Positions 1-64,000 of a stretch of 64,000 nucleotides of DNA are shown here, piece after piece (the first letter of the stretch is position 1; the number at the start of each line of letters is the position of its first letter). The stretch is from Specibacter cremeus (GTDB taxonomy: Bacteria; Actinomycetota; Actinomycetes; Actinomycetales; Micrococcaceae): positions 45,660-109,659 of the forward strand of contig NZ_RWKQ01000004.1 in assembly GCF_003946885.1 (NCBI RefSeq), read 5' to 3'. Both the position numbers and the translations under genes were made by a program. The notes under the pieces were generated by a model that was given only the letters and a program-made list of their open reading frames with translations, made no database searches and was not told where the DNA came from.

Positions 1-447
1 GACGACGTCGTCCACGTCGTTGTCACGCAGCCATTCGTCCAGGCTGATGGCCGGTTCGTCGTTCTGGGCGTCCTCCCCGGGCTTCCGCTCACCCACGGGG
101 ACCTCGTCCGCGGGGGCCAGCAACCCGTCGAAACCGGAATAGGCGGCATCGTAGCGTCCCTTGCGGAAGTACGCGTCGATGCTCTCGGTGTCCAGGTTCG
201 GGTGCAGTGCCGCGCCCTTCGTGCCGGCGACGCAGTGCACGGGCCAGCTGTCCACGAAGTCGGGGGTGTCGGAGAAGTGGCCGCCCGGGTCGACGTGCCA
301 GTCCTGCGTGGCCGCCACGACGTCGTACCGGGAGGTTTCCAGCAGTTCGCTGATCTCCGCGGCGAGCGCGGCCCCGCCCTCGACGGCCAGCGAGCCGCCC
401 TCGCAGAAGTCGTTCTGGACGTCGACGATGATGAGTGCTTTTCCCAT
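1..447 (-). CDS. pncA: Nicotinamidase (partial, C-terminus beyond the window)
   Basis: Isochorismatase-fold amidase that converts nicotinamide to nicotinate in NAD salvage. The visible 149 codons begin MGKALIIVDVQNDFCEGG, which carries the family's catalytic Asp (Asp9). A QDWH segment and a CVAGTKGAALHP segment follow. The nucleophilic Cys motif expected near residue 150-160 lies outside the window, so catalytic completeness cannot be judged. The ATG at 447 is preceded by AGGAAGG on the minus strand. It lies 18 nt downstream of pncB on the same strand, so the two salvage steps (nicotinamide to nicotinate to NaMN) are probably co-transcribed from the pncB promoter. Confidence 0.9.
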   Translation of the reverse strand, partial: MGKALIIVDVQNDFCEGGSLAVEGGAALAAEISELLETSRYDVVAATQDWHVDPGGHFSDTPDFVDSWPVHCVAGTKGAALHPNLDTESIDAYFRKGRYDAAYSGFDGLLAPADEVPVGERKPGEDAQNDEPAISLDEWLRDNDVDDVV

Positions 448-465
448 GGTGGTGCCTTCCTGTGA

Positions 466-1818
466 CTACTTTGCCGGCGCTGGGCTGGTGACGTTGTCCT
501 CGTATTCGGTCGGGATGACCGGTTCGCCGCGCTGGAGCCGGCGCGCGGCACCGGGCAGTTCGGCCATGGCGGCCGCGTGCTGGGCGGTGGCCCGGGCCAC
601 ACCCTCCGGTCCCGTCCAACCGGGCGCCAGCACGCCGTCGTGCACGAACTGGTGCAGCAGCGGCCGGTCATTGCCGTCGTTGCCGGGCGCGTGGCCGATG
701 CCGACGACCTCGGCGGTGGCGATGCCGCGCGCGTTCAGCCGGCGCATGGCCACCTTGCGGCCGCCGACGCTGACCTTGTTCTTCGCGGCCTTGGCGACGG
801 ACACGAACTCGCCGTCGTCGCCCTCGCGCGCCACCAGTTTGTAGACCATCGACGCCGTGGGCGCGCCGGAGCCGGTGACGAGGGATGTGCCCACGCCGTA
901 GGAATCCACGGGGGCGGCGGCCAGCGCGGCGATGGCGAATTCGTCGAGGTCGCTGGTGACCGTGATGCGCGTGTTCGTGTTGCCGAGCGCATCCAACTGG
1001 GCGCGGACCTCGTGCGCCTGGGCCAACAGGTCGCCGGAGTCCAGACGCACACCGCCGAGGGCGGCTCCGGCGACGTCCACGGCCAGCCGGACGGCATTTT
1101 CCACGTCGTAGGTGTCCACGAGCAGGGTGGTGCCGGAGCCCAGCGACTCGACCTGGGCGCGGAACGCCTCCGCCTCCGTGTCGTGCAACAGCGTGAACGA
1201 GTGCGCGGCCGTGCCCAGGGTCGGCACCCCGTAGCGCAACCCGGCCTCCAGGTTGGACGTGCCAGCGAACCCGGCGATGACGGCGGCCCGGGACGCGGCC
1301 ACGGCGGACTCCTCGTGCGTGCGCCGCGAGCCCATCTCGATGCAGGGTCGACCGCCGGCGGCGCCGATCATGCGGGACGCGGCCGAGGCGATGGCGGAAT
1401 CATGGTTGAGGACCGAGAGCACGTACGTCTCCAGCATGCAGGCCTCGGCGAACGTGGACTCGACCGTCAGGATGGGGGAGTTGGGGAAGTAGACGTCGCC
1501 CTCGGCGTAGCCGTGGATGTTGCCGCTGAACCGGAAACCGGCCAACCAGTCCAGCGTCTCGTCGTTGACCACGCGCTTGCGTGCCAGGAAATCCAGTTCG
1601 TCGGGACCGAACCGGAAGTGTTCCAGGCCCTCGAGCAGGCGCCCCGTGCCGCCGACCACCCCGTATCGCCGGCCGTCGGGCAGGCGCCGGGCGAACGCCT
1701 CGAACACGCTGCGCCGATGTGCCGCGCCCGAGTGCAGGGCCGCCTCCAGCATGGTCAGCTCATAGTGGTCCGTGAACAGGGACGCGCGGGGGTGGCCCCA
1801 GGTGGATGACGTGGTCAC
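466..1818 (-). CDS. pncB: Nicotinate phosphoribosyltransferase
   Basis: Joins nicotinate to PRPP to give nicotinate mononucleotide (Preiss-Handler pathway). The 450-aa length fits the family. Visible landmarks are an N-terminal TDHYELTM motif (residues 16-23), EMGSRRTHEE (161-170), GTAAHSF with the likely phosphorylatable His206, RLDSGD (258-263) and the phosphate-binding GVGTSLVTGSG (about 308-318). The start is a GTG at 1818 with no Shine-Dalgarno sequence. A -10 hexamer ends 7 nt upstream, so the transcript is probably leaderless. It leads the pncB-pncA unit and is divergent from clpS across only 38 bp. Confidence 0.93.
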   Translation of the reverse strand: MTTSSTWGHPRASLFTDHYELTMLEAALHSGAAHRRSVFEAFARRLPDGRRYGVVGGTGRLLEGLEHFRFGPDELDFLARKRVVNDETLDWLAGFRFSGNIHGYAEGDVYFPNSPILTVESTFAEACMLETYVLSVLNHDSAIASAASRMIGAAGGRPCIEMGSRRTHEESAVAASRAAVIAGFAGTSNLEAGLRYGVPTLGTAAHSFTLLHDTEAEAFRAQVESLGSGTTLLVDTYDVENAVRLAVDVAGAALGGVRLDSGDLLAQAHEVRAQLDALGNTNTRITVTSDLDEFAIAALAAAPVDSYGVGTSLVTGSGAPTASMVYKLVAREGDDGEFVSVAKAAKNKVSVGGRKVAMRRLNARGIATAEVVGIGHAPGNDGNDRPLLHQFVHDGVLAPGWTGPEGVARATAQHAAAMAELPGAARRLQRGEPVIPTEYEDNVTSPAPAK

Positions 1819-1825
1819 GAAATTT

Positions 1826-1850
1826 ACTCTAGTGTGCCCCGCACTAGAAT
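1826..1850. promoter_or_regulatory. Overlapping divergent leaderless promoters of pncB and clpS
   Basis: On the minus strand TAGAGT (1826-1831) ends 7 nt before the pncB GTG. On the plus strand TAGAAT (1845-1850) ends 6 nt before the clpS ATG. Both gaps are what leaderless actinobacterial promoters show. The two -10 boxes sit inside an inverted repeat, TCTAGTG-N7-CACTAGA (1828-1848). Each -35 would therefore lie inside or beyond the other promoter. Confidence 0.6.
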
Positions 1851-1856
1851 GGACAC

Positions 1857-2162
1857 ATGAGTGTCAGTACCCTCCCGGCGGCCGACCGGGATCTTTCCAC
1901 CCATGAACACCACGCCCCGGAGATCCCCTGGGAACTGGTCGTGTGGAACGATCCCGTGAACCTGATGAGCTACGTGAGCTACGTCTTCCAGTCCTACTTC
2001 GGGTACTCGGAACAGCGTGCCGCCACGCTCATGCTGCAGGTGCACCGCGAGGGCAAGTCCGCCGTCGCGCATGGCAGCAAGGAGAAGATGGAGGCCCACG
2101 CGGTCGCCATGCACGGGTTCGGGCTGTGGGCCACGGTGCAGAAGGGCGGACTGGGTGGCTAA
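1857..2162 (+). CDS. clpS: ATP-dependent Clp protease adaptor ClpS
   Basis: A 101-aa N-degron adaptor that delivers N-end-rule substrates to the ClpA/ClpC chaperone. The core begins at about residue 24 with PWELVVWNDPVNLMSYV, which contains the conserved NDPVN segment. It continues through the MLQVHREGKSAVAHGSKEKME helix region that lines the N-degron pocket. The unstructured N-terminus is short. Its stop overlaps the DUF2017 gene start, a pairing common in actinobacteria. There is no ribosome binding site, and TAGAAT ends 6 nt before the ATG, so translation is probably leaderless. Confidence 0.95.
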   Translation: MSVSTLPAADRDLSTHEHHAPEIPWELVVWNDPVNLMSYVSYVFQSYFGYSEQRAATLMLQVHREGKSAVAHGSKEKMEAHAVAMHGFGLWATVQKGGLGG

Positions 2163-2721
2163 GGCGTTCACGTCCGGCCGGCGCGGGATCACCGGCCACC
2201 TGGAACGGGCCGAGCGGGAGCTGTTGCGCAACCTGTTCGCCGACCTCATCGGCATGCTGGAGCCGCAGACGCCGGCCGACGCCGACCCGCTGGCGGCGCT
2301 GATCGGGCTCGACCTCGACGTCCAGGCGCCCACCGATCCGGCGCTGCGCCGGCTGCTGCCGGATGTGGTGAGGGACGACGCCGGTGCCGCCCTTGAGTTT
2401 CGACAGCTCACCGAACGCTCGCTGCGCGAAAGCAAGGTCGGGGCGTTGCGGGCCGCGTCCCTGGACCTCGAGTCGGAGAAGATCGTGCTGGACGCCGAGC
2501 ACGCGAAGCTGTGGTCGATGGCGCTCAACGACGTGCGCCTGGTGCTCGCCGAACGGCTTGCCATCAAGGACGAGGAGGACGCCGACCGGGTGCACGGGGT
2601 GACCGACTGGTCGAAGGCCGACGACGTGGAGAGCTACCTGTCCCTGGTGTACAACTTCATCACGTGGCTGCAGGAATCGATCGTCCAGGCCATGCTGCAC
2701 GAGCTCAACACGGCCAAGTGA
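2155..2721 (+). CDS. DUF2017 family protein
   Basis: A 188-aa soluble, mostly helical protein of unknown function. The GTG at 2155 overlaps the end of clpS by 8 bp, which supports this start and translational coupling. The sequence shows an ERAERELLRNLFADL helix near the N-terminus and a C-terminal DVESYLSLVYNFITWLQ segment, matching the DUF2017 family recalled as the standard neighbour of clpS in actinobacteria. A role in ClpS/Clp proteolysis is inferred from context only. Confidence 0.85.
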   Translation: MAKAFTSGRRGITGHLERAERELLRNLFADLIGMLEPQTPADADPLAALIGLDLDVQAPTDPALRRLLPDVVRDDAGAALEFRQLTERSLRESKVGALRAASLDLESEKIVLDAEHAKLWSMALNDVRLVLAERLAIKDEEDADRVHGVTDWSKADDVESYLSLVYNFITWLQESIVQAMLHELNTAK

Positions 2722-2809
2722 GGTGGGCGGCCGGCACCGTCCGATGTGACAAATCCGACTGTGACCAGGCCCACGAGGCCGCGAGTTCACCCGCCCGGCC
2801 GAAACCATC

Positions 2810-2815
2810 TATCCT
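2810..2815 (+). promoter_or_regulatory. Putative -10 box of murI
   Basis: TATCCT lies 9 nt upstream of the murI ATG at 2825, and no Shine-Dalgarno sequence is visible. The transcript would start within a few bases of the start codon. Confidence 0.4.
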
Positions 2816-2824
2816 GAGACGATC

Positions 2825-3838
2825 ATGAGCTCTTCCCCTGTCGATCCAACGCAGCCGGCGACCCGGCCCGTCCCCGGGCCTGGCGCGGACGACATGTCCG
2901 TGCGACCCATCGGCATCTTCGACTCGGGCGTGGGCGGGCTGACCGTGGCCCGGTCCGTGATCGACCAGCTGCCGAACGAATCCATCCTGTATGTGGGCGA
3001 CACCGCCAACGGTCCGTATGGCCCGCTACCCATCGCCGAGGTGCGCGCCAATGCCCTCGGCGTCATGGATGAGCTGGTGGACTCCGGCGTGAAGCTGCTC
3101 GTCATCGCCTGCAATACCGCCTCGTCGGCCGTGCTGCGTGACGCCCGGGAACGGTACACGGCCCGCCACGGGATCCCCGTCATCGAGGTGATCCAGCCGG
3201 CCGTCCGGCGCGCCGTCGCCGCGACGCGCACGGGCCGGGTCGGGGTCATCGGCACGGTCGCCACGGTGGGGTCGCGTGCCTACGAGGACACGTTCGCGGC
3301 GGCGCCGGACCTGCGCATCACCTCGGCCGCGTGCCCCGACTTCGTGCGCTTCGTCGAATCCGGCGTCACGGCCGGGCCCGAGCTGCTGTCCACGGCCGAG
3401 ATGTACCTGGCGCCATTGAAGGGCGCCGGCGTGGACACGCTCGTGCTGGGCTGCACGCACTATCCGCTGCTCACCGGCGTGATTTCCTACGTCATGGGGG
3501 ACTCGGTGACGCTGGTGTCCAGTGCCGAGGAGACGGCCAAGGACGTGTACCGGGCGCTGGTCAGCCACGACCTCGAACGCGTCACCGACGAACCGCCCAC
3601 GCACAACTTCCTGTCCACGGGCGACGCCGAAAGCTTCGGCGTGCTCGCCCGCCGCTTCCTGGGGCCGGAGGTGCGCGGCGTGGAGCAGGTCACGCACGTC
3701 GCCGCGCACTACCCGACCGGGTCGATGGCCCGGATCACCCCGGACATGGTCGCGGCCGCCCGGTCCGGGGCCGGCGCGCCGCGGATCTCGAATTTCGTGC
3801 TCAACGGGACGGGCACCGCCATGGGGGAGCGCGCATGA
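2825..3838 (+). CDS. murI: Glutamate racemase
   Basis: Interconverts L- and D-glutamate, supplying D-Glu for peptidoglycan. The motif [12 protein letters not shown] (residues 29-40) gives the first catalytic Asp region. The two catalytic cysteines are Cys96 in ACNTASS and Cys210 in GCTHYPLL. At 337 aa it is longer than the usual roughly 270, because about 23 residues precede [12 protein letters not shown]. An internal ATG at 2894 is an alternative start, but the -10 placement favours 2825. It overlaps the next gene by the ATGA tetranucleotide. Confidence 0.95.
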
Positions 3839-4716
3839 AACTGACCATCATCGGTTGCACGGGGTCATTCCCCGGGCCGGGGTCGCCGGCGTCGTGTTAC
3901 CTGCTGACGGCGCACGACGGTGACCGCACGTGGAGGATCCTGCTGGACCTGGGCAGCGGCGCGCTGGGCGTGTTGCAGCGGTACACGGACATCAAGGACC
4001 TGGACGGGATCTTCATCTCCCACCTGCACCCGGACCACTGCATGGACCTGTGCGGCATGCACGTGGCCATCCGTTGGGACCCGGAGGGGTGGGGCCGGGA
4101 CCGGATGCTCGTCTGGGGTCCGGCGGCCACGGCCGACCGCATGGCCACGGCGTATGGGCTGCCGCTGGATCCGGGCATGCACGCGGACTTCGATTTCCGG
4201 TCCTGGGTGCCCCGCGAACCGGTCACGATCGGCCCGTTCCGCATTACCCCCTTTCCGGTGCGCCACCCCATCGAGGAGTCGTACGCCCTGCGCGTGGAGG
4301 CGGTCGAACCGCTCGCGGACGGCGGCGCGCGCACGTCCGTGCTGGCCTACTCCGGTGACACGGACTCGTGCGACGAGTTGATCGAATCGGCCCTGGGCGC
4401 GGACATGTTCCTGTGCGAGGCGGCGTTCCAGGAGGGGCGCGACGACGCCATCGAGGGGGTCCACCTGACGGGTAAGCGCGCCGGGGAGGCGGCGCGGGCC
4501 GCCGCCGTCGACCGTCTCCTGCTCACCCACGTACCGGTCTGGACCGACATCAACACGGTGGTGTCGGAGGCGAAGGCGGCGTACGACGGCGGCATCGCCG
4601 TCGCCGTCTCCGGCGTCACCTACGGCGTGTGGTCCGGCGACCAGCTGGGTACGCCGAAGTCGCTGCCGACGGCGCCCGTGTCCCTCATCCGCCCGGCGCA
4701 GGAGCGCCGCTCGTAG
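3835..4716 (+). CDS. MBL-fold metallo-hydrolase (RNase Z-like)
   Basis: A 293-aa metallo-beta-lactamase-fold enzyme with the binuclear metal motif HLHPDH (residues 63-68) and the later SGDT and LTHV segments expected of the fold. It starts [20 protein letters not shown], typical of the cyclic-nucleotide-phosphodiesterase/RNase Z-like branch. The ATG overlaps the murI stop, so it is co-translated with murI. Actinobacteria often keep an MBL gene next to murI and rph. The substrate is not known from sequence. Confidence 0.85.
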
Positions 4717-4725
4717 CGTGCCTCC

Positions 4726-5637
4726 TCAGGGACCCGTGTAGGACACCTTGAATGAGTCCGTGTCGGCCTCGAAGGTGGGTGCCGAGATGACCGTGGTGCC
4801 GTCGTCGGCCACCATCGAGATGGGCGTCCCCAACCCGATCGGGAAAGTGCCGCCATTGGCGGAGTAGGCTGTCGTGTCGTCGAAGAAGACCTCGCCGTAG
4901 CGGGGCAGTTCGGCCAGTGCGCCGTTGACGCCCGGGCGCTCCACGACCGCCTCCGCGCAGTTGCCCACCAGCGTGGTCCCGGCCGGAGCGGTGAAGGAGA
5001 AGCTGGTGTACTGCATCGACGTCAGGTTGCCGAAGCTGACGAAGCAGTCGGTCGAATCCGTCGCGCAGATCAGCAGCGACACCACGTCCCCGGGGACGAT
5101 GGGGAAGTTGTTGATCCCGATCGAGAAGTTGGGGAACCACTCGAACCAGGCGTAGCAAGTGCCGTCCGAATCGGTTTCCGTGCCGGCCTGCATGACGTCG
5201 TTCGACCCGTCGCCGTCCAGGCCGAGCCAGGCCGAGGAGTACTCGGTGCCGTTGAAGTTGGGGGTGGCGTACGCGTGCGGGACGGACCACGAGCCGAACA
5301 TCCACGTGAACGTGTCGCCGGCGCCGATGAACAGGACCGATCCGGACCAGTTCGAGGAGGTCGCGTTGACCTGGCCCTGCGTGCCGGGGGCGGTGCGCGC
5401 GTTGGGCCGCTGGCGGTGCTCCAGTGCGTTGAACTGCGGCTCGATGTGCTCGAAGCCGCCGTACTGGCCCATCGCCTTCACCCACCTGGCCGAAGCGTGC
5501 GGGCTCGCGACCGGGTCGGGGCGGCGCGGGAAACCGTGGCGCTCCAGCTCCTCCGTGGAGGCCTGCAACGGGTCGAAACCGGCCGGGGGCAGCGGGTACG
5601 TGTGGACATCGACGGAACCGAACGTGTGCTTGGACAT
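4726..5637 (-). CDS. G1-family (eqolisin) glutamic peptidase homologue
   Basis: A 303-aa predicted peptidase related to fungal scytalidoglutamic peptidase. After about 93 N-terminal residues the catalytic domain opens with SSNWSG. It then shows SAWLGLDGDGSNDVMQAG with the catalytic Gln150, WFEWFPN (Glu166), and NCAEAVVERP, whose Glu233 aligns with the catalytic Glu136 of the fungal enzyme. Both members of the Gln/Glu dyad are therefore present. The ATG at 5637 is chosen because GAGGAG lies 7 nt upstream. It has no signal peptide or Tat motif, odd for a family known mainly as secreted acid proteases. It is convergent with the murI unit, with 9 bp between. Confidence 0.85.
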   Translation of the reverse strand: MSKHTFGSVDVHTYPLPPAGFDPLQASTEELERHGFPRRPDPVASPHASARWVKAMGQYGGFEHIEPQFNALEHRQRPNARTAPGTQGQVNATSSNWSGSVLFIGAGDTFTWMFGSWSVPHAYATPNFNGTEYSSAWLGLDGDGSNDVMQAGTETDSDGTCYAWFEWFPNFSIGINNFPIVPGDVVSLLICATDSTDCFVSFGNLTSMQYTSFSFTAPAGTTLVGNCAEAVVERPGVNGALAELPRYGEVFFDDTTAYSANGGTFPIGLGTPISMVADDGTTVISAPTFEADTDSFKVSYTGP

Positions 5638-6053
5638 GGCGAAACTCCTCGGTAATGCCTGGCAAGACAATGGGATACGGGAAAAGAGGTCGCGAGGCGA
5701 CGGGCGGGGTATGGGACGGTCATGCGGTGACGTCAGGACCTGGCCGCCCGGGCGGCGCGAACCCTGGGGTGGATGCCGGCCAATCCGCGGTGGGTCAAGG
5801 CGCCGCAGCCATGGTGATGATGAGTCGCGAGACCTTCGTCATCCGCCAACCACCCCCTGAGACCGATGCCGGGTGCCGTTCCTGCCACCTGCAGAAACTC
5901 CCTTAACAGTCGGCCGGGGCCGAGCCGGTTGTCAATGGTACCGGAGGGTAGCGGTGCGGTGGATTTGACGCAATTGCACCGGCCCGGATTCGATCCCGCC
6001 CAGCGCCCTCCCCTCTTCGTCCCCGGGGCCCCTCGGCCGCTAGGCTTGTACCC
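5638..6053. other. Intergenic region between the G1 peptidase and rph
   Basis: The 416 bp hold the divergent promoters of the peptidase gene and rph. I see no convincing small gene, RNA gene or long repeat beyond the rph -10 box near the right end. Confidence 0.5.
6041..6046 (+). promoter_or_regulatory. -10 box of leaderless rph
   Basis: TAGGCT ends 7 nt before the rph ATG at 6054, and no ribosome binding site is present. Confidence 0.5.
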
Positions 6054-6800
6054 ATGACATCTGGCGAGACCCAAATCCTGCGCGCCGACGGCCGCACCCC
6101 CGACCAGCTCCGCGACATCAGCATTACCCGTGGCTGGTCCAAGCAGGCGGAGGGCTCGGCGCTGATCGAGTTCGGCAACACGCGCGTGCTGTGCACGGCG
6201 TCGCTGACAGCCGGTGTGCCGCGCTGGCTCAAGGGCGAGGGCACCGGCTGGGTCACGGCCGAATACGCCATGTTGCCGCGCGCCACGAACACCCGCTCGG
6301 ACCGGGAATCCGTCAAGGGCCGTATCGGCGGGCGCACGCATGAGATCTCCCGCCTGATCGGCCGCTCCCTGCGCTCCATCATCGACACGAAGGCGCTCGG
6401 CGAGAACACCATCGTGCTCGACTGCGACGTGCTGCAGGCCGACGGCGGCACCCGGACGGCCGCCATCACGGGCGCCTATGTGGCCCTCGCCGACGCCATC
6501 CGGTACGCCAAGGAACACAAGTTGATCGCGAAGAGCGCCAACCCGCTGATCGATTCCGTCTCTGCCATTTCGGTCGGCATCATCGACGGTGTCCCCATGC
6601 TCGACCTGCCCTATGTGGAGGACGTGCGCGCCGAGACCGACATGAACGTCGTGGTGACCGGTTCGGGCAAGTTCGTCGAGGTGCAGGGCACCGCGGAGGG
6701 TGCGCCGTTCGACCGCGACGAGCTCAACGAGCTGCTCGACCTGGCCCTCATCGGAACGGCCCAGCTGGCGGACATCCAGCGCGAGACCCTGGGCGCCTGA
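6054..6800 (+). CDS. rph: Ribonuclease PH
   Basis: Phosphorolytic 3' to 5' exoribonuclease that trims tRNA 3' ends. At 248 aa it is full length. The N-terminal [16 protein letters not shown] segment, the [18 protein letters not shown] strand and the [20 protein letters not shown] region are classic RNase PH features. The phosphate-binding [13 protein letters not shown] segment and the C-terminal [17 protein letters not shown] motif are also present. It overlaps rdgB by TGATG, forming the rph-rdgB pair seen widely in actinobacteria. Confidence 0.97.
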
Positions 6801-7420
6801 TGCCCCGGCTGGTGCTGGCCACGCACAACCAGGGCAAGCTGCGCGAACTGCGCGACCTGTTGCGCGGGCAGGTGCCCGGACTTGACGTTGACACGGACGT
6901 GGTCGACGCCGGTGCGCTGGGCGCGCCCGACGTCTTGGAAACCGGGATCACCTTTGCGGAGAACTCCCGCCTGAAGGCGGCCGCCGTGGCGCGGTTTACC
7001 GGCGTGTTGGCGATCGCCGACGATTCCGGACTGGCCGTGGACGTGCTCGGCGGCGCGCCCGGCATCTTCTCGGCCCGCTGGGCCGGACGCCACGGCGACG
7101 ACGCCGCCAACCTGGCCCTGTTGTTGGCGCAGCTGGCCGACATCGCCCCGCGGCACCGCGGCGCCCGGTTCGTGTGCGCGGCCGCGCTGGCCAGCCCGGA
7201 CGGCAGCCTGGACGTCGTGCGGGAGGGGACGCTCGAGGGAACGCTGCTGGAGGCGCCGCGCGGTGACGGCGGCTTCGGCTACGACCCCATCCTCCAACCA
7301 GCAGGGATGGTGCGCAGCTGCGCCGAACTGGCGCCCGGGGAGAAGAACGCCATCAGCCACCGCGGCCACGCGTTCCGGGCACTGCTGCCGCACATCGTCG
7401 CGGCGCTGAAAGACCGCTGA
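6800..7420 (+). CDS. rdgB: Non-canonical purine NTP pyrophosphatase (RdgB/HAM1)
   Basis: Hydrolyses dITP, XTP and ITP to monophosphates and so keeps deaminated purines out of DNA and RNA. The 206-aa protein begins PRLVLATHNQGKLRELRDLL, with the THNxGKxxE-type substrate-binding motif. It carries LAIADDSGLAVD (catalytic Asp region), GDGGFGYDPI and ISHRGHAF near the C-terminus. Translation is coupled to rph through TGATG. It ends next to a repeat and a strong palindromic terminator, convergent with the DedA gene. Confidence 0.95.
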   Translation: MPRLVLATHNQGKLRELRDLLRGQVPGLDVDTDVVDAGALGAPDVLETGITFAENSRLKAAAVARFTGVLAIADDSGLAVDVLGGAPGIFSARWAGRHGDDAANLALLLAQLADIAPRHRGARFVCAAALASPDGSLDVVREGTLEGTLLEAPRGDGGFGYDPILQPAGMVRSCAELAPGEKNAISHRGHAFRALLPHIVAALKDR

Positions 7421-7433
7421 CCGAGCCTGTCGA

Positions 7434-7525
7434 CCGGTGATCGAGCCTGTCGAGATCCTGGTTTCGACAAGCTCAACCACCGGTGATCGAGCCTGTCGAG
7501 ATCCTGGTTTCGACAAGCTCAACCA
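7434..7525. repeat. Two tandem 46-bp copies of an intergenic repeat
   Basis: Copy 1 is 7434-7479 and copy 2 is 7480-7525, identical by eye. Each unit contains an imperfect inverted repeat built on GAGCCTGTCGAGA and TTTCGACAAGCTC, a motif recalled from intergenic repeats of high-GC actinobacteria. A partial third copy (GAGCCTGTCGA) lies just upstream at about 7422. The unit sits between the convergent rdgB and DedA genes. Confidence 0.75.
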
Positions 7526-7526
7526 C

Positions 7527-7574
7527 CGACGACGGCAGGTCACCTTTCGCGCGAAAGGTGACCTGCCGTCGTCG
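7527..7574. terminator. Perfect 48-bp palindrome, probable bidirectional terminator
   Basis: Two 24-bp arms match without a single mismatch about a centre at 7550/7551 (TTTCGC/GCGAAA). The palindrome lies between two convergent genes, immediately after the tandem repeats. As RNA it would form a very stable hairpin for either transcript, followed by only a weak T-run. Confidence 0.7.
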
Positions 7575-7589
7575 TACCTTGGAAAAGTC

Positions 7590-8300
7590 CTAGTCTTGCG
7601 CGGCCTTGCGCCGGCCCAGGAACGCCTTGGCGGCCTCGATGATGAGCGGGATGATCGACAGCAGCACGATCAGGACGAAGATGATGTCCAGGTTCTTCTG
7701 CACCCAGGGGAACCTGTCGCCCAGGATGAAGCCGAGCAGCGTCACGCCGCCGGCCCACAGGACGGCGCCCACGGCATTGAAGATCGCGAAATGCCGCTTG
7801 TTCATGCCCGCCACACCCACGACCACGGGCACGAACGTGCGCACGATCGGCACGAACCGGGCCAGCACCAGTGCCTTGCCGCCGTGCTTCTCGAAGAACG
7901 CATGCGCTTTTTCGACATGTTCGCGCTTGAACAGTTTCGAGTCTGGCTTATTGAAGATGGCCGGGCCGGCCTTCGCGCCGATCAGGTAGCCCACCTGGTT
8001 GCCGATGAACGCGCAGGCGATGAGCAGGATCAGCAGCACGCCGATGTTCACCGGCAGCTTGCCCGTCGAGACGAGCAGCCCGGCCGTGAACAGCAGGGAA
8101 TCGCCGGGCAGGAAGAAGCCGACCAGCAGGCCGGTCTCGGCGAAGATGATCGCACAGGCGATGACCACCACCCAGAAGCCGAGGGCCGGGTTGTCGAGGA
8201 TGTGGATCGGGTCCAGCCACGGGGGCAGCAAGCCCGTCGGGGCCACGCCGTGCCCTACGAGGGCGGGCACGGCAAGGTCACTGAGGGCAGAATGTATCAC
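7590..8300 (-). CDS. DedA/SNARE-associated family membrane protein
   Basis: A 236-aa polytopic protein of the DedA (VTT domain) family, implicated in lipid scrambling and membrane homeostasis. Hydrophobic segments cover about residues 45-65, 75-100, 155-185 and 200-220. The conserved GDSLLFTAG and ARFVPIVRTFVPVVVGVAGM stretches are present, the latter with the family's Arg. The start is a GTG at 8300 without a ribosome binding site; TAACCT ends 6 nt upstream. The C-terminal tail is short and basic. Confidence 0.9.
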   Translation of the reverse strand: MIHSALSDLAVPALVGHGVAPTGLLPPWLDPIHILDNPALGFWVVVIACAIIFAETGLLVGFFLPGDSLLFTAGLLVSTGKLPVNIGVLLILLIACAFIGNQVGYLIGAKAGPAIFNKPDSKLFKREHVEKAHAFFEKHGGKALVLARFVPIVRTFVPVVVGVAGMNKRHFAIFNAVGAVLWAGGVTLLGFILGDRFPWVQKNLDIIFVLIVLLSIIPLIIEAAKAFLGRRKAAQD

Positions 8301-8306
8301 CCATTA

Positions 8307-8312
8307 AGGTTA
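8307..8312 (-). promoter_or_regulatory. -10 box of the leaderless DedA gene
   Basis: The minus strand reads TAACCT, then 6 nt, then the GTG start at 8300. No Shine-Dalgarno sequence is present. Confidence 0.45.
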
Positions 8313-8428
8313 CGGCACCCTCCCCGACCGGTCCTCCGACCAGGGGTGGAGTCCGCTCCGGGAGCGCCGTGTTCCGTGTCACCGTCCGGGGCCCGGGGCC
8401 GCGGCGGATCATCCCGGGAGTCCGGGGG

Positions 8429-8434
8429 TACCCT
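8429..8434 (+). promoter_or_regulatory. -10 box of the leaderless exonuclease-BRCT gene
   Basis: TACCCT ends 6 nt before the GTG start at 8441, and no ribosome binding site is present. Confidence 0.5.
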
Positions 8435-8440
8435 TGATGG

Positions 8441-9424
8441 GTGCCCCTGGACTTCACCGCCATCGATTTTGAGACCGCGAACGGATTCCGGGGTTCGCCC
8501 TGTTCCGTCGGCCTGACGAAGATTCGCGACGGGGCGGTGGTCGATGAGGCGTACTGGCTCATGCGCCCACCGGCTGGGCATGACCACTTCGATCCGCGCA
8601 ACGTGGCGATCCACGGCATCACGGCCGCCGCCGTGCGCGTGGCCCCGCGGTTTGGCGACGTGTTCGGCGCCATGCGGGACTTCATCGGTGCGGACGCGCT
8701 GGTGGCCCACAACGCCGCCTTCGACCTGGGCGTGATCCGCTCGGCCCTGGAAGTCTCCGGGCTGCCGGGGCCGGGCTTCGACTACGCCTGCACGGTCGTG
8801 CTCTCCCGCAAGAGCTACTCGTTGCCGTCCTATTCGCTGCCGTTCGTGGCGGAGGCGGCCGGTGTCCCGCTGGTCAACCACCACGACGCGACCGAGGACG
8901 CCCGGGCGTGCGCCGGCATCCTCGTCGATATCGCGTCCAAGCACGGGGCCACGTCCGTGGCCGAGGTGTTCGCCGCCATGCGCCTGGCCCTCCCGCACAC
9001 GGACGGCTATGACCCGGCGGTGGACGGGCTGTCCAAGGCCACCCGGTCCGCGCTGGAGCGGCTGGCCGGGGGAGCGGCGCCCGGCACGTCCACTGGCCGC
9101 CCGGGTTGGGTGACCGAGGGGCCCAACCCGGAACCGAATCCGGCCGCCGATCCCGCCCACCCGCTGTTCGGCCAGACGGTCGTGTTCACGGGCAACCTGG
9201 ATCTGCCCCGGCCGGAGGCGAAGGCCCGTGCGGCGGCGGCGGGCGCCCAGCCGGCCAGCAGCGTCACGCGCAAGACGACCGTGCTCGTGGTTGGCAGCGG
9301 GTTCGTGGCCGCCGACCTGCGCACGGGCCGGCTCACGTCCAAGGCGGCGAAGGTGCTCGACCTGCAGCGCCGCGGCCAGCACATCGAGGTCCTCTCCGAG
9401 GGTGAATTCATGCAGATGGTCTAG
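8441..9424 (+). CDS. DEDDh 3'-5' exonuclease with C-terminal BRCT domain
   Basis: A 327-aa two-domain DNA-processing protein. Residues 1-170 form a DnaQ-like exonuclease. Its acidic residues are Asp9 and Glu11 in AIDFETAN, an Asp in AHNAAFDLG (about 97), and the His/Asp of NHHDATEDARA (about 146-151). A Pro/Gly-rich linker of about 40 residues leads to a BRCT domain (about 235-327) that opens with GQTVVFTGNLDLPRPEA, like the BRCT of DNA ligase. The architecture matches the actinobacterial exonuclease-BRCT proteins; it could act in repair or proofreading. The start is a GTG, leaderless. Confidence 0.88.
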   Translation: MPLDFTAIDFETANGFRGSPCSVGLTKIRDGAVVDEAYWLMRPPAGHDHFDPRNVAIHGITAAAVRVAPRFGDVFGAMRDFIGADALVAHNAAFDLGVIRSALEVSGLPGPGFDYACTVVLSRKSYSLPSYSLPFVAEAAGVPLVNHHDATEDARACAGILVDIASKHGATSVAEVFAAMRLALPHTDGYDPAVDGLSKATRSALERLAGGAAPGTSTGRPGWVTEGPNPEPNPAADPAHPLFGQTVVFTGNLDLPRPEAKARAAAAGAQPASSVTRKTTVLVVGSGFVAADLRTGRLTSKAAKVLDLQRRGQHIEVLSEGEFMQMV

Positions 9425-9507
9425 CCCGCCCGCTGACGGGTCTCGCTCCCCAGCCGCTCCCCGCCCTCGCAAGCTCGGTCGGGGCCCCTCGCGGCCGTGG
9501 GCCCAGG

Positions 9508-9527
9508 CTCGACCACCGGTGGTCGAG
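9508..9527. repeat. Perfect 20-bp palindrome
   Basis: CTCGACCACCGGTGGTCGAG is its own reverse complement. It lies in the 142-bp gap between the exonuclease and YjbR genes and resembles the CTCAACCACCGG junction of the tandem repeat near 7480. A half-copy (GGCTCGACCACCG) also occurs just before the GNAT gene at about 21136. Confidence 0.6.
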
Positions 9528-9554
9528 TCTGCGAGCGGGGGGAGGCCGTGGGGA

Positions 9555-9560
9555 TAGGCT
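9555..9560 (+). promoter_or_regulatory. -10 box of the leaderless yjbR-like gene
   Basis: TAGGCT ends 6 nt before the ATG at 9567, and no ribosome binding site is present. Confidence 0.5.
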
Positions 9561-9566
9561 CGGGCC

Positions 9567-10001
9567 ATGCCGCATCCCCGGATGTACGACCACGACGACC
9601 CGTACCTCATGCGGTTGCGCGCCCTCTGCCTGCAGTTCCCCGAGGCGATTGAGAAGGAGGCCTTCGGACGGCCGACGTTCCGTGCCGGCAAGATCTTCGC
9701 CCATTTCGGCCAGGGGCAGTCCAGCCGGCCCCGTGAGGACTCAATCCAGGTTCTGCCGCCCGGGGACGAACGGGAGGCACTGCTGGCAGACCCCCGTTTC
9801 TATGTCCCCTCCTACATCGGCCCGTACGGCTGGGTGGGGCTGGACCTGTCCGTTGGCGAACCGGATTGGCAGGAGATCGCCGAACTGTTGGACAGCTCCT
9901 ACCGGCGGATCGCGCCGGCGCGGCTGATCCGGCGGCTGGACAGCCAGGGGTCGCCGGCCGGGCCGTCCCCGGCCCCGCGCCCGCCCAAAGAACACGGATA
10001 G
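9567..10001 (+). CDS. MmcQ/YjbR family DNA-binding protein
   Basis: A 144-aa protein of the YjbR (DUF419) family, a small alpha/beta fold with a CyaY-like DNA-binding surface. The expected start, LRALCLQFPEAIEKEAFGRPTFR, and the central GPYGWVGLDLS segment are visible. A disordered Pro-rich tail of about 20 residues follows. The biological role is not established for the family. It is transcribed alone from a leaderless promoter. Confidence 0.85.
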   Translation: MPHPRMYDHDDPYLMRLRALCLQFPEAIEKEAFGRPTFRAGKIFAHFGQGQSSRPREDSIQVLPPGDEREALLADPRFYVPSYIGPYGWVGLDLSVGEPDWQEIAELLDSSYRRIAPARLIRRLDSQGSPAGPSPAPRPPKEHG

Positions 10002-10061
10002 GCAGAGGGCCCGGTTTGTCATAACCCGCAACAATGCTTCGGGTGCGGGGGTCGCTGAACC

Positions 10062-10067
10062 TACCCT
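10062..10067 (+). promoter_or_regulatory. -10 box of the leaderless DUF4395 gene
   Basis: TACCCT ends 6 nt before the ATG at 10074, and no ribosome binding site is present. Confidence 0.5.
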
Positions 10068-10073
10068 TGGATC

Positions 10074-10619
10074 ATGTCGCAGCTGACCGATCGCATCCCC
10101 GCCGCCACCGGCTTCATCCAGGCCCCGCGGCCGGGCCTGCTCGGGCGCGTGTTCGCGTTCCCCAACCCGGTCAACGAGTACGCCGCCCGCTGCACGGCCG
10201 GCATCGTCGTCGTCCTCGCCTTGGCGGCGCTGCTGACCGGTGCGCGCCTGCTGGTGGCCGTCATCGCCGCCGGCTTCGTGTTGCGCCTGGCGTTCGGGCC
10301 GCGCATCTCGCCGGCCGCGCTGCTCTCCGTGCGGGTCCTGGCCCCGCGGTTCGGCGAACCGAGGCTCGTGCCCGGCCCGCCGAAGCGGTTCGCCCAGGGC
10401 ATCGGTGCCGTGCTCTCCATCGCCGCCACCGTGCTGCTGTTCGCCGGTGTTCCGGTGGTCGGCTGGGCCCTCATCGCCGCCTTGGTCGTCGCGGCCTCGC
10501 TGGAGGCGTTCGTGGGGTTGTGCCTGGGCTGCATCATATTCGGCGTGCTGGTGCGTCGCGGCCTGATTCCGGCCGGCATCTGCGACGACTGCGCCAACGT
10601 CTCGCTGCGCGCCCGCTAG
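10074..10619 (+). CDS. DUF4395 family membrane protein
   Basis: A 181-aa protein with four predicted membrane segments arranged as two pairs (about residues 40-60, 60-80, 115-135 and 138-160). The family markers FGPRISPAALLS, GPPKRFAQGIG and the LCLGC cysteine pair are present, and a C-terminal ICDDC adds two more cysteines. In many actinobacteria DUF4395 proteins sit with thioredoxin or rhodanese genes and are suspected of a redox role. No such neighbour is present here. Confidence 0.82.
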   Translation: MSQLTDRIPAATGFIQAPRPGLLGRVFAFPNPVNEYAARCTAGIVVVLALAALLTGARLLVAVIAAGFVLRLAFGPRISPAALLSVRVLAPRFGEPRLVPGPPKRFAQGIGAVLSIAATVLLFAGVPVVGWALIAALVVAASLEAFVGLCLGCIIFGVLVRRGLIPAGICDDCANVSLRAR

Positions 10620-10641
10620 CGGTGCCGGCCCACCGCCAACG

Positions 10642-11730
10642 CTAGGCCCCTCGGGCGGTCCCGGTCGTCACCCGGATCAGTGCGGCGGCCATGTGCCGGA
10701 TGAGGTCCGGCGCCTCGGACAGGGTGAGCCAGGCCTGTGGCAGACAGGACTCGCCATGCAACGCGCCGAGGATGTTGCCGGCGATCGAGCCCGTCGAATC
10801 GCTGTCGCCGTCGTGATTCACGGCCAGCCGCTGCGCGGCCAGGAAATGCTCCACCGGTGAGAGCGCATCCTCCGTGGCCAGGACGCTGTACACGGCGACG
10901 GCCAGGGCCTCCTCGGCGACCCAGCCCTCACCCAGGGCATCCGTCAGGGCCCGACGCTCCAGGCGTGGCCTGCCGGGCGTGGAGAGCTCCAAGGCGGCAT
11001 CCAGGCGGGCCAGCAGGTCCGGGTCGGCATCCCGTGCGGTGGCGACCCGCTCCCGCGCGGAGACGGTTGCCGCCCGCACATCCCGGCCCTCGAACACGAG
11101 CTCGCGGATGAGCCAACTGAACGCGGCCGCCGACTGCCGTGCGGAACGGTGGCCGTGAGTGAGCGCGGCCGCGTCGGCGGTGAGCTTGTAGACGGTTTCG
11201 GCGGGCACGTTCGGGATCAGGCCGAACGGCGCCGAGCGCATGACCGTGCCACAGCCCTTCGAATTCGGGTTCAGCGGGCGGGCGGTCGTGCCCATCTCAC
11301 CGGTTGCCAGCGCGCTGACACACGCAGTGCCCGGGTGTCGTTGATGGTGCAGCACGCTCTGCGCGTCGATCCAGCGCGCCTGTGGCTCCGGGGCGCGATC
11401 CGCGGGGGCGACGCCCTGGGTCTTCAGCCAGCGCAGGTACGCCAGCCACAGGCAGGCCGTGGTGTCGGCGGCCACGCCCTGGTTGGCCCACTCCAGCGAC
11501 TCGACCAGGGCATCCACGGTGTACAGGGTCATCTGCGTGTCGTCGGAGAAGTGCGCGAGGCCGGACGCCTGCGACAGGTCGACGAGGCCGGCGGACCCGT
11601 ACCGGGCGGTGATGGCGTCCACGTCGTCGAACTCGACGAGGTAGCCGAACGCGTCACCGAGGGCCCCGCCCACGAGGCAGCCGTGGACACGGGAAGCGAA
11701 GGTGGCAGCGGGACTGGTGGGACTGGCCAT
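10642..11730 (-). CDS. ADP-ribosylglycohydrolase family protein
   Basis: A 362-aa hydrolase of the ARH/DraG fold, which removes ADP-ribose from proteins or small molecules using two Mg ions. Visible features are GGALGDAFG near residue 22, the metal-binding HFSDDTQMTLYT (about 60-71) and the second acidic motif NHDGDSDSTGSIAGNILG near residue 315. All metal-ligand motifs are intact. It stands alone with no dinitrogenase regulators nearby, so it is not a DraG proper; the target is unknown. Confidence 0.9.
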   Translation of the reverse strand: MASPTSPAATFASRVHGCLVGGALGDAFGYLVEFDDVDAITARYGSAGLVDLSQASGLAHFSDDTQMTLYTVDALVESLEWANQGVAADTTACLWLAYLRWLKTQGVAPADRAPEPQARWIDAQSVLHHQRHPGTACVSALATGEMGTTARPLNPNSKGCGTVMRSAPFGLIPNVPAETVYKLTADAAALTHGHRSARQSAAAFSWLIRELVFEGRDVRAATVSARERVATARDADPDLLARLDAALELSTPGRPRLERRALTDALGEGWVAEEALAVAVYSVLATEDALSPVEHFLAAQRLAVNHDGDSDSTGSIAGNILGALHGESCLPQAWLTLSEAPDLIRHMAAALIRVTTGTARGA

Positions 11731-11737
11731 GCGATCA

Positions 11738-11743
11738 AATCTA
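11738..11743 (-). promoter_or_regulatory. -10 box of the leaderless ADP-ribosylglycohydrolase gene
   Basis: The minus strand reads TAGATT, then 7 nt, then the ATG at 11730. No ribosome binding site is visible. Confidence 0.45.
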
Positions 11744-11860
11744 CGGGATCGGCGGACGGCCGGCTGTCGGTAGACTCAAGACATCCCGACGGGCGGCGAG
11801 CCCCCCACGCACGCAGGTCCGGCGGCAACCATTCGACAACGACCACCGAAAGGCGGACCC

Positions 11861-12217
11861 ATGCGCGAGCCGGCCTGGCGCCGAACCGGGGAACGGCCCG
11901 ACTACCGTTTCTCCCTGGCCAACGAGCGGACGTTCCTGGCCTGGATTCGCACGGCCCTGGCCCTGCTGGCCGGCGCGATCGGCATCGACCAGCTCGCCCC
12001 GGAAATCGCCCCGACCGTGTTCCGCGTCATCCTGTGCATCCTGCTGGCCGCCGTCGCCGCCGGGCTCGCGGTGGTCAGCTACCGCCGGTGGGGGCGCCAT
12101 GAACAGGCCATGCGGCACAACGAGGACCTGCCACATTCGTGGCTCATGATGGGCATGACGGTCGTCGTGGCCGTCGCCGGGCTGGTGTTCGCCATCCTGC
12201 TGCTGGTCCGGCATTGA
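11861..12217 (+). CDS. DUF202 membrane protein (YidH-like)
   Basis: A 118-aa protein with three predicted membrane helices (about residues 32-50, 55-75 and 95-117). The N-terminus carries DYRFSLANERTFLAWIRTALALLAG, the diagnostic NERTFLAWIRT stretch of DUF202. An AAAGG stretch 12 nt upstream of the ATG may serve as a weak ribosome binding site. It is followed 24 bp later by a second DUF202 gene, the same tandem order as yidH-yidG in enterobacteria. The function of the family is unknown. Confidence 0.85.
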   Translation: MREPAWRRTGERPDYRFSLANERTFLAWIRTALALLAGAIGIDQLAPEIAPTVFRVILCILLAAVAAGLAVVSYRRWGRHEQAMRHNEDLPHSWLMMGMTVVVAVAGLVFAILLLVRH

Positions 12218-12241
12218 GCAGGGCATTGTGAGCGGGGCGTT

Positions 12242-12649
12242 GTGAGCACGGGGGAGGCCCCCGCCCGGGATCCGGGACTGCAGCCCGAACGCACGGCCCT
12301 GTCCTGGAAGCGCACGCTGTTCAGCGCCGTCGTCGCCGACCTGTTCATCTGGCGCGCCTGGATCCATGGCATGTCCGGCGACCACCGGCAGGCGCAGGCC
12401 GACGGCCTGCTGGCCGTCCCGTTCTCCGCACACACGGTCGCGCTGGGCGTGTGCGCCGTCGTGGCCTGCCTCACCACCATCACCCTGGTGCTCTGTGCGG
12501 TGCGCCGCGTCACGGTGCTGCGCTACGGCGTCGAACCTCTGGGCCACCCCACAGACATCGCCCCGGACGCGCTCACGCTGCGCACAGCGTCGGCGGCTAT
12601 AGTGATGCTGGCAGTTGCGGCGATTTGCGCCATCGCGCTCGGAATCTAG
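12242..12649 (+). CDS. DUF202 membrane protein (YidG-like)
   Basis: A 135-aa partner of the preceding gene. It opens with a polar segment, then LQPERTALSWKRTLFS, the divergent DUF202 motif typical of the YidG-type member (ERTxLSWxR). Three membrane helices follow at about residues 28-45, 62-85 and 112-133. The start is a GTG at 12242. The two proteins probably form a heteromeric membrane unit, an inference from conserved pairing only. Confidence 0.8.
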   Translation: MSTGEAPARDPGLQPERTALSWKRTLFSAVVADLFIWRAWIHGMSGDHRQAQADGLLAVPFSAHTVALGVCAVVACLTTITLVLCAVRRVTVLRYGVEPLGHPTDIAPDALTLRTASAAIVMLAVAAICAIALGI

Positions 12650-12715
12650 GAGTGCCGGCCGGCCCGCCGCCCGATTCCCACGAATGTTGACTTCCTATCC
12701 GAAGGACCTGGCACC

Positions 12716-13642
12716 ATGACTTCACCCGGTACGGCCCCGGCCGAGACCGCTGCGGCCCCGACACCCGTCTACTCGCTCGCCGCCCGCCTGGGCGCCGAGG
12801 CGGTGGGCACGTTCCTGCTGGTGTTTGCCGGCCTCGGAGCGGCCATGTTCGGCACGCAGGGCGGTGTGCCGGTGGGCATCGCGTTCGGCCTGGCCCTGGT
12901 TGCCGGCGTCATCGCGTTCGGGCACATCTCCGGCGGCTACTTCAACCCGGCGGCTTCGCTCGGCCTGGCCATCGCGGGCCGGCTCAAGTGGCTCGACATG
13001 GTCTGGTACTGGGTGGCCCAGGTCATCAGCGCCACGCTGGCCGCACTCGTCCTGTTCGCCGTGTTGAAGGTCCTGCCGGCCATTGCCAGCGGCTCCGGAC
13101 AGGTGACCACGCACACGCTGTTCAACTCGCTGGCCAACGGCTTCGACACCCACTCGCCGTCCCAGGTCCCGCTGATCGCCGTGCTCCTGGTCGAGGCCGT
13201 CGGCACGGCGTTGTTCGTCGGAGTCATCCTGGGCGCCACGTCAGCGCAGAACAAGACGACCCTGGCCCCGCTGGCCATCGGCCTGACGCTGGCCGGCGTC
13301 ATCACGGTGACCGCCCCGTTGAGCAACGCCTCGATCAACCCGGCCCGCTCCACCGCGGTCGTGCTCTTCGCCGACGGCTGGGCCTCTCAGCAGCTGTGGC
13401 TGTTCTGGGTTGCCCCGCTGCTTGGTGGCGCCATCGCCGCTGTGTTCTACAAGGCGTTCGCGGCCGCCAAGCCGACCGCCCTGCCGGCCGCCGTGGATGC
13501 CGGTGACGCGGGCGACGACGAGGCCGCCGACGTCGTCGACGCGCCTGCCCCCGCGGCATCGGCCCTGCCCGCCCCGATTCCGGCCGCGTCGCGCCCGACG
13601 GACGCGCAGGATTTCTTCGACAAGCCGGAGTCCGGGCGGTAA
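12716..13642 (+). CDS. MIP-family aquaporin / glycerol facilitator
   Basis: A 308-aa channel with six membrane helices and both pore half-helix motifs: NPA in FNPAASLGLA (about residue 82) and NPA in SINPARSTA (about residue 205). The Arg of the selectivity filter follows the second NPA. The C-terminal 55 residues are an Ala/Asp/Pro-rich cytoplasmic tail without known motifs. A GAAGGA ribosome binding site lies 9 nt before the ATG. The channel residues look more like water-specific AqpZ than GlpF, but this should be modelled. Confidence 0.88.
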   Translation: MTSPGTAPAETAAAPTPVYSLAARLGAEAVGTFLLVFAGLGAAMFGTQGGVPVGIAFGLALVAGVIAFGHISGGYFNPAASLGLAIAGRLKWLDMVWYWVAQVISATLAALVLFAVLKVLPAIASGSGQVTTHTLFNSLANGFDTHSPSQVPLIAVLLVEAVGTALFVGVILGATSAQNKTTLAPLAIGLTLAGVITVTAPLSNASINPARSTAVVLFADGWASQQLWLFWVAPLLGGAIAAVFYKAFAAAKPTALPAAVDAGDAGDDEAADVVDAPAPAASALPAPIPAASRPTDAQDFFDKPESGR

Positions 13643-13927
13643 CACTGCATGCCCTGCCGCGCTTCTCGCGGGCCCGGCCACCGACGGTTTCAATTCCCCA
13701 GGTAACGCAGGTTTCCGGCGCCCATACTTGCGTTATCCGAGGAATTGGCGTGGCGCCGGGTCCCCCACGCGGCGACGAGAACCTGCCAGGCAATCCGCAG
13801 GGGACAGCGGCGCCGACACGCTCGACCCATCCGGGTGCCCCACCAGCATGGCCGGGCGGCAGGGGATTAGGATCTGTCCAGGTCTTCCGTGCGGGGGCCA
13901 TGCGTGGCACAAACCAAGGGGGAATTC
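13643..13927. other. Intergenic region after the aquaporin gene
   Basis: The 285 bp show no convincing gene, strong hairpin or repeat. They contain the promoter of the following membrane-anchored protein, whose -35/-10 I cannot place with confidence. Confidence 0.4.
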
Positions 13928-14710
13928 ATGACTGACCAGAACCTGCCCGACGGACCCGTCCCGCCGATTCCCGGGATGCCTCCCACGGCCGGGAAGCGCC
14001 GCCGGTGGGTCCTGCCCGTGGTCGTCGGTGCGTTCGGCGTGACCATCGCATTGGTTGGATCCCTCGTCGTGCTGCCCGCGATCCTTGACCACGACGGGGT
14101 CGCCGACGCTGCCCGGACCGCGGCACCGCTAAACAGCACGGGAACAACGGCGAAACCCAGTGATACGGCGACCGCCGGCACGGCGCCGGCAATCACGCCG
14201 ACCGCTGCACCGACGATCGCGCCATTCGTGTCCAGGGAGGGAGGGTTCCGCATCCAATTACCGAGCGTCCCGAAGAAGGCGACAGCCGCCCAGCTCGGCG
14301 GAAGCCCGCCGGAAGGCAGCGTCGCGTACGTGGCCGGCGACGGCGTGCAATCGTACACGGTCACGGCCGTCCCAATGCCTTGCCAGCCACCGGAGGGGGA
14401 GGTGGCGACGGGGCTGAAGGAGCTCACGGCCAACGGAATCACTGGCGTCGCGCGCGGGTTGAACGCAAAATCCGAGGTGCTCTCGGAGACGGCCAGGGAA
14501 GTGGACGGGCACGCAGCCGCCCAATCTGACTTCACGCTGACGGTGGGCAGCCTGAAAATGAAGGGCCGGATGATTTCCGCGATCGGCGGGAAACACGTCT
14601 ATTCGCTGACGGCCATGGCCACCGAACCGGACCTGTTGGCGTGGGACAAGGTCATCGACTCGTTTGAAACCCTGGACGCGGTCTCCGGCCTGCCGGCCTG
14701 CAAGGGGTAG
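13928..14710 (+). CDS. Membrane-anchored hypothetical protein
   Basis: A 260-aa protein I do not recognise. A Pro-rich cytoplasmic N-terminus (20 residues) and KRRR precede one membrane helix (about 27-52), giving a type II topology. A Thr/Ala/Pro-rich linker (about 60-100) leads to a roughly 150-residue extracytoplasmic domain that begins EGGFRIQLPSVPKK and ends with paired Cys residues (PMPC and LPAC) that could form a disulfide. The start at 13928 is chosen because GGGGGAA precedes it; an upstream ATG at 13889 lacks one. It may be a cell-surface sensor or adhesion domain. Confidence 0.7.
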   Translation: MTDQNLPDGPVPPIPGMPPTAGKRRRWVLPVVVGAFGVTIALVGSLVVLPAILDHDGVADAARTAAPLNSTGTTAKPSDTATAGTAPAITPTAAPTIAPFVSREGGFRIQLPSVPKKATAAQLGGSPPEGSVAYVAGDGVQSYTVTAVPMPCQPPEGEVATGLKELTANGITGVARGLNAKSEVLSETAREVDGHAAAQSDFTLTVGSLKMKGRMISAIGGKHVYSLTAMATEPDLLAWDKVIDSFETLDAVSGLPACKG

Positions 14711-14741
14711 GCGGACCGCCGGGTTTGACGGCGCCGTCCGC

Positions 14742-14747
14742 TAGCGT
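14742..14747 (+). promoter_or_regulatory. -10 box of leaderless sbcD
   Basis: TAGCGT ends 6 nt before the ATG at 14754, and no ribosome binding site is present. Confidence 0.5.
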
Positions 14748-14753
14748 GGATCC

Positions 14754-15914
14754 ATGAGGTTTCTGCACACATCGGACTGGCACCTGGGCCGGTCGTTCCA
14801 CGGGGTCGGCACGCTCGAGGCGCAGCGCCGGTTCGCCGACCAGCTGTTGGACACCGTCACCGCCAACCGGGTCGACGCCGTCCTGGTCGCCGGCGACGTC
14901 TACGACCGGGCGCTGCCGGGGGTGGATGTCGTCAACCTGTTCGACGACATCCTGGCCCGGCTGGGCGCCGCGGGCGTGCCGATCGTCATCACGTCCGGCA
15001 ACCACGATTCCGCCACCCGGCTCGGCTTCGGCGGACGCATCATGGCCCGGGCCGGCGTGCACCTGCGCACCCGCGTCGAGGACCTCGCCACGCCGGTCCT
15101 GTTCCCCGCGGAAGATGGGCTGACCAGCGTCGCCGTCTACGGCATCCCGTACCTGGAGCCGCGCCTCGTCGCGGACCGGTTGGGCGTTGACGAACCGTCG
15201 CACTTCACCGTCACCGAGGCCGCCGTGAAGGCGATCCAGGCGGACCGCGCGTCCCGGCCGGAGGTGGGTGCCGCCGTCGTGCTGGCCCACACGTTCGCCA
15301 GCGGCGGCATCACGTCCGCCAGTGAACGCGACCTGGCGATCGGCGGTGTCGGCGCCGTGCCGCTGGACCTGTTCGACGGGTTCACGTACACGGCGCTGGG
15401 CCACCTGCACGGGCGGCAGACGCTCAGCGACGCCGTGCGGTATTCCGGTTCGCCGCTGCCGTACTCGTTCTCCGAGGCGAATCACCGCAAGGGCGCGTGG
15501 CTGGTCGACGTCGGTCCCGCCGGACTGGAGCAGGTCACGGCGGCCGATTGGCCGGCCGAGCGGGCCCTGTCCGTGCTGCGCGGAAGGCTGGATGACCTCT
15601 TGTCGCAGGACCAATACGCCGCGGCGGAGGGGCATTATTGCCAGATCACGCTCACCGACGATCAACGCCCCGTGAATGCGATGGAGCGGCTCCGGACCCG
15701 TTTCCCCGACACGTTGGTGCTCATGTTCGAACCCGAAAACGCGGGTGACACGGCGGCCCACACATACAGCGAGCGCGTGGCCGGGGCCGTCAACGAGCTT
15801 GATTTGTGCTGCGGATTCCTTGACCACGTGCGCCAGCGGGCCGCGAACGACGACGAGCAACGGGTTTTGCGCGAAGCCTTGGCTGCCGTGCGGGCCCAGG
15901 AGGCGGCACTGTGA
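14754..15914 (+). CDS. sbcD: Exonuclease SbcCD, subunit D (Mre11-like nuclease)
   Basis: The nuclease subunit of the SbcCD complex, which opens DNA hairpins and processes blocked ends. The 386-aa protein shows the calcineurin-like phosphoesterase motifs in order: DWHLG (residues 8-12), GDVYDR (about 46), TSGNHDS (about 83) and ALGHLHGRQ (about 218). It overlaps sbcC by GTGA, which implies fixed subunit stoichiometry. Such nucleases cleave long palindromes, so the 48-bp palindrome at 7527 would be a candidate substrate, although it is probably too short. Confidence 0.96.
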   Translation: MRFLHTSDWHLGRSFHGVGTLEAQRRFADQLLDTVTANRVDAVLVAGDVYDRALPGVDVVNLFDDILARLGAAGVPIVITSGNHDSATRLGFGGRIMARAGVHLRTRVEDLATPVLFPAEDGLTSVAVYGIPYLEPRLVADRLGVDEPSHFTVTEAAVKAIQADRASRPEVGAAVVLAHTFASGGITSASERDLAIGGVGAVPLDLFDGFTYTALGHLHGRQTLSDAVRYSGSPLPYSFSEANHRKGAWLVDVGPAGLEQVTAADWPAERALSVLRGRLDDLLSQDQYAAAEGHYCQITLTDDQRPVNAMERLRTRFPDTLVLMFEPENAGDTAAHTYSERVAGAVNELDLCCGFLDHVRQRAANDDEQRVLREALAAVRAQEAAL

Positions 15915-18900
15915 GGATCCACCGGTTGGAAATCCAGGCCTTCGGGCCGTTCGCCGGGCGCGAGGTCGTGGACTTCGACGCGTTGGGCGCGCAGGGGCTG
16001 TTCCTGCTCAACGGCTCGACCGGGGCCGGCAAGACCAGTGTTTTGGACGCCATCGCCTACGCCTTGTACGGCAGCGTGCCGGGCGCGCGGCAGGGCGCCG
16101 TCAAGCGGTTGCGCAGCCATCATGCGGCCGACGGCGTGGGGCCGGAGGTCGTGTGCGAGTTCAGTGCGGGCGGGCGCCGGTTGGAGGTGCGGCGCAGCCC
16201 CGAGTGGATGCGTCCGGCCAAGCGCGGCACCGGAACCACGAAGGAGCAGGCCAGCACCCAGCTGCGGGAGAAAAGCGGCGACGCCTGGGTGGTGTTGTCA
16301 CAGCGCAATGACGAGGCCGCGGTTGAGATCGAGGGCCTGCTGGGCATGGACATGGAGCAGTTCACCAAGGTGGTGCTGCTGGCCCAGGGCGAATTTGCCG
16401 CGTTCCTGCGGGCCACCGCCCAGGACCGTGAGGACCTGTTGGAGAAGCTCTTTGGCACCGAGATCTACCAGGACCTGGAAAACCGGCTGACCGCCGACGC
16501 CAAGGCCGCCGCCGCGGATGTGGCAGCCGGCATGGCCGAGTTGGCGGCCTGCGAGCAACTGGCGCGCAGCCAGGCCGACGGCATACTCGCCGGCTTTGCG
16601 GCTGAGGCGTTGGCGGGCGACGCCGACGCGCACCCGGGCGCGGAATCCGGCGGTGCGGCGGAGGGTGCGGAGCTGTTCGTGAGGCTGACAGCGGCATTGG
16701 CGCGCGCCGTGCAGCAGGCTGCCACCAGGGCCGCCGAGACCGAAGAGCAGGCCCGCCTGGCCACGGCCGAGGTTCAGGCGGCCGGGCAACGCAGCACCCG
16801 GCACGCCCTCCGGGACGCCGCGCTGGCGGAGCACACGCGCTTGGCCGACCTGGCGGATGACGCCGACCAATGGCGTGGATCGCTGCGCCGCCACCATGAG
16901 GCCGAGATCCTGGCAGCGGTGGTGAAGTCGGCCGCGGCCACCGCGGCCGAGCACCGGAACGCCGTCGCCGCCGTGACGCTGGCCGGTGCGGCCTTCAGTG
17001 CCGACGCGTTGGCCGCCGAGGTGACGGGCCTGGCGGCCGCCCTGCCGAATCTGCCCGGCGTGGCCGCCCTGGCCGCCGCGGACCGGGCGTTGACAGGCCA
17101 GGGCGCCGCCGTTGATGCGGCGATCCCCGACGAACAACGGTTGGCCCAGGTCACCGCCGAGCTGGCCGCGGGCGAACAAGCGCTGGCGGCGGCCACCGGC
17201 GAGGTGACCGTCCAGCAAGCCGCCGAGGCCGGTGGCACCGCGCGACTGCTGCGGATCAAGGATGAACTCACCGCGGTGCGGGACCGGGCCGGCTCCGTCC
17301 AGCACGCGCAACAGCAGCACGGGACGGCCGTCGAATTGATGAAGAGCATCAAGGCGCATGCCGCCCAGAAGCTTCGGGTGGGCACGCTGGCCGAAGCCGA
17401 CCTGGCCGCCCGCGAAGAGGCCGTCGGGGCCATGAAGGCCTGGGTGGACGCCATCGACTTCCGCCTGTCGCTGGCCGCCGGTGAACTGGCCGCCAAACTC
17501 GAGGACGGCAAACCGTGCCCGGTCTGCGGCAGCGTGGAGCACCCGGCGCCGTCGGCGTTGGCCGGTTCGGGCGCCGACGCCGTCCAGGCCGAGAAAGCGG
17601 CCAAGCAGGCCAGCGGGGCCGCGGACAAACGCGCGGCCGCGGCGCGGGCGGCGCTCACCGAGGCGAACCAGGCCCTTGCCGTCCTGGCCGAACGCGGAGG
17701 CGACGGCGACCCCGCGGAGGCCCGTGCCGCCGTCGCCCGGGCCACGACGGCACTCGATGAGGCCGTCGCCGCGGCGGCGAAACTGGCCGCCCTCACCACG
17801 GAGGCCGAAACGCTGGAAGCGGACGTGGGCCGTGCCCGGACCGCACTGCTTTCGGCTTCGCAGCAGGTGGCGTCGCTGACGGTCGGCAACGCCGCGCACG
17901 CCAGGGAACAGGTGACACTGGCGGCGGACCTGGCGGCCGCACGTGCCGGTTTTGCCACCTTGGCGAAGCGGTCGGCGGCCATTGCCGCGGCCCAGCGGGT
18001 CACCGGTGATCTCCTGGCGGCGCTGCGGCACCGGGCCGGCACGGACACGGCCCGCCAGGCTGCCGGCGACGCACTGGCCGAGGCGCTCGCGGACAGCGAG
18101 TTTGCCGACGACGCCGAGGTCCGGGCCGCACTGTTGTCCAAACCCGCGGCGGCCGCACTGCAGGAGAAGATCGACGCCCATGCGAAAGCGGGAACCCTCA
18201 ATGCCGCCCAGCTCGCGTTGCCCGAGGTGGTGGCGGCAGGGTTGGAGGCGGAAAGCGGGATTGCGGCCCCAACCGGGACGGCGCTTGAGGCGTTGCGGGA
18301 GGAAGCCCGGCGCCGGGCGGACGAGTCCCAAGCGGCGGCGGTGCGCCTCGGGTTGGCCGGCAAGGCCGCCGAGCAGGTGGCCGCGACACGCACCGCCTTC
18401 CACGCCCATGAATCCCGGGTCGCTCCGCTGCGGGAGCGGGCCAGGTTGTTGGGCGGGTTGGCGGACGCGGTGCGAGGCGGCGGTGACAACCTGCTCAAGA
18501 TGACCTTGACCAGCTACGTGCTGGCCGCCCGGCTCGAACAGGTGGCCGTGGCCGCGTCGCTGCGTCTGTCCACCATGAGCGACGGCCGGTACACGCTGAG
18601 CCACACGGATGCCCGGGCCGGCGGAAACCGCAAGTCCGGGCTGGGCCTCGAGGTCGTGGACGGGTGGACGCAACAGAGCCGGGACACGGCCACGCTGTCC
18701 GGGGGAGAGTCGTTCATGGCGTCGTTGTCGTTGGCCCTGGGGCTGGCCGACGTGGTGCAACACGAATCCGGCGGGCTGGATATCGAGACGTTGTTCGTGG
18801 ATGAGGGGTTCGGCAGCCTCGACGAGGAATCGCTGGAACAGGTCATGGACGCGCTCGAGGGGCTGCGGGACGGCGGCCGCATGGTCGGGCTGGTCAGCCA

Positions 18901-19003
18901 CGTGGCCGAGATGAAGTCGCGCATCCCCGTCCACCTCCATGTCACGAAGGGCCGCCACGGGTCCACGCTGGCACTGGCCCGGGACGGGGACGACGCCGCC
19001 TGA
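15911..19003 (+). CDS. sbcC: Exonuclease SbcCD, subunit C (Rad50-like ATPase)
   Basis: The 1030-aa SMC-like ATPase partner of SbcD. Walker A is NGSTGAGKTS (residues 34-43). Two Ala-rich coiled-coil arms (about 190-500 and 560-880) flank a zinc hook CPVC (Cys536 and Cys539). The ABC signature LSGGESFMASL and Walker B TLFVDEGFGSLDEE lie at about 930-985. The start is a GTG overlapping the sbcD stop. The length and all motifs are normal for the family. Confidence 0.96.
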   Translation: MRIHRLEIQAFGPFAGREVVDFDALGAQGLFLLNGSTGAGKTSVLDAIAYALYGSVPGARQGAVKRLRSHHAADGVGPEVVCEFSAGGRRLEVRRSPEWMRPAKRGTGTTKEQASTQLREKSGDAWVVLSQRNDEAAVEIEGLLGMDMEQFTKVVLLAQGEFAAFLRATAQDREDLLEKLFGTEIYQDLENRLTADAKAAAADVAAGMAELAACEQLARSQADGILAGFAAEALAGDADAHPGAESGGAAEGAELFVRLTAALARAVQQAATRAAETEEQARLATAEVQAAGQRSTRHALRDAALAEHTRLADLADDADQWRGSLRRHHEAEILAAVVKSAAATAAEHRNAVAAVTLAGAAFSADALAAEVTGLAAALPNLPGVAALAAADRALTGQGAAVDAAIPDEQRLAQVTAELAAGEQALAAATGEVTVQQAAEAGGTARLLRIKDELTAVRDRAGSVQHAQQQHGTAVELMKSIKAHAAQKLRVGTLAEADLAAREEAVGAMKAWVDAIDFRLSLAAGELAAKLEDGKPCPVCGSVEHPAPSALAGSGADAVQAEKAAKQASGAADKRAAAARAALTEANQALAVLAERGGDGDPAEARAAVARATTALDEAVAAAAKLAALTTEAETLEADVGRARTALLSASQQVASLTVGNAAHAREQVTLAADLAAARAGFATLAKRSAAIAAAQRVTGDLLAALRHRAGTDTARQAAGDALAEALADSEFADDAEVRAALLSKPAAAALQEKIDAHAKAGTLNAAQLALPEVVAAGLEAESGIAAPTGTALEALREEARRRADESQAAAVRLGLAGKAAEQVAATRTAFHAHESRVAPLRERARLLGGLADAVRGGGDNLLKMTLTSYVLAARLEQVAVAASLRLSTMSDGRYTLSHTDARAGGNRKSGLGLEVVDGWTQQSRDTATLSGGESFMASLSLALGLADVVQHESGGLDIETLFVDEGFGSLDEESLEQVMDALEGLRDGGRMVGLVSHVAEMKSRIPVHLHVTKGRHGSTLALARDGDDAA

Positions 19004-19085
19004 CCGCCGCTATGATGGAGAACGTATCCGGGTTGGGTGCGTCGGGAGGAGGGACGGCGCACGCCCAAGAGAATACCGGAAATCC

Positions 19086-20345
19086 ATGACTGACTCCACC
19101 GTGGCCGTCCCCGCCGAGAAGACCGGCCGCTACGCCCAACTGCCGCGCCTGGCCGGCGCCGGCTACATCCCGCTGGCGTTGTTCGCCCGCGTCCCCCTGG
19201 CCATGCTCACCATTGGCATGTTGACGCTCGTCACGGCCCGCAGCGGGTCGTACGCCATCGGCGGGTTCGCGGCCGGGGCGGTCGGCATCGGCGCGGCCGT
19301 CGGCGCGCCGGCTTCCGGCTACCTGGCCGACCGGATGGGGCAAAAACGCATCCTGCTGGCCACCGCCCTGATCAACGCCGTGCTCGTGGGTGCCGCCGTC
19401 GTCCTCTCCTACGCCACCGCCGCCTTCACACCCGCCGCCACCGCCCTGGTGCTGGCCGTCGCGTTGGTGGCCGGCGCCTCGTCCCCGCAGGTCGGGCCGT
19501 TGTCGCGCGTGCGGTGGATGGCGTTGAGCCGGCGGCTGCCCAGGGAACAGCGGGGCCCGCTCGTCGACACGGCGCTGTCCATGGAGGGCACGGTCGACGA
19601 GATCACGTTCGTGCTGGGGCCGGCGCTCGTCGGCCTGCTGGCCTCGCTGGTCGCGCCCTGGCTGCCGCTGACGCTCGCCGCGGCCGCCACGCTGGTGCTG
19701 GTCACATTGTTCGCCATCCACCCGACCCAGGCGGCATCCGCCCGCCGGGTGACCTCCCACGGCAGCCCGGGATTCGTGGCCGGGGAACGCGTCAGCTGGT
19801 TCAAGGTGGCGATCCCCGTGGCCGGCATGCTGTGCATGGGCACATTCTTCGGGTCATCACAGACGGCGTTGACGGCGTTCACGGGCGTTCACGGGTCCGT
19901 CGACCAGGCCGGGCTCATGTACGCGATCCTGGGCCTGAGCTCGGCCGTGACCGCGTTGTCCGTGGCGTATTGGCCGGCCCGGTTCACGCAGCCGTGGCGG
20001 TGGGTCCTGGTCGGCGCGCTCATGACCGTGGCCAGCATCGGCCTCCTGCTGCCCGGCTCGCTTGGCGGCATGGTCGTGGCCCTGCTGCTCGTGGGGCTCC
20101 CGGTGGGCCCCACCATGGTGACGGTCTTCAGCATCGGCGGCATGGTGGCGCCGCCGCAGTGGATGGGCACGGTCATGACGATGCTGGCCAGCGGCATCGT
20201 CGCCGGCACCGCCCTGGGTTCATCGGTTGCCGGCAGCATCGCCCAGGCGCAGGGGTCCGGGCCGGCATTCCTGGTCCCGATCGCGGCGTCGGCCGTGTTG
20301 CTCGTGCTGGGCGTGCTGTCCACGGTGTTGCTGCGCCGCCGCTAG
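19086..20345 (+). CDS. MFS transporter
   Basis: A 419-aa major-facilitator protein with about 12 hydrophobic segments. The loop after helix 2 reads GYLADRMGQKRIL, matching the MFS signature GxLaDRxGrkxxL. The substrate cannot be assigned; the short N-terminus and overall length resemble the drug/sugar efflux group. TATGAT at about 19011 would place the promoter 70 bp upstream. It is convergent with the phosphoribosyltransferase gene and their 3' ends overlap by 4 bp. Confidence 0.85.
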   Translation: MTDSTVAVPAEKTGRYAQLPRLAGAGYIPLALFARVPLAMLTIGMLTLVTARSGSYAIGGFAAGAVGIGAAVGAPASGYLADRMGQKRILLATALINAVLVGAAVVLSYATAAFTPAATALVLAVALVAGASSPQVGPLSRVRWMALSRRLPREQRGPLVDTALSMEGTVDEITFVLGPALVGLLASLVAPWLPLTLAAAATLVLVTLFAIHPTQAASARRVTSHGSPGFVAGERVSWFKVAIPVAGMLCMGTFFGSSQTALTAFTGVHGSVDQAGLMYAILGLSSAVTALSVAYWPARFTQPWRWVLVGALMTVASIGLLLPGSLGGMVVALLLVGLPVGPTMVTVFSIGGMVAPPQWMGTVMTMLASGIVAGTALGSSVAGSIAQAQGSGPAFLVPIAASAVLLVLGVLSTVLLRRR

Positions 20346-21034
20346 GCCGCGTCCCCGGGCGACCTCCGCAGCAGGTCGAGGACCTCCACATCGGACACCT
20401 GGTCGAAGTGGAGGTAGACCTGGCTGACGGCCTCCAGGTCGTGCAGGGGCCGCAGGCACACGACGTCGTCGGCCTCCTGCGTCAGCGCGCGGGCCGTGTC
20501 CGCCGGCGCCGTCGGCACGCAGACAAGGACGACGGCGGCGCCCGCCTTGCGCATGAGGCGCACCGCGGCGCGCATGGTGGCGCCCGTGGCGATGCCGTCG
20601 TCGCACAGCAGCACCGTGCGACCGGCGACCGGGCGCTGCGCGGACGCGCCGTACCGTGCGACGCGGCCGGCCAGCTCCGCCAGCTCGGCGCCCTCCACCT
20701 CGTCCAGTGATTCCTGCGTGTAGCCGTGCCGCAGCAGCGCGTCCACGGTGTCCGTCACATACAGGGTCTCGCGGTGCGGCCCGTGCGTGGCCAGGGCACC
20801 GAACGCGACCTCCGGCCGGCCGGGCACACCGAGTTTGCGGACCACGAGGGCCCCCGACGGCAGCCGCAGGTCGGCCGCGACCCGGGACGCGATCGGGACG
20901 CCGCCGCGGGCCAAGCCCAGGACGGTGACGTCGTCGCGGCCCCGGAAGCCGTGCAGCTCGGCGGCCAGCCGGTTCCCGGCATCGACCCTGTCGGTGAAGT
21001 ACGGCCCGGCGCCGAGGCGGGTACGAAACCTCAT
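20342..21034 (-). CDS. Type I phosphoribosyltransferase-domain protein
   Basis: A 230-aa protein with the PRPP-binding loop VLLCDDGIATGATM (residues 141-154) and an N-terminal VLGLARGGVPIASRVA segment (38-53), typical of the stand-alone PRT family found near alpha/beta hydrolase or erythromycin-esterase genes. It is not one of the named salvage enzymes by sequence. The start at 21034 is chosen because CATACT ends 6 nt upstream (leaderless pattern) and the homologous region begins there. Confidence 0.82.
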   Translation of the reverse strand: MRFRTRLGAGPYFTDRVDAGNRLAAELHGFRGRDDVTVLGLARGGVPIASRVAADLRLPSGALVVRKLGVPGRPEVAFGALATHGPHRETLYVTDTVDALLRHGYTQESLDEVEGAELAELAGRVARYGASAQRPVAGRTVLLCDDGIATGATMRAAVRLMRKAGAAVVLVCVPTAPADTARALTQEADDVVCLRPLHDLEAVSQVYLHFDQVSDVEVLDLLRRSPGDAA

Positions 21035-21040
21035 GCTTCC

Positions 21041-21046
21041 AGTATG
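21041..21046 (-). promoter_or_regulatory. -10 box of the leaderless phosphoribosyltransferase gene
   Basis: The minus strand reads CATACT, then 6 nt, then the ATG at 21034. No ribosome binding site is present. Confidence 0.45.
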
Positions 21047-21168
21047 GTCCCGTCCGGCGTCGATTCTTCGGTATGGGTGGGTGCGCCCGCCCAACACCCG
21101 CACTTGCAGGAGAATGAACGCCTGGGGGCTCGGCCGGCTCGACCACCGATTTGCTAGACTTCCGGGCC

Positions 21169-21756
21169 ATGGCAACCGATTCCTTTGCAGAGTATTCGGC
21201 GGAAATCCGTTCGGCGGGGCCGCCGGTGGACCTGCTGGTTCGGCGGGCCCGGCCGGACGACGTGCCGGCCATGGCGGTCGTCGAGGTGGCCGGGCGGGGC
21301 GGCGACGCGGGTGTGGCGGAAGCCGGTCTGCGTCGGTGGCTGGACCGGGACAGGTCGGCCCTGTTCCTGGCCGAAACGGGCGGGGCCGTGGTCGCATGGG
21401 CGAGCGCGCAGTGGCTGGGCGCCGACGGCGACGTGGCAATGGACCCGGGCTACTACCTGGCGGGCTGCACCGTGGACCCGGCATGGCGCCGCCGGTCGCT
21501 GGGACGACTGCTGACGGGGGCACGGCTGGCCTGGATCGGAGCCCAGTGTGCGCAGGAGGGTGAGCCGCCCATGGCTTGGTACTTCGCCAATGTGCGCAAT
21601 ACGGCGTCCATCGCCATGCACCGGGAATTCGGGTTCGCCGAGGCCGCCAGGGCCGAACGCATTCACGGCGTCACATTCTCGGGCGACGGCGACGTACCGG
21701 GGACCGGCGCGTTGTTCCGCGCCCCGCTCGAGGACGCCGCGACGACGCGAGGCTAG
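21169..21756 (+). CDS. GNAT family N-acetyltransferase
   Basis: A 195-aa acetyl-CoA-dependent acetyltransferase. After a 25-residue N-terminal tail the GNAT fold begins at LVRRARPDDVPAMAVVE. The acetyl-CoA pyrophosphate loop is AGCTVDPAWRRRSLGRLL, a variant of the RxxGxG/A motif. The C-terminal part shows NVRNTASIAMHREFGF, typical of motif B. The substrate is unknown. TAGACT ends 8 nt before the ATG, so initiation may be nearly leaderless. It is convergent with the LtrA gene, with a 4-bp overlap. Confidence 0.83.
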   Translation: MATDSFAEYSAEIRSAGPPVDLLVRRARPDDVPAMAVVEVAGRGGDAGVAEAGLRRWLDRDRSALFLAETGGAVVAWASAQWLGADGDVAMDPGYYLAGCTVDPAWRRRSLGRLLTGARLAWIGAQCAQEGEPPMAWYFANVRNTASIAMHREFGFAEAARAERIHGVTFSGDGDVPGTGALFRAPLEDAATTRG

Positions 21757-22886
21757 CGCACGGAACCGACGCCCCGCCGCCGGGCCGCGAGGACGGGAAC
21801 GGTTGCCAGCGCGAGCACCAGCACGAGCAGCTGGACGGCCTCGTTGGCGGCCAGGCCCACGAAGGCCGAGGCAAGGGCGACGGCGGCCGCGACCAGCCGC
21901 TGGACCGGGCCCCCGATGCGCAGCGAGCGGCGGAACTCGCCGTTGCCGAGCAGGAACAGGGCCACGCCGGCCGCCAAAAGCCACGGAATGGCGGCATGGC
22001 CGGGCTCGGCCAGGTGGGTGACGACCTCCTGAAGGCCCGACGCCAACAGGATGATGCCGAAAATCATGGCGTAGTGGGTGTAGGCCATCTGCACTGCCAA
22101 CCCGGACCGGCGTTGGGCGGTGGCCCGGTCGAGGGCCTCGACGGCCCGCTCGTCCGCTCCGTCGAAGTAGGTGAACCACATCCCGATGCCGACGGCCAGG
22201 CCGAGCACCACGGCGATCACGAGCGCTGGACTCACCGGGACCGCAGAGGCGCCGACTCCGACGGCAATCACGGACTCGCCCAGCGCGATGATGATCAGCA
22301 ACCCATGCCTTTCGACGTAATGGGCCGACTGGATCTGGATCCTGCCGAGCCGGGCCGTCAGGGTGTGGAAGACCAGCACGCCGACGCCCGCCAGCCAGAA
22401 CGGCCAATGGGGCAATGCCGGGATCAGTCCAGGCAGCAGCACGAGTGCGGCGGCTGCCAGGTTGTAGGGCAGCACGGCCAGTGTGGCCCGGACGACCTGG
22501 GGAACTCCGGCGGTCATGAACAGCAGCGTGTAGAGCACCACGACCACCAGGTAGGCGACGGCGAACACGAGGCCCGCGGAGTTGAACGCGTGCGGTATGG
22601 CCAGGGCCAGGACCAGGAACGCGGCCATGGCTGCAAAGAGCCCCAATTTCGTCGGGGTCGAGTCCGGGCGGACGGCGTTGGCCAGCCAGACGTAGCCGTC
22701 GTACATCCACCACAGCAGGCCCAGGACCACCACGGCCTGGAACAGGCCGGGGAAGCCCGGTTCGTGCCGGACCAGGGAGGTGAGCTGGGTGACGGCGAAG
22801 ACGAAGACGAGGTCGAAGAAGAGCTCCACATTGCTGACCCTCGCCGCCGGACGGGGTACGAACTTGGTCATCAGGGATTTGCCCAC
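21753..22886 (-). CDS. Low temperature requirement A (LtrA) family membrane protein
   Basis: A 377-aa integral membrane protein with about 11 hydrophobic segments and the family N-terminus RVSNVELFFDLVFVFAVTQL. Further markers are WWMYDGYVWLAN, YVERHGLLIIIALGES and WFTYFDGADERAV. LtrA was named from a Listeria cold-growth mutant, but its molecular role is unknown. The GTG-type start at 22886 lacks an obvious ribosome binding site; a start at the internal ATG of MTKFVPRP (22871) is possible. Confidence 0.88.
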   Translation of the reverse strand: MGKSLMTKFVPRPAARVSNVELFFDLVFVFAVTQLTSLVRHEPGFPGLFQAVVVLGLLWWMYDGYVWLANAVRPDSTPTKLGLFAAMAAFLVLALAIPHAFNSAGLVFAVAYLVVVVLYTLLFMTAGVPQVVRATLAVLPYNLAAAALVLLPGLIPALPHWPFWLAGVGVLVFHTLTARLGRIQIQSAHYVERHGLLIIIALGESVIAVGVGASAVPVSPALVIAVVLGLAVGIGMWFTYFDGADERAVEALDRATAQRRSGLAVQMAYTHYAMIFGIILLASGLQEVVTHLAEPGHAAIPWLLAAGVALFLLGNGEFRRSLRIGGPVQRLVAAAVALASAFVGLAANEAVQLLVLVLALATVPVLAARRRGVGSVR

Positions 22887-22919
22887 GGTGCGGCCGCCCG
22901 CTCGATTCTGGCCGTGGTG

Positions 22920-23741
22920 CTAACGGCTCAGGAATGCGATGGCGGCGTCCTTGAACTCACGTGAGGTGACCGCATTGTTGTGTGTGCGCCCCGGAATGAT
23001 GTGTTGCTCGGCGCACCCGCTCAGTTCCGCCAGGGTGTGCATGCGGGCGGCTCGCATGTCGAACTCGCCGGCCACCAGCAGGATGGGCATGCGCGGGACT
23101 GCCTCGGCCGGGTCGAACGGTTCCAGCTTCACGGCCTCGATGAGCGAAAGCAGCGAGAAGATGTTGTTGTTCGGGATCAGCTCCGCCATCTTCAGCAGCT
23201 CGTTCGTGGATTCGTCGGCGATCGGCGTGCCGTCGGCCAGGAACCGTTGGGCGGCGGGCAGGTCGAAGTCGGCGAGCGGGTCCTGCGGGTTCGGCCCGCC
23301 GAGCACCATCTTGCGCACCAGCTCGTGCTGCGTCGCGCCGAACTCCCAGGCCAGGCGCGAGCCGAGCGAGTACCCGATGATGTCCACACCGCTGGTCGGA
23401 TCGCCGTCCCGGAGCGGCCGCACGCCCTGGTCGATGAGGATCTGTAGCAGGTCGGCACGGATCCTGCCCGGCGAGTACGAGTCCATGTCGTCGGGGGCCC
23501 CGCTGCGGCCGTGGCCGGGCAGGTCGGGGCAGATGATGCGCCGGCCGGCGCGCAGCAGGGCCGGTACCCAGCCGGACTTCACCCAGTTCAGCTCGACGGA
23601 CGATGCGAAGCCGTGGATCAGCAGGATGGGCGGCAGCACGGCCGGCGCCTCGGGCACGAATACGTCGACGTGAAGTTGGGCATCCGTGCCCTCGACCGTG
23701 TGCACGGGGTGCGGGGCCGAGTGCCTCCCGTTGGCCTGCAT
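22920..23741 (-). CDS. Alpha/beta hydrolase
   Basis: A 273-aa alpha/beta-fold hydrolase. The oxyanion region is LIHGFASS (41-48), the nucleophile Ser125 lies in GYSLGS, the acid is probably Asp228 in GEFDMR, and the base is His254 in GRTHNNA. The DLPGHGRSGAP segment places it with esterase- or epoxide-hydrolase-like proteins. No cap-domain signature or neighbour reveals the substrate. A GGACC stretch 3 nt before the ATG may be the ribosome binding site. Confidence 0.85.
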   Translation of the reverse strand: MQANGRHSAPHPVHTVEGTDAQLHVDVFVPEAPAVLPPILLIHGFASSVELNWVKSGWVPALLRAGRRIICPDLPGHGRSGAPDDMDSYSPGRIRADLLQILIDQGVRPLRDGDPTSGVDIIGYSLGSRLAWEFGATQHELVRKMVLGGPNPQDPLADFDLPAAQRFLADGTPIADESTNELLKMAELIPNNNIFSLLSLIEAVKLEPFDPAEAVPRMPILLVAGEFDMRAARMHTLAELSGCAEQHIIPGRTHNNAVTSREFKDAAIAFLSR

Positions 23742-24013
23742 GACTGGTCCTTTCGCGCGTAGAGTGCGTGCCGTCTACCGGCGCCACTGGGGAACGGCAT
23801 GCGCACCGTTGAGCACGCCGTCCACCTGAGACGCTAGTCACAAAGACGGGCGGAAGCAATTCGCCGCCGCTTGCCGGTCACCTCCGGCGCTGGGCGGCTC
23901 AATTGACGACGGCGACCAGTCCAGCAGCGCCGGCAGGACCCTGCCCGGAAACAGCAGTTCCAGGATGACGGCGGCGTGTCGCCTCGCCGTGAGGGGCGTC
24001 GGCTTCGTCTGGA

Positions 24014-24400
24014 TCAGGCTCGTTCCACTTCCTGGAAGGTGCGACTGAAAATGCCTCGAGACCACCCGAGGACGATGATTCCCAGACCCGCTGCCATCAA
24101 TTTCGGGTTTCGGCGCCACGACCCGTAGGCCATGGCCGCGTCCCCGGCCAGCCGGAGGAACTGCGATGTAGGCGGCATGTTGTGCACAATGTACTGCCCT
24201 GCGGGCCGCCGGCGGAGCCTCCCGACATCAGCGAAGCGGAGCACGACTGCGCTCCCCACCATCGGGCCCGCGAACCGGACGACAAGGCCGACGCACGGTC
24301 GGTGCCGCCACAGCAACACGTTGGATGCGACGGCCGCCGCAACGTCGAAGGCCAGCTTCACCGGATGCACCTGGTGAAGGAGCACGAAGTCCTTGTCCAT
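24014..24400 (-). CDS. Hypothetical small membrane-associated protein
   Basis: A 128-aa protein that starts MDKDFVLLHQVHPVKLAFDV and contains two hydrophobic stretches (about 13-32 and 38-55). I recall similar actinobacterial proteins of unknown function with the same LLHQVHPVKLA opening. An upstream ATG at 24439, with AAAAGG 4 nt before it, is an alternative start adding 13 residues. It is divergent from the broken sigma-factor gene at 24474. Confidence 0.6.
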   Translation of the reverse strand: MDKDFVLLHQVHPVKLAFDVAAAVASNVLLWRHRPCVGLVVRFAGPMVGSAVVLRFADVGRLRRRPAGQYIVHNMPPTSQFLRLAGDAAMAYGSWRRNPKLMAAGLGIIVLGWSRGIFSRTFQEVERA

Positions 24401-24473
24401 GGAACGGAATCTAGCAGGCGGCGCTTCCGTCGGTGTCATGAAACCTTTTCTGCGATCCCGGACAATACAGGGC

Positions 24474-24901
24474 ATGGGGAACGTTGAAACCGACGACGGA
24501 CTGTGGACGCGCAGTCTCAGCGGTGAGGGGGAGGCCTTCGGGCTCCTGTTCGACCGGCATCGCGACAGGGTCTTTCGCCATGCGTTCCGGCTCTGCCCGG
24601 ATCGCTGCCCCGGTCGGGATACGCCCCGGACCCGGCGGCCGAGGTTCTCGGGAACAACCCCCTCGACGCGATCGATGCCGGTCTCGCGGAGGCCGTTCGG
24701 GCACTCACCGTCAAGGACCAGCAACTGGTGGCGCTGGTCATCTTCGAGGGGTACACCATCGCGGCGGCCGCAACGGTCCTTGGCCTGACCCAGGCAGCGG
24801 CCAAAACCCGCATGCACCGGGCCCGCCTTCGCATGAGAGCCACTGTCCAGGGGCAGGCCGACGTTGTGGCCGCCCAGTTTCCGAAAGGAGAAAGGTCATG
24901 A
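24474..24901 (+). pseudogene. ECF RNA polymerase sigma factor with internal deletion and frameshift
   Basis: The N-terminus reads as a sigma-70 region 2 start (AFGLLFDRHRDRVFRHAFRL) in one frame and breaks at about 24600. From 24602 a second frame reads SLPRSGYAPDPAAEV, then a complete region 4 with ALTVKDQQLVALVIFEGYTI and LGLTQAAAKTRMHRARLR. Compared with relatives, about 50 residues (most of region 2 and the linker) are missing and the frame changes at the join. The product cannot bind a -10 element. The end still overlaps the next start (ATGA), the mark of a former sigma/partner operon. Confidence 0.8.
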
Positions 24902-25560
24902 ACCAGCCCCGGTTGGATGAGGGTTTCAGCGATGCGCTTCGGGCGGCCCTCGTGTCACGCGTTGAAGAGTCGGCAACGGTTAAGCGCAAGAGGCGCCGCC
25001 GCCTTTGGTTGGGTGCGGGCATTTTTGTCGGCGCAGGGTTGCTCGGCGGCGTCGGCGCGGTCCCGGCCGGAGCCACCAACGTCGTGCTGGAACTGACATG
25101 CCTCACTCCTGGCCGGTTCGACTTCGAGGATGGGGCCAGCGTCTCGTGCACGGCGGCGGATGTCGGTTCGGCCGGCGCCGGCTACAGCGTCGGTCTGGTT
25201 CCGGGACAACACATGGTTACCATCCACACCGAACCGGGTACGCGCTGGCGGCTCGCCGCCACCTACGTGAACCAAGCCACCACGGCCTGGGGCGTCAACG
25301 TCAACGGTGAGAGCTACGGAGTCCAGAACGAGCACGGCGTGCCGGACCTTGTCGCGGTTGTCGCCTCGAACGGGCGGAACGGCTATGTGCGCCGGTCGGA
25401 GATGGAGGACGCCGACGGCACGACGGCGGCCAAGGGGTTCAAGAGTCCCGACGACGCGATCGCCTGGCAAGATGCCCGTCGTGGCAGGAGCTTCCCCATT
25501 CCCGTTTACGCGGCGGATGGGAAGACCGTGATCGGCGAATTCATCATCGGCGGCCAGTAG
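24898..25560 (+). CDS. Membrane-anchored hypothetical protein, partner of the broken sigma factor
   Basis: A 220-aa intact protein. A 30-residue cytoplasmic N-terminus rich in Glu/Arg precedes KRKRRRR and one membrane helix (about 36-59). A roughly 160-residue extracytoplasmic domain with two Cys (TCLTP and VSCTA) follows. GAAAGGAG lies upstream, and the ATG overlaps the sigma pseudogene stop, so the two were translationally coupled. Position and topology suggest an anti-sigma factor or sigma-coupled sensor, but the zinc-binding anti-sigma motif is absent. The role is inferred from context only. Confidence 0.65.
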   Translation: MNQPRLDEGFSDALRAALVSRVEESATVKRKRRRRLWLGAGIFVGAGLLGGVGAVPAGATNVVLELTCLTPGRFDFEDGASVSCTAADVGSAGAGYSVGLVPGQHMVTIHTEPGTRWRLAATYVNQATTAWGVNVNGESYGVQNEHGVPDLVAVVASNGRNGYVRRSEMEDADGTTAAKGFKSPDDAIAWQDARRGRSFPIPVYAADGKTVIGEFIIGGQ

Positions 25561-25864
25561 GAGGCCGGCCGAGCCGGACACGGCCACCCCGGGGGATCGT
25601 GTCCGAGTCGCCACGCGGGCACAGTGATGCGCAGGTACCTCGATCGAAGCCGGGGCCCGGAGGGTGTGCCGGCGTGTCGCATCCAAAGTCGCTTCCAAAC
25701 AAGGGCTGGATCCGTCCCGATGGCGATGGTGATGGATGGCGCGGCGGTGCGAATGCGGGCGGCGAAATATTTGTCACCGCGCCAAACCAGTCGTAGAATC
25801 AGTTGAAGTCAAAATGACTCTAACTAGGAATGCGGCAGCCAAGACCGGCGGAAGGAGCGCCCCC
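25561..25864. other. Regulatory region upstream of the NAD operon
   Basis: The 304 bp contain no gene I can support. The right half is AT-rich for this genome and holds the palindrome at 25803-25823 and the ribosome binding site of the Nudix-type regulator. The left 200 bp show nothing distinctive. Confidence 0.5.
25803..25823. promoter_or_regulatory. Candidate NrtR operator (GT-N7-AC palindrome)
   Basis: The 21-bp element has the inverted repeat AGTCA-AAA-TGACT flanked by TT and AA. The GT at 25808 and the AC at 25817 are separated by 7 nt, the general form recalled for NrtR operators. It lies 41 bp upstream of the regulator's own start and ahead of the whole NAD operon, a natural place for autoregulation. 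Confidence 0.6.
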
Positions 25865-26587
25865 GTGACCGAATCGCGCCTGTACGCCAGTGCGGCCAAC
25901 GTCAGCGAACGGCTGGTCCAGCCGCCGGCGCTCGCCATCTCCACCGTCATCTTCGCGCTGCGGCCCAGCGCCACCAGCGGCCGCCCCACCCTGTGGCTGC
26001 CCCTGGTGCGGCGCATCCGCGAACCGTTCAAGGATCTGTGGGCGCTGCCCGGCGGCCCGCTGACCCAGGCGGAGTCACTGCAGGACGCCGCGGCGCGCAA
26101 CCTGGCCGAGACCACGGGCCTGGCGCCGAACTACCTCGAGCAGCTGTACGCGTTCGGCGGCCTGCACCGCTCGCCCAGCCAACGCGTCGTCTCGATCGTG
26201 TATTGGGCCCTCGTCGAGGCGACCCAGGCCGAGCTGGCGCGGGAGTCGGAGAACGTGCGGTGGTGCCGCGCCGACGGGCTGCAGACGCTCGCCTTCGACC
26301 ACAACGAGATCGTCGACTACGCGCTCTGGCGGCTGCGCAACAAGATGGCGTACGGTTCCATCGCCTACCACCTGCTGGGGGAGACGTTCACGCTCGCCCA
26401 GGTCCGCGAGGTCTACGAGGCCGTGTTGGACCGCACGATCGACCCGGCCAACTTCCGCCGCCAGCTCAAGCAGGCGGCGAGCATCGAACCCACCGACCAG
26501 TACCTGCAGGGCGGCAAGCACCGGCCGCCGCGCCTGTACCGCTACACCGGGCGCACCGACCACGACGCGCCCGAACCCACCGACTGA
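25865..26587 (+). CDS. nrtR: NrtR-type transcriptional regulator of NAD synthesis (degenerate Nudix plus winged helix)
   Basis: A 240-aa regulator. Residues 20-150 form a Nudix fold whose box (64-86, GGPLTQAE...ARNLAETTG) keeps the Gly and some Glu positions but lacks the REU core Glu, as expected for an ADP-ribose sensor rather than a hydrolase. Residues 160-230 form the winged-helix part with LLGETFTLAQVREVYEAVL and RTIDPANFRRQLK. The GTG at 25865 is chosen for the GGAAGGAG 8 nt upstream; an ATG at 25814 would lie inside the operator. It directly precedes nadA, which supports control of NAD synthesis. Confidence 0.82.
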   Translation: MTESRLYASAANVSERLVQPPALAISTVIFALRPSATSGRPTLWLPLVRRIREPFKDLWALPGGPLTQAESLQDAAARNLAETTGLAPNYLEQLYAFGGLHRSPSQRVVSIVYWALVEATQAELARESENVRWCRADGLQTLAFDHNEIVDYALWRLRNKMAYGSIAYHLLGETFTLAQVREVYEAVLDRTIDPANFRRQLKQAASIEPTDQYLQGGKHRPPRLYRYTGRTDHDAPEPTD

Positions 26588-26636
26588 ACCCCCATGACCC
26601 AGGGCCGCCCGGCCCGCCCATCCAACGGAGAAACGC

Positions 26637-27962
26637 ATGTCATCTGTGAATTCAACGATCCAGCTCATCACGCGCGAGCAGGCCGAAAACGGCACGCCGG
26701 GCCGCGCCCAGTCGAGCTGCAGCACCGAGCTGGCCAAGGGTCCGTGGGAGTTCGACCTGGCCGAGGCGCTGGCAGGGACGCCTGGCTACGGCCCGGGCGC
26801 GTCCAGTGCCGATGCGGCGCCGGCCGCCACGCCGCGGCAGGGCCAGCTGCCGCAGGAGTACAAGGACGCCTCCGACGACGAACTTGAGTCGCGCATCATC
26901 GCCGCCAAGGCGGAGCTGGGGGACCGCGTCGTCATCCTGGGCCACTTCTACCAGCGCGACGAGGTGGTGAAGTTCGCCGACTTCGTGGGCGACTCGTTCC
27001 AGCTGGCGAACGCGGCCAAGACCCGCGACGCCGCGGAGGCCATCGTGTTCTGCGGCGTGCACTTCATGGCCGAGACGGCGGACATGCTCTCCCAGCCGGG
27101 CCAGTCGGTCATCCTGCCGAACCTGGCCGCCGGCTGCTCCATGGCGGACATGGCCGACGCGCCCTCGGTGGAGGCTTGCTGGGAGCAGCTCGAGGCCCTC
27201 TACGGCACCGAGCCCGACGCCGAGGGCCGGGTGCCGGTCATCCCGGTCACCTACATGAACTCCTCCGCGGCGCTGAAGGCGTTCTGCGGCGAGCACGGCG
27301 GCATCGTGTGCACGTCCTCGAACGCGGCCACCGTGCTCGAGTGGGCGTTCGAGCGCGGCCAGCGCGTGCTGTTCTTCCCCGACCAGCACCTGGGCCGCAA
27401 CACGGCCAAGGCCATGGGCGTGCCGCTGGAGGCGATGCCGCTGTGGAACCCGCGCCTGCCGCTCGGCGGGAACGACGCCGTAACGCTCCAGGACGCCCGG
27501 GTGGTGCTGTGGCAGGGGTTCTGCTCCGTGCACAAGCGCTTCACGGTCGCCCAAATCGAGCAGGCCCGCGCCGACTTCCCGGGCGTGCGCGTCATCGTCC
27601 ACCCCGAATGCCCCATGGAAGTGGTTGACGCCGCAGACGAGGCCGGCTCCACCGACTACATCCTCAAGGCCATCGACGCCGCGCCGGCTGGCACCACGTT
27701 CGCCATCGGCACCGAGATCAACATGGTCAACCGGCTCGCCGCCCAGTACCCGCAGCACACCATCTTCTGCCTGGACCCGGTGATCTGCCCGTGCTCCACC
27801 ATGTACCGCATCCACCCCGGCTACCTGGCCTGGGTGCTGGAGGGCCTGGCGGCCGGGGAGGTCCGCAACCGGATCAGCGTCCCGGAGGCGACCGCCGTGA
27901 ACGCCCGCATCGCGCTCGAGCGCATGCTCGCGGCCAAGCCGTCGGCGGCGCGGCGCGCATGA
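26637..27962 (+). CDS. nadA: Quinolinate synthase A
   Basis: A 4Fe-4S enzyme that condenses iminoaspartate with dihydroxyacetone phosphate to quinolinate. The 441-aa length includes an N-terminal extension of about 75 residues, normal in actinobacteria. The core begins near ELGDRVVILGHFYQRDEVV. Cluster and active-site cysteines are visible in VFCGVHFMAETADML, in HPECPMEV and in LDPVICPCSTMY. A CGGAG ribosome binding site lies 6 nt before the ATG. It overlaps nadB by ATGA. Confidence 0.96.
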   Translation: MSSVNSTIQLITREQAENGTPGRAQSSCSTELAKGPWEFDLAEALAGTPGYGPGASSADAAPAATPRQGQLPQEYKDASDDELESRIIAAKAELGDRVVILGHFYQRDEVVKFADFVGDSFQLANAAKTRDAAEAIVFCGVHFMAETADMLSQPGQSVILPNLAAGCSMADMADAPSVEACWEQLEALYGTEPDAEGRVPVIPVTYMNSSAALKAFCGEHGGIVCTSSNAATVLEWAFERGQRVLFFPDQHLGRNTAKAMGVPLEAMPLWNPRLPLGGNDAVTLQDARVVLWQGFCSVHKRFTVAQIEQARADFPGVRVIVHPECPMEVVDAADEAGSTDYILKAIDAAPAGTTFAIGTEINMVNRLAAQYPQHTIFCLDPVICPCSTMYRIHPGYLAWVLEGLAAGEVRNRISVPEATAVNARIALERMLAAKPSAARRA

Positions 27963-29716
27963 GCGGGGGCGTGCAGATGGGCACGGGGACACGCAGCCTG
28001 CTCGTGGTCGGCAGCGGCATCGCCGGACTGTACGCGGCGCTGCTCGGCGCCGAGGCCGGGCTGGCCGTCACGCTGGTGACCAAGGGCGCCCTCGCGCACA
28101 GCAACACGCACCTCGCCCAGGGCGGCATCTGCGCGGTGCTCGGCCCGGACGAGGCGGCGTCCGGGGACTCCGTGGGCGCCCACATCGCCGACACGCTGGC
28201 CGCCGGCGCCGGCCACTGCGACCCGGAGGCCGTGCGGATCCTGTGCGCCGAGGCGCACGCCGACATCGCGGCGCTGGAACGCCACGGCGTCGTCTTCGAC
28301 CGCGACCCGGCCACCGGGCGCCGCGCCCTCGGCCTGGAGGGCGCCCATTCGGCCGCCCGCATCCTGCATGCCGGCGGAGACGCCACCGGGGCGGCCATCG
28401 CGGACGGCCTGATCGCCGCCGTGCGCGCCGTCGCCGGCGGCGCCCGCCGGGTGCCGGGGAGCCTGCGCGTGGTGGAGCATGCGTTCGTGCTGGATCTGAT
28501 GACGAACGACGGCGGTCCCGGCAGCAGGGTGACGGGCGTCGCCCTGGTCGACGGCGGGGGCGGCCTCGCCGTCGAGTCCGCCGACGCCGTGCTGCTCGCC
28601 ACCGGCGGCGCCGGGCAGCTGTTCGAGTTCACGACCAACCCGTCCGTCGCCACCGCGGACGGGCTGGCCCTGGCCTGGCGGGCCGGTGCGGCCGTCGCCG
28701 ACCTGGAGTTCTTCCAGTTCCACCCCACCGCGCTGGCCGGGGGCGACAACTTCCTCGTCTCGGAGGCCGTGCGCGGCGCCGGCGCCGTGCTGCGCGACGC
28801 CCGCGGCGAGGCGTTCATGGTCCGCTACCACCCGGACGGCGACCTGGCCCCGCGCGACGTCGTCTCGCGCGGCATCACCGCCCACCTGGGCGCAACACCG
28901 GGTGCCACCGTCTTCCTCGACGCCACCGGGGTGGAACGCAACCACGGTGCCGGCTTCCTGGCCCGCCGGTTCCCGACCATCGACGCCACGACCCGCGAGC
29001 TCGGCCTCGACTGGACGCGCGAATGGCTGCCGGTCACGCCGGCCGCGCACTACTGGATGGGCGGCGTGGCCACCGACCTCGATGCGCGCACCACCCTGCC
29101 CGGCTTGTACGCCGCCGGCGAGGTGGCCTGCACCGGCGTGCACGGCGCCAACCGGCTGGCCTCGAACTCGCTGCTCGAGGGCCTGGTATTCGGCCGCCGG
29201 GCCGTCGCCGCCGCCATCGCGGACTCCGCCCGCGGCGGCGATGTCGCCGCGACGTTCCCGGCGCGGATCCTGGACATCGCCGCGGCGGAGACCGCGGACA
29301 CGGCGGACACGGCCAATCGTGACCCCGGGGTCACCTCCGGCGGCCGTGCCGAGCTGCAACGGCTCCTGTCCGCCCAGGCCGGCGTCGTGCGCAGCGGGCG
29401 CGGCCTCCGGGACGCCGCCCGGGCGCTCGCCGGCGGGCCTGGCCCGGGCGCCGACGACGGCGGGGACGCCGAATCCGCGGTGGCCGCCGCCGAGCTGGCG
29501 AACCTGCGCCTGGCCGGTGTCCTGCTGGTCCATGCCGCCCTGGCCCGCCCCGACTCGCTCGGCGCCCACCACCGTGACGACGCCCGGGCCGATGCCACGG
29601 GCGGAAACCACGCGACCGGCCGCCACGCCAATTACTGGGTCGCGGCCGCCGAAACGGCCGCCGAAACCGCCATCACAACCACCCGCCAGAGAGCACCGGA
29701 AAGCGAAACCGTATGA
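27959..29716 (+). CDS. nadB: L-aspartate oxidase
   Basis: A flavoenzyme that oxidises L-aspartate to iminoaspartate, the substrate of NadA. The 585-aa protein has the FAD motif VVGSGIAGLYAALLGAEAG near the N-terminus, HSNTHLAQGG, the active-site FFQFHPTALAG region, and GLYAAGEVACTGVHGANRL (residues about 385-403) before the second FAD contact. The start at 27959 overlaps the nadA stop; a Met six codons later is possible. The helical C-terminal domain carries Ala/Gly-rich insertions that are probably lineage-specific. Confidence 0.95.
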   Translation: MSGGVQMGTGTRSLLVVGSGIAGLYAALLGAEAGLAVTLVTKGALAHSNTHLAQGGICAVLGPDEAASGDSVGAHIADTLAAGAGHCDPEAVRILCAEAHADIAALERHGVVFDRDPATGRRALGLEGAHSAARILHAGGDATGAAIADGLIAAVRAVAGGARRVPGSLRVVEHAFVLDLMTNDGGPGSRVTGVALVDGGGGLAVESADAVLLATGGAGQLFEFTTNPSVATADGLALAWRAGAAVADLEFFQFHPTALAGGDNFLVSEAVRGAGAVLRDARGEAFMVRYHPDGDLAPRDVVSRGITAHLGATPGATVFLDATGVERNHGAGFLARRFPTIDATTRELGLDWTREWLPVTPAAHYWMGGVATDLDARTTLPGLYAAGEVACTGVHGANRLASNSLLEGLVFGRRAVAAAIADSARGGDVAATFPARILDIAAAETADTADTANRDPGVTSGGRAELQRLLSAQAGVVRSGRGLRDAARALAGGPGPGADDGGDAESAVAAAELANLRLAGVLLVHAALARPDSLGAHHRDDARADATGGNHATGRHANYWVAAAETAAETAITTTRQRAPESETV

Positions 29717-30621
29717 ACGCCGTCGTCCGTACCCACCAAACAGCGCGCAACACCGCCATTCCCGCCCTGCCGCGCGACGCCGTGGAGACCATCCTGCGCA
29801 CGGCGTTCGCCGAGGACGCGCCGTACGGGGACATCACGTCGGCCACGCTGCTGCCGGCCGACGCCACGGCCACGGCATGGCTGGTCGCCCGCGAACCCGG
29901 CATCTTCTCCGGCGGCGACGTGTTCGCGGCCGCCATGCGGTGCCAGGACCCGGACGCGGACGTCGACCAGCTCGTCGCGGACGGAGCCGGATTCACCACG
30001 GGCGAGAGGATCATGCGCGTGGCCGGGCTGGCGCGCGCGGTGCTGACGGCCGAGCGGGTGGCGCTGAACCTGACCCAGCGGATGAGCGCCATCGCCACGC
30101 AGACGGCGGAGTACGCGGCCCTGGTGGCCGGCACCGGCGCGCGGGTGACCGACACGCGCAAGACGACGCCCGGGCTGCGCGTGCTCGAACGGTACGCCGT
30201 GCGCTGCGGCGGCGGCCACAACCACCGGTTCTCGCTCTCCGACGCGGTGCTGGCCAAGGACAACCACCTGGCCGTGCTGACCGGCGGCGACCCGGCCAAG
30301 CTCACGGCGGCGCTGCGCGGCGTCCGGGCCCAGCTGCCGCACACGGTGCACTTCGAGGTGGAGGTGGACCGGATCGAGCAAATCGAGCCCGTCCTGGCCG
30401 CCGGCGTCGACACCATCATGCTGGACAACTTCAGCATCGCCGAACTCGTCACGGGTGTGGCGGTCATCGACGGCCGGGCCCTCGTGGAGGCCAGCGGCAA
30501 CGTCAACCGTGACACCATCGCCGACATCGCGCGCACCGGTGTCGACATCATCTCCGTCGGCGCGCTGACCCACAGCGTCCGGGCCCTGGACCTGGGCCTG
30601 GACATCGCCATCGAGGCGTGA
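29713..30621 (+). CDS. nadC: Nicotinate-nucleotide pyrophosphorylase (carboxylating)
   Basis: Quinolinate phosphoribosyltransferase, which converts quinolinate and PRPP to nicotinate mononucleotide, CO2 and PPi. The 302-aa protein shows EDAPYGDITSATLLP near the N-terminus, the active-site DTRKTTPGLRVLERYAVRCGG, KDNHL and a late DIISVGALTHSV. It overlaps nadB (ATGA) and the cysteine desulfurase gene, so all five genes read as one translationally coupled unit. Confidence 0.97.
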   Translation: MNAVVRTHQTARNTAIPALPRDAVETILRTAFAEDAPYGDITSATLLPADATATAWLVAREPGIFSGGDVFAAAMRCQDPDADVDQLVADGAGFTTGERIMRVAGLARAVLTAERVALNLTQRMSAIATQTAEYAALVAGTGARVTDTRKTTPGLRVLERYAVRCGGGHNHRFSLSDAVLAKDNHLAVLTGGDPAKLTAALRGVRAQLPHTVHFEVEVDRIEQIEPVLAAGVDTIMLDNFSIAELVTGVAVIDGRALVEASGNVNRDTIADIARTGVDIISVGALTHSVRALDLGLDIAIEA

Positions 30622-31799
30622 GCCATATGATCTTCCTGGACGCGGCCGCCACGACCCCGGTGCGCCGCGAGGTCATCGAGGCGATGTGGCCGTACCTGAC
30701 CAACCAGTTCGGCAACCCGTCCAGCCACCACGAGCTCGGCGAGCGCGCCGCGCGCGCCCTGGCCGACGCGCGGGAGAAGGCGGCGGCCGTGCTCGGCTGC
30801 CGGGCGGGGGAACTCGTCTTCACCTCGGGCGGCACCGAGGCGGACAACCTGGCGCTGAAGGGCATTGCGCTGGCGCGCCGGGCCGCCGACCCGCGCCGCA
30901 CCCGGGTGGTCATCAGCGCCATCGAGCACCCGGCCGTCGCCGCGTCCGCCGGCCACCTGCGCCGCGTGCACGGGTTCACCGTGGAGGTGGTGCCGGTGGA
31001 CGCCGACGCGCTCGTGTCGCCGGACGCTTTCGCCGGGATGCTCGACGGCGGTGCTCCGGCGGGTGCCTCGGACGTCGCCGTGGCGTCGGTCATGTACGCG
31101 AACAACGAGGTCGGCACCGTACAGGACATTCCGGCGCTGGCGGCCGTGGCGCGCGGTCGCGGGATCCCGTTCCACACGGACGCCGTGCAGGCCGCCGGCT
31201 GGCTCCCGCTGGACGTGCGGGCCCTCGGCGTGGATGCGTTGAGCGTGTCCGGGCACAAGCTCGGCGCGCCCAAGGGCGTGGGCCTGCTGTACGTCCGGGG
31301 CGGCGTGCCGCTGGAACCGCTGGTGCACGGCGGCGGGCAGGAACGCGGGGCCCGCTCCGGCACCGAGAACGTGGCGTTCGCGGTGGCGCTGGCCACGGCC
31401 CTGGAGCTCTCCGGGGATGCGTTGGAGACGGCCGGCCGGGTTTCGGCGCTGCGGGACGCGTTCATCGACGACGTGCTGGACCGGGTGCCCGGCGCCGTGC
31501 TGACCGGGCACCGGACCCGCCGGCTGCCGTCGGTGGCCTCCTTCACGCTGCCCGGCACGAGCGGCGAATCCGTGCTGCTGGAACTGGAGCGGCAGTCGGT
31601 GGTCTGTTCGTCGGGGTCAGCCTGCGCGGCCGGGTCGGACGAGCCGTCGCCCGTGCTCACGGCCATGGGGATCCGCCGCGAGGACGCCCAGACGGCGCTG
31701 CGCTTCAGCTTCGGGGCTTTCATCACGGAAGAGGAATTGGTGACCGCCGCGACCGAGCTGGCCGCCGCCGTCGTCCGCGTTGGCGCGCTGCGCGCATAG
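30618..31799 (+). CDS. Cysteine desulfurase (NifS/IscS type)
   Basis: A PLP enzyme that transfers cysteine sulfur to its own Cys and onward to Fe-S assembly. In the 393-aa protein the PLP Lys is Lys214 in SGHKLGAPKG and the acceptor Cys is Cys336 in SSGSACAAGS, with the long active-site loop of the IscS/NifS group. The GTG at 30618 overlaps nadC by GTGA; an ATG three codons on is an alternative. Its place behind nadABC suggests it feeds sulfur to the 4Fe-4S cluster of NadA, as the nadA-linked NifS paralogues do in other bacteria. Confidence 0.93.
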   Translation: MSHMIFLDAAATTPVRREVIEAMWPYLTNQFGNPSSHHELGERAARALADAREKAAAVLGCRAGELVFTSGGTEADNLALKGIALARRAADPRRTRVVISAIEHPAVAASAGHLRRVHGFTVEVVPVDADALVSPDAFAGMLDGGAPAGASDVAVASVMYANNEVGTVQDIPALAAVARGRGIPFHTDAVQAAGWLPLDVRALGVDALSVSGHKLGAPKGVGLLYVRGGVPLEPLVHGGGQERGARSGTENVAFAVALATALELSGDALETAGRVSALRDAFIDDVLDRVPGAVLTGHRTRRLPSVASFTLPGTSGESVLLELERQSVVCSSGSACAAGSDEPSPVLTAMGIRREDAQTALRFSFGAFITEEELVTAATELAAAVVRVGALRA

Positions 31800-31831
31800 G
31801 CGGGCACCACCGGCGGCGGCGCCGGCCCGGA

Positions 31832-32665
31832 TCAGGCGCCGGCCGTGACCGGGTTGCGCAGTTCACCGATCCCGCCGACCCGGCACACCACGACATCGCC
31901 CGGGCTTATTTGCCGGCATTCGGCCGGGAAACCGGTGAGGATGACGTCGCCGGGCTGCAGCGTCATGAACGAGCTCAGATACACGAGGATTTCATCCACG
32001 CCCCAGCCCAGGTCCCTGCTGGAGGCGGCGGCGAGCTCGACGCCGTTGTGGACGATGCCGATGGCCACGTCGTCGTCCGCCAGGCCGACGACGATCCACG
32101 GTCCGAGCGGCGTGAACGTGTCCGGGCTTTTCGCGCTGATCCACAGGTCGTCGGACTTTTGCGCGTCGCGGTCCGAGACGTCGTTGCCGATCGTGAAGCC
32201 CAAGACCGCCTCGCGCGCCGTCCCCAGGGTCAGGTTGCGTGCCACCTTGCCGACGACGACCGTCAATTCGGCCTCCGGGTCGACGTGCCCGGCACCCGGG
32301 GACAGCTGGATGCGCTCGCCCGGGCCGATCACGGAGCTGGCGGCCTTGTGGAACGCCTGCGGCGGCAGCGCGCGACCGGGCGCGCCGGTGTTGTGCGCCA
32401 TGCCGAACACGTTGACGGGCGCGCACGGGGCCAGGAACGTGAACCGGTCCTCGGCGACGGTGGCGCCGACGGTCCAGCCGGGCCGGGCCGGACTGTTCTG
32501 GTTCGCCGGGGAGGACGGGAACGGGGTGTCCACCACCCGCCACACCGTGCCCTCGGCGCTGGTGAAGTCGGTGGCGTCGTTGCGGACGAAGAACTGCTCC
32601 GGCAGCGGCGACGGCGGGGCGTCGAGCGGGCGGACGCGGGCCAGGCGGTACGGGACAACGGTCAT
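31832..32665 (-). CDS. Fumarylacetoacetate hydrolase family protein
   Basis: A 277-aa FAH-superfamily enzyme. The metal ligands Glu131 and Glu133 lie in DPEAELTVVVGK, followed by GFTIGNDVSDRDAQ with the third acidic ligand. The N-terminal 85 residues are a lid domain with FLAPCAPVNVFGMAHN. The family covers acylpyruvate hydrolases and decarboxylases acting on 2,4-diketo acids; the substrate is uncertain. The start at 32665 is the only Met at the family-typical position. It stands alone, convergent with the NAD operon. Confidence 0.83.
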   Translation of the reverse strand: MTVVPYRLARVRPLDAPPSPLPEQFFVRNDATDFTSAEGTVWRVVDTPFPSSPANQNSPARPGWTVGATVAEDRFTFLAPCAPVNVFGMAHNTGAPGRALPPQAFHKAASSVIGPGERIQLSPGAGHVDPEAELTVVVGKVARNLTLGTAREAVLGFTIGNDVSDRDAQKSDDLWISAKSPDTFTPLGPWIVVGLADDDVAIGIVHNGVELAAASSRDLGWGVDEILVYLSSFMTLQPGDVILTGFPAECRQISPGDVVVCRVGGIGELRNPVTAGA

Positions 32666-32760
32666 GGGACTATCTTGCCTTGCGTTTGCCTTGTGTTTGC
32701 CCCGTGACGGGTGTCCGCGCGCACGCAACGGCGGCATTGGTGGCGTTACGGGCCGCCCGG

Positions 32761-33285
32761 TCAGGCCGCGCCGCTCACGGCCGCGGCCGGCTGGCGTGCG
32801 CCGTAGCGGGTGCGCCGGAAGATCCAGTAGCGCATCATCAGGAACCGGGTCACGGCGGCGGCGACGTTGGCCAGCGTGATGACCACCAGGTCGGCGATCA
32901 GCGGCGCGTGCGGGGCCGCGTCCTCGAGCAGCCACAGGCTGCCGCTCGTCATGGCCAAGGCGATCAGCATGACCCACAGGCCGCGGCGCTGGTCGCGCCA
33001 CCACAGGTTCGCGTCGTTGGCGTCGAAGCTGATGCGCCGGTTCAGCTCGGTGTTGAGCACCGAGCAGAGCACCAGCGAGATGCCATTGGCCCACTGCAAT
33101 CCGACCATGCCGCGCAGGCTGGCAAAGATGGCCATGGAGATGACGGTGCAGATGACGGCGACCAGGCAGAACCCGCGAATCTGTCGTCTGAGCACGGCAC
33201 GGCGCCGCGCCCCCTCATCCTGGGACGCGGTACCGGTGGACCGGGGTTTCGGCGCCGGTTGGGCGGCCGCTGATGCTGTTGCCAT
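32761..33285 (-). CDS. GtrA-like membrane protein
   Basis: A 174-aa protein with four membrane helices (about residues 38-56, 64-80, 100-117 and 130-150), the GtrA layout. GtrA proteins are thought to flip or accept polyprenyl-linked sugars for cell-surface glycosylation. The LQWANGISLVLCSVLNTELNRRISF region matches the conserved second-helix loop. A disordered N-terminus of about 30 residues precedes it. No glycosyltransferase lies alongside. Confidence 0.82.
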   Translation of the reverse strand: MATASAAAQPAPKPRSTGTASQDEGARRRAVLRRQIRGFCLVAVICTVISMAIFASLRGMVGLQWANGISLVLCSVLNTELNRRISFDANDANLWWRDQRRGLWVMLIALAMTSGSLWLLEDAAPHAPLIADLVVITLANVAAAVTRFLMMRYWIFRRTRYGARQPAAAVSGAA

Positions 33286-33291
33286 AGGTAA

Positions 33292-33297
33292 CTAATA
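33292..33297 (-). promoter_or_regulatory. -10 box of the leaderless gtrA-like gene
   Basis: The minus strand reads TATTAG, then 6 nt, then the ATG at 33285. No ribosome binding site is present. Confidence 0.5.
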
Positions 33298-33384
33298 CTG
33301 CCATTGACGGGTGAATCTTCCCAAAAAGCAGGCTGGGGAATTGCCATGAAACGCGGCACGCCCCGAGCGGCCGGGTAGGACCCG

Positions 33385-33888
33385 TCAGCGCACCGCGGCC
33401 GCCCCCATGTCGGCCTTCATGGTCGCGGACTCGCGCAGCTTCGTGGTGAGCGCCAGCAGCGTGGCGAGCTCGTCGTCGTCCAATGCGTCCTCCATGAGCT
33501 GCATGATGTTCACGACGTGCGTGCGACCGACGTCCCGTTGCAAGGCGGCGCCGGCCTCGGTGAGCCCGATCAGCACGCCCCGCTTGTCGCCGTCGGCCGT
33601 CTTGCGCCGGACCAGCCCGCGCGACTCCAGCCGTTCCACCATGCGCGAGATGCTCGGCTGGGACAGCAGCACGTGCTCGTTGAGCTCGTTCATGCGCAAC
33701 CATCCCGAGGGGCAGCGCGAGAGGTTGTACAGGACGTCGTACTCGCGCTCGCCGATGCGCCGCAACGCGGGCTCCTTGTGCAGCTGCCGGGCCACGGCGA
33801 CCTGGGCGCGGAACAGCGACTCCCACGCGTCGGTGGCCAACCGCCGATGCGCCGCCGGTGTGGTTGGGGGATTGGTCGCCGGGCTCAC
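33385..33888 (-). CDS. MarR family transcriptional regulator
   Basis: A 167-aa winged-helix regulator. The recognition-helix region reads LNEHVLLSQPSISRMVERLESRG (about 70-92). The wing contains the conserved DGDKRGVLIGLTEAG (Asp and Arg of MarR). The GTG start overlaps the stop of the upstream oxidoreductase gene (GTGA), so the two are co-translated. It probably senses a substrate or product of that flavin enzyme and controls the shared promoter. Confidence 0.9.
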   Translation of the reverse strand: MSPATNPPTTPAAHRRLATDAWESLFRAQVAVARQLHKEPALRRIGEREYDVLYNLSRCPSGWLRMNELNEHVLLSQPSISRMVERLESRGLVRRKTADGDKRGVLIGLTEAGAALQRDVGRTHVVNIMQLMEDALDDDELATLLALTTKLRESATMKADMGAAAVR

Positions 33889-34991
33889 GGCGCCACCGCC
33901 GCGGCGGGGGCTGCCGCGGCCTCCTTCGCCGCCTTCCGGGCCTCGAATGTCGGACCGTCCGGGATGTCGGCGGGGCGGTTCGCGGCGAACTCCTTGCGCA
34001 GCGTCGGCAGCACCTCGGCGCCGAAGAGGTCCAGTTGCTCCAGCACGGTCTTCAACGGCAGGCCGGCGTGGTCCACCAGGAACAGCTGGCGCTGGTAGTC
34101 GCCGAAGAAGTCGCGGAACGAGAGCGTCTTCTCGATCAGCTCCTGCGGGCTGCCGACGGTCAGCGGCGTCTGGGCGGTGAAGTCCTCCATGGACGGGCCG
34201 TGGCCGTAGACGGGGGCGTTGTCGAAGTAGGGGCGGAATTCCTTGACGGCGTCCTGCGAGTTCTTGCGGATGAAGAACTGCCCGCCCAGGCCCACGATCG
34301 CCTGGTCGGCGCGGCCATGCCCGTAGTGCTCGAAGCGCCGGCGGTACAGGCCGATCAGCTGCTGGTAGTGCTCCTTGGGCCAGAAGATGTTGTTGGCGAA
34401 GAACCCGTCGCCGTAGTACGCGGCGATCTCCGCGACCTGCGGCGTGCGGATCGAGCCGTGCCAGACGAAGGGGGCGACGCCGTCGAGGGGGCGCGGCGTG
34501 GCGGTGAACCCGTGCAGCGGCGTGCGGAAGCGGCCCTCCCAGTTCACCACCTCCTCGTCCCAGAGGCGGCGCAGCAGGGCGTAGTTTTCCACCGTCAGCT
34601 CCACTGAATCCTGGTTGTTCTTGCCAAACCAGGGGTAAACTGCGCCCATGTTGCCGCGGCCCAGGACCAAGTCGACGCGGCCGTCGGCCAGGTGTTGGAG
34701 CATGGCGAAGTCCTCGGCGATCTTCACGGGGTCGTTCGTGGTGATCAGCGTCGTCGCGGTGGACAGGATGAGCCGTTCGGTCTGCGCCGCGACATAGCCC
34801 AGGATGGTGGTGGGGGAGCTGGGGTAGAACGGCGGGTTGTGGTGCTCACCGGTGGCAAACACGTCCATGCCCACCTCCTCGGCGTGCTTGGCGATGGTCG
34901 TGATCGCCTTGATTCGCTCATGCTCGGTGGGCGTGCGCCCGGTGGTCGGGTCCATGGTCACGTCGCCCACGCTGAAAATGCCGAATTGCAC
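33885..34991 (-). CDS. LLM class flavin-dependent oxidoreductase
   Basis: A 368-aa bacterial-luciferase-like TIM-barrel enzyme that uses FMNH2 for oxygenation or F420/FMN reduction. Landmarks are the opening VQFGIFSVGDV, GEHHNPPFYPSSP (about 51-63), LSTATTLITTNDPVKIAEDFAMLQ and LVLGRGNMGAVYPWFG. The GTG at 34991 is preferred over longer starts because AAGGAG lies 6 nt upstream. The C-terminal 20 residues are Ala-rich. With the MarR gene it forms a two-gene operon. Confidence 0.88.
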   Translation of the reverse strand: MQFGIFSVGDVTMDPTTGRTPTEHERIKAITTIAKHAEEVGMDVFATGEHHNPPFYPSSPTTILGYVAAQTERLILSTATTLITTNDPVKIAEDFAMLQHLADGRVDLVLGRGNMGAVYPWFGKNNQDSVELTVENYALLRRLWDEEVVNWEGRFRTPLHGFTATPRPLDGVAPFVWHGSIRTPQVAEIAAYYGDGFFANNIFWPKEHYQQLIGLYRRRFEHYGHGRADQAIVGLGGQFFIRKNSQDAVKEFRPYFDNAPVYGHGPSMEDFTAQTPLTVGSPQELIEKTLSFRDFFGDYQRQLFLVDHAGLPLKTVLEQLDLFGAEVLPTLRKEFAANRPADIPDGPTFEARKAAKEAAAAPAAAVAP

Positions 34992-35039
34992 GGTGCTCTC
35001 CTTGCCCTCGGGAAGCCCTGACGCGGGCCCCCTATTTAT

Positions 35040-35060
35040 ATGCGTTTGCATCTATTGTAG
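35040..35060 (-). promoter_or_regulatory. Promoter and candidate MarR operator of the LLM-marR operon
   Basis: On the minus strand TACAAT (a good -10) is followed by the inverted repeat ATGC-AAAC-GCAT (35040-35051) and an AT-rich TATAAAT. A palindrome at the transcription start fits repression by the operon's own MarR protein. Confidence 0.45.
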
Positions 35061-35563
35061 GCGTCAACGGCGGCGTCGGCCAATATGTTCCCCGGGGTGC
35101 GCCGGCCCGTGGACTCCCGCGCCGGCGCAACAGCGCCTAAGATGCAGCAAGCCTGTCACTGGCGGGTGCCACACTCAAGATCCGGGGGAACCAGGTTGTC
35201 GGCCGGGAACGGGGATCCCTGGGCAGCCGTCCCTTACGAAGACTGTCCCCACGGCCAGCGCCATCGTCGGCTTCCTGGCGAAGCTCGGCGGCGTGGTCGG
35301 GCACAAGCGGATCCCGCTCATCGCCACGGGTCTGACCCTCATGCGCGTCAACGGGCCCGGCGCATGGTACGCGGGGGCCGCCGTCGTCCTGTACTTCGTG
35401 CCCAATCCGTGCATCGAGTCAGACCGAACGCCGCAAATCAGCCCGAGCGTTCGGTCCGACATGCAGCGTTCGGTCTGGTTCGGGGATTCCGGCGGCAATA
35501 TCCTCCTCGCAGAGCCACCCCGGCACGCAACTTTCACAGGTCCCGGACGTATGCCCCCGGGCG
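35061..35563. other. Intergenic region with a possible gene relic and repeated 10-mers
   Basis: Positions 35240-35410 of the plus strand read as hydrophobic protein-like sequence (AKLGGVVGHKRIPLIATGL, then WYAGAAVVLYFVPNP). There is no good start, so it may be the C-terminal scrap of a lost membrane-protein gene. After it, the 10-mer GCGTTCGGTC occurs twice directly and once inverted (35421-35476). No intact gene is visible. Confidence 0.45.
35421..35476. repeat. Inverted/direct 10-mer cluster able to form two alternative hairpins
   Basis: AGACCGAACGC (35421-35431) is the exact reverse complement of GCGTTCGGTCT (35466-35476). Ten of its bases also pair with GCGTTCGGTC at 35447-35456. Either hairpin would lie just past the 3' end of the RND transporter gene, so a terminator role is possible. 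There is no T-run. Confidence 0.6.
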
Positions 35564-38500
35564 TCAGTCGGCGGAGGCGCGCCGGCCCCGGATCTTCGGG
35601 ATGGCGCCGGTCGTCCAGTCCTGGAACTCCGCGGCCGGCTCAGGGGCGTGCGGCGACCCGGCGGACGCGGCGTGCAGCACCTTCAACGCCAAGACCCGGG
35701 CGCGGCGCTCCTTCCGGCCCTCGACCAGCCGGTACAGCACGGGCACCAGCACCAGCGTCAGGGCGGTGGAGGACACCAGCCCGCCGATCACCACGATGGC
35801 CAGCGGCTGGGAGATGAACCCGCCACCGCCGGTCACGCCCAGGGCCATCGGGGTCAGGGCGAAGATCGTGGCCAGCGCGGTCATCAGGATGGGGCGCAGG
35901 CGTTGCCGGGCACCATGCTCGATCGCCTCCGCGACGTCCATGGCCGGCCGGTCCCCGGACGGCCTGCGGTACTGGTTGATGAGGTCGATGAGCACGATCG
36001 CGTTCGTCACCACGATGCCGACCAGCATCAGCATGCCGATCAGCGACGGCAGCCCCAGCGGCACCCGGGTGGCCAGCAGCAGCCCGATGGCGCCGGTCGC
36101 CGCGAACGGGATCGAGACCAGCAGGATCAGCGGCTGCACGAGTGACTTGAACGTGGCCACCATGATGACGTACACGATCGCGATGGCGGCCAGCATGGCC
36201 AGGCCGAGCTGGCTGAACGACTCGGCCTGCTGCGTGGCCGCGCCGCCCACCGTGGCCACGACACCCGGCGGCAGGGTCAGCGACGACACCTTCGCGGTCA
36301 CCTCGGCGCTGACCGAGCCCAGGTTGTTGGCATCGGGCGTCACGGACACCGTGGCGGTGCGCTGGCCGTTCGAGGTGGTGATCGACAACGGCGTGTCCAC
36401 CACCTGGACGGTCGCCACCGAGGACAACGGGATCGGGCCCGCGGGTGTCGGCAGCGACGCGGCCCGCAAGGCGTCAACCGAGGAGAACCGGGCCCCGGTG
36501 CCGATCTGCACCTTGTAGTCCGTGGTGTCGATGCGCACCGTGCCGCCCGGAATCGGGCTGACGGTGGCGGCCAGCAGGCCGGTGATCTGCTGCTCGTCCA
36601 GGCCGGCGGCCACGGCCTTCGCCCGATCGACGCTCACCTGCACGACCGGCTGGGCCGCGGACAGGTTGCTGGTCACGCCCTGGACGTGGTCGAGTCCATG
36701 AAGGGCGCCGACCAGCGCGTCGCTGCCCTTTTGCAGATCGGCCCCGGTGGGCGCCGTGACCGTGACGTCGACGGTGCTGGACATCCCGAATCCGCCGGAG
36801 GAGGAGCCGACGCTCACCGTGCCGGCGTCCGTGACACCCGCCAGCGCGGCACGGGCCGCGTCCTTGATGGCCGCCTGGTCGGCATTCTGGTCCGTGATGA
36901 CCTGGAACCGGGCAGTGGACGCCCCGGCGGAGAACAGGGCCGAGAACCCGCCGGAGGCGTTGCCGATCGTGACCTGGATGTCCCGGACGCCCGGGATGGA
37001 CTTCAACGCGGCCTCGACCTTCGACGCGGCCTTGTCCGTCACGTCCAGGCTGGTGCCGGGGGCCAGGGCCTGTGTGACGGTGAAGCTGTTCTGCCCGGTG
37101 TTGCCGAGCAGGTTCGTGGGCAGCAGCGGCGTCATGGCCAGTGTCGCGGCCAGGATGACGACGCCGGAGACCAGCGTGGTGACCGGGTGCTTCTGCGTCC
37201 GCTTCAGGATGGGCAGGTAGCCGCGTTGCAGCCGGCTGGTGCGCTCCCTCGACTCGACGGCGCTCAGCAGCGCCTTGCCGGACAGCGCCGCTCCGGTGCC
37301 GTCCGTGTGCACGGGCGTCCTCAGGAACCAGTATGCGAGCACGGGCACGATGGTCAGCGACACGAACAACGAGGCCAGCAGCGCGAACGTGACGGTCAGC
37401 GCGAACGGCCGGAACAGTTGCCCGGCCAGGTTGCCGACGAACGCGATCGGCAGGAACACGGCCACGGTGGTCAGCGTCGAGGCGGTCACGGCGCCGGCCA
37501 CCTCGCGCACGGCGGAGAGGATGGCGGCCAGCTTGTCCTCGCCGTAGCCCAGGTGCCGCTTGATGTTCTCGATCACGACGATCGAGTCGTCCACGACGCG
37601 CCCGATCGCGATGGTCAGCGCACCCAGCGTGAGGATGTTCAGCGAGTACCCGGTGGCCCACAACCCGATGAACGTCACCATCAGCGACAACGGGATGGAG
37701 ATCGCCGTCACGAGCGTCGAGCGCACCGAGAGCAGGAAGATGAGGATAACGACGACGGCGAAGCCCAGTCCCAGCAGACCTTCCGTTGTGAGGTCGTGAA
37801 TGGACTTCTCGATGAACGGGGCCTGGTCGAGGACGGTCGTGAACTTCGCGTCGTGTCCGAGCTCGGCCTGGATCCGCGGCAGCGCGGCGTTGATCTCGTG
37901 GGAGAGGGTGACGGTGTCGGCGTCGGGCTTCTTCGTGACGGACAACGCCAGCGTGGGTGCGCCGTTCGTGCGGGTGATGGACGTCGTGGCGTCGTCGGCC
38001 AGCGCCACCGACGCGACGGCCCCGATCGTGGCCGGCGCCGGGCCGGGCCCGGTCCGGTTGCCGTTGGAGGCCAGCGGCAGCGCCTTGATGGCGTCGAGCG
38101 AGGTGACCGAGCTGCCGGCCTGGATGGACAGGGTCTGGCCGTCGTGGCCGAGCGTCCCGACGGGCACGAGCGAGCCGTTGTCGGACAGCGCGGTCGAGAT
38201 GGCGCCGACGGAGACGCCGGCGGCGGCCAGCTTCGCCGGGTCCGGGACGATGGCGATGTGCTGGGTGTTCGCGCCGGAGACGTCGGCGCTGCGCACGCCG
38301 TCGATCTTCAACAGCGTCGGCACCGCGATGCGCTGCAGGCCGGTGTTCAGGGCGGCCAGGCCCTGGTTGGAGGAGACGGCCAGGAACACGATGGGGAAGT
38401 CGTCGATGCTGCCGGCGATGGGCTGTGGCGCGACGTCCTTGGGCAGCCGGGACGCCACGTTGGAGATGGCCCGGTCGATCTGGTTGCGGGCCCGGTCCAG

Positions 38501-38803
38501 GTTCGTGCCGTACTTGAACGACAGGTTGATGGTGGAGACGCCGGTGCGGGAGGTGGAGGTGCTCGACTCCAGCCCCTCGACGGCGTTCAGGGCGGCCTCG
38601 AGCGGTTCACTGACCTGCTTGTCGACGACCTCGGGGGAGGCGCCCGGCATGGCGGAGACGACCGTGACCTGCGGGAACTCGATGGAGGGGATGAGTTCCT
38701 GCTTCAGTGTTCCGAGCGTGATCACGCCGAACACCACCGCGAAGATGGTGATCAGCGCGATCAGTGCCCGGTTGCCCAGCGAAAGGGTGGCCAGGCGAAA
38801 CAT
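35564..38803 (-). CDS. RND family efflux permease (HAE1/AcrB-like)
   Basis: A 1079-aa inner-membrane exporter with the AcrB layout: helix 1 at residues 12-32, a large periplasmic-type loop, helices 2-6 from about 330, a second large loop and helices 8-12. The first loop begins PSIEFPQVTVVSAMPGASPEVV. The proton-relay helix reads AIGRVVDDSIVVIENI, with the paired Asp. GGAG lies 9 nt before the ATG. No membrane-fusion protein or outer-membrane channel gene lies nearby, as usual for monoderm actinobacteria. The substrate is unknown. Confidence 0.9.
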   Translation of the reverse strand: MFRLATLSLGNRALIALITIFAVVFGVITLGTLKQELIPSIEFPQVTVVSAMPGASPEVVDKQVSEPLEAALNAVEGLESSTSTSRTGVSTINLSFKYGTNLDRARNQIDRAISNVASRLPKDVAPQPIAGSIDDFPIVFLAVSSNQGLAALNTGLQRIAVPTLLKIDGVRSADVSGANTQHIAIVPDPAKLAAAGVSVGAISTALSDNGSLVPVGTLGHDGQTLSIQAGSSVTSLDAIKALPLASNGNRTGPGPAPATIGAVASVALADDATTSITRTNGAPTLALSVTKKPDADTVTLSHEINAALPRIQAELGHDAKFTTVLDQAPFIEKSIHDLTTEGLLGLGFAVVVILIFLLSVRSTLVTAISIPLSLMVTFIGLWATGYSLNILTLGALTIAIGRVVDDSIVVIENIKRHLGYGEDKLAAILSAVREVAGAVTASTLTTVAVFLPIAFVGNLAGQLFRPFALTVTFALLASLFVSLTIVPVLAYWFLRTPVHTDGTGAALSGKALLSAVESRERTSRLQRGYLPILKRTQKHPVTTLVSGVVILAATLAMTPLLPTNLLGNTGQNSFTVTQALAPGTSLDVTDKAASKVEAALKSIPGVRDIQVTIGNASGGFSALFSAGASTARFQVITDQNADQAAIKDAARAALAGVTDAGTVSVGSSSGGFGMSSTVDVTVTAPTGADLQKGSDALVGALHGLDHVQGVTSNLSAAQPVVQVSVDRAKAVAAGLDEQQITGLLAATVSPIPGGTVRIDTTDYKVQIGTGARFSSVDALRAASLPTPAGPIPLSSVATVQVVDTPLSITTSNGQRTATVSVTPDANNLGSVSAEVTAKVSSLTLPPGVVATVGGAATQQAESFSQLGLAMLAAIAIVYVIMVATFKSLVQPLILLVSIPFAATGAIGLLLATRVPLGLPSLIGMLMLVGIVVTNAIVLIDLINQYRRPSGDRPAMDVAEAIEHGARQRLRPILMTALATIFALTPMALGVTGGGGFISQPLAIVVIGGLVSSTALTLVLVPVLYRLVEGRKERRARVLALKVLHAASAGSPHAPEPAAEFQDWTTGAIPKIRGRRASAD

Positions 38804-38862
38804 CTACACGCTCCAGGGAAGTTGCTCGATTTTCGCCAGGCCCGCCCGGGGCAGGCGGCGCG

Positions 38863-40362
38863 TCAGGCGGTGACGGTCTCCAGCTGCAGCGCGCGGGCCG
38901 TGGCATCCATGGACTGGGCGAACAGGTCCGGGTTGTCGTTGAGCTTGGTCCCGTACGTCGGCATCATGGTGCGCAGGGAATCCTGCCATTCCAGCTTGAA
39001 CTTCCGGGGGAAGCAGCGCTGCAGCAGTTCCAGCATGATCGGCACGGCCGTGGAGGCCCCCGGGGAGGCGCCCAGCAGGGCGGACAGCGAACCGTCGGAG
39101 GCGGTGATGACCTCGGTGCCGAACTGCAGCACGCCGCCCTTCTTCGGGTCCTTCTTGATGATCTGCACGCGCTGTCCGGCGGTGATCAGCTCCCAGTCGT
39201 CGCCGTTGGCCTGCGGGAAGTACTCCTGCAGGGCGGTCACCTTGGCGCCGTGGCTCTTCAGGACCTCGCTGATGAGGTACTTGACCAGGCCCAGGTTGTC
39301 CTTGCCGACGGCCAGCATGGGGATGATGTTGCCGGGGCGGATCGAGCCGGGCAGGTCGAGGTAGCTGCCGGTCTTCAGGTACTTGGTGGAAAAGCCGCCG
39401 TACGGGCCGAACAGCAGGGAACGTTTGCCGTCCACGTACCGGGTGTCCAGGTGCGGCACGGACATGGGCGGGGCGCCCACGGATGCCTGGCCGTACACCT
39501 TGGCGCTGTGCTGGACGGCGAGGTCCTCGTTCGTGCAGCGGAAGAACTGGCCGGAGACGGGGAACCCGCCGAAGCCCTTGCCCTGCGGGATGCCGGAGCG
39601 CTGCAGCAGGTGCAGGGCGCCGCCACCGCCGCCGATGAACACGAAGCGGGTCTTGACGCGCCCGCGCTCGTTCGACGCCGGGTGGCGCAGCGCGATGTCC
39701 CAGCGCCCGTCGCTGGCGCGCTGCACATCGGTGACTTCCGTGCCGTAGTTGACCTCGACGTCGTTGTTGCCCAGGTAACCGACAAGCTCACGCGTCAACG
39801 CGCCGAAGTCGACGTCGGTGCCCTCGGCGGCGCGCGTGGCGGTGACCACCTGCTTCGGGTCGCGGCCCTTCATGACCAGCGGCGCCCAGGCCGCGATCTG
39901 GTCCGGGTCCTCGGAGTACTCCATGGAGGAGAATAGCGTGTTCGGTTGCAGCGCCTCGTAGCGGGTGCGCAGGAACTTGCGGTGGTCGGCGCCGAGCACC
40001 AGGCTCATGTGCGGGACCGTGTTGATGAAGCCCTTGGGCGAGCCGATCTTGCCGTCGGTGACGAGGTGGGCCCAGAACTGGCGGGAGAGCTGGAACTGCT
40101 CGTTGATGCCCAACGCTTTCGCCGGGTCGACGGAGCCGTCTTTCGCGGCGGGGGAGTAGTTGAGCTCGCAGAGTGCGGAGTGGCCGGTGCCGGCGTTGTT
40201 CCACGGGCTGGAGGACTCGAGGCCGGGCGAATCGAGACGCTCGAAGAGGGCGATCTTCCACGTCGGTTCGAGTTGCTTGAGCATGGCACCCAGGGTGGCG
40301 CTCATGATGCCGCCCCCGATGAGTACGACGTCAGCGTCTTTGGTGTCTGAGATGAAGGTCAC
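38863..40362 (-). CDS. mqo: Malate:quinone oxidoreductase
   Basis: A membrane-associated FAD enzyme that oxidises malate to oxaloacetate and passes electrons to quinone, bypassing NAD-dependent malate dehydrogenase. The 499-aa protein shows the FAD motif [20 protein letters not shown] (residues 10-29), the [20 protein letters not shown] segment (51-70) and [20 protein letters not shown]. The start is a GTG at 40362 with GGAG 6 nt upstream. A perfect CTAGCGCTAG palindrome lies 24 nt upstream of the start (40386-40395), in the probable promoter. Confidence 0.96.
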
Positions 40363-40452
40363 GGTCCACTCCGATAGAGGCTTTCCTAGCGCTAGAAGCG
40401 TATCGCGGGGGGACCGTCAAGCTTAAATCACGAGAACCGGGTCACACGGTTG

Positions 40453-42129
40453 TCACGGCGTCTTGTTGAGCTTGACCTGGTTGAACACCTCGTCGAGCAC
40501 CGGGCTGACCGGATAGCTGGCCACCCGGTTGGACAGCGCGACGGCGGAAATCGGGTACGCGATCGGCACGGCCGGGACGGTGGTCGCGATCTGCCGGCTG
40601 ATCGCCTCGTAGGCGGCGGTGCGGTCGGGGCCGTTGGGCAGCGACCGGGCCCGGGTGATCTTGGAGAGCAGCTGCGGGTCGGTCATGCCGAGCTGGCCGT
40701 TGGCGGCGGCGAAGATCGGGCTGATGAAGTTGTCCGGATCCGCGTACCCGCCGTTCCAGCCCATGAGGTCCAGGGCGTGGTCGCCGGGGCTCGTGACCTT
40801 GCCGACGTAGTTGTCCGACCAGTCGACCGGCACGGGCTGGATGTTGAAGCCGACGGCGGTCAGCTGCCGGGCGATCTCCGCGTACACCTTCTCGGGCGTG
40901 GGCAGGTAGGGCCGGGTCGTGTTGGTCGGGTAGTAGAACTTCAGCGGCTGGCCCGTGTAGGAGGAGGCCTTGAGCAGCTCGGCCGCCTTCTGCGGGTTGT
41001 AGGCCGGGTCGGTGACGGCGTTCTTGAAGCCGCTGAGCTTGGGTGGGATGAACTGGGTGGCCGGGATGGTGCCGCCGATGAAGTATTTGGAGACGAGCGT
41101 GGTCTTGTCGATGGCCATGGCGATGGCCTGGCGGACCAAGGGGTCGTCCAGCGGCTTCACGGCCTGGTTCAGCCCCAGGTACATGACGGAGAACGGGTCG
41201 CGCTGGAGGATCTGCACGCCGTTCTTCACGAGCGTGTCGAAGTCCCCGGGCGTGACGGGGTCGTAGCCGTCGATGCGGCCGTCCAAGAGGGCCTGGACGC
41301 GGGTGGCGGACCGGTCGTAGGTGAGGAATCGCAGCACGTCGATCTGGCCCTTGGCGCCCCAGTACTGCGTGTTGGCGTGCAGTGTCACGGCGCCGTTGCC
41401 CCAGCTGGTCAGCGTGTACGGGCCGGTGCCGACCGGGTGCAGCGCATACTGGGAGACCTTGTGCCCGGCCACGGTGCGGTTCAGCGTGTTCGCGTCGCCG
41501 GCCGACAACGCGGCGGGTGAGGAGATGGCGAACGCCGGCAGCGTCAACGCCTGCAGGAGGCCGGTCAGCGGCAGGTTCAGCCCGAGGGTCACCTGCAGGT
41601 CGGTGTCGACGCTGCAGCTTTTGTAGATGGAGTTCTTCGCGTCGTCGGAGAACGCCTGGAAGACCTGCTTGAACGTGACCGAGGCGCCGTCGCCGCGGGT
41701 GGCCTTCGGCAGCGTGAACCAGCGGTTGAAGTTCGTGCACACGGCGGCGGCGTTGAACGCGGTCCCGTCCGTGAACAACACGCCCTTGCGCAGCGCGAAC
41801 GTGTACGACAGGCCGTCGTCCGCGGCCTTCCACGACGTGGCCAGGCTGGGGGCCGGCGCGCCGGTGGTCGGGTCGACGGTGACCAGTCCCTCGAGGATCT
41901 GCCGGGTCACCCGGTACGACTCGCCGTCGCTGACCAGCGCCGGGTCGAGACCGGTGGGGTCGGAGCCGGTACCGAAGTCGAAGGTGACCGGCGCCGCGTC
42001 GGTGGGTGCCGCCGTCGTGCTTGGGGCCGGGGCGGGAATGCCGGTGCAACCGGCCAGGACAAGGACGACGACGGCGGGCAGCAGGGCGCGCCAGCGGCGG
42101 GGGCGGTGCGGGCCGGCCGGTCGGGGCAC
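40453..42129 (-). CDS. Peptide/nickel-type ABC transporter substrate-binding lipoprotein (family 5)
   Basis: A 558-aa extracellular solute-binding protein of the DppA/OppA family. A Sec signal peptide (RRWRALLPAVVVLVLAGC) ends at the lipobox Cys28, so it is a lipoprotein. The mature part shows DPTGLDPALVSDGESYRVTR, then LATSWKAADDGLSYTFALRKG, the family signature. The GTG start has AAGGAG 6 nt upstream. It is an orphan: no permease or ATPase gene adjoins it, so it may share a transporter encoded elsewhere, or the Opp system at 47-52 kb. Confidence 0.9.
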   Translation of the reverse strand: MPRPAGPHRPRRWRALLPAVVVLVLAGCTGIPAPAPSTTAAPTDAAPVTFDFGTGSDPTGLDPALVSDGESYRVTRQILEGLVTVDPTTGAPAPSLATSWKAADDGLSYTFALRKGVLFTDGTAFNAAAVCTNFNRWFTLPKATRGDGASVTFKQVFQAFSDDAKNSIYKSCSVDTDLQVTLGLNLPLTGLLQALTLPAFAISSPAALSAGDANTLNRTVAGHKVSQYALHPVGTGPYTLTSWGNGAVTLHANTQYWGAKGQIDVLRFLTYDRSATRVQALLDGRIDGYDPVTPGDFDTLVKNGVQILQRDPFSVMYLGLNQAVKPLDDPLVRQAIAMAIDKTTLVSKYFIGGTIPATQFIPPKLSGFKNAVTDPAYNPQKAAELLKASSYTGQPLKFYYPTNTTRPYLPTPEKVYAEIARQLTAVGFNIQPVPVDWSDNYVGKVTSPGDHALDLMGWNGGYADPDNFISPIFAAANGQLGMTDPQLLSKITRARSLPNGPDRTAAYEAISRQIATTVPAVPIAYPISAVALSNRVASYPVSPVLDEVFNQVKLNKTP

Positions 42130-42248
42130 TGGTGTCTCCTTGGCGGGTCGGGGCGGAATGCGGGCCAGCCAACCATCCTAGTTTGTCCGGCCCGGTGTCC
42201 GCTGGCCGGCGGTGTCGCGTCGGGCCGGTAGTATGAATGGCACTGTCG

Positions 42249-42330
42249 GCGCGAGTGGTGAAATTGGCAGACACGCAGGATTTAGGTTCCTGTGCCCTCG
42301 GGCGTGCGGGTTCAAGTCCCGCCTCGCGCA
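42249..42330 (+). tRNA. tRNA-Leu (anticodon TAG)
   Basis: The 82-nt cloverleaf has acceptor arms GCGCGAG and CTCGCGC plus discriminator A, a D-arm with TGGTGAAATTGGCAGACAC, and an anticodon loop TTTAGGT giving TAG. The long class II variable arm is GTGCCCTCGGGCGT and the T-arm is GCGGGTTCAAGTCCCGC. CCA is not encoded. It reads the CUA codon. An integrase relic follows immediately, so its 3' half is a likely attachment site. Confidence 0.95.
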
Positions 42331-42418
42331 CAACGTTTCCGCAGGTCAGCGGCGGTTTGGCCTGCGAAGTGTTCGCAAAACTTCAAAAAGTGTTCCCACG
42401 GGCGTGGCATTGAGGGCT

Positions 42419-43545
42419 ATGGCCAGGTTTGTGGTGCGCTCTTCTCGATCCGGCGCGAAGGCCTATCAGGTACGGTGCCGGATCCGGATACCCGCACGCG
42501 GCAGGGCATCACGATGGGCTCCGAGGCAGAGGCCATCACGCTGAAACGCCTGCTGGGCCCAAACGGCCAGTCGTTCACGATTGCGCAGGACGCCATGGCC
42601 GCGAACCAGACGGCCACACCGACGGTCTACGAGGTCGTTCAGGAACACATTGACCGCCTGGTCCGCCCGTTGCCGGGAACCGTGCGGAGTTACCAGGTGA
42701 TGCTCGACCTGCATATTCGCCCTTGGTCTGGGATCCATCCCGATCGGTCAGTTGGACATTCGCCACCTGACTTGGTGGATCAGGGCCATGCAGAAGAAGG
42801 GGCGCTGCGCCAAGACGATCAAGAACGTGCGCGCGTTGATCTAATCGGCCATGGAGACGGCCATCACGCTCAAGTACCGGCCCGACAATCCGTGCCGGCG
42901 GGTTCAGGTGCCGTCGGGGGAGAAGCCGGAGGACGAGGCCCGGTTCTTGACACAGTCTGAATTTGGCCTGCTGCGCGACTCCATGGCCGATCCCTGCAGG
43001 GTCTTCAGCGAGTTCCTGGTGATGACGGGTATGCGCTTCGGCGAGGCGACGGCCGTGACGGGTGCCGACGTCGAACTTTTGGCCAAACCGGCGACGGTGC
43101 GCGTCAACAAGGCCTGGAAGCGCGACGGCAGCAACTCGTTTTATGTTGGCGTGACGAAGACGGGCGCCGGCAAGTGGACCATCGCCGTGAATCCCGGCAT
43201 GGTAGACCACCTGGTGCCCCTTGTGGCCAGCCGGACGGGCGACGAACTCCTGTTCGTGTCGTCCCCGGGCGGCCGATCCACTCCACCTTTTGGCGCCACT
43301 ATTGGCTACCGGCTGTCAGGGCGGCGCAGGCGAAGGGGATGGCAAAGGACCCGCGCATCCACGACCTGCGGCACACGCATGCGTCCTGGTTGATCCAGGA
43401 TGGCGTCTCCCTGTTCATCATCTCCCGCCGCCTCGGCCACGCGTCGACGACGACCACGGAACAGATATACGGGCTCCTGATGCCGCAGGCGCTGCAGGAC
43501 GCCCCGGACGCGATCGAGCGGGCGGCAAGGGCGTGGCAGGAGTAG
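42419..43545 (+). pseudogene. Decayed tyrosine recombinase (phage/island integrase)
   Basis: Pieces of one integrase lie in changing frames. They are an N-terminal MARFVVRSSRSGAKAYQVR, then a core-binding domain (QTATPTVYEVVQEHIDRLV), then EDEARFLTQSEFGLLRDS and the catalytic Arg in GMRFGEATAV. The HDLRHTHASWL box with His-x-x-Arg, LGHASTTTTEQIYG with the catalytic Tyr, and a stop at 43545 follow. Breaks occur at about 42470, 42715, 42843 (stop) and 43270. All catalytic residues survive but no full product can be made. Its place 88 bp after tRNA-Leu marks a former tRNA-integrated element. Confidence 0.88.
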
Positions 43546-43643
43546 TTTTCACTTCCAGAGGGCACGGCCACCAACGTTCACGTCCCAAACGTTCGATCGG
43601 TTCGGTTTCTGGGGGCGACACCCGCGACGATACTGTGAGAGGC

Positions 43644-44333
43644 GTGACCGCCATTTTCAACCATGACCATATTGACTTCCTCGTGACGACTTGGCTCTCG
43701 GGATGGCGCCTCATGCGAGGTCTTCCTGAACCGGTGCCCGTCGAGGGTGGTCTCCGTGTGGAATTCGGTCAGCCCCACCGGACGTATGAGTTCATTGCCC
43801 TCAATGCTGATTCTTCTCCGGTCGGTGTTCGACGCCTGTGTCATCTCGCCAGTGAAACGACTGGGATGAACTGGCTGACGATCACGACGCATTCCGCTGA
43901 CGCGACAGAGGTTACGGTCCGTGAGGCTGGCCTGGAACTCGCCGGTCCGTGCGAGACGCTCATGACCTGCGATTTCGACACGCGGCCCGGGCATGATTTG
44001 CCCGAGGGCTACCGTCTCACGACATCGACCGGCGAAGGCGTGGTGAGGGCTACGATATTCAGCCCAACTGACGAGGTAGCGGCGTCAGGACAGATGGCGG
44101 TACTGCCCCAGGAAAGGACCGCCGTTCCGGATAAAATCGAGACGTCGCCGGCGCGTCGACGTCGGGGGCTCGGCAGCAGGCTTATGGCGGCACTCACTGA
44201 GGAAGCCTCAAAGCAGGGCGTCACGCGTGGGCTTCTCGTGGCTTCTCCGGAGGGCAAGCTCCTTTACGAGAGCCTTGGGTGGACCACTGTGGCAAGCGTG
44301 CTGGTCGCTCGTACACCGCTGCTACGTGAATGA
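43644..44333 (+). CDS. GNAT family N-acetyltransferase
   Basis: A 229-aa acetyltransferase. The first 130 residues form a diverged domain (FNHDHIDFLVTTWLSGWRLM). The C-terminal GNAT domain has ETSPARRRRGLGSRLMAAL, with the acetyl-CoA loop RRRGLGS, then VASPEGKLLYESLGW. The GTG start at 43644 has GAGAGG just upstream. It lies between two decayed genes in the tRNA-Leu island and may be the cargo that kept its function. Confidence 0.8.
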   Translation: MTAIFNHDHIDFLVTTWLSGWRLMRGLPEPVPVEGGLRVEFGQPHRTYEFIALNADSSPVGVRRLCHLASETTGMNWLTITTHSADATEVTVREAGLELAGPCETLMTCDFDTRPGHDLPEGYRLTTSTGEGVVRATIFSPTDEVAASGQMAVLPQERTAVPDKIETSPARRRRGLGSRLMAALTEEASKQGVTRGLLVASPEGKLLYESLGWTTVASVLVARTPLLRE

Positions 44334-44373
44334 CGGCCCATTGCGCGCAAGATTTGGTCGATGGACTCGTGGA

Positions 44374-45410
44374 TCAACAGGCGGCTGTTCTACGCTTGCC
44401 GTCGCTGCGCTCTCGTGCCGATGGTCCGCCGGACGTTGCTGCCGACGGGGGGCGGACTTCGTGGAGATGGGCGATCTCTTCCAGGTGTTCGTTGGTGAAG
44501 ACGATCTTGCCTTTGCCCCGGGTCAGGTGGGGGAACTCGCAGTTGGTGGCGTCGGCGCCGACCATCTGGTCGTTGAGCTGGCCAGTTGGTATTGGGGGTC
44601 GGCTTCGACCCCGCGTTGGAAGCATTGGTGGGCGCGGGTGCCCTTTCCTTCCCACCATTAGATGATGCCCAGGCTTGTGAGTACCGGTGCGGCGTCGGCG
44701 GGGGTGTAGAGCTGTAGCAGGAGTTGTTCGGCCCGGTCGACGCGGCGCCAGTGCGGCGGGCGTCGTGTCTGGGCCACAAGCAAGTCGCCCAAGGGGCGTA
44801 GGCCGGAGATGTCGCCGAGCAGCTGGTCCCGCACGGTGACGAACTTGAAGTCGGCCAGCAGTTCGGCGCTCTCGTCGTCGATAGGCATGTTGATGGCGCC
44901 AAGGGGATCGCCCCACGGCGACTGAGCCTTGGCGTTGGCGATCTGGGGTGCATGGCCTCGATCCGATCGCCATGCTTGATGACGTCGTCGTTGAGGTCGC
45001 GTTGGACGAGGACGGGGAAGTGGCAATCGGCGCGGGCCTCGACGCTGGATCTCCGGAAGACGAGTTCGGCGTGAGCTCGCTGGCGGTGAGCCGCTCCAGC
45101 GGGTACGTCGCGACGGGATCGGTGGCCATGGTCAGGTAGTTGCTGAACGCGCCCTGGCCGATGAGCCAGCCGTCCTTGACTTGGATGTCGTGCTTGGGGA
45201 GTTCCCCGGTCAAGGAGTCCATCACTTCCTTATACGGACGTGGCCTATCTGCGACCACGGCTCGGTGGTGAAGATGCCGAAGACCATGCCGGTGGCTTGG
45301 CGGTCATTGGAGACGTGCTTGACGACATGGCCGACATACAGGGCACGGTCGGTCTTCGTGGACGGGAGATCCACGCGCAGGGTGGCCCTGATCCGGTTAC
45401 CTGACCCTCA
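44374..45410 (-). pseudogene. Decayed DUF4192 family gene
   Basis: Read on the minus strand in shifting frames, the pieces match a DUF4192 protein in order. They are NRIRATLRVDLPSTKTDRAL, GMVFGIFTTEPWSQ, EVMDSLTGELPKHDIQVKDG with GWLIGQGAFSNYL, YPLERLTASEL, FRRSSVEARADCHFPVLVQR, ELLADFKFVTVRDQLLGDIS, PADAAPVLTSLGII, then WWEGKGTRAHQCFQRGVEAD. A TAA at 44658 and at least three frameshifts break it, and a stop at about 45410 removes the N-terminus. A 3' stretch (EFPHLTRGKGKIVFTNEHLE) does not resemble DUF4192 and may come from another gene. Confidence 0.7.
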
Positions 45411-45516
45411 AGGATGCACTCGAATTACACGACACTGCAGGCGGCGGCGCGCTATGTGTCGACTCTGGAACCATTTGGGGAATCGCGCTCCCGTTTGTTG
45501 GCGGTGTTGACTCGAT

Positions 45517-46914
45517 TCACGAACTTGTCAGGTGTCTGTTGGTCGACATGGATGCCAGGACGGGGGCCAGCTCGTCAGCGAAGGCTTGGGCACTTTCCAG
45601 GTCTGGGCGGGTGTAGCTGCCGGGGCTATCCATGAGATTGAGGCAGCCGAGGAACCGGTTGTCGATGGAAATAACGGCGTTGATGCCCGCACCGAGGCGG
45701 AGGGCGGCGAGTGTGTCATGGTGTTCGAAGGTGTCCGTTTGCACGTCCTCGGGTGATTCGGCCAAGTACGACTCCAACCGCACGACGCACTGCTGGACCC
45801 AATCGGTGCCGAGCTCGGAGGATACGCCGCCAATTCGGTAGATCTCCGGGAGAGACGAATAAACCCGAACGAGGTCGGCCGTGGCCGGCCGCCACAGGGA
45901 AATTGTCGCCAAGCGGGCGCCGATTTCCTCCACAGCACGTTCGACGGATTCCTTGAGAGCGCCGGCCTCGCCCTGCGGGATGGACAGGGCGATGACATCT
46001 TCCTGCACGGGTGGTGTGGTCATAACCTCTTCTTTCGCGTCGGGATGGTGCGGGACGTTGTGGGCGCGGCCGAGCAACATCACGCCGCCCAGCGCGACGC
46101 AGCCACCGATGATCGCGCCGGGGGTGGGGGCCTGTCCCAGTAGCAGCCAGCCAAGAGACAGGGAGAAAATAGGGACGGCGAAGAGCAGGGACCCGCCCTC
46201 GGCGACGCTCGTTCCGGCGAGGGACAAGTTCCAAAAGGCATACGCCAGGACCGTGCTGCAGAGGACCAGGACGGCAAGAGCGGCAATGGTCGACGGGGCC
46301 CACATCTCCAATCGGATGTTGAAGCTGGCCAGAGGCAAGGTGGATAGGCCGCCGACCAGGCAACCCCAGAAGACCATTTCCACCGGTGGGATGCGTGCCA
46401 GCACTGGTTGCTGCCAGATGAGGAAGACCGCCAGGACCAGGGCGGCGCCGAGGATGGTCAAGGCGTTCCAGTCGAACCCCAGGTTCCCGGCTCCGAAGAC
46501 CGTGATGACGACAACCCCGACGACAGCCGTTGCCATGCCCAGAAGTCCCCGGCGCGACGTTCGTTCTCCCAGGACCAGATAGCCCAATGTGAAGGCGAAT
46601 ACCGGCGATGTATTGAGCAGCAGGCTAGCCGTCCCGGCCGGAACGGTGGTCTGGCCGAGATTGAGCATCGTCCCATACACGCCGTAGCCGAGCAGGGAGA
46701 TGCCAAGGACTTTCGGCACATCCCGCGGCCGCAAGAGCAGGCGCCGCTTGCGGACGAGGAAGTAGAGCCCGAGCACGAGGGCGGCGAGCAGAAATCGCAC
46801 GGGGGTCAAGTCGAGGGGGCCGAAGACCTTCAGGACCTCGCTCGTTGCCACATAGGTGGGGGCGGAGGTGATGACCATCAGGATGTCGGGGCGCCGGAGC
46901 CAGCCTCGCTTCAC
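45517..46914 (-). CDS. EamA (DMT) transporter fused to a GAF domain
   Basis: A 465-aa two-part protein. Residues 1-290 are a ten-helix EamA permease with two internal repeats (LDLTPVRFLLAALVLGLYFL; later LVLCSTVLAYAFWNLSLAG). After a roughly 15-residue linker, residues 300-460 form a GAF sensor domain with ARLATISLWRPATADLVRVY, LGAGINAVISIDNRFLGCLN and LMDSPGSYTRPDLESAQAFA. An in-frame ATG at residue 298 (46023) could also start the GAF part alone; the upstream AAGAAGAGG is close. The start is a GTG with AAGGAGGT. It is divergent from the Opp-type operon. Confidence 0.85.
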   Translation of the reverse strand: MKRGWLRRPDILMVITSAPTYVATSEVLKVFGPLDLTPVRFLLAALVLGLYFLVRKRRLLLRPRDVPKVLGISLLGYGVYGTMLNLGQTTVPAGTASLLLNTSPVFAFTLGYLVLGERTSRRGLLGMATAVVGVVVITVFGAGNLGFDWNALTILGAALVLAVFLIWQQPVLARIPPVEMVFWGCLVGGLSTLPLASFNIRLEMWAPSTIAALAVLVLCSTVLAYAFWNLSLAGTSVAEGGSLLFAVPIFSLSLGWLLLGQAPTPGAIIGGCVALGGVMLLGRAHNVPHHPDAKEEVMTTPPVQEDVIALSIPQGEAGALKESVERAVEEIGARLATISLWRPATADLVRVYSSLPEIYRIGGVSSELGTDWVQQCVVRLESYLAESPEDVQTDTFEHHDTLAALRLGAGINAVISIDNRFLGCLNLMDSPGSYTRPDLESAQAFADELAPVLASMSTNRHLTSS

Positions 46915-47050
46915 GGACGGACCTCCTTCCTCGACTGGGGCACGTGTGACGGTTTTTTCGGCAAGCCTATTGCATTCTCGACCGATTTATTCGTACAGTA
47001 CAGCAAATAGCTCGTTCGGTGTAGTACTCGTCACATGGAAGGCCCATCAC
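46915..47050. promoter_or_regulatory. Divergent control region of EamA-GAF and the peptide ABC operon
   Basis: TTGCAT (46970-46975) and TACAGT (46994-46999), 18 bp apart, are a plausible plus-strand promoter. GTAC-A-GTAC (46993-47001) overlaps its -10 and could be an operator for the TetR protein encoded downstream. The minus-strand side carries only the strong ribosome binding site of EamA-GAF. Confidence 0.4.
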
Positions 47051-48643
47051 ATGGAACACACGAACACGCCCGTAGGCGGCGGCAGGATTTCTCGGCGCAC
47101 CATGCTGGCCGGTTCCGGCCTGGCCGTTCTGTCTGCGGCATTGCTGACTGCCTGCGGCCCGGGTGGGTCGGCACTGCCGGCCGCATCGTCGGGTGGCTCG
47201 GGACTGGTGGCCAAGGCGGGAGGGACGCTGCGGATCGCCCGTCCGCCGGCATCCAAGGCCGAGACCCTCGACCCGGCAAGCTCGTTGTCGGCCTATGAGT
47301 ATCTTGGTGCGCTCTACAACCGGTTGGTGCGGCTCGATGACGCCGGTACGGTCCAGCCGGACCTCGCCGAATCGTGGGAGACGTCCAAGGATGCCTTGAC
47401 GTGGACGTTCCACCTGCGCCGGGGTGTCACCTGGCATGATGGCAAGCCGTTTACGGCCCAGGATGTCGTCCACACGATCCAGCACATGCTGGATCCGAAC
47501 ACGAAGAGTCCCCAGGCGGGCGTGTTGGCCCCGTTCATCAACGCGAAGGCGGCCACAGCGAAGGACGATGTGACGCTTGTGGTCGCGCTCTCCTCGCCGA
47601 ACGCCGAGTTCGCCAGCCTGATGACCGGGTACAACTGCTACATCATCCCGAACGGTTCGGCCGCCACGATCGGCCAGTCCGGAATCGGGACGGGGCCCTT
47701 CAAACTGGCCTCGTTCACGGCGGCCGGACCGGGGAAAATCGTGCGCAACGATGCGTATTTCGGCACCAAGCCCAAACTGGATGCGATTGAGTTCTCCTCC
47801 ATTCCCGACACCCAGGCGCGGGTGAATGCGCTGCTTGCCGGCCAGGTGGATCTGATCTCGCAGACCAACTTGGACTATGCGACCTCCCAGACGGTCATGG
47901 CGTCCAGCATTGCCACGGTGAGTTCGGTGAAGAACGCCCAGTGGTACACCGTGCCGATGCTCAATACCTCGGCCGAGTTCAAGGACAAGCGAGTGCGGTT
48001 GGCCTTGGCTCACGCCTACAACCCCAAGGACGTGATGCAGTTGGCCGTGCACGGTAGCGGCACCATCGCCCGCAACAACCCGGTCCCACCGACGGAGGCC
48101 TACCACCTGGACTATGGGCTGGACTACGATCCCGAGAAGTCGAAGTCCCTGCTCAAGCAGGCCGGGCACGATTCGACGGCGCTGGACATCTGGACCTCCA
48201 CGTACGACTCCGTGCTGACCCCGTTGGCCCTGGCGCTGAAGGGGAGCGTGGAAGGCTCCGGTTTCACCCTGAACGTGAAGACCTCTGCCGCGGACTCGTA
48301 CTACACGGATGTGTGGATGAAAAAGCCGTTGATGACCAGCTACTGGTACACCGGCCGGCCCATCGACCAACTGCTCAACCAGATTTTCCGGTCGGGCTCC
48401 TCCTACAACGAGAACGCGTACGCGAATCCTGCGTTCGACAAGATCCTTGACACGGCCCGCGCCACCGTTGACGACGCCAAGCGTAAGACGCTCTACCAGG
48501 ACGCGCAGAAATTCCTCATGGACGACGGCGGCTCCCTGACCCCGTTCTTCGCCGACCGCCTGGTCGGTTTGAGCAAGAAGGTGGCCGGCTACAAGGAGCA
48601 CGGCTTTGAGTTCGACTACATCAGCATCGGGCTGGTCGCCTAG
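47051..48643 (+). CDS. Opp/Dpp-type ABC transporter substrate-binding lipoprotein (Tat signal)
   Basis: A 530-aa family 5 solute-binding protein. The signal peptide carries a twin-arginine motif (ISRRTMLAG, Arg15-Arg16) and a lipobox ending at Cys35, so it is a Tat-exported lipoprotein. The mature domain shows KAETLDPASSLSAYEYLGAL and LAESWETSKDALTWTFHLRR. It opens an operon with two permeases 3 bp and 4 bp apart. The neighbouring hydrolases suggest peptides or peptide-like amides as cargo. Confidence 0.92.
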   Translation: MEHTNTPVGGGRISRRTMLAGSGLAVLSAALLTACGPGGSALPAASSGGSGLVAKAGGTLRIARPPASKAETLDPASSLSAYEYLGALYNRLVRLDDAGTVQPDLAESWETSKDALTWTFHLRRGVTWHDGKPFTAQDVVHTIQHMLDPNTKSPQAGVLAPFINAKAATAKDDVTLVVALSSPNAEFASLMTGYNCYIIPNGSAATIGQSGIGTGPFKLASFTAAGPGKIVRNDAYFGTKPKLDAIEFSSIPDTQARVNALLAGQVDLISQTNLDYATSQTVMASSIATVSSVKNAQWYTVPMLNTSAEFKDKRVRLALAHAYNPKDVMQLAVHGSGTIARNNPVPPTEAYHLDYGLDYDPEKSKSLLKQAGHDSTALDIWTSTYDSVLTPLALALKGSVEGSGFTLNVKTSAADSYYTDVWMKKPLMTSYWYTGRPIDQLLNQIFRSGSSYNENAYANPAFDKILDTARATVDDAKRKTLYQDAQKFLMDDGGSLTPFFADRLVGLSKKVAGYKEHGFEFDYISIGLVA

Positions 48644-48646
48644 GTC

Positions 48647-49606
48647 ATGTTCACACGTTTCGTAGCTCCGCGACTGGGATGGGCGATCGCCACAATCGTG
48701 TTGTCCACGGTCCTGGTCTTCAGTGCCATGCAGGCGCTTCCCGGGGACGCGGCAACCCAAATTCTGGGACAGAACGCGACCCCGGAGGCGGTGGCGACGC
48801 TGCGGCGGCAACTCGGGCTCGATCAAGCCCCGGTCGCGCGATTCGTCACCTGGTTGGGACACGCGCTGACCGGCAATTTCGGCACCTCGCTCGTCAGCGG
48901 GCAGGCGGTGGGACCGGAGGTCGGCCGAGCACTGCTGAACACCTCGTTCCTCGCCGGCGTGACCATCCTGGTCGGCTTCAGCCTTGCGATGGTCCTCGGA
49001 CTCGTCGCCGGCCTGTTCCGCGACCGGTGGCCCGACGCGTTGATCTCCACCGTGGCCCTGGTTGGCATGAGCGTCCCGGAATTCATCGTGGCCACGCTGC
49101 TGGTGCTGGCGTTCTCGATCACCATCCCCCTATTCCCGGCCGTGGTCGTGGCCGGCCAGAATGCCACGATCGGACAACTTCTGCCGTCGATGCCACTACC
49201 GGCGCTTTCGCTGATGTTTGTGGCTGCCGCGTACATCATCCGCATGATGCGCACCTCGGTCATCGACGTCATGGAATCGGACTTCGTGCACACCGCCCGG
49301 CTCAAGGGAATCACGACCGGACGCCTGGTCATCAGGCACGTTGTCCCCAGCGCGGTGCTGCCAACGCTGAACGTCGTCGCCATGAACATCGCCTGGCTGA
49401 TCGGCGGAGTGGTCGTCGTCGAGAGCATCTTCAACTACCCCGGCATGGGCTCACTCATGATCCGCTCGGTCCAGAGCCGTGACCTGCCAACCATCCTGCT
49501 GATCACCGTCATCGGTGCCGTGACTTTCGTGGCGTGCAATCTGCTCGCCGACCTTGCGGCGACCTTCCTCAACCCCCGCCTGCGGTATCCAAGGAACTCA
49601 AAATGA
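48647..49606 (+). CDS. ABC transporter permease (DppB/OppB-like)
   Basis: A 319-aa permease with six membrane helices. The N-terminal helix is followed by LPGDAATQILGQNATPEAVA, the usual OppB periplasmic segment, and the EAA loop is MESDFVHTARLKGITTGRLV (about 206-225). It begins 3 bp after the binding-protein stop and overlaps the next permease by ATGA. Both permeases are family-typical in length. Confidence 0.93.
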   Translation: MFTRFVAPRLGWAIATIVLSTVLVFSAMQALPGDAATQILGQNATPEAVATLRRQLGLDQAPVARFVTWLGHALTGNFGTSLVSGQAVGPEVGRALLNTSFLAGVTILVGFSLAMVLGLVAGLFRDRWPDALISTVALVGMSVPEFIVATLLVLAFSITIPLFPAVVVAGQNATIGQLLPSMPLPALSLMFVAAAYIIRMMRTSVIDVMESDFVHTARLKGITTGRLVIRHVVPSAVLPTLNVVAMNIAWLIGGVVVVESIFNYPGMGSLMIRSVQSRDLPTILLITVIGAVTFVACNLLADLAATFLNPRLRYPRNSK

Positions 49607-50505
49607 CCTCAGCCACGATTTCCACCGAAACCGTTCAGGGAACGACGGGCATGATCCGCAGTCTGATCCGGGTCATGCGTTCGATTCTGCGCTCCAAATC
49701 CGCGACGTTGGGCTTCGTCCTAGTCATCCTGCACGTCCTCCTGGCCGTGCTGGCCCCGCTCATCGCGCCGGGCAATCCCGTGAAGAACAATCCGGCGGCC
49801 GTGTTGCAGCTGCCCGGTGGCCCCTTCCCCCTCGGCACAGACACCCTGGGGCGCGACATCCTGTCGCGGACCCTTTACGGGGGCCAATACGCACTGGCCG
49901 TCAGTTTCACCGCTACGGCCCTCGCGGTCCTGCTGGGCACGATCATCGCGGGCCTGGCGGCGTACTACGGCGGCTGGGTCGACCAGCTCATCACGCGCGT
50001 GCTGGACTCGATCCTGGCCGTTCCGGCGATCCTGGCCATGCTCGTGGTGGTCACCGTTTTCGGTTCGGGCCCATGGGTGATCGTGCTGGCCGTCGTGATC
50101 GTGTACACCGGGGGCGTGACCCGCGTCGTGCGAGCGGCCGCCATGGACGTGATGCCCAAGGACTTCATCACCGCCGCGCGGGCCCGCGGCGAGGGCGTCG
50201 TGTACATCCTCAGCCGGGAGGTGTTCCCCAACATCCTGGACGTGGTGCTGGTCGAATTCGCCATGCGTGCCTCCTGGGTCGTCCTCCTGGTCAGCTCGCT
50301 GTCGTTCCTGGGCTTCGGCGCCAACCCGCCGACCCCTGACTGGGGCCTCATGGTTGCCGAGAACCGCAGCCTCATGGCCGTCGTCCCCCTGGCCACCCTT
50401 GCCCCGATCGTTTTCCTGGCCACGCTGATCGTGGGCCTGAACCTTGCCGCCGACGGGCTCGCCAAGAGCCTCGGCATCGACCGCATGAAGGAGATCCTCG
50501 GATGA
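49603..50505 (+). CDS. ABC transporter permease (DppC/OppC-like)
   Basis: A 300-aa partner permease. The OppC-type N-terminus is seen in FPLGTDTLGRDILSRTLYGG, and the EAA loop is MPKDFITAARARGEGVVYIL. C-terminal GFGANPPTPDWGLMVAENRS is diagnostic of the DppC side. Start and stop both overlap neighbours (ATGA), so transporter subunits are made together. Confidence 0.93.
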   Translation: MTSATISTETVQGTTGMIRSLIRVMRSILRSKSATLGFVLVILHVLLAVLAPLIAPGNPVKNNPAAVLQLPGGPFPLGTDTLGRDILSRTLYGGQYALAVSFTATALAVLLGTIIAGLAAYYGGWVDQLITRVLDSILAVPAILAMLVVVTVFGSGPWVIVLAVVIVYTGGVTRVVRAAAMDVMPKDFITAARARGEGVVYILSREVFPNILDVVLVEFAMRASWVVLLVSSLSFLGFGANPPTPDWGLMVAENRSLMAVVPLATLAPIVFLATLIVGLNLAADGLAKSLGIDRMKEILG

Positions 50506-52397
50506 CGGCCACCCAAAGCGAGCACCTCGCCATCGACATCCAGAACCTTGACGTCGCCTACATGGCCGGGACCCGACAAGTGAACGTCCTCCAGGGCGTC
50601 AATCTGGCCCTGCGCCCGGGCGAGGTCCTGGGACTGGTCGGGGAATCCGGTTCCGGCAAGTCCACCCTGGCCGGCATCCTGCTGGCCTCGCTACGGACCT
50701 CCTCATTCATCGCCCGAGGAACTGTCCACGTCGCCGGCGCGGACGTCTTCAAACTCAAGGGGAAGGGGCTGCGCGATTTCCGTGCCTCTCAGGTGGCCTT
50801 GGTCCCGCAGAACGCCGGGGCCGCCCTCACGCCCACCATGCGCATCGCCGACCAGCTGGCCGAGGCGTTCAGGAGCGATGACGCATCCACGGCCACCCGG
50901 GCCGCCCGCCGCTCCCGCGCCATCGAGCTACTTCGCTTGGTGCGTCTGCCGAACCCCGCGGCGGCATTGGACAAGTACCCGCATCAATTCTCCGGCGGCC
51001 AGCAGCAGCGCATCGGCATCGCCATGGCCCTTGCCGCCCGACCGGCCATACTGGTGCTCGACGAACCGACCACGGGACTGGACGTCGTCACCCAGGCGGC
51101 CATTCTGGACACCCTCTCACGACTTCACGCGGAACTGGGCATGGCCATGGTGCTGGTGAGCCACGACCTGGGCGTCATTGACAAGATGTGCACCCACGTG
51201 GCGGTCCTCCGCCAAGGAAAGGTCGTCGAGTCCGGTCCCACCAAGGACGTTCTGGCTCATCCCAGCCACCCCTACACCCGGGGACTGCTGGCCAGCGTGC
51301 CCAGGATCAACGCGCCCGGGATCCCGCCGAGCCTCGATGACGCCGTCATCGACGCGTACGAACGCGGCGAGACGCTGCCTGCGGCGGAAAGCGCCGTGTA
51401 CGAGAGGACGGCCCCAGTGGGCACCCCGCCCGTCCTCACGGTGCGTGGCCTGACCGTAGACTACAACCGGAAGCCCCACGGCGCGCCCACGGTGTTGGAC
51501 GTGGATTTGGATGTCCACGCCGGCGAGATCGTCGCGTTGGTCGGCGAATCCGGCTCCGGCAAATCCACGATCGCCAACGTGATCGCCGGGCTGCAAGGCA
51601 CCAAAGCCGGGGTGCTGACCCTCGATGGCGAAACGGAACTGGCTGCCACCGTCCCGCGACGGGCAAAGGCCGTGCGGCGCGCGATCCAGATCATCTTCCA
51701 AAACGCGGACACGTCGCTGAATCCTCGTCAGACGGTCCGCGATGCGGTGAACCGACCCTTGCGGCTTTTTGGGATCCGCGGATCGTCGGTTGAGGCGGCC
51801 CTGGCCGACGTCGACCTTCCCGGAAGCTTTGCCCAACGCTTGCCCGGCCAATTGTCCGGCGGACAGCGTCAACGCGTCGGCATCGCCCGGGCCGTCGCGG
51901 CGGGCCCCTCCCTGGTCCTCGCCGATGAGATCGTGTCGGCGCTCGATGTCTCGGTGCAGTCCTCCATTTTGCGACTGATGGATCGGTTGGCACGCGAGAA
52001 GGACCTGGGCTTCCTGTTCATCACCCACGACCTGGCGGTGGTTCGCGCCATCGCCGATCGCGTCGTCGTCCTCTACCTGGGGCGCATCGTCGAGGAGGGC
52101 ACGGTCGATGAGATCTTCGGATCCATCTCGCATCCGTACACGCGGCTGCTGCTCGACGCCGTCATCGAACTGGGGGACGACCATGCGTCCGCGCCGGCCC
52201 CGGGACAGGACGAGGTGCCGGACGGGCCACCGGAGCAGGGGTGCCCCTTCGCCAGTCGCTGCCCGCTGGTGATGGACGTGTGCCGCACCGTCCGGCCCCC
52301 GGTGGTACCGGTGAGCGCAACGCACAGCATTCGATGCCACGCGCCGTTGAACAACCTGAGGCTCGACCTGGCGGAGTCCGCCACCGGGCTCGTCTGA
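50502..52397 (+). CDS. ABC transporter, two fused ATP-binding domains (DppD-DppF type)
   Basis: A 631-aa protein that combines both ATPases of an Opp/Dpp importer. Domain 1 has Walker A GESGSGKS (47-54), signature FSGGQQQR and Walker B ILVLDEPTTGLD. Domain 2 has Walker A GESGSGKS (348-355), signature LSGGQRQR and LVLADEIVSALD. The C-terminal CPFASRCPLVMDVC and IRCHAP cysteines form the Fe-S-like oligopeptide ABC tail. Tandem fusion removes the need for two genes. Confidence 0.94.
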   Translation: MTATQSEHLAIDIQNLDVAYMAGTRQVNVLQGVNLALRPGEVLGLVGESGSGKSTLAGILLASLRTSSFIARGTVHVAGADVFKLKGKGLRDFRASQVALVPQNAGAALTPTMRIADQLAEAFRSDDASTATRAARRSRAIELLRLVRLPNPAAALDKYPHQFSGGQQQRIGIAMALAARPAILVLDEPTTGLDVVTQAAILDTLSRLHAELGMAMVLVSHDLGVIDKMCTHVAVLRQGKVVESGPTKDVLAHPSHPYTRGLLASVPRINAPGIPPSLDDAVIDAYERGETLPAAESAVYERTAPVGTPPVLTVRGLTVDYNRKPHGAPTVLDVDLDVHAGEIVALVGESGSGKSTIANVIAGLQGTKAGVLTLDGETELAATVPRRAKAVRRAIQIIFQNADTSLNPRQTVRDAVNRPLRLFGIRGSSVEAALADVDLPGSFAQRLPGQLSGGQRQRVGIARAVAAGPSLVLADEIVSALDVSVQSSILRLMDRLAREKDLGFLFITHDLAVVRAIADRVVVLYLGRIVEEGTVDEIFGSISHPYTRLLLDAVIELGDDHASAPAPGQDEVPDGPPEQGCPFASRCPLVMDVCRTVRPPVVPVSATHSIRCHAPLNNLRLDLAESATGLV

Positions 52398-52432
52398 CCA
52401 CTGAACGTCACCGAAGCGATTGGATTCACCCT

Positions 52433-54460
52433 ATGAAGATCACCGCCGACTTTCCCCGCACCGTAACCGTGATGGAGCACGTCCTGATCCCGATGAGCGA
52501 CGGGACACGGCTGGCGGCCACGATCTGGCTGCCGGATGACGCCACGGACAACCCGGTCCCCGTCCTGCTCGAATACCTGCCCTATCGGCGCGGGGACTGG
52601 ACGGCGCCGCGTGATGCCCAACGGCACCCGTGGTACGCCGGGCACGGATACGCGTCCGTGCGGGTGGATATGCGCGGGGCCGGTGACTCCGAAGGAGTCA
52701 TGCTGGACGAATACCATGTCCAGGAACAAGCGGACGGCATCGATGTCATCGCCTGGCTTGCCGCCCAGCCGTGGTCCACCGGCAAGGTGGGGATGTTCGG
52801 GATCTCCTGGGGCGGGTTCAACAGCCTGCAAATCGCGGCCGAACGGCCGGAGGCGCTCAAGGCGATCGTCACGGTGTGCTCCACCGACGACCGGTATGCC
52901 GATGACGTGCACTACTACGGTGGCGCGCTCCTCGGGATCGACATGGCCGCCTGGGCGGGGACCATGCTTGCCTTCCAGGCCCGCCCGCCGGCGCCGTGGC
53001 GCGTCGGGGACGCCTGGCTCTCCATGTGGAACGAACGGCTCGAGGCGCTCCAACCCTTCAGTGAGATCTGGATGGCCCACCAGGAACGGGACGACTACTG
53101 GCGCCATGGGTCCGTGTGCGAGGACTATTCCCGCATCGATGCCGCGGTACTGGCCGTCGGCGGTTGGGCCGACCCCTACCGGAACGCGGTCCTGCGCCTG
53201 CTGGAGAACCTGGACGCCCCATGCAAGGGACTGATCGGACCATGGTCCCACCAGTACCCTGACATCAACCGGACGCCCGGACCGAACATCGGCTTCCTCC
53301 AGGAAACCCTTCGATGGTGGGATCACTGGCTCAAGGGCGAGGACACCGGCGTGATGGAAGAGCCGGCGCTGCGCGTGTACCAGCAGGACTCGGTCCGACC
53401 CGCCACGCACTACCCGCTCCGTCCCGGGAGATGGGTGGGCCTGAACTCGTGGCCCGCCGTGGAAGTCACACCAACAACCTTCAACCTCCATCGGGACCTG
53501 CGGACCCTGGCTGCCGGCACGGACGGGAACGTCGTCATCGATACCCCGCAGCACACCGGGATCGACGCCGGTCGGTGGTTTCCATTCGGCAACGTCTCCG
53601 ACCTCCCGCCGGACCAGCGCTCCGAAGACGGCCGCTCCGTCGTCTTTGACACCCCGGTTCTCAACGAGGACCTGAACATCCTCGGCTTTCCACGACTGAC
53701 ACTAAAGGTTTGTGCCTCAACCCGGCGCGCCAACATCATGGCCCGGCTGACCGACGTCGCCCCCGACGGATCCTCGACCCTCATCACCCGCGGCGCCATC
53801 AACCTTGCCAAGCGAGACGGGATGGACCGCGCCGATGAGGCAACACCGGGCGCGTGGATCGACGCGGAGATCGAACTGACCTCGATATCCTGGACGGTTC
53901 CCGCCGGGCACCGGCTCCGGGTGGCGCTGTCCACCACATACTGGCCGTGGCTTTGGCCGCATGGTCAGACCGGGGCCGTCATCCTGGACCCCGCGGCCAG
54001 CGAGCTTGTCGTGGGTCATCTCGATCCCGCCGCACTGCACGGACCGCATCCGTTCTTCGACGAGCCCGAACAGGCGCCACCCATGGACGTCCTGGCCGGA
54101 CCGGACCCGGAATCGCGCCCCGAACGGGAGGTCCGCTACGAACCCGACTCCGACACGTGGGTGCTGACCGTGGACCCAAACTACGGGGGGCACCGGGCCT
54201 ACCCGGACGGGCTGGTCTACAGCGAGGCTGCCCAGGAGCGGTACACCATATCGCGCAACGACCCGCTCTCGGCCACGGCCGAATCCCAGTGGAAGATCGG
54301 CTTTGACCGTGGCGACTGGAACGTCCGCATCGACACGGAATCGGTCATCACCTCCACCGCCACCCATTTCCGACTGTTCAACAAAGTCACGACATACTTG
54401 AACGGCAATGTCCACACGGAAAAGACTTTCGACAAGCAGATCGAGCGAACCTCGGTCTAG
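52433..54460 (+). CDS. CocE/NonD family hydrolase
   Basis: A 675-aa alpha/beta hydrolase of the X-Pro dipeptidyl-peptidase/cocaine-esterase family. The nucleophile Ser125 lies in GISWGGFN, the acid Asp in VGGWADPYR (about 244) and the base His in GPWSHQYPD (about 271). After residue 340 a jelly-roll C-terminal domain follows. It starts 36 bp after the ATPase gene in the same operon, so it probably acts on the imported compound; cleavage of Xaa-Pro peptides or of an ester/amide side chain is possible. No signal peptide: it is cytoplasmic. Confidence 0.88.
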   Translation: MKITADFPRTVTVMEHVLIPMSDGTRLAATIWLPDDATDNPVPVLLEYLPYRRGDWTAPRDAQRHPWYAGHGYASVRVDMRGAGDSEGVMLDEYHVQEQADGIDVIAWLAAQPWSTGKVGMFGISWGGFNSLQIAAERPEALKAIVTVCSTDDRYADDVHYYGGALLGIDMAAWAGTMLAFQARPPAPWRVGDAWLSMWNERLEALQPFSEIWMAHQERDDYWRHGSVCEDYSRIDAAVLAVGGWADPYRNAVLRLLENLDAPCKGLIGPWSHQYPDINRTPGPNIGFLQETLRWWDHWLKGEDTGVMEEPALRVYQQDSVRPATHYPLRPGRWVGLNSWPAVEVTPTTFNLHRDLRTLAAGTDGNVVIDTPQHTGIDAGRWFPFGNVSDLPPDQRSEDGRSVVFDTPVLNEDLNILGFPRLTLKVCASTRRANIMARLTDVAPDGSSTLITRGAINLAKRDGMDRADEATPGAWIDAEIELTSISWTVPAGHRLRVALSTTYWPWLWPHGQTGAVILDPAASELVVGHLDPAALHGPHPFFDEPEQAPPMDVLAGPDPESRPEREVRYEPDSDTWVLTVDPNYGGHRAYPDGLVYSEAAQERYTISRNDPLSATAESQWKIGFDRGDWNVRIDTESVITSTATHFRLFNKVTTYLNGNVHTEKTFDKQIERTSV

Positions 54461-54482
54461 ACAATGGATGGGAGACCATGTC

Positions 54483-55133
54483 ATGACGGAAGTACGGCAG
54501 GCCGGACGACCGAAAGCGAAATCGGAAGACGAACGCCAACGCCACCCCACGGAGGTACGTCGCCGTTTGGTCATCGAATCGGCCCGCGACCTCATCGCGG
54601 ACAAGGGCCTTTTCAACGTCCAAATACGGGATATCTCGCGGGCCTGCGGCGTTTCACCCGGCACCATCACCTACCACTTCCGCAGCCTGGAAGAGGTCCT
54701 CTGGGAGGTCGTGAAGGCGGAAACTGCCGAGTTCTACGTGCCGTTGCAGGAAGCAGCCAGGAGCGAAGGCGACGCCGCCGCGCAGCTCCTCACCTTCCTG
54801 CGTGGCATGTTCAAGTCCGACCCGGACACGCGCCGGCACTGGCTCATCTGGCTCGACTTCTGGTCCGCCGCAGCACGAGAGGACTCGTACGGAGAATGGA
54901 TGAACGATCACTACGCCAACTGGTGGGCAGCACTCCGGGACATCACCGCACGCGGCGTCGAGGACGGTCGATTCACCTGCGCCGATCCCGACACCTTCGC
55001 GATAGACACCGCTGCCGTGGTCGACGGCCTGGCGATCCAGTGCTATTCCAAACGGGCACGCCTCACGGTGGCCGAGGCACGGGAACACCTCGTCCGATTC
55101 GTCAGTGACAGGCTGGCCATCGACTCGAGGTAG
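54483..55133 (+). CDS. TetR family transcriptional regulator
   Basis: A 216-aa regulator. After a basic tail the helix-turn-helix reads RDLIADKGLFNVQIRDISRA with CGVSPGTITYHFRSLEEVLW (about 37-76). The C-terminal ligand domain resembles BetI-type TetR_C_6. The ATG at 54483 is preferred; an in-frame ATG 15 bp earlier has no better ribosome binding site. It closes the peptide-transporter operon and probably represses it in response to the imported compound. Confidence 0.9.
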   Translation: MTEVRQAGRPKAKSEDERQRHPTEVRRRLVIESARDLIADKGLFNVQIRDISRACGVSPGTITYHFRSLEEVLWEVVKAETAEFYVPLQEAARSEGDAAAQLLTFLRGMFKSDPDTRRHWLIWLDFWSAAAREDSYGEWMNDHYANWWAALRDITARGVEDGRFTCADPDTFAIDTAAVVDGLAIQCYSKRARLTVAEAREHLVRFVSDRLAIDSR

Positions 55134-55294
55134 TGCCTATGCCTTGATCCACCGATCCGGTTCCGGACTCGTCGGAAGTTCAGGATTTGCCGGGTTTGTG
55201 ATTTTGGGCAGGATCCACCGGCCGGCCTCGCCGCCGTTGGTGTTCCACGCTTTGTGTTCCTGGGTTGCGCCGGGATCGGCTGGGCGGACGGGTC

Positions 55295-55557
55295 CTACGC
55301 TGCCTGCGGCGGCTCGTGGGTCGCGGCGAAAAGCTGCTCCCAGGCGGTTTGCCAGGGCCAGGGCTCGGGAAGGTGGAGCCTGATTTTCCGGGCGCTGGAG
55401 GCGATGCGGACCGGGACGTGGATGAGTTTGCGGCGAATCGTCCCGGTCCTGGCCCTGGCGAAGGTTCCTTTGGCGAGGATCCCGCGGTGCGGGTGAGGTT
55501 GTATGCCATGACGGCGGCGACCCGCCGAAGTGTCACAGATGTGTTGAGGTAGAACTG
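55295..55557 (-). mobile_element. IS1380-family transposase remnant (C-terminus)
   Basis: Read on the minus strand with one frameshift near 55490, the sequence gives LNTSVTLRRVAAVMAYNLTR, then GILAKGTFARARTGTIRRKL, then ARKIRLHLPEPWPWQTAWEQ and a stop at 55295. This is the usual end of IS1380 transposases. The upstream two thirds are missing. The 160 bp to its left (55134-55294) may be the element's 3' flank; no terminal repeat could be confirmed. It ends next to the beheaded GAF gene. Confidence 0.72.
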
Positions 55558-55728
55558 TCACCGAAGTCCTTCGACATAACACCGGCGATTAAAAACGGCG
55601 TCACGATCGGGTCCATTAACTTCCTTGACGTCGAGGGAAGTTACGATGAGCATTCCGCCACGGCGGCGATGGAAATTGCGGCCCACTCCACTGACCTCCT
55701 TGAGGAATTGCTCACCACCTACGCCTGA
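55558..55728 (+). pseudogene. GAF-domain protein, C-terminal fragment
   Basis: The plus strand reads SFDITPAIKNGVTIGSINFL, DVEGSYDEHSATAAMEIAAH and STDLLEELLTTYA, then a stop at 55728. This is the last 55 residues of a stand-alone GAF protein, similar in layout to the GAF part of the EamA fusion (ISIDNRFLGCLNLMDSPGSY). No start codon or N-terminal half exists; the break coincides with the IS1380 remnant. It probably once led the amidohydrolase operon. Confidence 0.65.
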
Positions 55729-55804
55729 CCCCCCTGGGGCGGGAAATGCGCCACCATACATCCAATTCCGGGCACTGCTGTCCGGGGAAGAAGGGGACCT
55801 CACC

Positions 55805-57040
55805 ATGTCCAACGTCGCCACCCAGTTGTTGACCGTCACGAATGCGCTGATCTTTGACGGGTCATCGCCGGATCTCACCGCAGGATCCATCGTGTTTCGC
55901 GACGGCGTCATCGAGGCGGTCGGGGACGTGGCCCCTGTGGGCGAGGTCGTCGATGCCGGCGGGAAAGTCGTCGTGCCGGGGCTCATCGACGCCCACTTCC
56001 ACGCCTACGCCGTCGGCCTCGGCGGTTTTGAGGTCGAAAGGGGCCCGTTGAGCTATGCGGCACTGGTCGGCGCCCAACGGTTGGGGTCCGCCCTGAAGCG
56101 CGGGTTCACCACGGTGCGCGACGTTGCCGGCGGCGACATCGGCCTCGCGAAGGCGGTGCGCGGCGGCGTGTTCAAGTCCCCGCGCTACCTCTTCACCGGC
56201 CCGGCGATGAGCCAGACCGGCGGCCACGGCGACCCCCGCGCCGAGGACCTGGACCTGTGCTTCAGCCACGGCCACATGTGTTCCGTTGTCGACGGCGTGG
56301 ACGACCTCCGCAAGGCCGTCCGCGACAGGTTCCGGACCGGCAGCCACGCCATCAAGATCATGACGTCCGGTGGCGTCGTGTCGCTGACCGACCCCATCCG
56401 GGTGCCGCAATATTCGGCGGCGGAAATCCAGGCCGTCGTGGAGGAGGCGGGTCGCCGCAACAGCTACGTGGCCGCCCATGCGTACTCGCCGGAGGCCATC
56501 AAGCACTCGGTCGAAAACGGTGTGCGGTCAATCGAGCACGGAAACCTCATGGACCAGGAAACCGCCGAGTTGATGGCCCGGCACGGCAGCTACCTGGTGC
56601 CCACGCTGGCCGCCTACGATGCCATGAACCGGCGGGGTGAGGCGCTGGGGCTGCACCCCATTTCGCAGGTGAAGAACGCCGAGGTGCTTGAGTCCGGCAA
56701 GACGGCGATCGAACTGGCGCTGGCGGCCGGGGTCAAGGTTGGCTTCGGCTCGGACCTGATGGGCGACCTGGAAAACGACCAGTTGGTGGGCGTGCGCCTG
56801 CAAACCGAGGTGGCCGGCGTTTTTGAGACGCTGCGGTCCATGACGTCCGTGAACGCGGAGATCTTGCAGGACACCCGCATCGGCCGGATCGGCGCCGGGG
56901 CGCATGGCGACGTCGTGATCCTGGACGGCAACCCGTTCGAGGACCCTGCGGCACTGTGGGACGAGAGCCGGCCGCGCGTCGTCATCCAGGCCGGCCGCGT
57001 CGTCACGGCGCCAGTGGAGCCCGTTTTCAATACCCAGTAG
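55805..57040 (+). CDS. Metal-dependent amidohydrolase (imidazolonepropionase/Xaa-Pro dipeptidase-like); last codons IS-derived
   Basis: A 411-aa TIM-barrel amidohydrolase. Metal ligands are His64/His66 (DAHFHAY), the bridging Lys184 (HAIKIMTSGG), His225 (VAAHAY), His245 (SIEHGN) and Asp317 (GSDLMG), all present. Related enzymes hydrolyse N-acyl or Xaa-Pro dipeptides. A GAAGAAGGGG ribosome binding site precedes the ATG. The last dozen codons (after GRVV) are, on the opposite strand, ISAs1 transposase sequence (GIENGLHWRRD). The natural C-terminus has been replaced, and activity may still be kept since the barrel is intact. Confidence 0.87.
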   Translation: MSNVATQLLTVTNALIFDGSSPDLTAGSIVFRDGVIEAVGDVAPVGEVVDAGGKVVVPGLIDAHFHAYAVGLGGFEVERGPLSYAALVGAQRLGSALKRGFTTVRDVAGGDIGLAKAVRGGVFKSPRYLFTGPAMSQTGGHGDPRAEDLDLCFSHGHMCSVVDGVDDLRKAVRDRFRTGSHAIKIMTSGGVVSLTDPIRVPQYSAAEIQAVVEEAGRRNSYVAAHAYSPEAIKHSVENGVRSIEHGNLMDQETAELMARHGSYLVPTLAAYDAMNRRGEALGLHPISQVKNAEVLESGKTAIELALAAGVKVGFGSDLMGDLENDQLVGVRLQTEVAGVFETLRSMTSVNAEILQDTRIGRIGAGAHGDVVILDGNPFEDPAALWDESRPRVVIQAGRVVTAPVEPVFNTQ

Positions 57041-57318
57041 CCGCGGACCAGCGCCCCGACCCGAACCGACTTGCCCTCCTCGGACGTCAACGACGTGACG
57101 GCGTAGATCGTCTCGGTGTGCCATGTCCGGGTCCCGGCGGGCCGGGATTTCGGGTGATGTGGACGGCGTGGGCGGCGTGCGGGAAGTTGATGCCGGCGGC
57201 GACGTCCACGCATGTGACGGTGCGCTCGATGCCCCGGCCGTTGGCTGTCTCCGTGGTGCGGTTCCCCGCCCGGATGCGTTTCCACGGCAGGGATTCCACC
57301 TGCGCGTGCAGCCCGGGC
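57003..57318 (-). mobile_element. ISAs1-family transposase remnant
   Basis: The minus strand reads GLHAQVESLPWKRIRAGNRT, TVTCVDVAAGINFPHAAHAV, then after a frameshift TWHTETIYAVTSLTSEEGKS, VRVGALVRGYW and, shifted by one base, GIENGLHWRRD. This order is characteristic of ISAs1 transposases. The C-terminus is cut where it meets the amidohydrolase coding sequence, and the N-terminal side is cut at 57318/57319 by the group II intron. Several frameshifts show it is dead. Confidence 0.78.
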
Positions 57319-57815
57319 GTAGAGTAAGCCGCGCGGCGCGGTGCCCCTTGTTGGGGTCGTTTCCGCGCGGCTCCTCCCCGAACCGGACGTGCGAGTTTCC
57401 CGGCATCCGGCTCTCCCGTGGTGCTCTGCGGGATGGGCCGCAGGACTCCGAGCAGCGCGTCTGCATTCCGCATACCTCCACTTATCCTCGATGTCCGCAT
57501 CACCTGTGCCCCTTCGCCCTGTGGACGGCCTTCCCGTCCTCCCTGGCCGGTCGTGACTTGCGGCGACTACTACGAGCACTCCGTCACCGCCAGCCGTGCT
57601 GGGACTTCTGATCCCACGTTCGTCTCTGACACACGTTCAGCGCGGCCCAGGCGCCCCCTCATCTCCTTGGATACCCTCACTGGGCATCGCTCCCGCCGCG
57701 AAGGTTGGCCCGGGTACCAGTACATCCAGGCCACGACGGCCACCCCTGGACGCCTACCATCGCCTAACTCAGCTCGAAGCCGGCTGGGTTGCCGCCCAAA
57801 AGGTTATATGACTGC
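57319..57815 (-). mobile_element. Group II intron remnant (domains V and VI visible, reverse transcriptase missing)
   Basis: Domain V is on the minus strand at 57413-57380: 34 nt with stem GAGCCGGA/TCCGGTTC, a CG bulge and a GAAA tetraloop; one C-C mismatch sits in the upper stem. Domain VI follows as a GCCGCGCGG/CCGCGCGGC stem with a single-stranded TTACTCTAC end, putting the 3' splice site at 57319 inside the ISAs1 transposase. The 400 bp upstream resemble intron RNA but carry no reverse transcriptase gene, and no GTGYG 5' end is visible. So this is a deleted copy. Confidence 0.62.
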
Positions 57816-58469
57816 TCAGATCCAGGGGGGTGCTTCCCGGGGTTGTCGCCGGGCGCGGCCGGTGGCCCAGGCGACGATCTCGGGCAGGGTTCCGTTGGGC
57901 GGGTCCGGGTTCTGGCCACGGCCGTGCCAGGTGCCGGTGATGTCGGTGAGGAGGCGGTCGAGGACGTCGGCGGGGATCTGGTCGAACGCGGCGCCGTTGT
58001 CGAGGTCCACGGCGTGCATCCAGACTTCCCGGGTGCGCAGCCACACGGTTTCGGATGCCGGCACGGAACGGCCCTGGGCCGTTCTGACGAGGTGGTTCCA
58101 CGCCTCGGGCGGGGTGTCTCGCCATTCTACGTTGAGGTGGATGGCGGCATGCTCGTACAGGTGGCGCAGGGCGATAGGGCTCAGGGTCGCCCCGTACTCG
58201 ATTTCGTGCCGGCGGGCCTGCGGCGATTCATACATGGGGTTTTCGATGCCCGTGTTGGCCCACTGAACAAGCCGCGCAAGGGCCCGGGCGTTGTAGCCGA
58301 CGTGGGCGACGACGTGGCGCCGGGACCAGCCGGGCAGCAGCGAGGGGGCGTCGAGGTCGGCGTCACTGAGTTCGTTGAGTTTGCGGCCGAAGAACGCGGT
58401 CCCGCGGCGCGCCTGCAGGAGGTCTTCCAGCAGGCGCGGGTCGGTCGTGAGGTCGTGGCGGGCGACCAT
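57816..58469 (-). CDS. Maleylpyruvate isomerase (mycothiol-dependent type)
   Basis: A 217-aa DinB-fold metalloenzyme that isomerises 3-maleylpyruvate to fumarylpyruvate, using mycothiol in actinobacteria. Metal ligands are His52 or His56 (RRHVVAHVG) plus Glu148 and His152 (REVWMHAVDLDNG), the Glu-x3-His spacing of the family. The start overlaps the hydrolase stop (TGATG). It ends next to the group II intron remnant; at 217 aa it is slightly shorter than the usual roughly 240, so a small C-terminal loss cannot be excluded. Confidence 0.88.
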   Translation of the reverse strand: MVARHDLTTDPRLLEDLLQARRGTAFFGRKLNELSDADLDAPSLLPGWSRRHVVAHVGYNARALARLVQWANTGIENPMYESPQARRHEIEYGATLSPIALRHLYEHAAIHLNVEWRDTPPEAWNHLVRTAQGRSVPASETVWLRTREVWMHAVDLDNGAAFDQIPADVLDRLLTDITGTWHGRGQNPDPPNGTLPEIVAWATGRARRQPREAPPWI

Positions 58470-59293
58470 CAGGCTTCCTTGACCACGCGGTTGTTCAGTT
58501 GGCCCAGGCCCTCGATGGTGGTGGTCAGGACCTGGCCCTCCTGCAGGTAGACCTTGGGGTCGCGGGCGTGGCCGACGCCGCCGGGGGTGCCGGTGGCGAT
58601 GACGTCGCCGGGGTTCAGGGTGATGATGGTGGAGATGTAGGAGACCAGGAATTCCGGGGTGAAGACGAGGTCGCCCGTGGGGGTTTGCTGCATGGTTTCC
58701 CCGTCGACGGCGGAGGTCATGAGGGGGCCGGCGGCGAATTCGTCGGGGGTGACCAGGGCGGGGCCGAAGGGGGTGGACTTTTCCCAAGTCTTGCCCTGGA
58801 GCCACTGGATGGTGCGGAACTGGTAGTCGCGCATGGAGACGTCGTTCAGGACGGCGTAGCCGGCAATGTGGCAGGCGGCGTCGGCCACGGCGATGCGGCG
58901 GCCGGGCTTGCCGATGATCACCGCGAGTTCGGCCTCCCAGTCCACGGCGTCCGATTCCTGGGGCAGGGCCAGGTCGTCGTGGGGGCCGATGAGGGATTCG
59001 GCGTACTTGGCGAACAGGGTCGGGTAGGCGGGGATCTCCCGGCCCATCTCCTGGATGTGGTTGCGGTAGTTGTGGCCCACGCAGATGATCTTTCCCGGTG
59101 CGGGGACGACGGCGGCCAGCTCGGCGCCGTCGTACGCGTGCGTGGCGCCGGTGGCGGCGGCGGCGACGTCCTTCCAGCCAGGGTTTTTCAGGAGGTCCCC
59201 GACGGTGGCGTAGCCGTCGATCTCGGTGAGGGTGGCCCCGTCCTGGCGGACCGCGCGGGTGCCGGCGGGTGTGCGGAGGGTCAGGAGTTTCAT
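58469..59293 (-). CDS. Fumarylpyruvate hydrolase (FAH family)
   Basis: A 274-aa FAH enzyme predicted to split fumarylpyruvate into fumarate and pyruvate, the last gentisate step. Metal ligands Glu120 and Glu122 are in DWEAELAVIIGKP, with the acidic GYAVLNDVSMRDYQ next and the catalytic-loop GHNYRNHIQEMG (73-84). GDVIATGTPGGVGHARDP closes the fold. The assignment to fumarylpyruvate rests on its place between gentisate dioxygenase and the isomerase. It differs clearly from the solitary FAH gene at 31.8 kb. Confidence 0.9.
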   Translation of the reverse strand: MKLLTLRTPAGTRAVRQDGATLTEIDGYATVGDLLKNPGWKDVAAAATGATHAYDGAELAAVVPAPGKIICVGHNYRNHIQEMGREIPAYPTLFAKYAESLIGPHDDLALPQESDAVDWEAELAVIIGKPGRRIAVADAACHIAGYAVLNDVSMRDYQFRTIQWLQGKTWEKSTPFGPALVTPDEFAAGPLMTSAVDGETMQQTPTGDLVFTPEFLVSYISTIITLNPGDVIATGTPGGVGHARDPKVYLQEGQVLTTTIEGLGQLNNRVVKEA

Positions 59294-60390
59294 GCTTGGT
59301 TGCGTCCTTCGATGTAGGTGCGGTTCAGGTTGAGCCGTTCGATGATGGGGTGGTCCCCGAACTGGAAGAGATCGAAACAAGTCTCGGCCTGCAGGGACCA
59401 GGACGCCCAGGACGGGACGACCACCAGGTCGCCCTTTTCCACGGTGTTGGTGACGCCGTTGATGACGATCGCGCCGCGGCCCTCGAAGACCTGGTACACG
59501 CTGGAGCCGACCTCCCGGACGGTGGGGGTCCGCGTCCCGGCGCGCAGCCGGTGGAACTGGGCGCGGATGGTGGGCATCACGTCCCCGCCGGTGGTCGGGT
59601 TGACGAAGCGCACCGCCGCGTGCCCCGGGGACACGGTGGCCGGAAAGCCCTCGTCCTCCAACGCCAGCTGTTCGGCCAGGGCCCGGTCGGTGTGCACCCA
59701 CCGGTAGGCGCCGATCGGGGAGGAGACGGTGTTGCCCAGCCCGGAGAGCGGGCGCAGCCCGGGATTGGCCCACAGCCGCTCGGAGCGGGAGACGTCAGGG
59801 GTGGACTCGTCCGTGACCCGCTCGGTGCCGAACTCGAAGAACGCGGAGTCCGTGTAATGCACAAACGGGATGTCCAGGCCGTCGATCCAGGCCATCGGCG
59901 CATCGGTGTCGTTGTGGTGGCCGTGGAAGTTCCAGCCCGGGGTCAGCAGGAAGTCCCCGCGGGACATCCGCACCGGGTCCCCGTTGACCACCGTCCACAC
60001 CCCCTCGCCCTCCACCACGAACCGGAACGCGTTCTGCGAATGCCTGTGCTCCGGCGCCGTCTCGTGCCCGCCCAGGTACTGGATCGCCGCCCACAGGGTG
60101 GGCGTCGCGTACGGGCGCCCGCCCAGGCCCGGATTGGCCAGGGCAATGGCCCGGCGTTCCCCGCCGCGGCCCACCGGGACAAGCTCCCCGGACCGCTCCG
60201 CCAACGGTAGCAGCGACGTCCAGCGCCACACATGCGCCACGGCTTTGGGCGACGGCTGCATCGGCATCAGGTCACCGATCTCCGTCCACAACGGGATCAG
60301 GTTCTCCCGGCCGAAGTCCCTGTACAGCTGGTCCAACCCGGCCTGTTCCTCGGCGGTGGGGGGCGCCGCCACCATCTGGTCCTCGGTCAT
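59290..60390 (-). CDS. Gentisate 1,2-dioxygenase
   Basis: A 366-aa bicupin Fe(II) ring-cleaving dioxygenase that turns gentisate and O2 into 3-maleylpyruvate. Iron ligands are His115 and His117 in PEHRHSQNAFRF and His156 or His158 in GWNFHGHHN. The second cupin (about 250-340) is degenerate, as usual. The close relatives salicylate and 1-hydroxy-2-naphthoate dioxygenases share the fold; the two downstream genes favour gentisate. It overlaps both neighbours by 4 bp. Confidence 0.9.
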   Translation of the reverse strand: MTEDQMVAAPPTAEEQAGLDQLYRDFGRENLIPLWTEIGDLMPMQPSPKAVAHVWRWTSLLPLAERSGELVPVGRGGERRAIALANPGLGGRPYATPTLWAAIQYLGGHETAPEHRHSQNAFRFVVEGEGVWTVVNGDPVRMSRGDFLLTPGWNFHGHHNDTDAPMAWIDGLDIPFVHYTDSAFFEFGTERVTDESTPDVSRSERLWANPGLRPLSGLGNTVSSPIGAYRWVHTDRALAEQLALEDEGFPATVSPGHAAVRFVNPTTGGDVMPTIRAQFHRLRAGTRTPTVREVGSSVYQVFEGRGAIVINGVTNTVEKGDLVVVPSWASWSLQAETCFDLFQFGDHPIIERLNLNRTYIEGRNQA

Positions 60391-61262
60391 CGTCCGCCGT
60401 CCTCGCCGGCGGCGAGGAGGACGCCGCCCAGCTCCGCCGCGAAGGTGTCGGGGACGGTCTGATAGGGCACATGCGCCCCGGTGAAGGAGAGGAAGCGTGC
60501 GCCGAGATGCTCCGCCAACTGGCGGAGGGCTTCGGTGTAGGTGGCCAGCAGGGCGGTGTGAAGCTCGGTGCCGCCGGTGGTGCCGATGCCGATGACCAGC
60601 GGCGTGGTGCGCCGCGCGACGAGCTCGGCGGGCGGGTCGTAGCGGTCCACCACGCCCAGTTCGCGCCGGATCCAGTTCTCACCGTTGGCTTGCACGCGCT
60701 GGCGAAGGTCCGCCGCGTCGATGTCCGCGTCGTCGGGTCCGGTCAGCCAACCGTGGAAATCGTCCATCGCGTGGCCGTAGCCCCCGGCCTTGACCGCCGC
60801 GTCCATGCGATCCCTCAGCTGTGCCAGGAATTCGTCGCGGTTGGGGAGGGTGCCGATCTTCGGAGGCTCATGGGCGACGACGGTGCGCAGGACCCCGGGG
60901 TGGCGGAGGGCCAGGTTGATGGCGATGGTGGCGCCACTGCTGTTGCCGAACACATGGGCCGGTGCGAGGTCGAGTGCGGTGATGAGCGCCGCCGCATCGT
61001 CGGCCTGTTCGTCGACGGTGGTCGCTTCCCAGCCGGCCGGGGGGAGGCTGCGGGAGTTGCCGCGACGGTCGTAGGTGAGGACGGTGAAGTCGCGGGAAAG
61101 GTGCTCCGCGGCCATCGCATACATCCCGGCGTCGCCGCTGGCTCCGGGGATGAGCAGCAGTGCCGGGCCCGCGCCACGGAGCTCGTAGTAGAGGTTGGCC
61201 CGGTTGGCCGGGACGACGCCATGGCGGGTAGTGGGCATGCCCATGGTTTCAGGCTTCGACAT
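60387..61262 (-). CDS. Alpha/beta hydrolase of the gentisate operon
   Basis: A 291-aa alpha/beta hydrolase. The nucleophile Ser108 lies in GNSSGA (a GxSxG variant), the oxyanion region in LIPGASGD (37-44) and the base His in FTGAHVPYQT (about 268). LTYDRRGNSRS follows the usual fold. The ATG at 61262 is chosen for AGGAG 8 nt upstream and overlaps the MBL gene by 14 bp. It probably frees an aromatic acid from an ester or thioester before ring cleavage; the substrate is unknown. Confidence 0.82.
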   Translation of the reverse strand: MSKPETMGMPTTRHGVVPANRANLYYELRGAGPALLLIPGASGDAGMYAMAAEHLSRDFTVLTYDRRGNSRSLPPAGWEATTVDEQADDAAALITALDLAPAHVFGNSSGATIAINLALRHPGVLRTVVAHEPPKIGTLPNRDEFLAQLRDRMDAAVKAGGYGHAMDDFHGWLTGPDDADIDAADLRQRVQANGENWIRRELGVVDRYDPPAELVARRTTPLVIGIGTTGGTELHTALLATYTEALRQLAEHLGARFLSFTGAHVPYQTVPDTFAAELGGVLLAAGEDGGR

Positions 61263-62127
61263 AACTTTTCTCCTGGTCGTGGATCGGATCGAGGTTGATT
61301 TCGTGCAGGTCCCTGCCGATGATGATGCGGCCGCGGAACGTGCGTGATGCCGCGTCAAGCCACATTTGGTCGGTGACGATGTCGCTGCCGGGAACCAGAT
61401 GGGACAACATGAGGGTGCCCACGCCGGCTTCGGTGGCGACCTGGCCGGCCTGTTCGGCGGTGGTGTGGCAGGACATCAGATGCTGGCGGAGGGTTTCGGC
61501 TCCGGCGCCTTCGAGCTGGGCGCCGACCGCGTCCGGGTAGATGGCCTCGTGGACAAGCACATCGGCGCCGCGGGCAAGGTCGATCAGGGCCGACGAATAC
61601 CGTGTGTCACCGGAGATGACCACGGACCGGCCGCCGGCGTCGAAGCGGTAGCCGAGCGCGACGTCGAACGGTGGATGGTCAACCAGCTGGGTGGTCACGC
61701 GCAGCCCATCCCGTTCCCGAACGACGCCGGCGGCGTTCAGGTCCGTTGTGCGCAACAGGCCGGGGAACGGGACACGCCCGGTGGTTGCGGTGCGTGCTGC
61801 GAGTTCGGGTGCGGTCATACTCAAGAATTCGTCAATCATGTGGGCTGTCCCGGACGGACCGTAGACGTCGATGGGGAGGTCGCGACCGTCCGTCCAGGCG
61901 ATCAGGGGCAGCGCACCCACGTCCATCATGTGGTCGGCATGATGGTGGGTGATGTAGACGCCGGTGAGTTGGTCGCGCGGGATGCCGGCGAGGGCGAGTT
62001 GCCGGGCCACGCCGTTGCCGCAGTCGATGACATGGACCTGGTCGTCGTGGATGATGGCCTGGGCCGGGGCGCTGCGGTTGACGGACGGCCGGGGTCCGCC
62101 GGCGGTGCCGAGGAGAACCAGTTTCAT
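61249..62127 (-). CDS. MBL-fold hydrolase, AtsA-arylsulfatase-like
   Basis: A 292-aa metallo-beta-lactamase-fold enzyme with metal motif HHHADH (61-66), VISGDTRYS and LSHLVPG. The opening MKLVLLGTAGGPRPSVNRSA with the following AQAIIHDDQVHVIDCGNGV is the pattern recalled for the AtsA branch of arylsulfatases (RNase Z-like), though lactonases and RNase Z share the fold. Its company of an arylsulfotransferase-like gene makes sulfate-ester hydrolysis an attractive but unproven role. It overlaps the gene upstream by ATGA. Confidence 0.8.
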   Translation of the reverse strand: MKLVLLGTAGGPRPSVNRSAPAQAIIHDDQVHVIDCGNGVARQLALAGIPRDQLTGVYITHHHADHMMDVGALPLIAWTDGRDLPIDVYGPSGTAHMIDEFLSMTAPELAARTATTGRVPFPGLLRTTDLNAAGVVRERDGLRVTTQLVDHPPFDVALGYRFDAGGRSVVISGDTRYSSALIDLARGADVLVHEAIYPDAVGAQLEGAGAETLRQHLMSCHTTAEQAGQVATEAGVGTLMLSHLVPGSDIVTDQMWLDAASRTFRGRIIIGRDLHEINLDPIHDQEKSYVEA

Positions 62128-63269
62128 GGTTGGATCAATTCCTTTTCAGTGGGGGACCCGGCCAGCGGACCTAGTTGCTCCCGGCCATAGCGGAAGGCGC
62201 GGAACATCCGGTTGGAGCGGACGCCGTCCGGGTCCGTCGGCGAGGTGACAGCGTAGGGGTTGGTGTACTCCCACACGACCTCCCCGTCGGTGGTGATTTC
62301 AAAGATCCGTCCGGTGAGCCCCTCGCAGATGAGCGTGTTGTCGTTGGGAAGGCGTTGGACGGAGGATTGCAACGCACTGAAGAAATCCCACCGGACCGGG
62401 TCCGTGTAGGCCCAGACTTCCTCCCCGGTGGCCAGGTCGAACTCGACGGCCCGCGAGTAGGGTGGCCAGCCGTCGGCACGGTTGAATCCGTTGTCGTAGA
62501 CCAGCACGGTCGAGGCGCCGGTCAGCCAGGGCGAGTGTTGGCCGGCGAGTTCACCGGCACCGATGCGCTGGCGGATCGTGCCGGTGGTCCGGTCGATGCG
62601 CAGCACGGTCGAAATCTGGCGCATGCTGACGAGGATGTCGCCGCCGGGCAGCTCGGCGAGTCCGTTGCCGTGGGTCCATTCGATCCGGTCCATCGGGCCC
62701 GGCCCGATCCGGTCCACGTCGACGTCGAGATGTTCCCAGCTGCGCCATTCCCAGACGATCCCGCCGGTGGTGGTCATCTCCACCACGGTGTCTGCGAACA
62801 TGGGTGCGCCGTCGGCACCGATTCCGCCCCGGACCCGCGCCGCCACGTCGGCGGGGACCTGGCCGAGCCCAAGGAGGAGGACATTTCCGTTGCGGAGCAG
62901 GATCGCGTCGTGGTGGTGGCTGGGGTGGCGCACCTCCCAGAGCACGTCGCCGTCCCAGCCGACTTCGGCGACGACGCCGCCCTTGAACGGGGCCCGCCCG
63001 AGGAATGGCTGGTCGTCGACGATGCGGCCGCTGCAGAGGAGGGTTTGGCGGTCCGTGATGACGGAACCCAGGCCGGGAGGCCATGGCAATTCCCACCGGT
63101 GCACCTCGTTGCCTTGCAGGTCGATGAGGCGGGTGGTTGTTCCACCGAAGCTGGGTGCGATCAGGGTGTACCCGTCGTACGCTTTTGCGGGGTTGATGGC
63201 CCTCAGCCCGGTGGGTCGCCGGAGCGCGGTGGTTTGTTCGACGAGGTCCGATGACATGGTTGTTGTCAT
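62124..63269 (-). CDS. Arylsulfotransferase-like beta-propeller protein
   Basis: A 381-aa protein of the ASST superfamily. Repeating Trp/Gly-rich blades are visible: GDVLWEVRHPSHHHDAILLR, GGIVWEWRSWEHLDVDVD, WTHGNGLAELPGGDILVSMR, GEEVWAYTDPVRWD and GEVVWEYTNPYAV. Family enzymes move sulfate between phenols using an active-site His; His residues in HHHDA and in WTHGN are candidates. No signal peptide is present, whereas AssT enzymes are periplasmic. It lies between the MarR gene and the MBL gene, overlapping both. Confidence 0.8.
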   Translation of the reverse strand: MTTTMSSDLVEQTTALRRPTGLRAINPAKAYDGYTLIAPSFGGTTTRLIDLQGNEVHRWELPWPPGLGSVITDRQTLLCSGRIVDDQPFLGRAPFKGGVVAEVGWDGDVLWEVRHPSHHHDAILLRNGNVLLLGLGQVPADVAARVRGGIGADGAPMFADTVVEMTTTGGIVWEWRSWEHLDVDVDRIGPGPMDRIEWTHGNGLAELPGGDILVSMRQISTVLRIDRTTGTIRQRIGAGELAGQHSPWLTGASTVLVYDNGFNRADGWPPYSRAVEFDLATGEEVWAYTDPVRWDFFSALQSSVQRLPNDNTLICEGLTGRIFEITTDGEVVWEYTNPYAVTSPTDPDGVRSNRMFRAFRYGREQLGPLAGSPTEKELIQP

Positions 63270-63772
63270 TGTTCGGTCATCCCTTCCAGGCGGTGAATGA
63301 GCCGGCTCATGCCGTCCAGGAATTCTGTTCGCTCGGCTTCCCCGAATTCGGCGAAGACCCGGCTGCGCAGGCCGTGTACCAGTGGACGAAGCTCCTCCAG
63401 GGACGCCTTGCCGTCCGGGGTGAGCAGCAGGATCTTGCGGCGGGAGTCGTCGGGGTCGCGCAGGGCGCGGATGTGTCCGCGGCGCGAGAGGCGGTTGACG
63501 ACGTCGGCGGTGCTCGACTTGTCCATGCTCAGGTTCTGCGCCAGGGTCTTCTGGTCCTGCCCGGGCAGGGTGTCCAGGGCCGAGAGCATGCCGAACTGGG
63601 TGGAGGTGACATCGGCGGAGACGTAGGTCACCCAGGCGGCCGTGTACATCTGAGTCAGGCGGCGCAGCCGGGGCATGAAGCCCCATGTGGGGTCCCCGGC
63701 GTCGCTGCCGCTGTGCGGCGACAGCAGGTTCAGGACGTGCTGGCTTTCGTCGGGCTTCTCTTGCAGGCTCAC
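63266..63772 (-). CDS. MarR family transcriptional regulator of the gentisate operon
   Basis: A 168-aa winged-helix regulator. The recognition helix is LSMDKSSTADVVNRLSRRG, and the wing has DPDDSRRKILLLTPDG with the conserved Asp/Arg pair. It overlaps the ABC ATPase stop and the arylsulfotransferase-like start, so it is co-translated inside the operon. It probably responds to the aromatic substrate. Its promoter lies outside the window. Confidence 0.9.
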   Translation of the reverse strand: MSLQEKPDESQHVLNLLSPHSGSDAGDPTWGFMPRLRRLTQMYTAAWVTYVSADVTSTQFGMLSALDTLPGQDQKTLAQNLSMDKSSTADVVNRLSRRGHIRALRDPDDSRRKILLLTPDGKASLEELRPLVHGLRSRVFAEFGEAERTEFLDGMSRLIHRLEGMTEQ

Positions 63773-64000
63773 GGATTCTCCCCCTCAATGGTCGGCTGGG
63801 TCTGGGCCCGGATCTCTCGCAGAACACGGGCGCGGATGTCCGTGAATTGCGGCAGGGCCTTCGTCTCGATCTGATCACGGTCGGGGCCGAGACCGGTAGT
63901 TTCGATGCGCCGCACGCGTGCCGGGCTGCCGCCCAGGACGACGACCTGGTCGCCGAGGTACACGGCTTCGTCGACGTCGTGGGTGACCAGGACGACGGAG
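63769..64000 (-). CDS. ABC transporter ATP-binding protein, SsuB/TauB-like (partial, N-terminus beyond the window)
   Basis: Only the last 76 codons are present. SVVLVTHDVDEAVYLGDQVV is the switch His (THD) and D-loop-side helix of nitrate/sulfonate/taurine ATPases, where DEA and LxDxVxVL are conserved. The tail is short and charged. It opens the visible part of the operon and suggests import of an anionic or aromatic compound; its permease and binding protein should lie just to the right. Confidence 0.85.
   Translation of the reverse strand, partial: SVVLVTHDVDEAVYLGDQVVVLGGSPARVRRIETTGLGPDRDQIETKALPQFTDIRARVLREIRAQTQPTIEGENP

Follow-up and report, generated by a model that had tools for sequence, protein, structure and literature searches.

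A gentisate operon of Specibacter cremeus with an ABC importer and a candidate desulfating or ester-cleaving front end

Among described systems, a close counterpart of the operon considered here is the mycothiol-type gentisate cluster of Corynebacterium glutamicum (NCgl2918-2920, as we take it to be, with structures 2nsf and 6j57), whose dioxygenase, fumarylpyruvate hydrolase and mycothiol-dependent isomerase belong to the same families. That cluster is presumably fed by 3-hydroxybenzoate hydroxylation and presumably has no front end of ABC importer, arylsulfate sulfotransferase (ASST), metallo-beta-lactamase-fold (MBL) hydrolase and alpha/beta hydrolase. On plasmid pASPHE301 of Pseudarthrobacter phenanthrenivorans, the same three back-end genes occur in the same order, adjoining AMP-binding, CoA ligase and salicylyl-CoA 5-hydroxylase-like monooxygenase genes; unlike the operon described below, the stretch shown there contains no ASST, MBL or ABC genes. 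The front-end families are known from other settings. PAPS-independent ASSTs include the periplasmic enzyme of Escherichia coli and Streptomyces Cpz4, which acts in antibiotic sulfation, and the review that reports this describes bacterial aryl sulfotransferases as poorly understood in both their natural substrates and their physiological role (PMC13426309). MBL-fold arylsulfatases of the AtsA type constitute sulfatase family S4, which is defined by at least 30% identity to AtsA, and their in vivo function is considered hard to predict (PMC5066984).

In the soil-type actinobacterium Specibacter cremeus, the analysed 64,000-nucleotide stretch of DNA (the window) ends in eight genes that all lie on the minus strand and are read from right to left (Table 1). 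A sequence-only reading had proposed that these form a coupled operon running from an SsuB-like ATPase through MarR, ASST-like, MBL and alpha/beta hydrolase genes to a gentisate dioxygenase, a fumarylpyruvate hydrolase and a maleylpyruvate isomerase. Comparison with Pfam, NCBIfam and the sequences of solved structures bears out every family in this order, and all seven junctions overlap, by 4, 4, 4, 14, 4, 4 and 1 bp in turn, the last of these (between the FAH-family hydrolase and the isomerase) being a TGATG. The coupled unit is real but larger than had been proposed: once the sequence to the right of the window edge is added, genes for two permeases and for a TauA/SsuA-like binding protein prove to belong to it as well, the very components for which an extension in that direction had been recommended, giving 11 genes rather than eight.

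Table 1. Genes of the operon. Positions are those of the window unless prefixed L003, which denotes contig C34:103000-122999 (window position = L003 position + 57340).
Feature	Position	Strand	Basis or remark
Binding protein (TauA/SsuA-like)	L003:8854-9834	-	upstream of PermA, off-window
PermA, permease	L003:8068-8844	-	upstream of PermB, off-window
PermB, permease	L003:7298-8071	-	upstream of ATPase, off-window
NitT/TauT (SsuB-like) ABC ATPase, 3' part	63769..64000, stop at 63769	-	complete gene L003:6429-7283, crosses window edge
MarR-family regulator, 168 aa, GTG start	63266..63772	-	4-bp overlap with ATPase gene
Arylsulfate sulfotransferase-like beta-propeller, 381 aa	62124..63269	-	Pfam, fold, active-site residues
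MBL-fold hydrolase, 292 aa, HxHxDH	61249..62127	-	4-bp overlap with ASST gene
Alpha/beta hydrolase, 291 aa	60387..61262	-	14-bp overlap with MBL gene
Gentisate 1,2-dioxygenase, salicylate-dioxygenase-like group	59290..60390	-	family and Ala102
FAH-family fumarylpyruvate hydrolase, 274 aa	58469..59293	-	Pfam and solved-structure sequences
Mycothiol-dependent maleylpyruvate isomerase, 217 aa	57816..58469	-	TIGR03083 and 2nsf

Binding protein, permeases and ATPase together make up a complete NitT/TauT-type importer of the SsuABC/TauABC/NrtABC group, and the ATPase is indeed SsuB-type. The four genes match SsuA family, NtrB/SsuC and NtrCD models with scores that all fall under the curated cut-offs and so do not set the importer's substrate; the likeness of the binding protein to TauA is weak. 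One promoter-like site (TTGACG-17-CATAAT, 10/12) lies upstream of the binding-protein gene for all 11 genes, and pattern searches place paired operator-like CGTRYACG palindromes upstream of the operon. Control of the operon probably lies with the MarR protein that it encodes.

Leucobacter sp. Ag1 (NZ_LAYO01000111) carries all 11 genes in an identical order, at 49-78% protein identity and likewise preceded by paired CGTRYACG palindromes, the one difference being an inserted IclR regulator gene that separates the alpha/beta hydrolase gene from the dioxygenase gene. This shared order indicates a real functional unit rather than a chance arrangement. The gene set is therefore conserved elsewhere, although the Leucobacter operon is the only other full version found. 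Partial versions occur in distant phyla. Genome G856 has importer, gentisate dioxygenase and MBL genes together with no ASST nearby, and a deltaproteobacterium groups an ASST gene with an NMT1-type binding protein and a gentisate-dioxygenase-like gene. The front-end enzyme set is rare and appears to be previously undescribed, and no paper in the literature collection searched joins gentisate with arylsulfotransferases or aryl sulfates.

By family and residue comparison, the three genes at the end of the operon encode a conventional gentisate pathway of the mycothiol type, predicted to be complete to fumarate and pyruvate, as the sequence-only reading had held. Residues of the dioxygenase Fe-ligand set and gentisate pocket are conserved (H115, H117 and H156, plus R79, Q104, R123, H158, W168 and D170). 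Among solved-structure sequences the enzyme is closest to salicylate 1,2-dioxygenase (SDO); nonetheless it is read as a conventional gentisate enzyme because Ala102 occupies the position of SDO Gly106, and the G106A variant of SDO is presented as a model for conventional gentisate dioxygenase in the title of Ferraroni 2013 (cited in PMC4585797). Against TIGR02272 it scores 261 bits, below the cut-off of 442 bits, and this model is taken to cover another branch of the dioxygenase family. The fumarylpyruvate hydrolase matches PF01557 (E 6e-64), with 6j57 as its top solved sequence (298 bits), and the isomerase exceeds the TIGR03083 cut-off of 50 with 110 bits and matches 2nsf at 199 bits, its C-terminal domain being about 30 residues shorter than in relatives. 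The three proteins share 62-85% identity with the products of plasmid genes in Arthrobacter relatives. In the pASPHE301 comparison the identities are 83%, 84% and 67%, and a hydrolytic-looking front end here takes the place of the salicylyl-CoA 5-hydroxylase-like gene there; with a back end 67-84% identical to a block that sits beside a hydroxylase-like gene, the front end looks exchangeable.

Consistent with the earlier observation that no ring hydroxylase is visible, none is recognised in the operon here or in that of Leucobacter sp. Ag1. As to the suggestion that one might lie off the window, the adjoining 10 kb on the right-hand side also yields no recognised hydroxylase.

The propeller protein matches Pfam PF05935 (87 bits), and its predicted fold aligns to ASSTs at Z 31-34 (34.0 to Cpz4 and 31.1 to E. 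coli ASST, 3elq), the next fold reaching 22.7. Judged by this model, the protein is structurally an arylsulfate sulfotransferase and does not fall, by fold, into a non-sulfotransferase family, an outcome that would have told against the sequence-only reading. Identity to E. coli ASST and Cpz4 is about 23%, whereas the sulfuryl-binding residues, including the nucleophilic His, are alike: five of the six active-site residues listed for the E. coli enzyme (PMC13426309), namely H252, H356, N358, R374 and H436, are matched by H120, H200, N202, R217 and H245, and the sixth, Thr501, is replaced by Gln301. H120, N202, R217 and H245 are invariant in 38/38 sequences. In contrast to its periplasmic E. 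coli counterpart, the protein is short (381 aa) and looks cytosolic, and unlike Cpz4 it is encoded in a catabolic operon. Inspection by eye reveals no signal peptide on either the ASST-like or the MBL protein, which fits action after import. Across 80 loci the ASST homologues share no common neighbour gene, and most neighbourhoods are unrelated or clade-specific.

For the MBL protein the assignment is more equivocal. Its best match in both sequence and fold is a solved arylsulfatase (8gyg; E 7e-28 and TM 0.85 for the model), with YhfI and RNase Z close behind, and H61, H63, D65 and H66 of the HxHxDH motif, shared with AtsA-type enzymes, are invariant in 25 sequences. Its identity to 8gyg in the structural alignment is 25%, the reference being the P. 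atlantica arylsulfatase and not P. carrageenovora AtsA itself; as this is below the 30% criterion (PMC5066984), membership of S4 was not assigned. Neither is the protein assigned as RNase Z, since it scores 116 bits against a TIGR02651 cut-off of 293; a separate, better RNase Z candidate on contig C78 (233 bits) is also under that cut-off. On the question of a non-sulfatase family, then, an arylsulfatase is nearest and RNase Z narrowly behind. Close relatives in about 10 Micrococcaceae genomes adjoin polar-amino-acid-type importers, with no sulfur genes recognised nearby, a setting that gives no hint of aryl sulfates. Across the phylum, relatives with 30-36% likeness offer little context from their short flanks. 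An MBL relative in Arthrobacter sulfonylureivorans follows NitT/TauT-type importer, ALDH and SDR genes; in Leisingera a relative lies beside a SulP anion transporter. The alpha/beta hydrolase has its nearest solved sequences among lactone/ester hydrolases of the zearalenone lactonase type, and its close relatives in four genomes have no operon genes nearby.

The reading that we tentatively favour, at somewhat less than an even chance, is that the 11-gene operon imports a conjugated 2,5-dihydroxybenzoate, frees gentisate by means of the ASST-like, MBL and alpha/beta hydrolase enzymes and degrades it through the back end. The TauABC/SsuABC-type transporter would bring in the conjugate, most likely a sulfate ester, with a carboxyl or phenol ester as a possible addition. 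In the cytosol, His245 of the ASST-like enzyme could take up the sulfuryl group for transfer to an acceptor; alternatively or in addition, the sulfate could be hydrolysed by the AtsA-like MBL enzyme. The alpha/beta hydrolase would remove the ester part. Free gentisate would then pass to maleylpyruvate by the dioxygenase, to fumarylpyruvate by mycothiol-dependent isomerisation and, by hydrolysis, to fumarate and pyruvate. The sequence itself shows the operon structure, the importer, the protein families, the catalytic residues, the complete gentisate back end and the lack of a hydroxylase in the operon; we infer the substrate, the sulfate leaving group, the order of the front-end steps and regulation by this MarR. 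The earlier proposal that the front end strips sulfate or an ester group from an imported aromatic compound finds backing in the importer, the ASST core, the alpha/beta hydrolase and an MBL protein nearest to an arylsulfatase, but is weakened by the 25% identity of the last, short of the S4 threshold.

The more specific claim, that a cytosolic ASST and an AtsA-like metallo-hydrolase desulfate an imported aryl sulfate of gentisate in a catabolic pathway, is rather doubtful. Counted for the favoured explanation as a whole are the overlapping genes with one promoter-like site, the Leucobacter operon, the ASST fold with its invariant residues, the MBL-arylsulfatase match, Ala at SDO position 106, the pASPHE301 comparison, the links in G856, the deltaproteobacterium, A. 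sulfonylureivorans and Leisingera, and the lack of a visible signal peptide on the ASST-like and MBL proteins; counted against it are the 25% identity of the MBL protein to the solved arylsulfatase, the polar-amino-acid importers beside close MBL relatives, Gln301 in place of Thr501, the weak TauA likeness and the closeness of RNase Z and YhfI. An ASST only moves a sulfuryl group and so needs an acceptor, which also counts against the favoured explanation, as does the result that no sulfate-assimilation gene is recognised in or beside the operon.

Alternatively, the operon might degrade a gentisate ester or amide that carries no sulfate; the alpha/beta hydrolase and MBL enzymes would release the gentisate, and the ASST-like protein would perform another reaction or act on a side substrate. 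The resemblance of the alpha/beta hydrolase to lactone/ester hydrolases would suit such a scheme, as would the importer operons of MBL relatives with no sulfur genes recognised, the G856 grouping with no ASST nearby and the varied neighbourhoods of the ASST-like family, which include amidohydrolase and nucleoside hydrolase genes. This is nevertheless unlikely, given that the ASST active site is kept down to the sulfuryl-accepting His, that the gene lies inside the operon in both genomes and that a sulfonate/taurine-type importer serves the operon.

Two further schemes would alter the route to ring cleavage. Conceivably, a hydroxylase encoded elsewhere makes gentisate from an imported precursor such as conjugated salicylate or 3-hydroxybenzoate; the genome does contain one Rieske ring-hydroxylase alpha subunit and many flavin monooxygenases, and the operon dioxygenase is its sole gentisate dioxygenase. 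We regard this as improbable: the Leucobacter operon likewise contains no hydroxylase, the flavin monooxygenases scanned belong to other subfamilies, and searches of the genome for 3-hydroxybenzoate 6-hydroxylase, flavin monooxygenases and Rieske proteins yielded no clear candidate. The best 3-hydroxybenzoate 6-hydroxylase match reached 88 bits against a cut-off of 459, a weak test in that no control genome passed, including that of C. glutamicum, which presumably has this enzyme. Quite improbable, too, is cleavage of a salicylate substituted at position 5 (such as the sulfo, chloro or nitro derivative) to a lactone that the MBL or alpha/beta hydrolase would open to maleylpyruvate, with no hydroxylase needed. 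The 5-nitrosalicylate pathway provides a precedent for a lactone hydrolase yielding maleylpyruvate (PMC10306065), and the proximity of the dioxygenase to SDO, the lactonase-like alpha/beta hydrolase and a sulfonate-type importer that would suit 5-sulfosalicylate are all in keeping with it. However, this scheme gives the ASST-like gene no role, and Ala in place of SDO Gly106 is the mark of a conventional gentisate enzyme; in 5-nitrosalicylate dioxygenase the Gly is retained (PMC10306065).

The operon links ASST-like and MBL-type proteins to a single importer and to a ring-cleavage route that is already known. Its product should be gentisate, so that the candidate substrates are few and the question of their role becomes testable. 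If true, the desulfation pathway would give a physiological role to ASSTs and MBL arylsulfatases, two families with largely unknown roles in bacteria, and the operon presents the gentisate block as one fed by exchangeable front ends.

The eight genes proposed by the sequence-only reading are all present on the minus strand where it had placed them, and the overlap that it claimed at every junction is found at 7 of 7 (4, 4, 4, 14, 4, 4 and 1 bp, from the ATPase to the maleylpyruvate isomerase). The eight genes are only part of the unit: the sequence past the right edge of the window, where that reading had advised looking for permease and binding-protein genes, completes the ATPase gene and adds two permeases and a binding protein, joined by gaps of at most 14 bp or a 4-bp overlap, so that the operon comprises 11 genes. 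A promoter-like site (TTGACG-17-CATAAT) stands directly upstream of the binding protein gene. At 68.4%, the G+C content of the operon lies near the window's 68.8% and somewhat exceeds that of both flanks (65.4% and 65.5%), and composition therefore does not settle its origin. A convergent group of genes on the other strand encodes a double-ATPase ABC protein and a large hydrolase, which by eye resemble the dipeptide and CocE types respectively, together with a TetR regulator and an amidohydrolase; the group may be an uptake unit of its own for peptides or esters. The right flank of the operon carries genes for a CsoR-like regulator, a P-type ATPase, a permease and a multicopper oxidase that, judged by eye, look like copper-handling genes.

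Locations of operon genes, putative operator sites and related or neighbouring loci (the window is contig C34:45660-109659 of a 4.3 Mb genome; L003 is contig C34:103000-122999; window position = L003 position + 57340)
Feature	Location	Remark
Binding protein	L003:8854-9834	first gene of operon
Permease PermA	L003:8068-8844	upstream of PermB
Permease PermB	L003:7298-8071	upstream of ATPase
ATPase, complete gene	L003:6429-7283	read past window edge
Maleylpyruvate isomerase	window 57816-58469	
GGACGTACACGNC, nearer copy	L003:9862-9874	between promoter-like site and start codon
GGACGTACACGNC, farther copy	L003:9984-9996	
CGTRYACG, Leucobacter operon	L006:5874	
CGTRYACG, Leucobacter operon	L006:5962	
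Second MBL gene, own genome	L131:6229-7065	contig C44
ASST-like gene, deltaproteobacterial bin DP_36	L018:9992-11061	split into two frames
ASST-like neighbourhood, genome G236	L134:2394-9644	
Genes converging with operon	window 50502-57040	opposite strand
Genes right of operon	L003:12335-19556	

The back end of the operon is an ordinary gentisate pathway. The dioxygenase, which has no other copy in a search of the genome, aligns without gaps over 348 residues (600 bits) with the salicylate 1,2-dioxygenase of Pseudaminobacter (2phd), retaining every iron ligand and the conserved pocket residues. The Gly106 position of that enzyme is Ala here (Ala102), and the title of Ferraroni 2013 (cited in PMC4585797) presents the G106A form as a model of a conventional gentisate dioxygenase, so that the natural reading from sequence is that of a gentisate enzyme. 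The FAH hydrolase and the isomerase match structures 6j57 and 2nsf, which we take to be C. glutamicum gentisate enzymes. The C-terminal domain of the isomerase is about 30 residues shorter than in the Leucobacter and pASPHE301 proteins, with the WAxGR segment still present.

The AlphaFold2 model of the ASST-like protein (pLDDT 89) is far closer to Cpz4 of Streptomyces (Z 34.0) and to the ASST of E. coli (Z 31.1) than to other propellers (22.7). Residues H120, N202, R217 and H245 are invariant (38/38 aligned sequences) and H200 is found in 30/38; they correspond to H252, N358, R374, H436 and H356 of the E. coli active site (residue roles from PMC13426309), whereas the sixth residue, T501 in E. 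coli, is Gln. The protein likely acts in the cytosol after import, since no signal peptide is visible by eye at its N-terminus.

The MBL model (pLDDT 93) best matches 8gyg, an arylsulfatase of Pseudoalteromonas atlantica (E 7e-28, TM 0.85, 25% identity), and the next matches are YhfI and RNase Z. The proposed AtsA-like character thus holds as far as the nearest solved structure is an arylsulfatase, but the identity lies under the 30% rule for sulfatase family S4 (PMC5066984), and we call the protein AtsA-like without filing it there. As an RNase Z it falls below the family cut-off, and the genome holds a separate, better candidate. In about 10 Micrococcaceae genomes, and at a second copy in this genome (44% identical to the operon protein), relatives with 42-47% identity are encoded after a polar-amino-acid-type importer, so the group seems tied to importers generally rather than to sulfate. 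That second copy comes after genes for a polar-amino-acid-type binding protein and an ATPase, with a transaminase gene downstream. In Arthrobacter sulfonylureivorans the gene for a relative comes after those for a NitT/TauT-type importer, an aldehyde dehydrogenase and an SDR, and in Leisingera one adjoins a SulP anion transporter.

The region upstream of the first gene holds GGACGTACACGNC twice; with one mismatch allowed, 0.17 matches would be expected by chance across the 20 kb of L003, a figure that is a guide only, the motif being derived from these same sequences. The Leucobacter operon likewise has two occurrences of the motif's palindromic core, CGTRYACG, upstream of it. The core by itself is not rare in the sequences compared; the notable point is its placement upstream of the operon in both genomes. 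The MarR protein of the operon is predicted to bind at these palindromes.

The operon is real, conserved and rare. A scan for the ASST-like gene across about 85,000 species genomes confirmed 129 loci, and among the best 80 the whole operon recurs only in Leucobacter sp. Ag1, though a scan built on short conserved peptides may miss distant copies; conservation of the gene set elsewhere, an earlier proposed check, is thereby borne out, in full in this one case only. Protein identities are 49% (binding protein), 57% and 64% (permeases), 71% (ATPase), 58% (MarR), 64% (ASST), 70% (MBL), 63% (alpha/beta hydrolase), 78% (dioxygenase), 54% (FAH) and 58% (isomerase), and the Leucobacter operon differs in an extra IclR gene between the alpha/beta hydrolase and dioxygenase genes. 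Partial versions include PermA-PermB-ATPase-binding protein-GDO-MBL in a genome of the same phylum (G856; GDO 45%, MBL 44% identical) and, in bin DP_36, ASST, NMT1-type binding protein and GDO-like genes in a row, the latter two open. Within the family, the ASST-like gene was found in only 2 of 295 sampled genomes, one of them the present genome, which suggests horizontal gain. In the other (G236) its neighbours are a nucleoside hydrolase, a NitT/TauT-type importer and an amidohydrolase, a hint of a different imported compound.

The simplest account of the operon is import, deconjugation and ring cleavage: a conjugated gentisate would be imported, the conjugate would be taken off by the ASST, MBL and alpha/beta hydrolase proteins, and the ring of gentisate would then be cleaved. 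The importer proteins belong to the SsuABC/TauABC/NrtABC group, common substrates of which are sulfonates and sulfate esters; they pass 0 curated cut-offs, and the binding protein has a weak likeness to TauA (38 bits). Sulfate is the best single guess for the conjugate, tentatively and at somewhat less than even chances; it is favoured by the active site of the ASST-like protein, by the structure closest to the MBL protein and by the type of importer, none of which is proof. Competing explanations are ester-only chemistry, lactone chemistry on 5-substituted salicylates, and a hydroxylase encoded elsewhere in the genome; the alpha/beta hydrolase, closest to zearalenone-lactonase-type enzymes, fits an esterase or a lactonase, a likeness that leaves its substrate unfixed.

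Plasmid blocks on pASPHE301 and in Arthrobacter sp. StoSoilB13 encode three gentisate proteins 67-84% and 62-85% identical to those of the operon. The pASPHE301 block adjoins AMP-binding and CoA ligase genes and a flavin monooxygenase (top family salicylyl-CoA 5-hydroxylase, score below the family cut-off), whereas the Specibacter operon joins the same block to a front end without an oxygenase, so that front ends look exchangeable around it. As far as the literature searched shows, in which no description was found, this front end, proposed to deconjugate gentisate, is an undescribed combination. Since the operon links a known product to two enzyme families whose physiological role is unknown, it is worth a bench test.
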